From positions 1 through 38,330 of the forward strand of contig JAKFUS010000018.1 of the NCBI GenBank assembly GCA_021732605.1: a stretch of 38,330 nt of DNA, in the 5' to 3' direction. The position numbers and the translations under genes were made by a program. This document shows positions 1 to 38,330 of this stretch, in pieces; positions within the stretch are counted from its first letter, which is position 1, and each line of letters opens with the position of its first letter. The notes under the pieces were generated by a model. That model did not search any database and was not told the origin of the DNA. It saw only the letters and a list, made by a program, of their open reading frames with translations. Origin of the DNA: Betaproteobacteria bacterium (lineage in GTDB: Bacteria > Pseudomonadota > Gammaproteobacteria > Burkholderiales > SG8-41).

Positions 1-84
1 CAGCCTCACCGCCTCCAGCTTGAACGCCTTGCTGAACCGGGTGCGCTTGCGCCCAGGATTGACCTTTTCCATGACCTTGCCCAT
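1..84 (-). CDS. IS3-family transposase OrfA (N-terminal fragment, runs off window)
   Basis: The first 28 residues begin MGKVMEKVNPGRKRTRFSK and continue AFKLEAVRL, the basic start and first helix of the HTH_Tnp_1 domain of IS3-family OrfA proteins. OrfA binds the insertion sequence ends and is normally fused by a -1 frameshift to the DDE catalytic OrfB. A likely ribosome binding site (GGAGGTGTCAG) precedes the ATG at 84. The fragment is cut by the window edge, so integrity of the transposase is unknown. The assignment rests on this short N-terminus and the adjoining IS end. Confidence 0.7.
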   Translation of the reverse strand, partial: MGKVMEKVNPGRKRTRFSKAFKLEAVRL

Positions 85-144
85 CTGACACCTCCGCAGG
101 TATTGTCTACCTTCAAAAGTGTCCGCAGAACCCGGGGTATCTCA
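1..144 (-). mobile_element. End of an IS3-type insertion sequence (partial)
   Basis: Read on the minus strand, the element begins near position 144 with TGAGATACCCCGGGTTCTGC, continues through a GGACACTTTTGAAGGTAGAC-like segment, and leads into a transposase OrfA start at 84. This arrangement matches the left ends of IS3-family elements as I know them. The rest of the element, including the opposite terminal repeat, lies outside the window, so completeness and target duplication cannot be judged. The boundary at 144 is an estimate. Confidence 0.7.
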
Positions 145-195
145 GCCTGGCCCCTTTAATTCCTTGGCGGCAGGCAAAAGCCAAGACCCCATCAT

Positions 196-441
196 TCAAA
201 TGCCTTGGTCCTCCCACTGCCAGTCCACGTAGGTCCGCTCGGATGCGGCAGACAGCCCCCGCTTAGTGACGAAAAAGGAAGGCGTATCACCCGGCTTGCG
301 CTGCTTGGCGAACTCCTGAACGGATTGCCGCGCCTGCTCAACATCGACCGACGGAACGAAGACGTACTGCGGCTCCTGCGCGATTGCTGGCGACAGCAAC
401 AGAGACAGACACGCGGCAACGGCGGGGATTAACCGCCTCAT
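196..441 (-). CDS. Small exported protein of unknown function
   Basis: A predicted 81-residue protein starting MRRLIPAVAACLSLLLSPA with a clear signal peptide: two arginines, a hydrophobic core and an A-x-A-Q cleavage site near residue 21. The mature part is about 60 residues, hydrophilic, with no family I recognise. The ATG at 441 overlaps the stop of the upstream gene as ATGA, implying translational coupling, so this start is preferred over an in-frame ATG 24 bases upstream. It is probably exported to the periplasm together with the upstream product. Function unknown. Confidence 0.65.
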   Translation of the reverse strand: MRRLIPAVAACLSLLLSPAIAQEPQYVFVPSVDVEQARQSVQEFAKQRKPGDTPSFFVTKRGLSAASERTYVDWQWEDQGI

Positions 442-1727
442 TTGTTGACGTAGCTGATGCGCCACCCGAAGTATCCGGTGTTATACGACATGATGTATTC
501 ATACCGGCACGATCCCTGCGTTTCTGCTTCGGTATCAGCGTAATTGCGGCCCGCACGCTTGTCCTGCTGACCCCGTTCGTAGGCATTCTTCAGGACTTGT
601 TGCTTGATATTCTCGCCAGCCGCGTAGCCCTGCCGGTACGCGCCCTCGCAGTTATTGACGTCGCCTGGCGCCGCCTGCCTGCAAAAGTTCGCCGCGCTCT
701 GTGAAAAGCACAGGCTGCCGTCCTGGAATCCCTTGAAGAAACCGTTGACCCTGGGAGTGGTCGCACCCGTCGCCGGCCCGGCCAATGACGCCGCAACGTT
801 ACGCAACTGCTGCGCGACACCGTTAACGCTTGCCTGCCTTTGAGCCAACTGCTCCTGTGCCTTTTTCAAATCAGCCTCCGCCTGCTCCCGCACGCGTTTC
901 GCATCCTTCAGCACGGCATTCCCATGGGTTCTGATCGCGAGTGTTGCCCCCTTGCGAGCCATGAAGTTTGCCTCCTCCTCGGCATGCGCGGCCAGTTCCT
1001 TGCGGTACTCCGCGTCGAGCACCGGTCTTGCCGCAGCGGGGACCTGCGGTCGAAGTTCGAGATACTCCTTCTTGAGCGGCTCGACATCCTTGATCACCGG
1101 CCCCACCGGGACGCCCTTCACGTCAGGTGGTGGTGGGGGAAGGTTGATCTTTTCTCCGATCAGGCTCTGAAAAGCCGCATCGGCAAACATGGCTGACTCC
1201 TCCGGAGTGTTCGCCTGCGCCGCAAGCGTGGACCATGCCGCGGCACGGGTAAGCTGCGCGAACGCGGGATTCGTGCTCTGCTCGGCAGCATCTCCCAGCA
1301 TCAGTTGCAAGCCGCCCCCTGGCTGGGTACCCATCAGAGAGAGTTGCGGTCCGGGGTTGAAATCGAGCAATGACGTGCGCAGGCGCTGATAGCGTTCGTC
1401 CTCCTGGCGGGCACGCTCGGCGGCAAGCCGCTGCCTCTCCTGTTCCTCCCACTGCCGCTGCGCCGCCAGGGCCGCCTGATGTTCGGCGTTCTGCTGCGGG
1501 GTACCGAACAGCGATTCCCGGATAAGTCCGCCGAGCACACCGCCGATCTCACGGCCCATTTGCGCGCCGGTGCCGCCGTAGCTGCTCCCGCCACCACTTG
1601 AGCTCGAACCAGTGGCAACCGGATAGCAGTACTTCGTGTATACCCCGCGCGCAACCGTGCCCGGCGGACAGCTCGCGACCACGGGCATGGAGACAAGCGC
1701 CAGGCAAAGTGCGAAGCATTTCTTCAT
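438..1727 (-). CDS. Exported coiled-coil protein of unknown function
   Basis: 429 residues. It starts MKKCFALCLALVSMPVVAS, a Sec signal peptide, preceded by a good ribosome binding site (AGGGGG, six bases upstream of the ATG). A glycine/serine-rich stretch follows (about residues 40-60), then a Gln/Arg/Glu-rich helical segment (about 78-115) and a second predicted coiled coil (about 250-310). The C-terminal 100 residues contain paired cysteines and G-F-x-D-G / Q-G-Y-A-x-G repeats, which recall small periplasmic domains such as DUF2799; that comparison is only by eye. It overlaps the downstream small exported gene as ATGA, so the two are co-translated. Function unknown. Confidence 0.7.
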   Translation of the reverse strand: MKKCFALCLALVSMPVVASCPPGTVARGVYTKYCYPVATGSSSSGGGSSYGGTGAQMGREIGGVLGGLIRESLFGTPQQNAEHQAALAAQRQWEEQERQRLAAERARQEDERYQRLRTSLLDFNPGPQLSLMGTQPGGGLQLMLGDAAEQSTNPAFAQLTRAAAWSTLAAQANTPEESAMFADAAFQSLIGEKINLPPPPPDVKGVPVGPVIKDVEPLKKEYLELRPQVPAAARPVLDAEYRKELAAHAEEEANFMARKGATLAIRTHGNAVLKDAKRVREQAEADLKKAQEQLAQRQASVNGVAQQLRNVAASLAGPATGATTPRVNGFFKGFQDGSLCFSQSAANFCRQAAPGDVNNCEGAYRQGYAAGENIKQQVLKNAYERGQQDKRAGRNYADTEAETQGSCRYEYIMSYNTGYFGWRISYVNK

Positions 1728-1854
1728 CGCATCCCCCTATTGCAGTGGATCGAACGATATCACCGCCGCACTTCCTGCAGTGCGCAACCAAAAAGCGTGC
1801 GGTATGGCTCGGCCCCCTTTCTCGCTGCGTCTGCCGCCGGAACAGTAGACGGAC

Positions 1855-2676
1855 CTACTTGGCCAGGGCCTCCCACTCATAAATCTTGTCCTGCGCGGCG
1901 CGCGAGTTGGCCGCGTCTGGAACAAGCTGCAGGTACCGTCTCATCTCACGGACAGCATCACCGAAATCCCTGAGTTCCCCAAGAACCAAAGCCCGGTTAA
2001 AACGCCCCTCCGGCCACCAAGGCACCGCGAGCAGTGCTTCGCCATAATAATCCGCAGCATCCACGAACCGCTTCTCGCGCAACATCGCCCCTGCCTGGAC
2101 CCTCAAACGGCGTGCTTCTTCCGGAAAATCGGGTTTTGGGTTCGCGGCCCGGTACCGGCTGGCGACATCCGAGAACGCCGCCTCGGCCGCAGGATCTGAG
2201 GCTTTCGCGCTCTCCATCTTCAAGCGACGAAGAACGGTCACGAGTTGCTCCGCCTGGGTGTGATAGGACCCTCCGGTATGCAGGAGGCGGGGACGGCCGT
2301 CAATCGCCACCCAATATACATTCACAAAAGACCCCGTGATTTCGAGCGTCATGTCTTTGAACGGGAAAACTTGGGTACCTCGTTCGGTCTGAAGCTCCAT
2401 GCTCCCCATCGTGAACACGACGGCGCGAACCGGTCGGTGTTCAAGCCAGAAATGCTGTCGAAGCAGCTCAGCCGCCTGACGTCGCATTTCCGCAGGTCGA
2501 AAATTTTCGGTCTTCGACTCGGCGGCGAGCACGATGAAAACGATTGCAAAGAGCAGCGAGATACGTACGAAACGGGCCTTCGTACCCTTGGCTTTGCCAC
2601 AAAAAGTGGCTGGGTGCGCGACGCGAGCGTTGGATGCATCAGCACAGTGAATAAAATCCCCTCCAATCTTACTCAT
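1855..2676 (-). CDS. TPR-like repeat protein, fourth member of a tandem paralog array
   Basis: 273 residues from the ATG at 2676, which overlaps the upstream paralog's stop (ATGA). The N-terminus lacks a classical signal peptide but has one hydrophobic segment (about residues 42-57, ISLLFAIVFIVLAAES), suggesting membrane anchoring. The middle region is beta-rich. The last 90 residues, from FPEEARRLRVQ to the end, form the TPR-like module shared by the array, with the invariant core PWWPEGRFNRALVLGEL and the ending AAQDKIYEWE. TPR folds mediate protein-protein contacts; the partner is unknown. Of the four copies, this one has the most divergent N-terminus. It is the last gene of the minus-strand cluster. 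Confidence 0.8.
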   Translation of the reverse strand: MSKIGGDFIHCADASNARVAHPATFCGKAKGTKARFVRISLLFAIVFIVLAAESKTENFRPAEMRRQAAELLRQHFWLEHRPVRAVVFTMGSMELQTERGTQVFPFKDMTLEITGSFVNVYWVAIDGRPRLLHTGGSYHTQAEQLVTVLRRLKMESAKASDPAAEAAFSDVASRYRAANPKPDFPEEARRLRVQAGAMLREKRFVDAADYYGEALLAVPWWPEGRFNRALVLGELRDFGDAVREMRRYLQLVPDAANSRAAQDKIYEWEALAK

Positions 2677-3446
2677 CGCCCCGCCCTTCCTTCCCACTCG
2701 TAGATCCTGTCCTGAGCCGCGCGCGCATTGGGTGCGTCAGGCATGAGCACCAAGTACCTCTTCATCTCCCTTACCGCCTCGGTATACCACCCCAGTTCGC
2801 CGAGCACGAGCGCGCGGTTAAAGCGGCCTTCCGGCCACCAGGGAGCAATCTTCAGTGCTTCTTCGTAGTGGTCAATCGCATCATCCAATCGCTTATCACG
2901 CAGCGCAGATTCGGCTTGCACTCGTTCACGTCGGGCTTTCTCCGGAAACTCCAGTTTGGGCCTAGCAACCAGATATTGGTCCGCGATCACCTTGAAAGCC
3001 TCAGCCTCTTCGACCGTATCCGCAGGAACACCCGAAGCGTGCACCTTGAAAGCTGCAACGAATCGTTCTACTACCAGCTTCTTCTCCGCTGCCCAATAGC
3101 AGCAGGATTTTTGTTCCTCACTGCTTTTCCCAACCAGATCCTTTCCCACGATAATGACTCTGAATCCCCTCCAGGTGGAAAACAATGGGCTGCCGCTTGT
3201 TTCTATCTTTGGATCTGGAGTGTCACGGAACGGAAACTGAACCACAGTCGCTCCAAAACTAATCTCAATTCCACTTTCGGTGATTTTGATGCCAGAATGT
3301 TTGGAATATTGTTGCTGCAGCATCGCCTCTCTCAGCGCCCGGCGTGCATCGCTGATCGACATGGTACCGACCGCAGCAGATTGTGCGTGAGCCTGCGAAG
3401 ACATGATCGCGCCACATAGCATGACAACCATTAAAGCGATGCGCAT
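2673..3446 (-). CDS. Exported TPR-like repeat protein, third member of a tandem paralog array
   Basis: 257 residues with a clean signal peptide (MRIALMVVMLCGAIMSSQAHA, then Q) and a ribosome binding site AGGGGA shortly before the ATG. The middle (about 40-140) is beta-rich, with an F-P-F-R-D element and a following helix (VVERFVAAFKVHA). That is reminiscent of a small PH-like fold, although this is only inference. The C-terminal 90 residues carry the shared module, including ALKIAPWWPEGRFNRALVLG and AAQDRIYEWE. Its stop overlaps the start of the next paralog. The protein is probably periplasmic; role unknown. Confidence 0.82.
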   Translation of the reverse strand: MRIALMVVMLCGAIMSSQAHAQSAAVGTMSISDARRALREAMLQQQYSKHSGIKITESGIEISFGATVVQFPFRDTPDPKIETSGSPLFSTWRGFRVIIVGKDLVGKSSEEQKSCCYWAAEKKLVVERFVAAFKVHASGVPADTVEEAEAFKVIADQYLVARPKLEFPEKARRERVQAESALRDKRLDDAIDHYEEALKIAPWWPEGRFNRALVLGELGWYTEAVREMKRYLVLMPDAPNARAAQDRIYEWEGRAGR

Positions 3447-3462
3447 GTTTCATCCCCTAGCA

Positions 3463-4302
3463 TTACCGGCGAATTTTTCCTTCCCACTCATAGATCTTGT
3501 CCTGCGCCGCACGGGCCTGCGCGTGGGTCGGCTCAAGTGCAAGGAAACGCTTCATTTCGGCCATCGCCTCCGCATATCCCTTCAGCTCGCCGAGTATCAG
3601 CGCCCGGTTGAAGCGGCCTTCCGGCCACCACGGAGCAATCTTCAAGGCCTCCGCGTAAAAATCCGCCGCATCGTCATATTCCTTTGCCTGAACGGCCGCT
3701 TCAGCTTGCACTCTGAATCTCCGGGCGGCTTCAGGGAATTCGGGCTTAGCGCCAGCCTCACGGTACTTGGCCACCATGGCTTCAAACTCGCGATCATCCA
3801 CTCCCGCAACGCCCGGCACATGCCTTTGTGAAAGCACAAAAAGAGCATCCGCGAACGCTCGTGCGTCGCGCGCGCCATTGAAGAAGCTGATGGTCAGTCG
3901 GGGAAGCACGACTTCGTCGTGGCGCGAGCGTGTCTTGGGGCGAACCGTCAAGTCCCCGATGTCCCGCCAGGTAACACTGTACTTATGGTGCGTGCCGGCA
4001 CGGCTGCCCCAACTTCTTCCGCGCCCCAGGTCAAGCTCCATCCCTTCCGGGGTAAGCGCCGAGCGCGTAATGTCGAAAGCATTGTTTTCGTAGCCAACAC
4101 GGACGAATCGAGATGCGCCGGAATCGCCTTCTTCCTGCATGCTGCGCAAGGTGGCTCGTGCCTGCTTGCGGGCTACCGACACATTGATTCCCGCCGTGGA
4201 CTCGACCGACGGCTTGTAGTCCTGCCCGCTCGCCGGCTGAGGCCCGAGAACGATGCTCACGGCAAATGCCAAGGGATAAACGAATGAGCCAAATCGGCGC
4301 AT
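3463..4302 (-). CDS. Exported TPR-like repeat protein, second member of a tandem paralog array
   Basis: 279 residues, starting at the ATG at 4302 that shares one base with the upstream stop codon (TAATG), favoured over an ATG 24 bases earlier. The signal peptide is MRRFGSFVYPLAFAVSIVLG, with cleavage near PASGQ. The central beta-rich domain (about 40-150) contains the W-R-D-I-G-D and ISFFNGARDARAFADAL elements. The latter, a strand followed by a helix, again suggests a PH-like domain used as a sensor or scaffold (inference). The C-terminal module contains ALKIAPWWPEGRFNRALILG and YEWEGK. The linker between domains is poorly conserved among the four copies. Confidence 0.82.
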   Translation of the reverse strand: MRRFGSFVYPLAFAVSIVLGPQPASGQDYKPSVESTAGINVSVARKQARATLRSMQEEGDSGASRFVRVGYENNAFDITRSALTPEGMELDLGRGRSWGSRAGTHHKYSVTWRDIGDLTVRPKTRSRHDEVVLPRLTISFFNGARDARAFADALFVLSQRHVPGVAGVDDREFEAMVAKYREAGAKPEFPEAARRFRVQAEAAVQAKEYDDAADFYAEALKIAPWWPEGRFNRALILGELKGYAEAMAEMKRFLALEPTHAQARAAQDKIYEWEGKIRR

Positions 4303-5114
4303 TAACGTTTTACCTTGTCTTCCCACTCATAGATCTTGTCCTGCGCCGCACGTGCGTTAAGCGCTTCGGGAACGAGGGCCAGATATCGTTTCATTTCGCG
4401 CATCGCTTCGGCATAACGCTCAAGATCGCCCAGAATCAGCGCACGGTTGAACCGGCCCTCCGGCCACCAAGCGGCGATTTTAAGCGCTTCTTCATAACGG
4501 TCACTCGCATCGTCCAATCGCTTGTCGCGTAACGCGGATTCAGCCTGCACCCTCAGCCGTCGGGCATCTTCTGGAAACTCGGGCGGTGCGGCGTTACCTC
4601 GAAATTTGTCGACAATATCCTTGAAGGCATTCGTTTCCTCGACGGGTTCCGGGGGCAAGCCTCGCCGGAGCACATACAGAGCGTCGGCGCAACGGCGTGC
4701 GAACTCCAGTTGATCCGCTCTGTAGCTTAGAGTTATGCCACCAGGTCCAGGATTGCCGACTGCCATCATGTAATAACGTATGTCGGAATTGAGATTACGC
4801 ACCCAGATCGAATCCTCCCAAACGTAAGGATCGGTCATGTTGCGATGAAAAAAGCGGTTCTTGGTGCCGTCTTGCCGGATCCACTCGAAACCGTCATCGA
4901 GTATCCTGGTACTGGTGATCGTGCTCCGGGGCACCTTGGCGAAGCAAGCCGCTAACAACGATTTCGCTTCCCTATATTCCAGCTTCGGAGGATTGTCGTC
5001 TGGTTTATACAACACGTCGCCTCGGCTCAACTGCGCGCACGCAATGGCCGGTGCCATGAACAAGACGATACCGATGGGCCGGCACCATGCAATTAAACGC
5101 TCAAGGAAGTTCAC
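4302..5114 (-). CDS. Exported TPR-like repeat protein, first member of a tandem paralog array
   Basis: 270 residues. Translation begins at a GTG (5114) right after a G-rich ribosome binding site (GGGGGGCGAA). An N-terminal hydrophobic segment (about residues 13-27) ends in ACAQ, a plausible signal peptidase site. The domain order is as in the other three copies: variable N-terminal beta-rich domain, a short helix rich in Arg/Ala (ARRCADALYVLRRG), then the conserved C-terminal TPR-like module with AAWWPEGRFNRALILGDL and YEWEDK. It is the promoter-proximal gene of the array. The perfect hairpin near 5213-5244 separates it from aroC. Confidence 0.82.
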   Translation of the reverse strand: MNFLERLIAWCRPIGIVLFMAPAIACAQLSRGDVLYKPDDNPPKLEYREAKSLLAACFAKVPRSTITSTRILDDGFEWIRQDGTKNRFFHRNMTDPYVWEDSIWVRNLNSDIRYYMMAVGNPGPGGITLSYRADQLEFARRCADALYVLRRGLPPEPVEETNAFKDIVDKFRGNAAPPEFPEDARRLRVQAESALRDKRLDDASDRYEEALKIAAWWPEGRFNRALILGDLERYAEAMREMKRYLALVPEALNARAAQDKIYEWEDKVKR

Positions 5115-5212
5115 TTCGCCCCCCGCGCTTGGACTTCAGGCTCTGGATCGATGTCATCGTCATGGTAAGCCCAGTCCGCGAGTCGCATCAAGACAGACTG
5201 GCGGCCCGAATG

Positions 5213-5244
5213 AAAACGGCCGGCTGTCCCCAGCCGGCCGTTTT
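5213..5244. terminator. Bidirectional rho-independent terminator downstream of aroC
   Basis: A perfect 14-bp stem, AAAACGGCCGGCTG / CAGCCGGCCGTTTT, with a TCCC loop. A-rich and T-rich flanks on the two sides would give a U-tract in either direction. It lies between the 3' end of aroC (5278) and the start of the TPR array (5114), both on the minus strand. Its most likely use is to end aroC transcription and insulate the array. Confidence 0.85.
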
Positions 5245-5277
5245 TAAGTATTTGTTTTTAAAAAAATACTTAATTAC

Positions 5278-6441
5278 TCAGGCTTCATCGGGATCAGGAT
5301 TTTCCGCAGCAGCGGCAGCACGCAGTTTCTCGATCACCGACTTCGGCGCCTGCGCGGCAATCACCGGCGTGCCGGTATTCACATCCGCATTCTGCGCACG
5401 ATGACGCAAGGCGTGATCCATCAGCGTCAACGCCAGCATCGCTTCACAAATTGGCGTCGCGCGAATGCCGACGCAGGGGTCGTGGCGGCCATGGGTCTCG
5501 ATCATCGCCGCCTTGCCGGCAGTGTCGATGGTGTGGCGCGCGAGACGGATGCTCGAGGTCGGCTTCACCGCAATGTTGACGATGATGTCCTGTCCGGTCG
5601 ATATGCCGCCGAGCACGCCGCCCGAGTTGTTGGATACAAAACCCTGGGGCGTCATTTCGTCGGAGTGTTCGGTGCCTTTTTGCGCAACCGCGGCAAAACC
5701 GGCGCCGATCTCGACACCCTTCACTGCGTTGATGCTCATCATGTTGTAGGCAATGTCGGCGTCGAGTTTGTCGTACACCGGCTCACCCAGCCCCACCGGC
5801 ACGCTGGTCGCGACCGTGGTGATTTTTGCGCCGACGGAATCCCCGGACTTGCGCAGCTTGTCCATGAAGGTCTCGAGTTCAGCAACGATCTCCGCATTGG
5901 GCGCGAAAAACGGATTCTCCCGGACCGCATCCCAGGTCTTGAACGGAATTTCCACCGGACCCAGTTGCGACATGTAGCCACGGATCAGCGTGCCGTATTT
6001 TTCGTGCAGCCATTTTTTTGCAATCGCACCCGCAGCTACGCGCACCGCGGTTTCGCGCGCCGACTGGCGGCCGCCGCCACGATAATCGCGGATGCCGTAT
6101 TTCTGCCAGTAGGTGTAATCGGCGTGCCCCGGACGGAACAGGTCCTTGATCTTGCCGTAGTCCTTGCTTTTCGCATCGGTGTTGCGGATCAGCAGAGCGA
6201 TGGGAGTGCCGGTGGTTTTACCTTCGAACACACCGGAAAGAATTTCAACTTTGTCTTCTTCGCGCCGCTGCGTGACATGACGCGAGGTGCCGGGTTTACG
6301 GCGGTCGAGCTCGAGTTGGATATCCGCTTCGCTCAGCGCCAATCCCGGCGGGCAGCCGTCCACCACGCAGCCGATCGCCGGTCCGTGCGATTCGCCGAAA
6401 GAAGTAACGCAGAACAAGGTACCAAGCGTGCTGCCCGACAT
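5278..6441 (-). CDS. aroC: Chorismate synthase
   Basis: 387 residues, close to the usual bacterial length of about 350-390. The enzyme converts 5-enolpyruvylshikimate-3-phosphate to chorismate in the cytoplasm, using reduced FMN; this is the last common step of aromatic biosynthesis. Family signatures are plain: the N-terminal GESHGPAIG (about 16-24), the [17 protein letters not shown] segment (about 48-64), [15 protein letters not shown] followed by [13 protein letters not shown] (about 102-132), and the C-terminal [17 protein letters not shown]. The start has GGAG about ten bases upstream. The C-terminal tail ([14 protein letters not shown]) is Ala/Glu-rich and probably disordered. It seems monocistronic, with a strong hairpin after it. 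Confidence 0.97.
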
Positions 6442-6508
6442 GGCTGAAAAACTCCATTAAAATCAAGCACGAAGTTTAACATAGCCGTTACGACCATCGA
6501 GGCGCGGT

Positions 6509-6694
6509 ATGAGCGAAAAACCGGATCCAGAGAAAATCAAAGGTCCAGGCGGGCTGAACATGCGCGAACTGCATGAACTGGTGAAACAAAGCCACGCTCG
6601 TGATCAGGCAGGTCGCGCACCCAACGCGCTCAAACAGCCGCAAAGCCGCTGGCAGCGGCTGGCGCGGTATGTCTGGGACAAAAAACGCGGTTGA
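6509..6694 (+). CDS. Small conserved-looking hypothetical protein
   Basis: 61 residues, starting MSEKPDPEKIKGPGGLNMRE, with GAGG six bases before the ATG at 6509. The product is highly charged, helical in the middle (NMRELHELVKQSHARDQ) and basic at the end (RWQRLARYVWDKKRG), with no membrane segment or signal. Third-position GC is high, as in the neighbours. It diverges from aroC across 67 bp. I do not recognise the family. The Shine-Dalgarno site and codon use favour a real gene over chance. Confidence 0.55.
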   Translation: MSEKPDPEKIKGPGGLNMRELHELVKQSHARDQAGRAPNALKQPQSRWQRLARYVWDKKRG

Positions 6695-6734
6695 CGGGTT
6701 GTCAAAAACGCTGCCTTTCATGTGCTCGCCCCCG

Positions 6735-6768
6735 GTCATTGATTTTCCAATGCAAGAAAATCAATGAC
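6735..6768. other. Perfect 13-bp inverted repeat (hairpin)
   Basis: GTCATTGATTTTC and GAAAATCAATGAC pair perfectly around an eight-base loop. The element lies between the small ORF ending at 6694 and the hydrolase ending at 6888, which converge. No proper T-run follows on either strand, so it is not a textbook terminator. It may be a bidirectional stop of transcription or a protein site. Confidence 0.5.
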
Positions 6769-6887
6769 TTTGAGCGTGCGCAATCACTCGCTGCATGCCC
6801 CGAACAAGAGGTCCGCTTTCGATCCGTTTCCGGCATTCTAGTCGGAGGCGAAAGACACGTCCGAAAGCGGTCTTTCAATGTCGATGT

Positions 6888-7898
6888 TCAGCGGATAGCT
6901 GACTGCACCTCCGTTTGTGACGGCAAATTGCGTGCAAGAAAACGCCGGATTTCATCGGCAATTTCGTGAACGTGGGTTTCCAACGCAAAATGACCGGCGT
7001 CATAGAAATGCACTTCCGCGCCAGGGATGTCGCGCTTGAACGCTTCGGCGCCCGGGGGTATGAAAAGCGGATCGTTCTTGCCCCATACCGCGAGTAGCGG
7101 CGGCTGCTGTTTGCGGAAATACTCCTGGAACTTCGGATACAGTTTGACGTTGCTGGCGTAGTCGAGGAAGAGGTCGAGCTGGATTTCTTCATTGCCAGGA
7201 CGCGCTAGAAATGCCGAGTCCAGCAGGTAGGCCTCCGGTGCGACGCGTGTCGCGTCCGGCGCACCATTCAAATACTGGTACGACTTGATTGCTTCCGGCT
7301 TGAGAAAATCCTTTAACGGAGCGCGGTTAGCCGCGATGGGCTCCTTCCAGTATTTCTGAATCGGATTCCAGTCCGCGCCCAAACCTTCTTCATAAGCATT
7401 GCCATTCTGCGAAATAATCGCGGTAATACGCTCCGGATGCGCCAACGCAAGACGGAGCCCCACTGGCGCGCCGTAATCGAACACCTGGATTGCATAGCGT
7501 TTCAAACCGACCACCTGCGTAAAGTTGTCGATAGTCCTGGCGAGATTTTCGAATGTGTACTGATACTGCGCGCGATCCGGCGCGTCGGAAAGACCGAAAC
7601 CGGGCAGATCAGGAGCAACAACGTGGTAGCGGTCGGCCAGCAGCGGGATGAGTTCCCGGTACATGTGTGACGACGTCGGAAAGCCGTGCAACAGTAAGAT
7701 CGCTGGCATAGCCGGATCACCTGCCTCGCGGTAGAAAATCCTGTGACCATCAACATCAACGTAGCGATAGTTGACGACGATCGCTCGTGATGACGCGACC
7801 ATTTGTTTTCCGGCGGGCGTGACACTGGCGGAACTGGCAAAAGCGGGCGTGACGGACAGGGCGATTAGGGCGCCGGCTGCAAAACGTAAAATGGACAT
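6888..7898 (-). CDS. Exported alpha/beta hydrolase, epoxide hydrolase / haloalkane dehalogenase-like
   Basis: 336 residues from the ATG at 7898, which has AGGAG eight bases upstream; an in-frame GTG three codons earlier sits inside that site and is less likely. The signal peptide is MSILRFAAGALIALSVTPAFA. The alpha/beta fold shows an oxyanion-hole HGFP (about 71-74) and a nucleophile elbow VFDYGAP with Asp141 rather than Ser. A late acid lies in WGKNDP and the catalytic His in AGHFALE. An Asp nucleophile points to C-O or C-halogen bond hydrolysis through an ester intermediate, as in epoxide hydrolases and haloalkane dehalogenases; the substrate is not predictable. Export to the periplasm is unusual for this subfamily. 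It diverges from a CGNR regulator across a region with two matched dyads. Confidence 0.85.
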   Translation of the reverse strand: MSILRFAAGALIALSVTPAFASSASVTPAGKQMVASSRAIVVNYRYVDVDGHRIFYREAGDPAMPAILLLHGFPTSSHMYRELIPLLADRYHVVAPDLPGFGLSDAPDRAQYQYTFENLARTIDNFTQVVGLKRYAIQVFDYGAPVGLRLALAHPERITAIISQNGNAYEEGLGADWNPIQKYWKEPIAANRAPLKDFLKPEAIKSYQYLNGAPDATRVAPEAYLLDSAFLARPGNEEIQLDLFLDYASNVKLYPKFQEYFRKQQPPLLAVWGKNDPLFIPPGAEAFKRDIPGAEVHFYDAGHFALETHVHEIADEIRRFLARNLPSQTEVQSAIR

Positions 7899-7950
7899 CT
7901 CAGTCACTCCTATTAGGTTTAGTGAAATAGTCAGCGAAAACGTAAAAAAT

Positions 7951-7981
7951 GTAACCTTTAATAAATATATATACAGGTTAC
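7951..7981. promoter_or_regulatory. Dyad element A (GTAACCT-N17-AGGTTAC)
   Basis: GTAACCT (7951-7957) and AGGTTAC (7975-7981) form perfect inverted arms separated by 17 bases; extended to ATGTAACCT / AGGTTACAT the arms are nine bases. A second copy with the same spacing lies 54 bases downstream. It lies in the AT-rich divergent region between the exported hydrolase and the CGNR regulator. A likely operator, but the binding protein is unknown. Confidence 0.65.
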
Positions 7982-8004
7982 ATAGGTCATGATACCTAGC
8001 ATAT

Positions 8005-8035
8005 GTAACTTGTCAATAAGTATTTTACAGGTTAC
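8005..8035. promoter_or_regulatory. Dyad element B (GTAACTT-N17-AGGTTAC)
   Basis: Second copy of the dyad, with one changed base in the left arm and the same 17-base spacer, offset exactly 54 bases from copy A (about five helical turns). Its right arm directly abuts a TATAAT box at 8036-8041, so a bound protein would cover the promoter of the CGNR gene. Cooperative binding or looping between A and B is an inference from the spacing. Confidence 0.65.
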
Positions 8036-8041
8036 TATAAT
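8010..8041 (+). promoter_or_regulatory. Likely sigma-70 promoter of the CGNR regulator gene
   Basis: A TTGTCA -35 (8010-8015) and a consensus TATAAT -10 (8036-8041) are separated by 20 bases, longer than the optimal 17. A long spacer occupied by dyad arms is typical of promoters that need an activator to twist DNA. Transcription would begin near 8048, giving a very short leader before the ATG at 8065. Confidence 0.45.
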
Positions 8042-8064
8042 ATCCGGATTATTTGCCCAACCCC

Positions 8065-8673
8065 ATGACGACTCCCACGCGCAGGACGGTCAGCAACACA
8101 TTGCTGCCGCCGCTTTTCATCGCTGACCATCTGGCGCTGGATTTCATCAACAGCGAGTTCGGCGTCCATCCGGATCGCATCGAATGCCTCAACAACGATG
8201 CGCAAGTGTTCGAATGGCTCCGGCGCGCAGGCATTCCAGTCGAAGTCGCCGAGCTGCCACGAACCGGTCAGAACGGCGAGCTGCTTAGAGTGGCCTTGGC
8301 GCTACGAGCAACCTCGCGCGAACTGCTGTTGAGCCGCAAGGCTGGGCGGGTCGGTAACCCCTCGGCGCTCAACAACGTGCTGGCACGCGGCGGCACGTAT
8401 CAGGAAATAATCTGGGGAAAAGCACAGCCGCTTAAACGCCTGCAGCACCGCCGTGTGGCGACGCCGGAAGACTTGCTGGTTCCGGTCGCGGAATCCATTG
8501 CAGAACTCCTAGCCGATGGTGATTTCGCGCTTGTTCGAAAATGCGAGAGCCCGGACTGTACGCTATGGTTTTACGACCGCACCAAATCGCATCACCGGCG
8601 CTGGTGCAGCATGGCGGTGTGCGGCAACCGAATGAAGGTCGCTGCGTTTCGCGCACGGCATCGGGCGCAGTAA
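8065..8673 (+). CDS. CGNR zinc finger (ABATE-domain) putative transcriptional regulator
   Basis: 202 residues from the ATG at 8065; an in-frame TTG at 8053 is also possible, and neither start has a strong ribosome binding site. The family has an N-terminal ABATE domain (here about 15-145, with LALDFINSEFG near the start) and a C-terminal CGNR zinc finger. Ligands Cys160, Cys165, Cys181 and Cys186 are visible, the last within CGNRMK, followed by a basic helix (AFRARHR). These proteins are predicted stress-linked transcription factors. Divergence from the exported hydrolase and the paired dyads in between suggest that it controls both genes (inference). Confidence 0.88.
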   Translation: MTTPTRRTVSNTLLPPLFIADHLALDFINSEFGVHPDRIECLNNDAQVFEWLRRAGIPVEVAELPRTGQNGELLRVALALRATSRELLLSRKAGRVGNPSALNNVLARGGTYQEIIWGKAQPLKRLQHRRVATPEDLLVPVAESIAELLADGDFALVRKCESPDCTLWFYDRTKSHHRRWCSMAVCGNRMKVAAFRARHRAQ

Positions 8674-8790
8674 TCCAGCGGTCTGCAACTGGTCGAGCCA
8701 AAACTGGCTTGGCTGGGACGCACCTCCGCTCCTTGACGGCGTCGAACCAAAAATCTATAAGCTATTGTTTTTATTGTATTTTTTAAATCA

Positions 8791-10227
8791 TTACCGCTGC
8801 AAAAAAGCCATGCCCCACGCCACACCAAACCCGGTGCAGTCCGTCGCCACCGCACCAAGCCCGCCCTTGCAGCTGTGCGCCGACAGGTCCATGTGTATCC
8901 ACGGCGTTTTCTCGGTGAAGCGTTGCAACAGGCGTGCCGCGAGGATGTGATCGGCTTCGCCGTCGAGCGTGCATTGCTTGACGTCGGCCACGGCGCTGTC
9001 GAGCGCGCTGTCGTAATCGTCATCCATCGGAAACGCGCAGAGTCTTTCGCCGGCGACGACACCGGCTTTTAACGCCTGCGCGGCCAGCGCATCACTGGTC
9101 GCAAAAATGCCGCTGTAACGTGTGCCCAGTGCGACATGCATGGAACCGGTCAGCGTCGCAAAGTCGATGATCACGCCGGGTTTCGCTTTCGCTGCCAGCG
9201 TCAGCGTGTCGGCCAGCACCATGCGGCCCTCGGCATCGGTGTGGACGATTTCGATGGTGGTGCCGTTCAGCGCGGTGACGATGTCGTTCTGCTTGTAGGC
9301 GCGCGGACTGATGTGGTTCTGCGCCAGCGCCAGCCAGCAGTCGATGTTGACCTTGAGTTTGACTTCCGTCGCTGCAGCGAGGATGCCCAGCGCTACCGCC
9401 GAGCCGTTCATGTCTTCGTGCATGCCCTGCATGTAACGGGCGGGCTTCAGGTTGTGGCCGCCGGTATCGAAGCAGATGCCCTTGCCGACCAGCGCCACGG
9501 TTTTTTTCGCGCCGCGTGGCCGGTAACTGAGGCGCACGATGGCCGCATCTTTTTCATCACTGCCCTGCGCCACTGCGCAAAACGCGCCGGCGCCCATTCG
9601 TTTCAGTTTGTTGTAGTCATACTCTTCACGCGTCCAGCCGTACTCTCTCGCGATCCCTCGCAAGCGCTGGCGATAAGCAGCGGGCGTCAGTTCGTTCGGC
9701 GCCAATACCGTCAATTCACGACACAACTGGCTGCCCTCCGCCACTGCACGCGCTTCTGCAAAACCGTCGGCAGACTTATGCCCCCACATCAGGATCTTGC
9801 GCAATGGCTTACCTGCGGATTTTTTCTTGCGCTGAGGCAACGGTGTACCGTTGACCCACAGTACATAGGCGGTGAGTTCCGCCAATTCGCGCCGCGCAGT
9901 ACCGGGGCCGGAGACCAGCACCGTGATCTCTTCCGGGTGTTCAGCGAGCAGCGTGCCGACGGCCTTGCGCATTGTGGTCTGTTGCTCGAATACGGATTTT
10001 TTAAGATCCGGCGCCACCCATACCGCCAGCGCACCTTCCGGCGTCTGCGCACTGACGGTAACCTCCAGAGTTTTTTTGCCACCACGGGACAAGGCTCGGG
10101 CCAGCGTGTCGCCCAACGGCATGGTTGACGGCGCAGTCCCGGCAGGCGCCACGATCAGCAGGTGCTTTGCTTTTGCGAGTTCGCGCGCGGCGGGCAGACT
10201 GCCCTGGGTTTGCAACTTGGCCAGCAT
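8791..10227 (-). CDS. Leucyl aminopeptidase family protein (peptidase M17)
   Basis: 478 residues, typical for M17. These are hexameric cytoplasmic dizinc exopeptidases that remove N-terminal residues from peptides. The N-terminal macrodomain-like part (1-160) is poorly conserved. The catalytic half shows GKGICFDTGG (Lys249, Asp254), NLKP (Lys261), HEDMNGSA (Asp272) and HTDAEGRM (Asp331, Glu333, Arg335), covering the metal and bicarbonate ligands expected from PepA. The usual NTDAEGR has His in place of Asn, a mark of a subgroup distinct from classical PepA. No symbol is given because it may not be the cell's main PepA. It diverges from thyA, and about 118 bases of AT-rich sequence without a recognisable element follow its stop. 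Confidence 0.93.
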   Translation of the reverse strand: MLAKLQTQGSLPAARELAKAKHLLIVAPAGTAPSTMPLGDTLARALSRGGKKTLEVTVSAQTPEGALAVWVAPDLKKSVFEQQTTMRKAVGTLLAEHPEEITVLVSGPGTARRELAELTAYVLWVNGTPLPQRKKKSAGKPLRKILMWGHKSADGFAEARAVAEGSQLCRELTVLAPNELTPAAYRQRLRGIAREYGWTREEYDYNKLKRMGAGAFCAVAQGSDEKDAAIVRLSYRPRGAKKTVALVGKGICFDTGGHNLKPARYMQGMHEDMNGSAVALGILAAATEVKLKVNIDCWLALAQNHISPRAYKQNDIVTALNGTTIEIVHTDAEGRMVLADTLTLAAKAKPGVIIDFATLTGSMHVALGTRYSGIFATSDALAAQALKAGVVAGERLCAFPMDDDYDSALDSAVADVKQCTLDGEADHILAARLLQRFTEKTPWIHMDLSAHSCKGGLGAVATDCTGFGVAWGMAFLQR

Positions 10228-10335
10228 GGTGGAATTTCCTGTGATGTATTTCGAGCCGATTATAACTTTCGCAGCCTGTTAAAATCGGCGTGTCAGTCAC
10301 CAGATGCCATAACCTGAATTTCATAACATTAAGCA

Positions 10336-11130
10336 ATGCGCCTCTATCTCGACCTGCTGCGCCACGTGCACGACCACGGCACCCTCAAGTCCGACCGCAC
10401 CGGCACCGGCACGCGGTCAGTATTCGGCGCCCAGCTGCGTTTCGACTTGAACGCCGGTTTCCCGCTGGTGACCACAAAAAAGGTCCATCTCAAATCCATC
10501 GTCCATGAACTGCTGTGGTTCCTCAAGGGCGAAACCAACACGCGTTACCTGAAAGAACACGGCGTCACCATCTGGGACGAATGGGCCAAGGCCGACGGCG
10601 AACTCGGCCCGGTGTATGGCCGCCAGTGGCGCTCCTGGCCCGCTGCCGATGGCCGGCACATCGACCAGATCAGCCAGGTGCTCGAGCAGTTGCGCAAGAA
10701 TCCGGATTCACGGCGCATGATCGTGTCGGCATGGAATGTCGCCGAACTCGACAAAATGGCGCTGATGCCTTGTCACGCATTTTTCCAGTTCTACGTCGCT
10801 GACGGCAAACTGTCCTGCCAGCTCTACCAGCGCAGCGCCGACATGTTCCTCGGCGTGCCCTTCAACATCGCGTCCTACGCGCTGCTGACCATGATGATCG
10901 CCCAGGTCTGCGGACTGAAGCTGGGCGACTTCGTGCACACCTTCGGCGACACGCATCTCTATCTGAACCATTTCGACCAGGCGCGTGAACAACTGTCGCG
11001 CACGCCGCGGCCGCTGCCGGTGATGAAACTGAACCCGGCGGTCAAAGACCTGTTCGCGTTCAAATACGAAGACTTCACGCTGGAAAATTACGATCCGCAT
11101 CCGGCGATCCGTGCTCCGGTGGCAGTCTAA
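10336..11130 (+). CDS. thyA: Thymidylate synthase
   Basis: 264 residues, the same length as E. coli ThyA. It methylates dUMP to dTMP with methylene-tetrahydrofolate, releasing dihydrofolate that the nearby folA product recycles. Hallmarks are [12 protein letters not shown] near the start (about 19-30, phosphate and folate contacts), [14 protein letters not shown] (about 59-72), the catalytic Cys in [11 protein letters not shown] (about 148-158), the Arg-rich [18 protein letters not shown] segment, and [12 protein letters not shown]. It is complete, with no frame break. In the original arrangement folA presumably followed directly; a repeat-bounded unit now separates them. Confidence 0.97.
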
Positions 11131-11149
11131 AATTCAGGATTGCGGATTT

Positions 11150-11165
11150 GGGATTGAGGATTGAG
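11150..11165. repeat. Left inverted repeat of the IVS-type unit
   Basis: GGGATTGAGGATTGAG is the exact reverse complement of 11561-11576 on the other side of the four-helix gene. It belongs to a wider GGATTG-rich stretch (11135-11165) that begins five bases after the thyA stop codon. Confidence 0.75.
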
Positions 11166-11174
11166 GGGGGTGCC

Positions 11175-11543
11175 ATGAGATACCGTGACCTCAAGGTCTG
11201 GCAGAAGGCGATGGATCTCACGGATGCCATATACCTGGCCACTGGACGCTTTCCATCAAATGAGTAATTCGGAGTATGCAGCCAACTGCGGCGCGCCGCA
11301 GTCTCCATCCCGAGTAACATCGCAGAAGGTCATGGCAGAAAATATACCAAGGCTTACATTAACCACTTGTTCATCGCCTTTGGCTCCCTGATGGAAGTGG
11401 AAACGTTGATTACAATCTCGCTGCGCCAGAATTATCTGAATCAAGACCTGACAGACAACCTTCTTGCGCGCACCGATGAAATCGGCAAGATGATCAGCGG
11501 ACTTCAAAAATCGCTGAAATTAAAAGTGAGCGATTCGTTGTGA
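11175..11543 (+). pseudogene. Four-helix bundle protein (23S rRNA IVS / S23 type), interrupted by one in-frame stop
   Basis: Reading frame 11175-11543 would encode 122 residues of the four-helix bundle family first seen in intervening sequences of 23S rRNA genes. The start is MRYRDLKVWQKAMDLTDAIY, and the signature RRAAVSIPSNIAEGHGRKYT follows the break. Codon 31 (11265-11267) is TAA, exactly where homologs have Glu or Gln (FPSNE-stop-FGVCSQLRR). A single C-to-T or G-to-T change explains it, and the rest of the frame is intact. The nonsense change therefore looks recent, although reinitiation cannot be ruled out. It lies between inverted repeats and separates thyA from folA. Function of the family is unclear; it forms pentameric rings. 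Confidence 0.85.
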
Positions 11544-12067
11544 CCACTCAATCCTCAATCCTCAATCCTCAATCCCGCCTCTCACTGATCGTGGCGATGG
11601 CAAAAAACCGCGTCATCGGCGCCGACGGCAAGATTCCCTGGCATCTGCCCAATGAATTGCAGCTGTTCAAGTCGGTGACCATGGGCCACCACATCATCAT
11701 GGGCCGCAAGACCTACGAGTCAATCAAGCGGCTGCTGCCCGGCCGCACCACGCTCATCGTCACGCGGCAGAAAGACTATGCCGTTCCGGGCGCAAAAATC
11801 GCACATACCCTGGATGAAGCCGTCGCACTGTGCGCGGGCGACAGTGAAATCTTTGTCATCGGCGGCGGCGAACTCTACCGCGCCGCAATGCCCAAAGCAG
11901 ACCGTATCTACCTGACGGTGGTCGACGCCGAACCCGCCGGCGATACGCAGATGCCTGAATTCGATCCCGCGCAGTGGCGTGTGCACAGCACCCAGCGTTA
12001 CAGCAAGGATGAGCGCCACGCCCACGATTACCGTTTCGAAATCCATGATCGCGTGGTAAGCCGTTGA
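11540..12067 (+). CDS. folA: Dihydrofolate reductase with a repeat-encoded N-terminal extension
   Basis: 175 residues. It reduces dihydrofolate to tetrahydrofolate with NADPH, completing the cycle opened by ThyA. Motifs are LSLIVAMAKNRVIGADGKIPWHLPNEL (Asn/Asp-side active loop and the IPWHLP signature), VTMGHHIIMGRKTYESI and VIGGGELYRAAMPKADRIYLT. The only usable start in frame is the GTG at 11540, which overlaps the stop of the four-helix frame. The first dozen codons are therefore read through four tandem TCAATCC heptamers belonging to the inserted unit, giving TTQSSILNPQSR ahead of the normal LSLIVAMA start. The native ATG appears to have been lost on insertion. Confidence 0.95.
   Translation: MTTQSSILNPQSRLSLIVAMAKNRVIGADGKIPWHLPNELQLFKSVTMGHHIIMGRKTYESIKRLLPGRTTLIVTRQKDYAVPGAKIAHTLDEAVALCAGDSEIFVIGGGELYRAAMPKADRIYLTVVDAEPAGDTQMPEFDPAQWRVHSTQRYSKDERHAHDYRFEIHDRVVSR
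11548..11576. repeat. Four tandem TCAATCC heptamers containing the right inverted repeat
   Basis: Positions 11548-11575 are four perfect TCAATCC units. The last 16 bases (11561-11576, CTCAATCCTCAATCCC) are the reverse complement of the left repeat at 11150-11165. The array lies within the 5' coding part of folA, so a gain or loss of one seven-base unit would break the frame from the GTG start. Confidence 0.8.
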
Positions 12068-12107
12068 AATTCCGAACGATGGCATCCAGCCATTGTTCCT
12101 GATACCT

Positions 12108-12144
12108 CCCTTCTCCCTCCGGGAGAAGGGTCGGGGATGAGGGG
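12108..12144 (+). repeat. GC-rich palindromic REP-like repeat, single copy
   Basis: CCCTTCTCCC-TCC-GGGAGAAGGG (12108-12130) is a perfect ten-bp hairpin followed by TCGGGGATGAGGGG. The pattern matches the two inverted copies inside metG (21063-21098 and 21497-21532), apart from a few base differences. Its terminal GAGGGG doubles as the ribosome binding site of the following Sel1 gene. Such sequences are dispersed in many proteobacterial genomes. Confidence 0.8.
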
Positions 12145-12149
12145 AAATC

Positions 12150-12830
12150 GTGCACAACACGACTCAGAAAATCACCAGGCTGGCCGCACTCCTGCTGTTC
12201 TGCGCGGCGTGCAGCGGGCTGGCCGCCGAGTTGGTCACCATCGCCGACCTGGCGCTGCGCGCCGATGCCGGCGACCGCACGGCGATGCGCGCGCTGGCCG
12301 ATGCCTATTACGCCGGGCAGGACGGCGCGGAACAGGATTTTGCCAAGGCGGCCGGTTGGTACCGGAGGCTGGCCCAAACCGGCGACCCTCGCGCGCAGAC
12401 CAGCCTCGGCCTGATGTACGCGCGCGGCTACGGCGTCACGAAAAACCTTGCCGAAGCCCATCGCTTGTGGAATTTCGCCGCTGCACAGAATGATCCTGGC
12501 GCGCAATACAACCTCGGTCTGACCTATGTGCAGGGCGAAGGTGTCGAGGCGGACCCCACCCGCGCCGCGCGCTGGTTCCGAGAAGCGGCGCGCCGCGGCC
12601 ATGTGCAGGCCCAATACAACCTGGGCCTGCTGCTGCATGAGGGCAAGGGTGTCGAGCGCAATCCGCAGGAAGCGTATTACTGGGTCAAGGTGGCAGCGCT
12701 GCAGGGCGATGAATACGCGCAGCAGAATCTCGCCGCGCTGAGCACCGGATTATCCGGGGCACAAAAACAGGAAGCCGACAATCGTGCAGCGGAGTGGATG
12801 AAACAGTTGCGGAAACAGCTGCCGCAATAA
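12150..12830 (+). CDS. Exported Sel1-repeat (TPR-like) protein
   Basis: 226 residues. The GTG start at 12150 lies five bases after a GAGGGG site supplied by the upstream palindromic repeat. A signal peptide (about 1-26, LAALLLFCAACSGLAA) contains C-A-A-C, so a lipoprotein form is possible. Four to five Sel1 repeats follow, with G-x-x-Y-x-x-G-x-G-V and A-x-x-W-x-x-x-A-A patterns (LGLMYARGYGV, LGLTYVQGEGVEADPTRAA, LGLLLHEGKGVERNPQEA). The C-terminus is charged and helical. Sel1 proteins act as scaffolds in the periplasm or at the envelope; the partner is unknown. It converges with the PaaK-like pair, 12 bases apart. Confidence 0.88.
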   Translation: MHNTTQKITRLAALLLFCAACSGLAAELVTIADLALRADAGDRTAMRALADAYYAGQDGAEQDFAKAAGWYRRLAQTGDPRAQTSLGLMYARGYGVTKNLAEAHRLWNFAAAQNDPGAQYNLGLTYVQGEGVEADPTRAARWFREAARRGHVQAQYNLGLLLHEGKGVERNPQEAYYWVKVAALQGDEYAQQNLAALSTGLSGAQKQEADNRAAEWMKQLRKQLPQ

Positions 12831-12842
12831 CACAGGCGGAAT

Positions 12843-14189
12843 TCACTCCAGCTTGCAGATGAAATCCTCGTACTTCTGCCCCGCGCCCCGCGGGATCGCA
12901 TCGACCCGCCGGAGTGTGATGCGGAACGGATAATCCAGGCAGCCCTGCAGCGCTGCAATCAGCCGTTCGGCCTCGTCACCGGAAAAATCCCGCTTCATCA
13001 CCAGCCGCGCCTCGACATGATCAATCGCGTCCTGCACCAGCTGGATCTGCAGGACCGGCACGATATCGAACCAGGCCGACATCGGAAAAACCGGCCACTG
13101 ACGCACGCCATCGGGACGCAAGATCATGTTGCGCTGGCGCCCGGCGATGCGACGCAATACCGGCAGGCCGCGGCCGCAGGCGCAGGGGTCGCCCATCTCC
13201 GCGAAGTCACCGCTGGAGTAACGCAGCAGCGGCATCGAAAAATTGTGCAGGGTCGATACAACTACCTGCCCGGTTTCACCGGGAGCGCAAGGCGCCCCGT
13301 CTGCATCCAGCACTTCGACGATCAGGCTTTCCGACTGGACGTGATAGTGCCCTGATTGCGGGCACTGCAGAGCGATGTAGCCGAGCTCTTCCGAACTGTA
13401 GCTGTCGACAATCTCCACACCCCAGGCCGCGCGAACGATATCCCGCGCATCAGGCTGCAGCACCTCGCCGTAGGTACGCACCTGCTTCAACCGCGGCAGG
13501 CGTACGCCCAGTTCGCGGCTGCGGACAGCCAGCGCCCGCATGTTGGTGGCTAAGCCCAGCACGTAATCCGGCTCCTCGGCCACCAGCCAGCGCAACTGAT
13601 CGTCGAGATCGATGGTCAGGCTGCGCACCAGGGAAGGTCCGGTGACAAACGCCGAAGTTGCAATGCCCCAGCTCGGCGCTTCGCCATCGACGGTATTGCT
13701 GCGGATCGCCGCCAGTTTGCCGCGCAGGTCGCGACCGTGCCACAGGTGGTCGCGCAACAGCAACGCATGCCACATGATCTGCGTCCACGCCGTGCCTCGC
13801 GTCACCAGCGGGCTGGCCGTGGATCCGGTCGACTGCGTGCTCACCAGCGGGCCGTGCGCCGCCGGGGGTGCAGTGCTGTGCATGTCGGCGCCAGCCTGCT
13901 GAACTTCGCGCCGCGTGCTGACCGGCAGCGCCCGGTACTGTTCCCACGACGTGATACCTGCGGCCCATGGCGCAAAACGCTCACGGTAATACGGCACCGT
14001 CGTCACCGCATGGCGAAACACCTGCGCAAATTGCTGCTGTTGCAAGTCCTGCAAGCGCTCGGGCGGCCACCATTGGCTTTGCTCGAACTGATACTGCAGC
14101 GCCAGCATCTGCGCATTGCGGTCGTCCGGCAGCGCGGGCCAGACCACACCGGCACAGACCGAGCGCGGCACCAGCGGCGATGCACTCAT
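12843..14189 (-). CDS. PaaK/CapK-like adenylate-forming enzyme, downstream copy
   Basis: 448 residues of the phenylacetate-CoA ligase-like branch of ANL enzymes, which activate carboxylates as acyl adenylates. Visible are the P-loop STQSTGSTASPL (about 117-128), TYGEVLQPDARD, the YSSEELGYIALQCP segment (A5-like), a C-A-C-G-R-G-L-P zinc-like knuckle followed by RRIAGRQRNM, and a C-terminal domain ending RGAGQKYEDFICKLE. True PaaK enzymes are about 430 residues and make phenylacetyl-CoA, but no phenylacetate genes are near. CapK-like members act in surface polysaccharide or unknown pathways. The substrate is unknown. Its start overlaps the stop of its paralog (ATGA), so they are co-translated. 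Confidence 0.85.
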   Translation of the reverse strand: MSASPLVPRSVCAGVVWPALPDDRNAQMLALQYQFEQSQWWPPERLQDLQQQQFAQVFRHAVTTVPYYRERFAPWAAGITSWEQYRALPVSTRREVQQAGADMHSTAPPAAHGPLVSTQSTGSTASPLVTRGTAWTQIMWHALLLRDHLWHGRDLRGKLAAIRSNTVDGEAPSWGIATSAFVTGPSLVRSLTIDLDDQLRWLVAEEPDYVLGLATNMRALAVRSRELGVRLPRLKQVRTYGEVLQPDARDIVRAAWGVEIVDSYSSEELGYIALQCPQSGHYHVQSESLIVEVLDADGAPCAPGETGQVVVSTLHNFSMPLLRYSSGDFAEMGDPCACGRGLPVLRRIAGRQRNMILRPDGVRQWPVFPMSAWFDIVPVLQIQLVQDAIDHVEARLVMKRDFSGDEAERLIAALQGCLDYPFRITLRRVDAIPRGAGQKYEDFICKLE

Positions 14190-15547
14190 GTCGTCACTTC
14201 CGAACGAAAATCCTCGTATTTGCCGCCGGCTGATCGTGGAATATCGTCGCGGTAAACAAAAGACACCGTGAACGGATGTGCCAGATTCCTGATGATCAGC
14301 ACGCGCAGCGTATCTTCCTCGGCAGAGGTCAACGGGCGCGCGACCACCAGCGCCACCTCGATCTCCTGCAGGGTTTTCTGCACCACCTGGAACTGCCGCA
14401 CCGGCGCAATGCCGCCGAACTGCGCTTCGCCGAAACGCGGATGGCGCATGCCGCCGTCAGGCAGCCGCAGCATGTTGCGCACGCGTCCGACAATGCGCCG
14501 GATCACCGGCAGGCCGCGCCCGCAGTCGCAGGGTGCACCGGCCTCGGCATAGTCGCCGATGTCATAGCGGATCAGCGGCGTCGCAAAATTATGCAGCACC
14601 GTGATCACCACGCGTCCCAGTGTGCCGGGCGTGCAGGGCTGGCTGCGATCATCGAGCAATTCCAGGTAAATCCCTTCAGCCTGCACATGGTAGTGCTCGT
14701 GCTGCGGACACTGCAGCGCGAGATACCCGGCTTCACGGCAGGAATACATGTCGACCACCGGCAAGCCCCACGCTGAGCGAACGTCCGCACGCGCATCGGG
14801 GTGCAGCGCTTCGCCATAAGTGCGCACTTCGCGCAGCCGCGGCGGCCGCAAGCCATGCCGGCCGCAATGGCGCGCCAGCTCCTGGACGTTGGATGCGACG
14901 CTGATCAGGTAATCGGGATTTTGCTGCATCAGCCACTGCGCCTGCTCCGCGATTGGCAATTCGGTATTGCACAACACGGAAGGACCGGTACGAAAAGCAG
15001 AATCGGTGGATGCGCCCCAGCCGGCGCTGACCCCGGGCGACACCCGTGCGCGGATGGCGGCCAGCTTGCCGGAGAAATCGCGGCGCTGCCACAGGTGTTC
15101 GCGCAGCGTGAAGGCATGCCAGAACACCTCGGTCAGCTGCGTCACCATGAATCGAATCGGCCGCCCGGTGGATCCCGAAGTATTCCCTTCCTGCTTGCCG
15201 CCGTGATCCGGCGGCAACGCACTGGTAACCAGCGCGTCAAAATTATCCTGGATGTCCTGCCGTTGCAGCAACGGGATACGCTCAAATGCCGCAACATCCA
15301 GTGGACGATCCACCGCAACACCAGACAGGCGCTCGCGATAAAACGGCACCGTCGATTTTGCGTGCCGCAGGAGTTGGGTCAGTTGTGCGAACTGCGCTGC
15401 ACGCAATTCTGCCGGCGACCAGCGTTCGCTTTGCGCGAACTGGTATTGCAGGGCCAGCATGCGTGCGCCCTCGGCACCGGGCAGCGCCGGCCACCACACG
15501 CCGTCGAGCGCGCTGCCGGGAACAGCGGTGTGCGCCAGCATGGACAT
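14186..15547 (-). CDS. PaaK/CapK-like adenylate-forming enzyme, upstream copy
   Basis: 453 residues from the ATG at 15547, with GGGAG about ten bases upstream; an in-frame TTG at 15568 is less likely. It is a paralog of the next gene along its whole length: GNTSGSTGRPIRF (P-loop), TYGEALHPDARAD, MYSCREAGYLALQCPQHEHYH, a C-D-C-G-R-G-L-P knuckle followed by RRIVGRVRNML, and the end RSAGGKYEDF. Both proteins share the same first 70 residues (VWWPALPGAEGARMLALQYQ here), so the pair arose by tandem duplication. They may form a heteromer or act on successive substrates. It lies 65 AT-rich bases downstream of the decarboxylase gene, perhaps in the same transcript. Confidence 0.85.
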   Translation of the reverse strand: MSMLAHTAVPGSALDGVWWPALPGAEGARMLALQYQFAQSERWSPAELRAAQFAQLTQLLRHAKSTVPFYRERLSGVAVDRPLDVAAFERIPLLQRQDIQDNFDALVTSALPPDHGGKQEGNTSGSTGRPIRFMVTQLTEVFWHAFTLREHLWQRRDFSGKLAAIRARVSPGVSAGWGASTDSAFRTGPSVLCNTELPIAEQAQWLMQQNPDYLISVASNVQELARHCGRHGLRPPRLREVRTYGEALHPDARADVRSAWGLPVVDMYSCREAGYLALQCPQHEHYHVQAEGIYLELLDDRSQPCTPGTLGRVVITVLHNFATPLIRYDIGDYAEAGAPCDCGRGLPVIRRIVGRVRNMLRLPDGGMRHPRFGEAQFGGIAPVRQFQVVQKTLQEIEVALVVARPLTSAEEDTLRVLIIRNLAHPFTVSFVYRDDIPRSAGGKYEDFRSEVTT

Positions 15548-15612
15548 CGCGCGGTGATCTCCCGGCAAAACTAAAAATAATTCAATAAAAACAATTACTT
15601 ATAAATAATTTA

Positions 15613-17865
15613 TTACTTGCCGACAACATCCGCCACGCAATCGACGAAGTAATGCAGTTGTTCACCGCTGCCCTCCGCCACCAGTCCGTGAATATCGGTA
15701 TCAAAACCCGGGAACTGCCGGTTGAACATGCGCGCGAACTGCAGGTAACGCACGATGGTGCTGTTGAAGCGTTCGCCGGGAATCAGCAGCGGTATGCCCG
15801 GCGGATACGGCGTCAGCAGCACGCTGGCCACCCGCCCTTCGAGCTTGTCGATGTCGACGCGTTCGATCTTGCGATGCGCCATGCGCGCCCAGGCTTCGGC
15901 GGGCGGCATTGCCGGCTGCATGTCGGAGAGATACATCTCCGTGGTCAATCGCGCAATATCGTTGGCCTTGTAGACGCCGTGAATCTGTTCGCACAGATCC
16001 TTGAGGCCGATTTTTTCATAGCGCGGATGCGCCGCCAGGAATTCCGGCAACACGCGCCACAGCGGACGGTTGTTGTCGTAATCGTCCTTGAATTGCTGCA
16101 ACTCGGTGACCATGGTGTTCCAGCGGCCCTTGGTGATGCCGATGGTGAACATGATGAAAAAGGAATAGAGACCGGTCTTCTCGACAATGATGCCGTGTTC
16201 GGCAAGGTAGCGCGTCACCACCACCGCCGGAATGCCGCTCTTGGCGAATTTTCCGGTCACGTCCAGACCCGGGGTGATCACCGTGGCCTTGATCGGATCC
16301 AGCATGTTGAAGTCCGGCGCGAGGTTGCCGAAACCGTGCCAGCGCTCCGACGGCCGCAGCATCCAGTCATCGCGGTTGCCGACGCCCTCAGCGGCGAGGC
16401 GCTCCGGCCCCCACACCTTGAACCACCAGTCCTTGCCGAATTCAGCGTCGACCTTGCGCATGGCGCGGCGGAAATCCAGCGCCTCCATGATCGACTCCTC
16501 GACCAGCGCAGTGCCGCCCGGCGGCTCCATCATCGCCGCCGCCACGTCGCAGGACGCGATGATCGCGTACTGGGGGCTCGTCGATGTGTGCATCAGATAG
16601 GCTTCGTTGAAAGTGTCGTAATCGAGTTTGCGTGTCTCGCTGTCCTGCACCAGGATCTGCGAGGCCTGCGACAACCCCGCCAGCAGCTTGTGCGTCGACT
16701 GCGTCGCAAACACCACTGACTCCTTGGTCCGCGGCCGGTCGCGACCGATGGCATGCATGCCGTGGTAGAACTTGTGGAAGGTCGCGTGCGGCAGCCAGGC
16801 CTCATCAAAATGCAGCGTGTCGATCTTGCCGTCGAGTTTTTCCTTGATGGCGTCGACGTTGTAGAGAATGCCGTCGTAGGTGCTCTGGGTAATCGTCAGG
16901 ATGCGCGGCTTCGAAGTCGATTTGTTCGCAAACGGATTGGCGCGGATTTTTTTCTCGATGTTTTCCCAGTTAAATTCTTCCAGCGGGATCGGGCCGATGA
17001 TGCCGAAATGGTTACGCGTCGGCATCAGGAACACCGGCACCGCGCCGGTCATGGTAATGGCATGCAGGATCGACACATGGCAGTTGCGATCGACGATCAC
17101 CACGTCGCCCGGCGCCACGGTTGAATGCCACACCATCTTGTTCGAGGTCGAGGTGCCGTTGGTGACAAAGAACAGGTGGTCGCAATTGAAAATGCGCGCG
17201 GCGTTGCGCTCCGAAGCCGCCACCGGCCCCGAGTGATCGAGCAACTGACCGAGTTCCTCCACCGCGTTGCAGACGTCGGCACGCAGCAGGTTCTCGCCGA
17301 AAAACTGGTGGAACATCTGGCCGACAGGGCTTTTCAGGAAGGCGACGCCGCCGGAATGCCCCGGACAGTGCCAGGAATAGGAACCGTCCTGCGCATAATG
17401 CGTCAGTGCGCGGAAAAACGGCGGCGCCAGACTGTCAAGATAAGACTTGGATTCGCGCACGATATAACGCGCGACGAATTCCGGCGTGTCCTCGAACATG
17501 TGGATGAAGCCATGCAGCTCGCGCAGCACGTCATTCGGGATGTGCCGCGAGGTCTGGGTTTCGCCGTAGAGAAAAATCGGGATCTCGGCGTTGCGGAAAC
17601 GGATCGCCTTGACGAAGGTGCGCAACTCGCCGATCGTCGACTCCAGTTCCTGCGCCGAAAAATCATCGTCGTCGACCGACAGGATGAAAGCCGAGGCGCG
17701 CGACTGCTGCTGGGCAAAGGATGACAGGTCGCCATAACTGGTGACGCCGAGTACTTCCAGACCCTCCTCCTCAAGCGCCTTGACCAGCGCGCGGATACCC
17801 AAACCGCTGGTGTTTTCCGAGCGGAAGTCTTCGTCGATGATGATGACCGGGAAGCGGAAGCGAAT
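15613..17865 (-). CDS. Arginine/lysine/ornithine decarboxylase, apparent ATT start
   Basis: A fold-type I PLP decarboxylase of the biodegradative Orn/Lys/Arg family, 750 residues with the start chosen here. An N-terminal response-regulator-like wing (about 1-140) is followed by the PLP domain (HCPGHSGGVAF, TNGTSTSNKMV, FDEAWLPHA, and STHK with the Schiff-base Lys393) and a C-terminal domain. It makes a polyamine or consumes protons in acid resistance; which amino acid it uses is not clear. Family homology (RFRFPVIIIDEDFRSENTSG) continues upstream of the first ordinary start (TTG at 17802), back to an ATT at 17865 with AGAGG six bases before it and a TAG just upstream. No ATG or GTG is available, so ATT initiation or an ATG-to-ATT change must be assumed. 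Confidence 0.93.
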   Translation of the reverse strand: MRFRFPVIIIDEDFRSENTSGLGIRALVKALEEEGLEVLGVTSYGDLSSFAQQQSRASAFILSVDDDDFSAQELESTIGELRTFVKAIRFRNAEIPIFLYGETQTSRHIPNDVLRELHGFIHMFEDTPEFVARYIVRESKSYLDSLAPPFFRALTHYAQDGSYSWHCPGHSGGVAFLKSPVGQMFHQFFGENLLRADVCNAVEELGQLLDHSGPVAASERNAARIFNCDHLFFVTNGTSTSNKMVWHSTVAPGDVVIVDRNCHVSILHAITMTGAVPVFLMPTRNHFGIIGPIPLEEFNWENIEKKIRANPFANKSTSKPRILTITQSTYDGILYNVDAIKEKLDGKIDTLHFDEAWLPHATFHKFYHGMHAIGRDRPRTKESVVFATQSTHKLLAGLSQASQILVQDSETRKLDYDTFNEAYLMHTSTSPQYAIIASCDVAAAMMEPPGGTALVEESIMEALDFRRAMRKVDAEFGKDWWFKVWGPERLAAEGVGNRDDWMLRPSERWHGFGNLAPDFNMLDPIKATVITPGLDVTGKFAKSGIPAVVVTRYLAEHGIIVEKTGLYSFFIMFTIGITKGRWNTMVTELQQFKDDYDNNRPLWRVLPEFLAAHPRYEKIGLKDLCEQIHGVYKANDIARLTTEMYLSDMQPAMPPAEAWARMAHRKIERVDIDKLEGRVASVLLTPYPPGIPLLIPGERFNSTIVRYLQFARMFNRQFPGFDTDIHGLVAEGSGEQLHYFVDCVADVVGK

Positions 17866-17929
17866 GGTGTGCCTCTATCTTAAAGCGGAATTCCGCAGCA
17901 ACGGAAGGGGTTCAGAGCGCCCGTGGGGC

Positions 17930-19027
17930 TCAGGTGTTCTTGACGACGATTTTCGGGAATGCTGCAGAATGATCCTGCTGCTTCTCGGCGATTTTCACCG
18001 CGACACGGCGCGCGATCTGGCGGTAGATTTCCGAGATCCGGCCGTCGGGATCGACCACCACCGTCGGTTTGCCGGAATCCGCCTGTTTGCGGATATTGAT
18101 ATCCAGCGGCAGCGAACCCAGCAGTTCGACGTTGTAATCGGCGCCCATGCGGCTGCCGCCGCCCTCACCGAAAATGTGTTCTTCGTGTCCGCACTTCGAG
18201 CAGATGTGCAGTGACATGTTTTCGACGATGCCGAGGATGGGAATGCCCACCTTCTCGAACATCTTCAGGCCCTTGCGTGCATCGATCAGCGCGATGTCCT
18301 GCGGCGTGGTGACGATCACTGCACCCGTGACCGGTACGCGCTGCGCCAGCGTCAGTTGAATATCACCGGTGCCCGGCGGCAAATCGACAACGAGGTAATC
18401 GACATCACGCCATTTGGTTTCATTCACCAACTGCTCGAGCGCCTGGGTCACCATCGGGCCGCGCCACACCATCGGCGTTTCAGTGTCGATCAGGAAACCG
18501 ATGGACATCGCCTGCAGGCCATGGGCCTCCATCGGCTCCAGCGATTTGCCGTCCTTCGATTCCGGGCGCCCGGCAATGCCCAGCATCATCGGCTGCGACG
18601 GGCCGTAGATGTCGGCATCGAGAATGCCGACACTCGCGCCCTCGGCGGCCAGCGCCAGCGCCAGATTCACTGCGGTGGTGCTTTTGCCAACACCGCCTTT
18701 GCCCGAGGCCACGGCAATAATGTTTTTTACACCGGGAATCAGCTTCACACCGCGCTGCACCGCATGTGGCACGATCTTGACTGACACATTAACCGTCACG
18801 CTGCCAACGCCGGGCAGGGTTTTCAGTTTATCGGCCACCGCCTTGCGGATCGGTTCGATCTGGCTCTTGCCGGGATAACCCAGCAGGATGTCCACCGACA
18901 CGTTGTTGCTTTCGATCTTGATGTTTTTTGCGGACTTGCCGGTGACATAGTCCGTTTTCGTATTGGGATCCGTCAACGCCTTCAGCGCGGTCTGGACGTC
19001 CTGCTCGGTCAGTTGGGCAACAGCCAT
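17930..19027 (-). CDS. apbC: Mrp/ApbC-type iron-sulfur cluster carrier
   Basis: 365 residues from the ATG at 19027 (MAVAQLTEQDVQTALK), the normal Mrp length; upstream in-frame codons look non-coding. An N-terminal MIP18-like (DUF59) domain (about 1-90) precedes the P-loop ATPase. The deviant Walker A is GKGGVGKST (109-117), and the Fe-S ligands are Cys276 and Cys279 in CSKCG. It binds and transfers [4Fe-4S] clusters to cytoplasmic apoproteins as a dimer. It diverges from metG, an adjacency common in proteobacteria. Also called mrp in many genomes. Confidence 0.96.
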   Translation of the reverse strand: MAVAQLTEQDVQTALKALTDPNTKTDYVTGKSAKNIKIESNNVSVDILLGYPGKSQIEPIRKAVADKLKTLPGVGSVTVNVSVKIVPHAVQRGVKLIPGVKNIIAVASGKGGVGKSTTAVNLALALAAEGASVGILDADIYGPSQPMMLGIAGRPESKDGKSLEPMEAHGLQAMSIGFLIDTETPMVWRGPMVTQALEQLVNETKWRDVDYLVVDLPPGTGDIQLTLAQRVPVTGAVIVTTPQDIALIDARKGLKMFEKVGIPILGIVENMSLHICSKCGHEEHIFGEGGGSRMGADYNVELLGSLPLDINIRKQADSGKPTVVVDPDGRISEIYRQIARRVAVKIAEKQQDHSAAFPKIVVKNT

Positions 19028-19238
19028 GGTTCGGGTTCCGTTCGTAATGCGTGGTAAGGCGGCGATTGTAGCGGCATCGCACCCCCAGACCAACCACAAC
19101 CCCATGCTGGCAAAGGTTTTTTTGCGGGGTAGCCACACCCGCCGCCGCGAGTCGCACCCAGCGCCTGTCTGCAACCCGGGAATTTTCGAATAGTTTGTTA
19201 CAATTCAATCCTTTAGCATCACCTGCCGAAGCCCACCC

Positions 19239-19298
19239 ATGTCACACCGCCGTATCCTGGTCACTTCTGCGCTCCTGGTTTACGACGGCAGCGTCCTC
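19239..19298 (+). pseudogene. Relic duplicate of the metG 5' end
   Basis: An ATG at 19239 opens [17 protein letters not shown], which matches the true metG start ([16 protein letters not shown]) over RRILVTSAL and more weakly beyond. At DNA level the core of about 25 bases is close to identical. The frame then drifts and ends about 80 bases on. It sits 79 bases upstream of the metG start used here and looks like the remnant of an earlier metG beginning. Confidence 0.6.
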
Positions 19299-19317
19299 GG
19301 CTGTCTCTTACGCCCCT

Positions 19318-21879
19318 ATGACTGACATTTCGAAGAAGCCGCGCCGTATTCTTGTTACGTCTGCGCTGCCGTATGCCAACGGCGCCATCCATCTGGGCCA
19401 TCTGGTCGAGTACATCCAGACCGATATCTGGGTGCGGTTCCAGCGCATGCAGGGCCATGAGATCCATTACGTCGGTGCAGACGATACCCATGGCACGCCG
19501 GTGATGCTGCGCGCGGACTCGGAAGGCATCACCCCCAAACAGCTGATCGATCGCGTGTGGCAGGAACACGATCGCGACTTCAAAAGTTTCGGCGTCAGCT
19601 TCGACAATTACTACACCACCGATTCGCCGGAGAACGAGGCGCTGTGCGCCGACATCTACGGCAAACTCAAGGCGGCGGACCTGATCGCGACGCGCTCGGT
19701 CGAGCAGTTTTACGATCCGGTGAAAGAGATGTTCCTGCCCGATCGCTACATCAAGGGCGAATGCCCGAAATGCGGCGCGAAAGACCAGTACGGCGATTCC
19801 TGCGAAGTCTGCGGCGCGACCTACGCCCCCACCGACCTGAAGAACCCGTACTCCACCGTCTCCGGCGCAGCGCCCGTGCGCAAGGCATCGGAACACTACT
19901 TTTTCAAACTCTCGGACAAACGCTGCGAGGAATTCCTGCGCGGATACACGCAGGGCGCCGGGCACCTGCAATCTGAAGCCGCCAACAAGATGAAGGAATG
20001 GCTGGGTGAGGCCGGCGAAACCAAACTCTCCGACTGGGACATTTCACGCGACGCGCCTTACTTCGGTTTTCCGATTCCCGGCACCGACGGCAAAAAATTC
20101 TTTTATGTGTGGCTGGATGCACCGGTCGGTTATTTCAGCAGCTTCCTGAATTACGTCAAAAAGCAGCAGACCAAAGGCATCAGCATCGACGCCGATGCCT
20201 TCCTGAAGCCGGGCAGCAATACCGAACTGATTCATTTCATCGGCAAGGACATCCTTTATTTCCATGCGCTGTTCTGGCCGGCAATGCTGCAGTATGCCGG
20301 TTTCCGCACGCCGACCAAGGTTTACGCCCACGGCTTCCTGACAGTCAACGGCGAAAAGATGTCGAAGTCACGCGGCACCTTCATCACCGCTGAGAGCTAC
20401 ATCCAGCAAGGTCTCAATCCGGAATGGCTGCGCTATTACTACGCCGCCAAGCTGAATTCGACCATGGAAGATCTGGATCTGAATCTGGATGATTTTGTGG
20501 CGCGGGTGAATAGCGATTTGGTGGGCAAGTACATCAATATTGTCAGTCGGGCCGCCGGTTTCTTGACCAAGAATTTCAATGGTACGCTAGCCCCCGAAAT
20601 TATTGAGGGCACCAAAACAAACAGCCCTTTGAATTTCAAAGCACTCGCAATTGAAGAAGAAGTGGCTACCGCTTACGAAAATCGCGAGTTTGGTCGCGTT
20701 GTACGTGCAACCATGCGCGTTGCAGATGAGATCAACCAATACTGGGATGCAAAAAAACCGTGGGAACTCGCAAAAAACCCAGACGCATCTCTCGCCCTGC
20801 ATGAAATATGCACGGATTGTGTTAACGCTTTCTACAAACTCACCATTTATCTCGCCCCAATTGTCCCGAACACGGCAAATGCTGTAGCAACATTACTAGG
20901 CATATCACCACCCTTGGTTTGGAATGACCTAGGCACACGCCCCGCCAATATCCCTGCCAAGAGATCTTTAAAAACGATCTCCCAATATCAGCACCTGATG
21001 ACCCGCGTCGATCCTAAGCAAACCACCGCGCTTGTCGCCGCCAACAAGGACAGCATGATGCCCCCCTCTCCCGTCGGGAGAGGGGCCGGGGGTGAGGGAA
21101 AAATCACAAAGAAACCACCCGTTCCCGAGGAACTACTGACCTTCGCCCGCCAGTTGAGACAAGAGCAAACCGACGCAGAACAACTCGTCTGGAAACTGCT
21201 GCGAAACCGTCGCCTAGCGCATTGCAAATTCCGCCGGCAACATCCCGTTTCTCTCGGCGACAGGAACTACATCCTTGATTTCTACTGCGACGAACTCAAA
21301 CTGGCCATCGAACTGGACGGCTCGCAACATCAGGGCGCAAAAGCGAAAGACGACGCACGTACTGCTGCACTTGAAAAATCTGGTATCTCAATAATCCGCT
21401 TCTGGAACAACGAAGTGCTGCAGCAAACCGAAGCGGTATTGGAAAAACTCTGGAATACGATCATGGAAAAATCTTCAGCGGCATCTTCATCATCCCCCCT
21501 CACCCCCGGCCCCTCTCCCGGCGGGAGAGGGGAGATATCTGGCGCTGATGCGCTGATTTCGATCGACGACTTCACCAAGATCGATCTGCGCATCGCCAAA
21601 ATCGCCAACGCCGAACATGTTGAAGGCGCGGACAAACTGCTGAAACTGACACTGGATGTCGGCCCCCTGGGCACCAAGCAGGTCTTCGCCGGCATCAAGG
21701 CCGCCTACGATCCGGAGGCGCTGAAGGGCCGGTTGACCGTGGTGGTCGCCAACCTCGCGCCGCGCAAAATGAAATTCGGCATGTCCGAGGGCATGGTGCT
21801 CGCCGCCAGCGGTGACGCGCCAGGCCTGTACCTGCTGTCACCCGATTCCGGCGCGCAGCCCGGCATGCGCATCAAATAA
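19318..21879 (+). CDS. metG: Methionyl-tRNA synthetase with an inserted DUF559 domain
   Basis: 853 residues from the ATG at 19318 ([20 protein letters not shown]); E. coli MetRS has 677. It charges tRNA-Met in the cytoplasm. Present are the HLGH (HIGH) motif at 25-28, a four-Cys zinc knuckle (CPKCG and CEVCG, about 149-166), KMSKS at 347-351, the anticodon-binding helical domain, and a C-terminal EMAP-II-like tRNA-binding and dimerisation domain (about 743-853, [14 protein letters not shown]). Between the last two, residues about 581-739 are foreign: an in-frame DUF559 domain bounded by 36-bp inverted repeats. No strong ribosome binding site precedes the start. GC drops in 20500-21050, suggesting a mosaic gene. 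Confidence 0.96.
21063..21098. repeat. Left 36-bp inverted repeat of the metG insertion
   Basis: A GGGAGAGGGG-type hairpin (CCCCTCTCCC-GTC-GGGAGAGGGG) followed by CCGGGGGTGAGGG. It matches the reverse complement of 21497-21532 at 35 of 36 bases. It is translated as part of MetRS ([11 protein letters not shown]) and resembles the single repeat at 12108-12144. Confidence 0.92.
21121..21471 (+). other. In-frame DUF559 (Vsr-like endonuclease fold) domain inside metG
   Basis: Residues about 602-717 of the metG product form a complete DUF559 domain, a family usually encoded as a separate gene of about 120 residues. Core features are [40 protein letters not shown] (with the LDF Asp), [10 protein letters not shown] (Glu and Asp of a PD-(D/E)xK-like site), [20 protein letters not shown] and [14 protein letters not shown]. 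The residues expected for metal binding are kept. It would begin at no start codon of its own near 21121, although an ATG at 21055 lies at the edge of the left repeat. Whether it is active, or cleaved away, is unknown. Confidence 0.88.
21497..21532. repeat. Right 36-bp inverted repeat of the metG insertion
   Basis: CCCTCACCCCCGGCCCCTCT and the 16 bases after it are the reverse complement of the left repeat, with one loop mismatch. It is translated as [13 protein letters not shown] just before the C-terminal tRNA-binding domain of MetRS. The two repeats and the DUF559 segment together total 470 bp. Confidence 0.92.
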
Positions 21880-21914
21880 CATAGCGGCCGCAGCCAACCG
21901 TCATCCTCCAGGCC

Positions 21915-23015
21915 ATGAACGACAACCGCACCTTTGTCTGCAGCGTCGCCTTCATCGACATCGTCGAATATTCGAAGAAGTCGGTGGCCGATCAGATGCG
22001 CGTCAAGGAGCAGTTCAACCTGCTGCTGGCGCAGGCGCTGGCGGACGTGCCGAGCAAGGACCGCATCATTCTCGACACCGGCGACGGCGCCGCGATCAGT
22101 TTCCTCGGCGACCCTGAAGACGGCCTGTTCCTCGGATTGGCACTGCGCGATGCGATCGCCGAACGCAGCGACGGGCTGCTGCGGCTGCGCAGCGGCATCA
22201 ACCTCGGGCCGGTGCGGCTGGTCAAGGACATCAACGGCCAGCCCAACATCATCGGCGACGGCATTAATGTTGCGCAACGGGTGATGAGCTTCGCCGACAT
22301 CAACCAGGTGCTGGCGTCGCGCTCCTACTACGAAGTGGTGTCGGCGCTGTCACCGGATTACGCACATCTGTTCAACTTCGAGGGCGCGCGCACCGACAAA
22401 CATGTGCGTGAACACGAGGTCTATGCGCTGGGCAAGGAGCCGGCCCCCCCGCGGCCGACACGCCGTAAACCCGGCGCCGCCGCGGTTCATGCCGCCGCCG
22501 TGCTGGAAAAACTCGGCCACGCCGCCAACACTGCCCGGGCGCAGATCATGCGCCGCCCGCCACTGGCCACTGCACTGGCAGTCGCACTGATCCTGACCAT
22601 CGCCACTGCCGCACGCATTGCGCTGAAAGGCGCAGAAGAAGAGCAACTGTCCGACACTGCCCCCACAAAGGTAGTCATGCCGCGACCGCTGCCGCCGAAA
22701 CTCCCGGCAGCCGAACCGCAGCCCCCTGCACCGCTGGCCAAAGCCGAGCCTGCCCCCAAACCGACTCCCGCCAAAAAACCGCCGCGCCCTGCCACGGAGG
22801 CGGCGGCCACCGGCACTTTGCGCCTGAACGTGCTGCCCTGGGGTGAAATCCACATCAACGGCACCCAATATGGCGTTTCACCGCCACTGCGCGACATCGC
22901 GCTCAAGCCCGGCGTCTACAAGCTCGAGGTCCGCAACCCGGGATTTGCTTCATACCTGCAGGTGGTTGAGGTCATGCCCGGCGAAGAGATTAAAATCCGG
23001 CATCGGTTCCGCTAG
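21915..23015 (+). CDS. Class III nucleotide cyclase with membrane segment and PEGA domain
   Basis: 366 residues. The N-terminal cyclase homology domain (about 1-175) keeps both metal aspartates (Asp15 in FIDIVEYS, Asp57 in DTGDG) and the transition-state pair Asn118 and Arg122 (NVAQRV), so activity is plausible; whether it makes cAMP or cGMP cannot be told. A linker leads to one membrane helix (about 213-235, ATALAVALILTIATAA). A long Pro/Ala/Lys spacer, likely periplasmic, then ends in a PEGA domain (about 295-366, LNVLPWGEIHINGTQYG). PEGA domains are extracytoplasmic beta modules. It begins 36 bases after metG and is followed closely by a lipoprotein and a kinase. Confidence 0.88.
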   Translation: MNDNRTFVCSVAFIDIVEYSKKSVADQMRVKEQFNLLLAQALADVPSKDRIILDTGDGAAISFLGDPEDGLFLGLALRDAIAERSDGLLRLRSGINLGPVRLVKDINGQPNIIGDGINVAQRVMSFADINQVLASRSYYEVVSALSPDYAHLFNFEGARTDKHVREHEVYALGKEPAPPRPTRRKPGAAAVHAAAVLEKLGHAANTARAQIMRRPPLATALAVALILTIATAARIALKGAEEEQLSDTAPTKVVMPRPLPPKLPAAEPQPPAPLAKAEPAPKPTPAKKPPRPATEAAATGTLRLNVLPWGEIHINGTQYGVSPPLRDIALKPGVYKLEVRNPGFASYLQVVEVMPGEEIKIRHRFR

Positions 23016-23033
23016 AGGATCCAGGGAGAGACC

Positions 23034-23462
23034 ATGCGCTTGTTCATCATCATGCTGTTGCTGATGCCGCTGCTGAGCGGCTGCGAATCCGTAAAAAAAG
23101 GCGTGCAAAGTGTCACCGACTCGCTTGATTTCGACAAGCAGCGCGAGAAATCACTGGAAACTCAGCTGCCGAGTGCCGAATCCCGCCTGAAGACCGGCAT
23201 CGCCCAGTACGAGGACGGTAGCTATGCCCAGGCGCAGCGCTCACTGCAATCCGCTCTGGCCGGCGGAATGACCTCGCGCACCGACCAGGCCCAGGCCTAT
23301 AAATACCTCGCCTTCATCTACTGCGTCACCGAGCGCGCCGCACAATGCCGGCAGGAATTCAACAACGCCTTCAGCGCCGACCCTAAATTCAGCCTGACCG
23401 CCGCGGAAGCGGGGCATCCGAGCTGGGGCCCGGTGTACCGCAGCGTCGCCCGCGGCCGCTGA
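23034..23462 (+). CDS. TssQ-like lipoprotein with TPR
   Basis: 142 residues. GGGAGAG precedes the ATG. The lipoprotein signal MRLFIIMLLLMPLLSGC gives acylated Cys17, and the residue after it is Glu, favouring the outer membrane. A TPR-like region (about 48-120, RLKTGIAQYEDGSYAQAQRS) and a C-terminal motif AEAGHPSWGPVYRS match what I know of the TssQ family, lipoproteins found beside some type VI secretion loci. No other T6SS gene is in the window, so here it more likely serves the neighbouring cyclase and kinase. It lies 18 bases after the cyclase gene. Confidence 0.78.
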   Translation: MRLFIIMLLLMPLLSGCESVKKGVQSVTDSLDFDKQREKSLETQLPSAESRLKTGIAQYEDGSYAQAQRSLQSALAGGMTSRTDQAQAYKYLAFIYCVTERAAQCRQEFNNAFSADPKFSLTAAEAGHPSWGPVYRSVARGR

Positions 23463-23484
23463 CCGCCTTCGCCCGAAACAGTCA

Positions 23485-24738
23485 ATGGATCAACCCGCTA
23501 AAATCGGCCGCTACAACATCGCCGCCGAAATCGGCCGCGGCGCGATGGGTGTAGTCTACCGCGCGGTGGATCCAATGCTTGAGCGCACGGTGGCGGTCAA
23601 GACCATCAACATGGCGCTGGATCCCGGCGAAATAGAACACTACGAAAAACGCTTCACCATCGAAGCGCGCGCCGCCGGTGGCCTCAACCATCCGAACATC
23701 GTCACCATCCACGACATCGGCCGCAGCGGCGACCTCGCTTACATGGCGATGGAATTCCTTGAAGGCCGCGAGCTGAAAGACCTGATCGCCAACGGCGAAC
23801 TCACCGTGGACCGCGCGCTGGACATCGCCGCGCAGGCCGCCGACGGTCTCGCTTACGCGCATCAGCATGAGGTCGTGCACCGTGACATCAAGCCGGCCAA
23901 CATCATGATCCTCGGCGATGGTCGCGTGAAAATAATGGACTTCGGCATCGCCCGCATGCGCACCGCCGACGTGCGCACACAGACCGGCGTGGTGCTCGGT
24001 TCGCCGCGTTACCTGTCGCCGGAGCAGGTGCTGGGCAAACGCTCCGACGGACGCGCCGACATTTTCTCGCTGGGCGTAATCCTTTATGAAATGATCGCCG
24101 GCCAGCCGCCGTTCAACGGTGTCGACGTCAATTCGCTGATGTTCCAGATCGTTAATTTCACCCCGCCGCCGCCGAGCTCGGTTAACACCAGGCTGCCGCC
24201 GATGCTCGATCTGATCATCACCAAGGCACTCGCCAAGTCCGCCGACGAACGTTACGCCGGCATCACCGAATTCGCCGCCGACCTGCGCGCCTGCCGCCAG
24301 CAGGGACTGGGCACAACCATGCCGACGCTGATCGCCGTAACACAGCCGGTGAGCGCCGAATCGCAAAAGATGCTGTTCGACGACACCCAGCCGGCGTCAC
24401 GCGCCGAGGATCGGAGTCTGACTTTATCCAACAACAGTCTGCCCGGCGACACCATCCCGTCGCGCGGGCTGGCCAAGGAATTCGATTCGATGGCGGCCAC
24501 CATGCGCCTCGCCGCAAAAACCGGCGTCATCACCGATCCCGACGCCTTTGCCGCCAACTTCGGCGTCAGCCGTCACTCCATCGACGCGGCGATCATGGAT
24601 GCCGGTGATGAATCCGAACGCAACTGGGGCGCCCATACCGTGATGCGCGCACCACCCTGGTCGACCCGCGACCGGCAGATTTTCCTCGGCTCGGTTGGTG
24701 GCGCACTCGTGCTGGGCATGCTGATCGTTTTCATCTGA
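23485..24738 (+). CDS. Membrane-anchored Hanks-type Ser/Thr protein kinase
   Basis: 417 residues. The kinase domain (about 9-275) has the glycine loop GRGAMG (17-22), Lys39 in VAVK, Glu in IEARAAGG, the catalytic loop HRDIKPAN (132-139, Asp134), DFG (152-154), an activation loop with several Thr, and SPEQ. A juxtamembrane region of about 120 residues rich in Ser/Thr/Asp follows, and a single C-terminal helix (about 398-417, FLGSVGGALVLGMLIVFI) anchors it with the kinase inside. There is essentially no outside domain, so sensing may come through the lipoprotein or the PEGA-cyclase encoded just upstream (inference). It starts 22 bases after the lipoprotein gene. Confidence 0.93.
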   Translation: MDQPAKIGRYNIAAEIGRGAMGVVYRAVDPMLERTVAVKTINMALDPGEIEHYEKRFTIEARAAGGLNHPNIVTIHDIGRSGDLAYMAMEFLEGRELKDLIANGELTVDRALDIAAQAADGLAYAHQHEVVHRDIKPANIMILGDGRVKIMDFGIARMRTADVRTQTGVVLGSPRYLSPEQVLGKRSDGRADIFSLGVILYEMIAGQPPFNGVDVNSLMFQIVNFTPPPPSSVNTRLPPMLDLIITKALAKSADERYAGITEFAADLRACRQQGLGTTMPTLIAVTQPVSAESQKMLFDDTQPASRAEDRSLTLSNNSLPGDTIPSRGLAKEFDSMAATMRLAAKTGVITDPDAFAANFGVSRHSIDAAIMDAGDESERNWGAHTVMRAPPWSTRDRQIFLGSVGGALVLGMLIVFI

Positions 24739-24757
24739 AGATTTAGTCTTCAGCTTT

Positions 24758-24800
24758 CGCCCGTAAAAGTTCTCGCCCGTACAATTTACGCCCGTAAAGT
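24758..24800 (+). repeat. Three short direct repeats (CGCCCGTAMAR-type) upstream of the enolase-family gene
   Basis: CGCCCGTAAAAGT (24758), CGCCCGTACAATT (24774) and CGCCCGTAAAGT (24789) recur at 16- and 15-base steps in the 90-base gap before the gene at 24829. A cluster of spaced half-sites like this could bind a regulator on one face of the helix only approximately; no function is shown. Confidence 0.5.
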
Positions 24801-24828
24801 TTTAGTCTGTATTCACTGAAGGAGCGCC

Positions 24829-25941
24829 ATGCGCATCACCGCCGTCGAAGCCATTGCCATTGACATTCCCCTCAGCAAAAATTTCGGCGGCTCGACCTAC
24901 AGTGTGCTCAAACGTTCGACGGTGATCACCCGATTGCGCACCGACAGCGGACTCACCAGCAATGTGTACAACGGCGACAATCGCGCCCATGGCCCCCAAA
25001 TCGCGAAACTGATCGAAAACGATTTATTTAATGTAATCAATGGCTTGAGTATTTTCGAGCGTGAACGCGCCTGGGACCGCATGTTTGCGCTGAGCCACTC
25101 CGCCGCCGACAAGAAACTGCTGCTCGAAGCCATCGCCTGCGTCGACTGCGCGATCTGGGACCTGACCGGCCGCGCGCTGGGCAAAAGCGTGCGTGAACTC
25201 ATCGGCGGCTACACCACTGAACTGCAGATCATTTCCATCGGCGGCTATTACATGCCCGGCAAAACCGAAGCCGACATTGCGCGCGAAATCGTCTCGTACC
25301 GCGACGCCGGCATGGCCGGCTGCAAATTCAAGGTCGGCGGGTTGTCACCGGAGGAAGATGCCAAACGCGTCGCGGTTGCACGCAAGGCTGTTGGGGACGA
25401 CTTCATCCTCTGTGTTGATGCCAACCGCGGCTGGGCCGCCGAAGACGCCATCCGTTTCGCGCGACTGGTAGAGGCGCACAACATCCGCTGGTTCGAGGAA
25501 CCCTGTCACTGGCATGACGATGCCGCGCAGATGGCGCGGGTGCGCCAGGCCATCACCATGCCGGTGACGGCCGGACAGAGCGAAATCACCAGCCATGCGA
25601 TCCGTCGGCTGGTCGATGCGGGCGCGGTGGATCTGGTCAACTACGACGTATCGGAAGGCGGCGGCGTCACTGACTGGCTGCGTGCCGCCGGACTGTGCCG
25701 CGCTGCGGGCGTGGCCATGGCGCACCACGAAGAGGCGCAGATCGCCAGCCACCTGCTCGCCGCCGTGCCCCACGGCACCTATGCCGAATGTTTCGCCGAC
25801 CCGGCACGGGATCCGGTGTGGCAATCGATGTGGATCAACCGCCCGGCGATCAAAATGGGCATGATGCAGGTCGCCACCGGTCCCGGTTTCGACATCGAGC
25901 TCGACGAAAAAATGATTCAAAAGTTTCGCACCAACTATTGA
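24829..25941 (+). CDS. Mandelate racemase / muconate lactonizing enzyme family protein
   Basis: 370 residues with GGAG five bases before the ATG. It is an enolase-superfamily member that abstracts the alpha-proton of a carboxylate with Mg2+. The capping domain (about 1-125) is followed by the barrel with Lys166-x-Lys168 (CKFKVGG), metal ligands Asp197 (DANRGW), Glu223 (WFEEP) and Glu252 (GQSE), and a His-Asp dyad (His299 or His300 in AHHEEAQ, Asp273 in NYDVSE). Both catalytic bases are present, so racemase or sugar-acid dehydratase chemistry is more likely than cycloisomerisation. The substrate is unknown. A terminator follows. Confidence 0.92.
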   Translation: MRITAVEAIAIDIPLSKNFGGSTYSVLKRSTVITRLRTDSGLTSNVYNGDNRAHGPQIAKLIENDLFNVINGLSIFERERAWDRMFALSHSAADKKLLLEAIACVDCAIWDLTGRALGKSVRELIGGYTTELQIISIGGYYMPGKTEADIAREIVSYRDAGMAGCKFKVGGLSPEEDAKRVAVARKAVGDDFILCVDANRGWAAEDAIRFARLVEAHNIRWFEEPCHWHDDAAQMARVRQAITMPVTAGQSEITSHAIRRLVDAGAVDLVNYDVSEGGGVTDWLRAAGLCRAAGVAMAHHEEAQIASHLLAAVPHGTYAECFADPARDPVWQSMWINRPAIKMGMMQVATGPGFDIELDEKMIQKFRTNY

Positions 25942-25949
25942 TGTTTTCC

Positions 25950-25983
25950 AAAAACATGACAGCCTCGTCAGAGGCATGTTTTT
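25950..25983 (+). terminator. Hairpin terminator after the enolase-family gene
   Basis: AAAAACAT pairs with ATGTTTTT around an inner stem GCCTC / GAGGC with a GTCA loop, ending in a T-run. It begins nine bases after the stop at 25941 and separates this gene from the SulP gene. Confidence 0.7.
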
Positions 25984-26024
25984 GTCATTATTAATGTAAT
26001 TTTCAATAGTCACCCCCGCACACG

Positions 26025-27659
26025 ATGCCCGCCCTGCCCCGTTTCCGTCCGCGCCTCTTCGAGGTCATCGGCGAATACAACGCCGCGCGATTGCGCGCTG
26101 ACGTGCTGGCCGGCATCACCGTCGGCATACTCGCGCTACCGCTGGCGATCGCCTTCGCCATCGCATCGGGCATGACGCCGGAATCAGGCATCTATACCGC
26201 GATCATCGCCGGCTTCATCGTCTCGGCACTCGGCGGCTCGCGCGTGCAGATCGGCGGTCCGACCGGCGCATTCATCGTCATCGTCTACGGCATCGTCGTC
26301 CAGTACGGCGTCGCCAACCTGCTGATCTGCACACTGATGGCAGGCTTCATGCTGCTGGCGATGGGCCTGCTGCGCATGGGCACATGGATCCGCTTCATTC
26401 CGGTGTCGGTGATCAGCGGTTTCACCAAGGGCATCGCGGTACTGATCCTGCTGTCGCAGGTGCGGGATTTTCTCGGCCTCAGCACCGGGCAATTGCCGGC
26501 GGAATTTTTCGCGCAGATTACGGTGTTGTGGCAGGCGCTGGATACCGTGAACTGGACCGCGGTCGCGCTGTCTCTCGCCTGCCTGGCGTTGATCGTATTC
26601 TGGCCGCAGGCCTGGCGCGTGGTGCCCGCACCCATCGTCGCACTGGTCGCGGGCACTGCGGCTGTGGCCCTGTTCCACCTGCCGGTGGAAACCATCGGTT
26701 CGCGTTTCGGCGGCATTCCGCAAACGCTGCCGGGCTTCGCTTTTCCCGAACTGTCCGTGGCAACCATCCGCCACCTCATTGGGCCGGCCATCGCCATCGC
26801 GCTGCTCGGCGCCATCGAATCACTGTTGTCGGCCACCGTCGCCGACAACATGATCGACGACCGCCACAAACCCAACCAGGAACTGATGGCGCAGGGCATT
26901 GCCAACATCATCGCCCCGCTGTTCGGCGGTTTCTGCGCCACCGGCGCCATTGCCCGCACCAGCACCAATGTGCGCATGGGCGCCTTCGGCCCGATCTCCG
27001 GCATCGTACACGCGCTGACCCTGCTGGCCATCGTGCTGGTTGCCGCCCCGCTGGCAACACATGTGCCACTGGCCGCACTGTCGGCAATCCTCGTCGTCGT
27101 CGCCTGGAACATGGGCGAATGGCATGACTTCCGCGAAATGCGCCGCTACACCATGAACTACCGTGCCATCCTGCTCGCGACCTTTGTGCTGACCGTGGTG
27201 TTCGACCTGACCGTCGCGGTCGAAGTCGGCCTGGTGATGGCAGCGATTTTTTTCATTACCCGCATGTCATCGCTGACCGGCGTCACCGAAATCCCCGCCA
27301 GCGAGACATCCGGCAGGGTGCGCGCCTACGAAATGTTCGGTTCGCTGTTTTTCGGATCCGCCAACAAGCTCGAACCACTGCTTGCCAGCGCCGACCCTGC
27401 GGATCCGGCGCGGGTGGTCGTGCTCGACCTGCAGAAAACCCTCAACGTCGATACCACCGGTCTCGACATCCTGGAGGCGCTGCGCCGCAAACTCGCGAAA
27501 AACGGCAAGACCCTGATCATCGCCGGCGCCGGTGCGCAGCCGCTGTCGCTGTTCCAGCGCTCGGGATTCACGCAAAAACTTGGCGCAGAAAATCTCTGCG
27601 CCGACCGCGCCACCGGCATGGTACGCGCTGCAACTTTGTCTCAACACCACACTTCGTAA
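26025..27659 (+). CDS. SulP-family inorganic anion transporter with STAS domain
   Basis: 544 residues. Ten or more membrane helices (about 25-400) contain the SulP hallmark near helix 1 (LAGITVGILALPLAIAFAIA), GGPTGAF (substrate-site region) and FGGFCATGAIARTSTN. A cytoplasmic STAS domain (about 425-535) includes VLDLQKTLNVDTTGLDILEAL. SulP proteins of the SLC26 type move sulfate, bicarbonate or dicarboxylates. No carbonic anhydrase or sulfate assimilation gene is adjacent, so the substrate is open. It ends 13 bases before the acylphosphatase start. Confidence 0.95.
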   Translation: MPALPRFRPRLFEVIGEYNAARLRADVLAGITVGILALPLAIAFAIASGMTPESGIYTAIIAGFIVSALGGSRVQIGGPTGAFIVIVYGIVVQYGVANLLICTLMAGFMLLAMGLLRMGTWIRFIPVSVISGFTKGIAVLILLSQVRDFLGLSTGQLPAEFFAQITVLWQALDTVNWTAVALSLACLALIVFWPQAWRVVPAPIVALVAGTAAVALFHLPVETIGSRFGGIPQTLPGFAFPELSVATIRHLIGPAIAIALLGAIESLLSATVADNMIDDRHKPNQELMAQGIANIIAPLFGGFCATGAIARTSTNVRMGAFGPISGIVHALTLLAIVLVAAPLATHVPLAALSAILVVVAWNMGEWHDFREMRRYTMNYRAILLATFVLTVVFDLTVAVEVGLVMAAIFFITRMSSLTGVTEIPASETSGRVRAYEMFGSLFFGSANKLEPLLASADPADPARVVVLDLQKTLNVDTTGLDILEALRRKLAKNGKTLIIAGAGAQPLSLFQRSGFTQKLGAENLCADRATGMVRAATLSQHHTS

Positions 27660-27672
27660 TTCACGCGCCGTG

Positions 27673-27945
27673 ATGATTACGCGCCATCTATTGATCCGTG
27701 GACGCGTGCAAGGTGTGGGTTTTCGCCATTACATGGCCTACAAGGCCGAACAACTGGGCATCAGCGGATGGGTGCGCAATCGCAGTGACGGCAGCGTGGA
27801 AGCGGTGGTGCACGGGCCGCAGACCGCAGTCGCCGCCATCATCGAATGCGCACAACGCGGGCCGCGGGCCTCACAGGTCAGTGGTGTTTCAGTGAGTGAC
27901 GGTGAGGGTGTTTACGCCAGTTTCGAAATGCGCGAAACCGTTTAA
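27673..27945 (+). CDS. Acylphosphatase
   Basis: 90 residues from the ATG at 27673; the preceding GTG is also possible. The signature GRVQGVGFRHYM (about 10-21) carries the phosphate-binding loop and catalytic Arg, and GWVRNRSDGSVE (about 32-43) carries the catalytic Asn. It hydrolyses acyl phosphates such as carbamoyl or acetyl phosphate. The size is exactly that of the family. It probably shares a transcript with the transporter upstream and converges on the TPR gene, 26 bases away. Confidence 0.95.
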   Translation: MITRHLLIRGRVQGVGFRHYMAYKAEQLGISGWVRNRSDGSVEAVVHGPQTAVAAIIECAQRGPRASQVSGVSVSDGEGVYASFEMRETV

Positions 27946-27971
27946 AAGTTGTTTAAAAACAATAACTTAAA

Positions 27972-28679
27972 TCAATTTTTCGGTGCCGGACTGCTGTTGC
28001 GATGGATCGTCGCAGCGCGCACTGCGAGTTTGTCAGCCTCCGGCTTGCGACCCAGCGCCTCCAGCACCTGCGCCAGGTTGTTCAGCGTGTGCGCAACACT
28101 GGGACTGGTTGGCCCCAAAGTTTTTTCCTTCATCGCCAGCGCACGGCGCAGTACCGGTTCGGCCTCGGCATTGCGCCCCTGCGCGTGCAGCGTCGCGCCG
28201 AGGTTGTTCAGGCTCGCCGCGGTTTTCGGATCATCACCGTAGCTTTTTTCGAACACTGCGAGCACGCGCCGGTGCAGCTTCTCGGCTTCGGCGTATTTTT
28301 TCTGCGCCTGCACCACGTCAGCGAGGTTGTTGACCAGAATCGCCACCGCCGGATCGCGCGGCCCGAGGGCCTTCTCGCGCAAGGCCAGTGCGCGGCGGAA
28401 TTCCCTCTCCGATTCGGGATAACGCTGCGCAAAGCGCAGCACCAGACCCAGCGTGGCAATGCTCTGGTCGTAGGTGCGGTGTTTTTTACCGAAGCTGCGT
28501 TCAGCTTCGGCGATGGCCTCGCGTGCAAACAATTCCGCCTGCTGCAGGCTGCCGCGCTGCACGTGCAGATTGGCCTGGTCGGTCAGCATTTTCCATTCGA
28601 GCTCGCCGGCTGAAACCTGCACAGTGCACGCCAGCAACGCGACGGCGAATGCGATGCGCAGCTTGGTCTTAATTCCCAT
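27972..28679 (-). CDS. Exported TPR protein (kinesin light chain-like repeats)
   Basis: 235 residues from the ATG at 28679; a TTG two codons upstream is less likely. A signal peptide (MGIKTKLRIAFAVALLACTVQVSA) precedes four or more 42-residue TPR_12-type units with a recurring A-E-x-x-x-R-R-A-L-A-x-x-E-K-x-L-G-P pattern (REFRRALALREKALGPRDPA, LHRRVLAVFEKSYGDDPKTA, PVLRRALAMKEKTLGPTSPS). Such repeats bind peptides or partner proteins. It is likely periplasmic, role unknown. It overlaps the end of dnaE by eleven bases and so is translationally coupled to a polymerase with which it has no obvious link. Confidence 0.85.
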   Translation of the reverse strand: MGIKTKLRIAFAVALLACTVQVSAGELEWKMLTDQANLHVQRGSLQQAELFAREAIAEAERSFGKKHRTYDQSIATLGLVLRFAQRYPESEREFRRALALREKALGPRDPAVAILVNNLADVVQAQKKYAEAEKLHRRVLAVFEKSYGDDPKTAASLNNLGATLHAQGRNAEAEPVLRRALAMKEKTLGPTSPSVAHTLNNLAQVLEALGRKPEADKLAVRAATIHRNSSPAPKN

Positions 28680-31600
28680 ATTCAATATTGACGTTCTCCG
28701 GCTTCAGCCATTCGCCCAAAGAACGCAACAGGTCCTCATTGAGGTTGACCTGCCAGGCGGGCCCCAGTTTCACCTCGCAGAGCGCACCATTACTGGTGTA
28801 TTCGATGGCCACCGTGCAGCGGCCCTGACGGTGCGGACTGAGCAGTTCTTTGAGCTTGCTGCCGGAAGACTGACCGTTGCAGGTCAGGCGGATGCCGCGG
28901 GCGTAACGATTGCGCGCTTCGTTGAGGTCCATGATGTCCATGGCCTCAAGCCGCAACGAATTGTCGCCCGCACCATTGCCCCCATTACCCGGGTCTTCGG
29001 CTTCGGGGCTGCGGTAACGCTGGCGGCCACGCACTTCGATCACCAGCAGCTCATCCGCGCGCAGCTTGTGGCGGTGGCGATCGAACACCTCGCGGAACAC
29101 CACCACTTCGTGTTTGCCGGTGTCATCGGCCAGGGTCACGATGCCCATGCGGCCGCTGGCGGTGTTCTGCACGCGCACCGACAGCACCACGCCGGCGATG
29201 TTTGCCGTGCGCCCGCCGATGTCGCTGGCGGTCTGCAGGTCGCCGAGTTTTTTGCTGACCATGCGCCGCACTTCGTCGCGATAGACGTTGAACAGGTGGT
29301 CACTGCGGTAATAACCCAACGCCAGTTTTTCGTTCTGCAGCAGCTCCTTTTTGCTCCAGCGCGGAATATTCGCCGGCGCCACCACCCGCGGCGCATCAAC
29401 GGCGTCGCCGAACAAACTGTTCTGTGAGGCGGAGCGGCTCGCCTGCTCGGCGCTCTCCAGCGCGAGGCCGACGCAGGCCATCAGTTCTGCACGATTGTCG
29501 TTCACGCCGTCAAAAGCTCCGGCGCGCACCAGCGACTCGACCACGCGCCGGTTGACCACGCGTTTGTCGACGCGGTGGCAGAAATCGAACAAATCCTTGA
29601 ACGGCCCTCCAGTAGTACGCGCCTCGACGATCTGCTGGATCGCACCTTCGCCGGTGCCCTTGATGCCGCCCAGGCCGTAACGAATGCTTTTTTCATCGAC
29701 CGGCGCGAAACGATAACCGCCGGAATTGACGTCGGGCGCCAGCACTTCCAGCCGGTTGTCGCGCGCGTCATCGACCAGCTGCTGCACCTTGTCGGTATCG
29801 TTCATCACCGCCGACATGTTGGCCGCCATGAAAGCGGCCGGATGGTGCGCTTTCATGTAGGCCGTCTGGTAGGCCACCAGCGCATAGGCCGCGGCATGCG
29901 ACTTGTTGAAGCCGTAACCGGCGAATTTTTCCATCAGGTCGAACAGCTCGTCGGCCTTGCCCTGGTTCAAGCCGTTTTTCGCCGCACCCTCGCGGAACAG
30001 GCCGCGGTGTTCGGCCATTTCCTCCGGTTTTTTCTTGCCCATCGCACGGCGCAGCAGGTCGGCGCCGCCGAGGCTGTAACCGCCGATGATCTGCGCCATC
30101 TGCATCACCTGCTCCTGGTAGACCATGATGGCGTAGGTTTCAGAGAGGATGCTTTCGACGCGCGGATCGGGGTAGCTGAACCGTTTGCCGTGTTTGCGCG
30201 CGCAGAATTCCGGGATCAGCTCCATCGGTCCCGGACGATAGAGGGCGACCAGCGCAATAATGTCGCCGAAACGGTCGGGTTTGGCGCTTTTCAGCATGTC
30301 GCGCATGCCGCGCGATTCAAACTGGAACACGGCCGATGTATTGGCCTTGGCAAAAATATCGTAGGCCGCCTTGTCGTCCAGCGGCAGTTTTTCCAGCTTC
30401 AGCGTGGATGATGGGTCCAACTGCTTGATGTATCTGAGTGTCCAGTCGAGGATGGTCAGCGTGGTCAGGCCGAGAAAGTCGAACTTGACGAGACCGATGG
30501 CTTCGACGTCGTCCTTGTCGAACTGGCTCACCGCGGCATTCGACGCGTCAGCGACATACAGCGGACAGAAATCAGTCAGCTTGCCCGGCGCGATCAGCAC
30601 GCCACCGGCATGCATGCCGACATTCCGCGTGAGACCCTCAAGCGTGCCGGCCAGCTCCAGCAGCTCGGCGACTTCCTCTTCTTTTTTCTCGCGCTCGGCG
30701 AGCTGCGGCTCCATCTTGCGTGCTTCTTCCAGTGTGATGTGCTTGCCGGGCTGGAAGGGAATCAGCTTGGCGAGCTGGTCGCAGAAGTTGTAACCCAAGT
30801 CGAGCACGCGGCCCACGTCGCGCACCACCGCCTTGGCCGCCATGGTGCCGAAAGTGGCGATCTGCGACACCGAATCCGCGCCGTAGCGCGTTTTCACATA
30901 ATCGATGACGCGGTCGCGGCCGTCCTGGCAGAAGTCAATGTCGAAGTCGGGCATCGACACCCGCTCGGGGTTCAGGAAGCGTTCAAACAGCAGGTTGTAA
31001 CGCAGCGGATCAAGGTCGGTGATGCCGAGGCTGTACGCCACCAGCGAACCGGCGCCGGAACCGCGGCCCGGCCCCACCGGCACGCCGTTCTGTTTCGCCC
31101 AGTTGATGAAGTCGGCAACGATCAGGAAATAACCCGGGAAACCCATTTGCAGGATGGTCTTGATCTCGAACTCCAGCCGCTCGCGATAGGTCGGATCCTG
31201 CTTTGCACGCTCCGCCGCATCGGGATACAGCTCGGCCATGCGCAGGTCCAGGCCCGCACCCGCCTGTTCGCGCAGATGCTGCTCGAGGCTGACGTTTTCC
31301 GGTGTCGGGAAATGCGGCAGCCGGCTTTTGCCCAGCGTCAGTCCCAGCGTGCAGCGCTTGGCGATTTCGATGGTGTTTTCCAGCACCTCCGGCACGTCGG
31401 CAAAGAGTTCCACCATCTCGCGCTGGGTTTTGAAATACTGTTCACCGCTGAAACGTTTCGGCCGGCGCTGGTCGGAGAGGATGTAGCCCTCGGAGATGCA
31501 CACCCGCGCCTCGTGCGCGCGGAAATCCTCGGGTTTGAGGAACTGCACCGGATGCGTGGCGACTGCGGGCAGGCCCAGCGCGCCCGCCAGTTGCAGCGCG

Positions 31601-32178
31601 CGCTCGACATGCTGCTCCACCGGGACGGTCGCCGCACCCCCAGTCATCGCCTGCGGCCCGAGGCGCTGCACTTCGAGGTAATAACGGCCGGGAAACAGCG
31701 CCGCCCATTCCTGCGCCAGCCGGCGCGCGGCATCTTGATGGCCGGAGACCAGCGCTTGGCCGACGTCGCCGTGATGGGCGCCCGAAAGTACGATCAGGCC
31801 ATCGGTGCTGATCTCGGTCAGCCACTCCTTCATCACTTCGGCACGGCCGCGATACTGGTTGCTGCGATAGGCGCGGGTCAGCAGCTCGCACAGGCGCAGA
31901 TAACCCTGGTAGTTCTGTGCCAGCAGCAGCACCCGGAAGGGATTGTCGCGGTCGGCCATGTTGCTGAGCCACAGGTCACAGCCGGTGATCGGCTTCAGGC
32001 CCCCTGCCCGCGCGGCCTGATAAAACTTGACCATGCCGAACACATTGCCGAGGTCGGTCAGGCCCAGCGCCGGCATGCCGTCGGCCTTTGCCGCGGCCAC
32101 GGCTTCATCGACGCGCACGATGCCATCAACGATGGAATATTCGCTGTGCAAGCGCAGATGAATGAACGCAGGCTGCAT
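28669..32178 (-). CDS. dnaE: DNA polymerase III alpha subunit
   Basis: 1169 residues, the usual DnaE1 length. It is the replicative polymerase of the chromosome. Domains in order: PHP (about 1-280, starting FIHLRLHSEYSIVDG), palm with the catalytic aspartates in MPDFDIDF (Asp411 and Asp413) and the preceding GPGRGSGAGSLVAY, thumb and fingers (YRPGPMELIPEF, YGFNKSHAAAYALVAYQTAY), tandem HhH, an OB domain (about 985-1080), and a C-terminal tau-binding region. The PHP motif HSEYS lacks the full metal set of proofreading PHP domains, as usual for proteobacterial DnaE. It is intact, with no frame break. Confidence 0.98.
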   Translation of the reverse strand: MQPAFIHLRLHSEYSIVDGIVRVDEAVAAAKADGMPALGLTDLGNVFGMVKFYQAARAGGLKPITGCDLWLSNMADRDNPFRVLLLAQNYQGYLRLCELLTRAYRSNQYRGRAEVMKEWLTEISTDGLIVLSGAHHGDVGQALVSGHQDAARRLAQEWAALFPGRYYLEVQRLGPQAMTGGAATVPVEQHVERALQLAGALGLPAVATHPVQFLKPEDFRAHEARVCISEGYILSDQRRPKRFSGEQYFKTQREMVELFADVPEVLENTIEIAKRCTLGLTLGKSRLPHFPTPENVSLEQHLREQAGAGLDLRMAELYPDAAERAKQDPTYRERLEFEIKTILQMGFPGYFLIVADFINWAKQNGVPVGPGRGSGAGSLVAYSLGITDLDPLRYNLLFERFLNPERVSMPDFDIDFCQDGRDRVIDYVKTRYGADSVSQIATFGTMAAKAVVRDVGRVLDLGYNFCDQLAKLIPFQPGKHITLEEARKMEPQLAEREKKEEEVAELLELAGTLEGLTRNVGMHAGGVLIAPGKLTDFCPLYVADASNAAVSQFDKDDVEAIGLVKFDFLGLTTLTILDWTLRYIKQLDPSSTLKLEKLPLDDKAAYDIFAKANTSAVFQFESRGMRDMLKSAKPDRFGDIIALVALYRPGPMELIPEFCARKHGKRFSYPDPRVESILSETYAIMVYQEQVMQMAQIIGGYSLGGADLLRRAMGKKKPEEMAEHRGLFREGAAKNGLNQGKADELFDLMEKFAGYGFNKSHAAAYALVAYQTAYMKAHHPAAFMAANMSAVMNDTDKVQQLVDDARDNRLEVLAPDVNSGGYRFAPVDEKSIRYGLGGIKGTGEGAIQQIVEARTTGGPFKDLFDFCHRVDKRVVNRRVVESLVRAGAFDGVNDNRAELMACVGLALESAEQASRSASQNSLFGDAVDAPRVVAPANIPRWSKKELLQNEKLALGYYRSDHLFNVYRDEVRRMVSKKLGDLQTASDIGGRTANIAGVVLSVRVQNTASGRMGIVTLADDTGKHEVVVFREVFDRHRHKLRADELLVIEVRGRQRYRSPEAEDPGNGGNGAGDNSLRLEAMDIMDLNEARNRYARGIRLTCNGQSSGSKLKELLSPHRQGRCTVAIEYTSNGALCEVKLGPAWQVNLNEDLLRSLGEWLKPENVNIEYGN

Positions 32179-32304
32179 GGGGCGCTATTTTACGATGTAG
32201 CGTCGATCAGATTAACGGGGATGCGCAGCTTTGTTTAACCTCAATAAAATCCATGACATAGCGGCGTGTAGTGCGTACGTTTTATGCACCCTGTCACTGC
32301 AGTC

Positions 32305-33330
32305 TTATTTTGAACGAACACCTTTCCTGTACATCCCGGCAAGCTCTTCTGCTTCGGCAGCCATTTCACGACGCAAGCCAGCTGGACGCAGGACTTCGAC
32401 TCGCCCGCCAAAACCCAGCAGCCACCAGCGCAATTGCGGCGTATCGGTAACCGTCGCAGTCAGCCGCATCTCCTCGTCGGATACAGAAACCAGCCTCTGA
32501 TCCCTGGATAGCGGCGTTTCCTGGAGGTGATTTCCCGTGCCGCCGCGAAACAACAATTCGATTTTGAGGCTGCCCCCGTTGCCGAATCCGAAAGCGCCAT
32601 CGCGGACATACCCGTCAAGGGTGAAACCATCGGGCACCCGTACCACGGAATCCTCAAGCGCTTTGGCAGACTTGATCCGGTGCAAAGCCAGAATGCGCGG
32701 TTCATCATATTCAAATACCGTACAAACCAGGTAAGTCACCGCCCCGCGCTGCACTAACCCCAGGGGACTGACGGTCATTGCCGCGGGATTAGGCTCAAAT
32801 GGCCGCTGGTAGCTCACCTCAATCCGCTGAGCCGCGAGAAGCGCATCAGCCACAACCTGCTGCACGCCCGCAGCAATCTTTGGCGGCAGCAGTTCCTGGG
32901 TGGCCGGTACTACGGTAATTTTTTCGAGCCAACTCCCGGCACCACGAGTTTTCGGCAAGCCATTGAGCACCTTGCGCGCATTGTCAAAGCGCGGACGCAT
33001 GTGCTCCACCACAGATCCGGGCAGGAGCGCGTCGAGAAACCGTTCCGCCAGCGCCAATGCCAGGGCCTCATCAGCCGTCAATCCCGGCACATTGAATTCA
33101 GCAGCATCCTGTCGCCAACTCCAGCCGTAAGGCTTGCTGCGCTCGTCCAATCTCAGCGGAAATACCAGCGACAGATCATGCAGGTCACGCTCAATGGTGC
33201 GCTTCGTCGCATAGAGTCCCCGGACTTCCAGTTTTTCCAGCAACTCGCGGGCAGTCGTCTTGACCGGATACCGCGGCACCATGCCAAGCATGTGCCAGTG
33301 GCGAAGCATCGTCGTACGGTCGGGCGTCAT
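32305..33330 (-). CDS. WYL-domain transcriptional regulator
   Basis: 341 residues. An N-terminal winged helix-turn-helix (about 1-75, TARELLEKLEVRGLYATKRTIERDLHDL) is followed by a WYL domain (about 140-225) with PLGLVQRGAVTYLVCTVFEY and an R-I-K-S-A motif, and a WCX-like C-terminal part (about 230-330). WYL proteins are ligand-sensing regulators, often of defence or DNA-repair genes. It diverges from the DUF2779 nuclease gene across 140 bp that holds a perfect 19-bp palindrome, which occurs again upstream of the FtsZ-like gene. It is the natural candidate for binding both sites. About 126 bases of AT-rich sequence without a clear element separate it from the dnaE start. Confidence 0.92.
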   Translation of the reverse strand: MTPDRTTMLRHWHMLGMVPRYPVKTTARELLEKLEVRGLYATKRTIERDLHDLSLVFPLRLDERSKPYGWSWRQDAAEFNVPGLTADEALALALAERFLDALLPGSVVEHMRPRFDNARKVLNGLPKTRGAGSWLEKITVVPATQELLPPKIAAGVQQVVADALLAAQRIEVSYQRPFEPNPAAMTVSPLGLVQRGAVTYLVCTVFEYDEPRILALHRIKSAKALEDSVVRVPDGFTLDGYVRDGAFGFGNGGSLKIELLFRGGTGNHLQETPLSRDQRLVSVSDEEMRLTATVTDTPQLRWWLLGFGGRVEVLRPAGLRREMAAEAEELAGMYRKGVRSK

Positions 33331-33405
33331 GGATCAAATCCTCGGATGCAGGTCTGGGCCATACTATCCCCAGCCCGACGCATTTATGCGCTACCGGGGC
33401 CGGAA

Positions 33406-33424
33406 TGCGACACACTTTGTCGCA
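33406..33424. promoter_or_regulatory. Palindromic operator 1 (TGCGACA-N5-TGTCGCA)
   Basis: TGCGACACACTTTGTCGCA is a perfect palindrome with seven-base arms and a five-base centre, near the middle of the WYL/DUF2779 divergent region. A second copy with the same arm length, spacing and six matching bases per arm lies at 38145-38163. Probably the WYL regulator's operator (inference). Confidence 0.75.
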
Positions 33425-33470
33425 CACCGAGCATACCATTCGCACGAGTTAATCGCGTCGAAAGCAAAAC

Positions 33471-34931
33471 ATGCCCACGCCACGCCTTTCCAAGTCCAAG
33501 ATCATTTCAGGCCTGCAATGCCCGAAACGGCTGTATCTCGAAACCCATCACCCGGAACTTGCCGAAGAGGACACCGGCACCGAGGCGCGCTTTGCAACGG
33601 GCCACGCGGTCGGAGAAATTGCCCGCCAACTGCGTCCGGGCGGACATCTGGTCGAACACATCAAAAACCTGCGAGCAGCCCTCAAATCCACCAGCGACCT
33701 GCTCCAATCGAAACGATCCGCCCTGCTTTATGAAGCGGCGTTTGAGCACTCGGGCGTCCTGATCCGGGCAGATATTCTCCGCCAACGCGCCGGGGCTTTA
33801 CATCTGACGGAGGTCAAGTCATCAACCACCATAAAGGATTACCACCTGCATGACGCTGCGATACAGGCATGGGTCGTTTCGGGTGCCGGCCACAAGCTCG
33901 GATCAATCAAGATCGCCTGCATCGACAGCGATTTTGTTTATCCCGGCAACAATGACTATGACGGACTGCTCGGCTATACCGATGTCACCGAAGAAATACA
34001 GCCGCTGCTTAAAGATATCCCCAAGTCGGTCATGGAACTGAGGAAATGGCTGACCGGAAAAACCATTCCGGACATCGACATGGGAGCGCAATGCAATACT
34101 CCATTCACCTGCCCGTTTCAGAGTTTCTGCGGAATAGACCTGCCGGAATACCCGGTCACCCTGTTGCCGCGTGGCGGCAAAGTCGTGGACGCATTGCTGG
34201 CTGAGGGCTACCAGGACTTGAAAAAAGTGCCGAAAGACAAACTCCGCAATGAAACTCATCTGCGCGTCTGGCGCGCAACCCGGAAGGGAAAACCCGAGAT
34301 AAAGCCGGTTCCGGCCGAACTGATCCGCAATAAACCCTATCCCCGCTATTACCTGGATTTCGAGACCATACAGTTTGCGGTACCGATATGGGCCAGTACC
34401 CGGCCTTACGAGCAGCTGCCGTTCCAGTGGTCATGCCATATCGAGAACAAGGCTGGCGATATCACCCATCGCGAGTTTCTGGATATTTCCGGCGACCTGC
34501 CGGTTCGCGCGTTCACGGAAAGCCTGATCGATGCGGTCGGAACTAAAGGCCCGATTTTTGTTTACAGCGCATTTGAGTCTCGCGTGATTCGCGATTTGGC
34601 AAACCGGTTGCCGGAGCACGCCAAAGCCCTCATGGCCATTAATGGACGTCTTGTCGATTTATTGCCAATTACTCGTGAGCACTACTACCACCCAGAGATG
34701 ATGGGGTCGTGGTCCATTAAATCGGTGCTGCCTACCATTGCACCGGAACTTGACTATTCGTCCCTTGGTGAAGTGCAAGATGGCGGAATGGCGCAGATGG
34801 CATTTTTAGAAATTATCGCCGCAGTTACCACAAATATCCGCAAAACAAATTTACGAAAAGCATTACTAAACTATTGCCGACAAGACACCCAGAGCCTTTT
34901 AAAGCTGGCGGAATTTCTTAAAAAGCAATAA
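33471..34931 (+). CDS. DUF2779 protein: Cas4-like Fe-S nuclease fused to a DEDD exonuclease domain
   Basis: 486 residues. The N-terminal half (about 1-225) looks like a PD-(D/E)xK nuclease of the Cas4/RecB type: Asp101 (IRADIL), then Glu114-x-Lys116 (TEVKSS). Four cysteines are placed as in Fe-S Cas4 proteins: Cys17 (LQCPKR) early, and Cys208, Cys214 and Cys220 (CPFQSFC) late. The C-terminal half (about 290-486) has a DEDD/RNase H-like exonuclease pattern with Asp296 and Glu298 (YYLDFET), Asp396, and Asp472 in YCRQDTQ. It would be an exonuclease with two active sites on DNA, consistent with a defence or repair role. It diverges from a WYL regulator. Ribosome binding site weak (GAAAG). Confidence 0.85.
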   Translation: MPTPRLSKSKIISGLQCPKRLYLETHHPELAEEDTGTEARFATGHAVGEIARQLRPGGHLVEHIKNLRAALKSTSDLLQSKRSALLYEAAFEHSGVLIRADILRQRAGALHLTEVKSSTTIKDYHLHDAAIQAWVVSGAGHKLGSIKIACIDSDFVYPGNNDYDGLLGYTDVTEEIQPLLKDIPKSVMELRKWLTGKTIPDIDMGAQCNTPFTCPFQSFCGIDLPEYPVTLLPRGGKVVDALLAEGYQDLKKVPKDKLRNETHLRVWRATRKGKPEIKPVPAELIRNKPYPRYYLDFETIQFAVPIWASTRPYEQLPFQWSCHIENKAGDITHREFLDISGDLPVRAFTESLIDAVGTKGPIFVYSAFESRVIRDLANRLPEHAKALMAINGRLVDLLPITREHYYHPEMMGSWSIKSVLPTIAPELDYSSLGEVQDGGMAQMAFLEIIAAVTTNIRKTNLRKALLNYCRQDTQSLLKLAEFLKKQ

Positions 34932-34989
34932 AAATCCCCACCCTTCCGATACTCAATATCAATGAAAATACTTATCGCTCGCCACCACC

Positions 34990-35670
34990 TTAGACTCGCC
35001 TCTTATTCACTTTCCGCACGAGTTTGATAAGCCTATCAACTGAAAGCGGACTCTTCGTCGAATGAGCAAGCCTGTGGCAATTTGCACAAAGCAATCTTAA
35101 GTCCTTAATCTCTGTCTTACCGCGATGCCGCGGACTGCTCAAAGGAATATTGTGATGGCACTCGATAATCGACAATGCATCGCGCCCGTATTTCTTAAGG
35201 TAGTCCACGCCACAGGCCTCACACTTTAATTTTCCAGACTTATAAGCCTGCCGCTTTAAATTTCTGGCCGCATCTGAATCTCGTTCGCGAACATAGTGCA
35301 TCTTTAATCTTTTTTTACCTTCGCTTGTAGTAGTTGGAAGTCCGCTATGGGCTTTTTCTACCACGCTCCTTAAACGTGCAATATCTTTTTGAGTTTTCTC
35401 TCGCACATCACTCTGATTGTAATGGTCGAAGTTCCTCAAAACATGGGACACAACTTCCGCCACGTCAGTATTAAAGTCAGCATCTCTCCAATCATCAGAA
35501 CAAATTGCCCCAGGACCGTTACCTCCGCATCTTGCCAAATACGGGCAGCTATCTAAACATGGCTCCTTCACTGATTTTACCCACACCTCCCATCCTTCAC
35601 CTCCGGGGAGAACCGAGTCCAGAATTTCCATTTGCTTATCAGATAACTTGAGAGACTTGATTAACCTCAT
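34990..35670 (-). CDS. HNH endonuclease
   Basis: 226 residues with an excellent ribosome binding site (GGAGGAGAT before the ATG). The C-terminal HNH domain (about 145-205) shows Cys150 and Cys153 (CEAC), the catalytic His pair in ECHHNIPLS (172-173), then C-A-N-C-H-R-L-A-H (Cys195, Cys198, His199, His203). The N-terminal part is unfamiliar, with a Cys cluster at 38-57 (CLDSCPYLARCGG) that may bind zinc or an Fe-S centre, and a helical linker. Base composition is clearly AT-richer than most neighbours, a sign of separate acquisition. It lies downstream of the PcfJ-like gene, 92 bases away, on the same strand, and converges with DUF2779. Target unknown. Confidence 0.9.
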   Translation of the reverse strand: MRLIKSLKLSDKQMEILDSVLPGGEGWEVWVKSVKEPCLDSCPYLARCGGNGPGAICSDDWRDADFNTDVAEVVSHVLRNFDHYNQSDVREKTQKDIARLRSVVEKAHSGLPTTTSEGKKRLKMHYVRERDSDAARNLKRQAYKSGKLKCEACGVDYLKKYGRDALSIIECHHNIPLSSPRHRGKTEIKDLRLLCANCHRLAHSTKSPLSVDRLIKLVRKVNKRRV

Positions 35671-35762
35671 ATCTCCTCCACAACAAATTAGTCGAAGAAC
35701 GATCCATGGTCACGTGAATTACAGAAAACACCCCGCGACGCACATTACCACGAGCAAATCAA

Positions 35763-37178
35763 CTAAGCATGCGCCGTATATTCTCGCGCCAATCTCTCCA
35801 CTGCATTTTTTATTTTTACTCCAAGACTTGAGTTTTTGAAACCCTTAACCTGCCCGACAAACCATTTACTCCTCAACAACAGATCATCAATATGCAACTC
35901 AACCGTTGCCAAGCGCCGCCGAGTCCGGACTGACCGAATCGAAAAAACGCGGCTTTTCCCTCTCGCGCAATCAACATCGTACTGAGCAACACAGTGTTTC
36001 ATGGCTTCACCCTCCTCCCGCAAGGCTTCGGATGAAGTTAGCGGAACAAACAGATACCCCCCATCTTCGTGCTCGGGTAATGCCGACTCCCAACTCAGAT
36101 TCCTCGGCATGTCATCCTCCCATTGATCTGATAGTTCTGAGTTGTAGATTCGGGCACGCTCCACCAGTCCTCCCCAACCGAGCTTGTGCAAGCCGCTCAA
36201 CCGTGGCTCTTCCTCACGAAGCCATACACAAACAGCAGCAAAGTCATCGTCAAAAAAATCCTGGACGAGTCCGGTCTCTGCACGCGCCCTCACCTCGCGC
36301 GCCATGACCTGCACCGCCGCCACGGGCAATTCATGCAAGCATCCCGCCTCCTTATCAGCCAAATGATCCGCAAATCCAGACGGCCCTTCCTCACGCGCAA
36401 GGTGGTAAACCGAGAATGCGGCTGCAAAATTCTCAAAAATTTCCTCCCTCCCACCAAGGCCGGGGATCAGTGTATCTATGGTCTGCCGTGGCAGCTTGAT
36501 CAGGTCGCGCCATCCATTCTTGGATATCCCCGCTTGACGCAACTCACCCTTGATTTCCTTGAGGATGTCGCTGCCACCCCAAAGACAACTGTTTACGAGT
36601 CCCGAGTATCCGAGCGGCAGCAGATTAGGCGCGTGGTGCAGCAATTCCCTGAGCGACTCAATTTCCTGCCAGACCTTGGAGTACCAATGCCCGTCGATTT
36701 CTTTAAACTCGATCCTCGGCACCAATTCGGCTATGGCCAACACGTCAGCGTTCAGATCCAGCGCCGCAATCGTTTCCCGATTGATCCGCTCAATATCAAC
36801 CAGTTCTCGTGCCACCTGTAAAAGCACGCCCCTGTCACCTGGGGCGATTTGAGCTGTATTGCCTTCGTCACATTGCCGCATCGCAATGCGTAACTGCCGT
36901 TCAAGCGCCTGCTCAACATCATCCAGAGAAAACGGTCGCCGAACATTGGCAACACAAAAATCACGCAGGGGCAGCGCGTGCTCATCTTCGCCCTGCAGCG
37001 GCACAAGCATCATTGTCAGCATGCGTCTTTGACAATCCATTTCAATCTCGGCACCAAGAACTCTCACATGCCGCAACTCGGCATCGCCATGGACGACGGG
37101 ATGGACCGGCAACAGTTTCACCGCCGCACGCACCATCGCGCGAATGTCGCTGCCCTCTGCACACGGAGTGTTAAACAT
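35763..37178 (-). CDS. PcfJ-like domain protein
   Basis: 471 residues from the ATG at 37178, which follows a GGGAGG site and overlaps the stop of the FtsZ-like gene by eight bases; an upstream in-frame ATG is rejected for lack of such a site. The C-terminal region (about 370-460) matches the PcfJ-like pattern: EGEAMKHCVAQYDVDC, then a G-K-S-R-V-F-S-I-R strand, T-V-E-L, and a Q-V-K-G-F-K-N end. PcfJ was first noted on an enterococcal conjugative plasmid, and its biochemical role is unknown. The first 350 residues are mostly helical and unfamiliar. Tight coupling to the FtsZ-like gene implies joint function. Confidence 0.72.
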   Translation of the reverse strand: MFNTPCAEGSDIRAMVRAAVKLLPVHPVVHGDAELRHVRVLGAEIEMDCQRRMLTMMLVPLQGEDEHALPLRDFCVANVRRPFSLDDVEQALERQLRIAMRQCDEGNTAQIAPGDRGVLLQVARELVDIERINRETIAALDLNADVLAIAELVPRIEFKEIDGHWYSKVWQEIESLRELLHHAPNLLPLGYSGLVNSCLWGGSDILKEIKGELRQAGISKNGWRDLIKLPRQTIDTLIPGLGGREEIFENFAAAFSVYHLAREEGPSGFADHLADKEAGCLHELPVAAVQVMAREVRARAETGLVQDFFDDDFAAVCVWLREEEPRLSGLHKLGWGGLVERARIYNSELSDQWEDDMPRNLSWESALPEHEDGGYLFVPLTSSEALREEGEAMKHCVAQYDVDCARGKSRVFSIRSVRTRRRLATVELHIDDLLLRSKWFVGQVKGFKNSSLGVKIKNAVERLAREYTAHA

Positions 37179-38097
37179 TCGCCCTCCCCGCCACCAGTTC
37201 CGGTGCTGATCCTGCCGCCAACACATGTAGCTCGATGGCCGATCCTTGCATAACCCATTGATTCCATTTAAATATTAGATCAACATCACCTTCACGCTCA
37301 GATAGCTGCCGGCACGCACGCGCAACCGAAAAATAAGTGTCGTAATCCATCGCACCGTAGACAGTGATTTGGGCGCGCCGTATTTGATGCCGGTCCAGCC
37401 CGGCCAGCCGTAGCTGTGCCACGCAGGATTCAACGGCATCGACCACTGAGCCTGGACTGTCCGCACGACCACGGGCAAAGGCCATAATCGGGGCGTCACG
37501 CAGCATGCGTTGGAAATCGCCCCAATCGAAGGACTGATCGTGCGTTGAGCCAACCAGGTCCAGCAGCACATTGGTGAGATCAAGCTCACTCAGGGAAGCC
37601 AGAACCGGCACTCCGGATTGCAGCAGACGCTGGCAGGTCAGATTCGAACGAACCGCATCCCGCCCCATCAGGCCCGGCCCGCGCACAATGGCAAGCACGG
37701 TATTCCCTGCACGCTTGTGCTGTACCGCCTGATCGAGCAGGTCCGGATACAGGTGGGCGCGAGCCGGGTTGAAATTCAGCAGCAGAAGGTCTGGCCGAAA
37801 GTGGCGTGCTGCATGCGGCGCGCCCTGCCAGCGTTTCCAAAACGCCTCATTCACGTCCGCAAATGTGACGCGCACGAGGTCCACTTCGTGCGGCTGGGTG
37901 CCGAGAAATTTTGCCTGCTGAGCAGTCACCATCCGTCTATCGGGGAAATCGTCAGGAATCCAGCAGTCAATCCCGGCAAGCGTATTTTTAGAAGGAGCAA
38001 CAAATCCGGCGAATGCCCCGCCGACCACCGTCGACCACATACCGGGAATGGTTACGACCACGCACCCCAACCCCTGCAAGAACCGTCGTCTATCCAT
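37171..38097 (-). CDS. Tat-signal protein resembling a degenerate FtsZ/tubulin
   Basis: 308 residues from the ATG at 38097 (TGAGG about eight bases before it); earlier in-frame starts lack such a site. The N-terminus MDRRRFLQGLGCVVVTIPGM has a twin-arginine pattern and hydrophobic stretch, so export or membrane anchoring is predicted. Residues about 189-297 (FDWGDFQRMLRDAPIMAFAR, then RAQITVYGAMDYD, ending in IELHVLAAG) align by eye along their whole length with the C-terminal domain of FtsZ (VDFADV..., GARGVLVNITAGFDL, LRVTVVATG). The 100-185 part echoes FtsZ after the GTP-binding loop (NTVLAIVRGP against ILTVAVVTKPF), but the GGGTGTG signature is absent. It would thus be a non-GTPase relative. 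The tubulin assignment is inference. Confidence 0.6.
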   Translation of the reverse strand: MDRRRFLQGLGCVVVTIPGMWSTVVGGAFAGFVAPSKNTLAGIDCWIPDDFPDRRMVTAQQAKFLGTQPHEVDLVRVTFADVNEAFWKRWQGAPHAARHFRPDLLLLNFNPARAHLYPDLLDQAVQHKRAGNTVLAIVRGPGLMGRDAVRSNLTCQRLLQSGVPVLASLSELDLTNVLLDLVGSTHDQSFDWGDFQRMLRDAPIMAFARGRADSPGSVVDAVESCVAQLRLAGLDRHQIRRAQITVYGAMDYDTYFSVARACRQLSEREGDVDLIFKWNQWVMQGSAIELHVLAAGSAPELVAGRANV

Positions 38098-38144
38098 ACT
38101 CTGCCTCACCGTTTTACTTGAATACGGACAGCTTACGGCCATGG

Positions 38145-38163
38145 TGCGACGAAATACGTCGCA
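38145..38163. promoter_or_regulatory. Palindromic operator 2 (TGCGACG-N5-CGTCGCA)
   Basis: TGCGACGAAATACGTCGCA has perfect seven-base arms and a five-base centre, 48 bases upstream of the FtsZ-like start codon. It matches operator 1 at 33406 in arm sequence (one compensated base pair differs) and geometry. The remaining 167 bases to the window edge contain no gene I can support; a related but imperfect CGCGACACATATCGCA stretch occurs near 38210-38226. Confidence 0.75.
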
Positions 38164-38330
38164 GACGGATTGTCGTATCCAACCAGAGGTAGGCCTCGTC
38201 GTTTTGCGTATCGCGACACATATCGCATGCACGAGGCGGATAGCAGCAACGTCCCGCTTGATGGTCAGATTTGGGCAATTCACGCATAATCGCCGCCGCG
38301 CATCATTCCTTGCGCGCACCCCGCCCCGCC

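What the first reader, a model, noticed from the sequence alone, without database searches (positions are those of the whole stretch)
32305..38330. Candidate undescribed system: WYL regulator, Cas4-like/DEDD nuclease, FtsZ-like, PcfJ-like and HNH genes under one operator
Two transcription units converge: WYL<->DUF2779 on the left, and FtsZ-like / PcfJ-like / HNH on the right. The same rare 19-bp palindrome sits in front of both. Two nucleases, a ligand-sensing WYL regulator and a cytoskeleton-like protein together fit a defence or genome-maintenance island, but I know of no named system with this set. The gene calls and palindromes are seen; the functional link is inferred.
Basis: partly seen in the sequence, partly recalled or inferred. 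Interest (0 to 1): 0.88.

Follow-up and report, generated by a model that had tools for sequence, protein, structure and literature searches.

The report
DriD-like switch controlling nuclease and FtsZ-like genes
A bacterial gene switch of a DNA-damage-sensing type appears to turn on, through one shared DNA signal, a two-headed DNA-cutting enzyme and a gene that may resemble cell-division proteins; related switches elsewhere sit beside the same enzyme, true FtsZ-family genes and candidate phage-defence genes, a combination we did not find described.

Summary
TGCGAC-N7-GTCGCA occurs exactly twice in the 3.48 Mb genome: between divergent WYL and DUF2779 genes, and 47 nt before the ATG of the FtsZ-like/PcfJ operon. 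It is a conserved operator: the commonest palindromic half-site at that spacing in 41 DUF2779 loci, followed at a fixed distance by a -10-like hexamer across 22 hand-picked operator-gene pairs. It nearly equals the published target of DriD, an ssDNA-activated WYL activator (PMC12340889), and DriD is the closest solved relative of the WYL family (E 3e-9). A WYL gene lies near DUF2779 in 21 of 39 loci. Clear FtsZ-family genes stand at such operators (exact or one mismatch) beside WYL-DUF2779 in two other lineages, a decayed one probably in a third; one locus runs into PDC-M27ABC. Most likely: an ssDNA-sensing WYL activator induces a Cas4/DEDD nuclease plus an FtsZ-like partner during phage attack or DNA damage. 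Regulation is well supported; the effector mechanism is inferred.

The parts
32305..33330 (-). wHTH-WYL-WCX regulator, DriD-like
   Evidence: Pfam WYL 1.9e-12 and WCX 3.3e-16; profile of 10 family members hits DriD structures at 3e-9
33406..33424 (.). operator 1, TGCGACACACTTTGTCGCA, between WYL and DUF2779
   Evidence: conserved in relatives
33434..33439 (+). -10-like hexamer TACCAT, 9 nt after operator 1, for DUF2779
   Evidence: inferred, no transcript data
33471..34931 (+). DUF2779 protein: Cas4-like PD-(D/E)XK nuclease with four invariant Cys, fused to a DEDD 3'-5' exonuclease
   Evidence: Pfam DUF2779 5.8e-43; PADLOC Cas4 8.9e-7; catalytic residues invariant in 11 aligned members
34990..35670 (-). 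HNH endonuclease-like gene, possibly last in the FtsZ-like operon; lower G+C (0.45)
   Evidence: Pfam HNH 3e-7; PADLOC mREase_IV 2e-6; G+C
35763..37178 (-). PcfJ-domain protein, 471 aa from the ATG that overlaps the preceding stop
   Evidence: Pfam PcfJ 4.3e-12 on the longer frame; overlap read from sequence
37171..38097 (-). FtsZ-like candidate, 308 aa, twin-arginine-like N-terminus
   Evidence: no Pfam hit; collinear but not significant alignment to the FtsZ C-terminal domain
38130..38135 (-). -10-like hexamer TAAGCT, 9 nt after operator 2, for the FtsZ-like operon
   Evidence: inferred
38145..38163 (.). operator 2, TGCGACGAAATACGTCGCA, upstream of the FtsZ-like gene

Best explanation
The region is a small regulon of a DriD-like WYL activator. 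Shown by sequence: one operator type lies before both DUF2779 and the FtsZ-like/PcfJ operon, in the place of a -35 element with a -10-like hexamer 9 nt behind it. Inferred: ssDNA arising from phage replication or DNA breaks binds the WYL domain, the protein then binds both operators and recruits RNA polymerase, and the cell makes (a) the Cas4-like/DEDD nuclease, which degrades the offending DNA ends, and (b) an FtsZ-like protein with PcfJ (and perhaps HNH), which most likely arrests division or acts at the envelope while DNA is cleared, much as DriD induces the division inhibitor DidA and the nucleases BapE and RecJ in Caulobacter.
For: Two exact operators only, genome-wide. TGCGAC with a 7-nt gap leads all hexamer half-sites of that spacing in 41 loci (13 sites in 11 loci; next 4) and has no copy at spacings 3-6 and 8-11. 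Exact operators in 10 of 21 DUF2779 loci with WYL against 2 of 18 without (p 0.018; two genomes give two loci each), the latter two being cut by contig ends. In 22 operator-gene pairs a -10-like hexamer follows at 8/9 nt: mean best match 3.64 of 6, best position in shuffles 2.63 (SD 0.11), 0 of 2000 reach it. DriD consensus ATACGAC-N7-GTCGTAT and sites over -35 (PMC12340889). DriD closest solved relative, E 3e-9; PafBC 2e-4; 7qfz (BrxR by recall) 0.04; CapW 0.56. FtsZ-family genes at operators beside WYL-DUF2779: R. antarcticus plasmid (Tubulin 1.2e-23), G216 (2.9e-19), decayed in G285 (FtsZ_C 0.0028). DUF2779 catalytic residues invariant. PDC-M27A/B/C next door in L018.
Against: The window protein has no significant FtsZ similarity: no Pfam match; 245 of 2,005 control sequences (2,000 of them shuffles) score above it against an FtsZ profile; 42 of 200 shuffles reach its C-terminal score and 22 of 112 other proteins do; two AlphaFold models have mean pLDDT under 51; no FtsZ among the 50 best Foldseek rows shown of 1293. 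PcfJ, HNH and this FtsZ-like protein were found in none of 44 other loci. The double-AAA ATPase that goes with FtsZ in both clear cases gave only two partial matches in this genome. 11 of 21 WYL loci have no exact operator (6 none within one mismatch). DriD similarity covers WYL-WCX only; the HTH found no DriD match. Toward the WYL gene itself no -10 follows. Repression is not excluded. No expression or phage data.
Confidence: 0.55

Rival explanations
1. The WYL protein is a BrxR/CapW-type repressor: it shuts both promoters in healthy cells and lets go on infection.
For: BrxR and CapW are WYL regulators of defence loci that bind palindromes in the promoter region (PMC9122601, PMC9122588, PMC9122589; passages); an operator over -35 would also block polymerase.
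Against: Operator sequence and the WYL-WCX profile are far closer to DriD, an activator; where a -35 hexamer should be, the operator itself lies and does not resemble TTGACA, as expected of activator-dependent promoters (read).
Confidence: 0.25
2. The left pair (WYL-DUF2779) and right operon are unrelated neighbours; the second palindrome is chance.
For: PcfJ and HNH were not found with WYL-DUF2779 elsewhere; HNH has lower G+C; FtsZ similarity not significant; the frame of the FtsZ-like gene stays open across operator 2.
Against: Only two exact sites in 3.48 Mb, 4.7 kb apart, both upstream of gene starts and both with a TAnnnT hexamer 9 nt behind; FtsZ-family genes at operators in other lineages.
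Confidence: 0.12
3. A genome-maintenance (DNA damage checkpoint) module rather than phage defence: nuclease for broken DNA, FtsZ-like part for division delay.
For: DriD controls a division inhibitor and nucleases in Caulobacter (PMC4211646, PMC12340889; passages); some operator neighbours look like housecleaning genes (5'-nucleotidase, histone-deacetylase-like).
Against: Patchy distribution (43 of 399 genomes of the order, none of the four same-genus genomes listed), presence on plasmids (31 records) and PDC-M27/GmrSD-like neighbours fit defence better.
Confidence: 0.4
4. The FtsZ-like protein is not tubulin-family but an unrelated exported protein of unknown fold.
For: Direct tests negative.
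Against: Collinear alignment with a T7-like D-x-x-D and a similar C-terminal end, an N-terminus MxRRxxxQxLG shared with the R. antarcticus FtsZ, only 3 of 60 shuffles reaching the score of residues 93-300, and the same place at an operator.
Confidence: 0.45

Closest known systems
DriD regulon (Caulobacter, ssDNA-activated WYL activator)
   Same: Half-site CGAC with 7-nt gap, site in the -35 place, WYL-WCX similarity, targets include nucleases and a division inhibitor (PMC12340889, PMC4211646; passages seen)
   Different: Outer base differs (TGC for TAC), regulator sits beside its targets, targets are DUF2779 and FtsZ-like genes; HTH not matched; ssDNA response untested
SiwR (mycobacterial WYL activator of genotoxic stress, PMC10693628; passages)
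   Different: Controls DinB/YfiT-like genes; site not compared base by base
BrxR and CapW, WYL regulators of BREX and CBASS
   Same: wHTH-WYL-WCX regulator in defence loci, palindromic operator
   Different: Other operators (BrxR 10-11 bp arms, 5 bp gap), weaker similarity (E 0.04, chain named by recall, and 0.56), repression
DUF2779 / Cas4-like nucleases
   Same: PD-(D/E)XK and DEDD motifs; DUF2779 was placed with 3'-5' exonucleases carrying DUF83 (PMC3985635, passages)
   Different: No CRISPR genes noticed in the neighbourhoods looked at; linked to WYL and a shared operator here
FtsZl1 and FtsZl2 families (PMC2875224, passages)
   Same: Non-division FtsZ-superfamily proteins
   Different: FtsZl1 goes mostly with vWA operons, FtsZl2 with no associated genes; 'WYL' does not occur in that text
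IetAS
   Same: Double-AAA ATPase in relatives resembles IetA (3e-40 and 2e-42)
   Different: No IetS match among the proteins scanned; ATPase not found in full length in the window genome

Membership tests
DriD-type WYL activator | WYL and WCX domains similar to DriD | tested here: met
   Pfam; E 3e-9 to DriD structures, best of all solved chains
DriD-type WYL activator | palindromic CGAC-N7-GTCG target | tested here: met
   TGCGAC-N7-GTCGCA against ATACGAC-N7-GTCGTAT; binding itself not tested
DriD-type WYL activator | site in place of -35 at fixed distance from -10 | tested here: met
   geometry only, no start site mapped, exact DriD spacing not compared
DriD-type WYL activator | ssDNA binding in the WYL domain | not testable with these tools
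   two WYL arginines (212, 218) invariant in 10 aligned and shared with DriD
DriD-type WYL activator | DriD-like DNA-binding domain | tested here: inconclusive
   residues 1-126 found no DriD chain at E 10
FtsZ/tubulin superfamily (window protein) | profile match to tubulin GTPase or FtsZ_C | tested here: not met
   none at E 10; score within shuffles
FtsZ/tubulin superfamily (window protein) | GGGTGTG nucleotide loop | tested here: not met
   NFNPARAHL at the aligned place
FtsZ/tubulin superfamily (window protein) | tubulin fold | tested here: inconclusive
   models of pLDDT 50.7 and 46.3; no FtsZ in the 50 Foldseek rows shown
FtsZ/tubulin superfamily (L018, L102) | GTPase and C-terminal domains | tested here: met
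Cas4-like/DEDD nuclease (DUF2779) | PD-(D/E)XK, Cys cluster and DEDD residues | tested here: met
   D101, E114, K116; C17, C208, C214, C220; D296, E298, D396, Y468, D472 invariant in 11; motif meaning recalled
PcfJ family | PF14284 above cut-off | tested here: met
   46.5 bits, cut-off 25
BrxR/CapW repressor | closest similarity to BrxR or CapW | tested here: not met
   E 0.04 (7qfz, BrxR by recall) and 0.56 against 3e-9 for DriD

The most novel reading that the evidence does not exclude
An ssDNA-triggered anti-phage or genome-guard system in which a DriD-type activator jointly switches on a Cas4/DEDD nuclease and a tubulin-superfamily protein, sometimes exported, that acts as effector by seizing the host division machinery or membrane; the window carries a fast-evolving version whose GTPase site has decayed and whose AAA partner is replaced by PcfJ.
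Probability: 0.3. Interest if true: 0.9.

Novelty: new variant of a known kind. Interest (0 to 1): 0.72.

Why it matters
The operator gives a way to read out which genes a DriD-like WYL switch commands in many bacteria: nucleases, AAA ATPases, FtsZ-family proteins and candidate defence operons. A tubulin-family protein under an ssDNA alarm next to a nuclease would tie division control to defence and makes a direct test possible: which signal opens these promoters, and what does the FtsZ-like protein do to the divisome.

Tried and rejected
FtsZ-like protein in the 84,980-species scan: 2 hits, both rejected by me as false (a short shared patch in another protein). In plasmids: none; viral contigs: none; 100 relatives: only itself; 398 genomes of the phylum: 7 others at E 0.006-0.01, short, judged chance.

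R. antarcticus FtsZ against 399 genomes: swamped by the housekeeping FtsZ (387 of 399 at E 1e-28); G123, G216 and G769 are the listed genomes with more than one match; G123 and G769 were not followed.

PcfJ as the link: 14 of 300 genomes, own included, have a match; of seven neighbourhoods fetched, six have no operator and one has a 1-mismatch site (L055). An HNH gene is annotated beside a WYL gene in one plasmid (L167); it was not compared.

AAA and WYL plasmid loci L159-L170 held no FtsZ by profile at E 1; exact operators occur in L161, L169 and L170, 1-mismatch sites also in L160, L164 and L166.

Foldseek on the single-sequence model: the 50 rows shown are argonautes, glycosidases, decarboxylases and the like with TM at most 0.31; a low-confidence model, rejected. 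The alignment-fed model is no better.

Literature (open-access PMC only): no paper with both DUF2779 and WYL; 6 with DUF2779 (passages of one read); none with PDC-M27; PcfJ/FtsZ-like/defense gave 97 papers with two of the words, 20 listed, almost all on C. elegans; of 15 listed of 18, one on jumbo phages (PMC7824862) holds both FtsZ-like and WYL and was not opened. Papers were seen as passages only, none read whole.

Full report
What is there. The window is a complete contig of a 3.48 Mb genome. At its right end a WYL gene and a DUF2779 gene diverge around the palindrome 33406-33424. DUF2779 converges on an opposing set: FtsZ-like (37171-38097), PcfJ-like (ATG 37178, overlapping the FtsZ-like stop by 8 nt) and HNH, with the second palindrome 38145-38163 ending 47 nt before the FtsZ-like ATG. 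The frame of that gene stays open upstream to the contig end, so the ATG is my choice (twin-arginine-like start, GAGG before it). The two palindromes are the only exact copies of TGCGAC-N7-GTCGCA in the genome.

The palindrome is an operator. DUF2779 was found in 43 of 399 genomes of the order at E 1e-10; I fetched 39 neighbourhoods from 37 other genomes (five genomes with weak partial matches left out) and 5 from plasmids. A WYL relative lies in 21 of the 39 (some partial, weakest 25% identical, up to about 4 kb away). Exact operators occur in 10 of these 21 and in 2 of the 18 without WYL, those two being contig ends where WYL could be cut off; within one mismatch 15 of 21 and 4 of 18 (Fisher p 0.018 for exact, though two genomes give two loci each). 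Counting every hexamer half-site at spacings 3-11 in 41 loci (531 kb; three redundant loci dropped, window left out), TGCGAC with spacing 7 leads with 13 sites in 11 loci; the runners-up at that spacing have 4. A stricter 14-base form was found at 16 sites in 13 of 389 genomes, against 3 sites for the reversed control; 10 of the 16 are in DUF2779 loci already fetched or the window. Of the other six, one has DUF2779 fragments beside it and the rest show no WYL or DUF2779 by tblastn in the 3 kb held.

Promoter geometry. I aligned 26 operator-gene pairs picked by hand from sites with at most one mismatch upstream of genes, two of them (L104:13015, L106:9164) not directly before a clear start. Dropping the four that lead to WYL genes, I tested 22: a TATAAT-like hexamer starts 8 or 9 nt after the operator, mean best match 3.64 of 6, while the best position in shuffled flanks averages 2.63 (SD 0.11; 0 of 2000 reach it). 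Both window operators have TAnnnT at 9 nt. A -35 hexamer would fall inside the operator, where nothing resembles TTGACA (read). DriD promoters are described so: poor -35, DriD site over it, fixed distance to -10 (PMC12340889, passages). Toward the window's WYL gene the hexamer is missing.

Which WYL. A profile of 10 family members matches DriD chains best (E 3e-9, over the whole WYL-WCX part), then PafBC (2e-4), a further WYL chain 7qfz (0.04) and CapW (0.56). That 7TZV is DriD is stated in PMC12340889; that the other top chains are DriD, and that 7qfz is BrxR, is recall. The half-site CGAC and the 7-nt gap equal the DriD consensus; one G216 site even has TACGAC on one side. Arginines 212 and 218 are invariant and present in DriD. 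The HTH part found no DriD match, so the DNA-reading part is compared through its site only.

Which nuclease. DUF2779 has the Cas4-like PD-(D/E)XK residues, four invariant cysteines and a DEDD set, Y-x3-D included, in all 11 aligned (motif names recalled). PMC3985635 places DUF2779 among presumed 3'-5' exonucleases and reports a DUF83 nuclease-like domain in it.

FtsZ. In the R. antarcticus plasmid the gene divergent from AAA-DUF2779-WYL, with two one-mismatch operators between, encodes a real FtsZ-family protein (Tubulin 1.2e-23, FtsZ_C 2.6e-13) behind a Tat-like leader; the record calls it hypothetical. In G216 two copies of the module carry an FtsZ with recognizable nucleotide loops, divergent from DUF2779 across an exact operator, followed by a one-mismatch operator and the AAA gene. 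Three of 399 genomes are listed with more than one FtsZ match, and G216 is one. In G285 the gene between the operator and DUF2779 is probably a decayed FtsZ (FtsZ_C 0.0028, under cut-off; FtsZ profile 0.0013; hhalign 2e-4); I noticed it as the top scorer among 112 control proteins. So FtsZ-family genes attach to this regulon in two lineages firmly and a third probably; in the rest of the 44 loci and in L159-L170 none was found by profile.

The window FtsZ-like protein. No test establishes it: no Pfam match, hhalign E 0.1-0.5, 245 of 2,005 control sequences above it, C-terminal score reached by 42 of 200 shuffles and 22 of 112 other proteins, models of low confidence. Residues 93-300 do slightly better (3 of 60 shuffles reach the score). 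What speaks for it is its place at an operator, a collinear alignment with D-W-G-D-F at the T7 loop and LHVLAAG at the end, and the shared N-terminus with the R. antarcticus protein. If it is FtsZ-derived, its nucleotide loop is gone and the central helix shortened.

Partners. The AAA protein resembles IetA and accompanies both clear FtsZ cases; only two partial matches to it exist in this genome. PcfJ, HNH and the window FtsZ-like protein were found in none of the 44 other loci by tblastn. The R. antarcticus locus continues into PDC-M27A, B and C, which PADLOC lists (candidate defence set by recall of the name); another WYL-DUF2779 locus has a GmrSD-like gene. Housecleaning-type genes also occur near operators (5'-nucleotidase, histone-deacetylase-like, DnaQ-like).

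Verdict. One regulon: about 0.85 likely in my judgement. DriD-like activation by ssDNA: about 0.6. Defence rather than general damage response: about even. FtsZ identity of the window protein: about even. The set is not described in the searches made.

Noticed in passing
L102 and L122 (G216:C1 about 1.03 and 1.85 Mb): The whole FtsZ-AAA-DUF2779-WYL module stands twice in one genome, in opposite orientation.
   Followed up: partly
L018:4562-5671: Plasmid-borne FtsZ-family protein with a Tat-like leader, annotated only as hypothetical (WP_162274854.1).
   Followed up: partly
L091:2884-3783, L102:11055-11957, L102:12356-13294, L104:13596-14495: Histone-deacetylase-like and 5'-nucleotidase genes recur near WYL-DUF2779; the one in L091 lies directly behind an exact operator.
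   Followed up: partly
L096:785-1474, L106:9934-10593: Nmad2 (nucleotide modification) genes lie near WYL-DUF2779 in two genomes.
   Followed up: no
G000:C48:18888-20738 (L057): A second PcfJ-domain gene in the same genome, without an operator; one like it in the same-genus genome G001.
   Followed up: no
G123 and G769: Genomes with a second FtsZ match that were not examined.
   Followed up: no
L176 (G759:C100): Exact operator before a gene whose start looks like a WYL-type HTH (by eye); not matched by tblastn.
   Followed up: no
L167 (Methylomonas plasmid): Short HNH gene annotated next to a WYL gene; not compared with the window HNH.
   Followed up: no
window 28669-32178 and 26025-27659: By eye, a DNA polymerase III alpha subunit and a SulP-type transporter border the island on the left; ordinary.
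   Followed up: no
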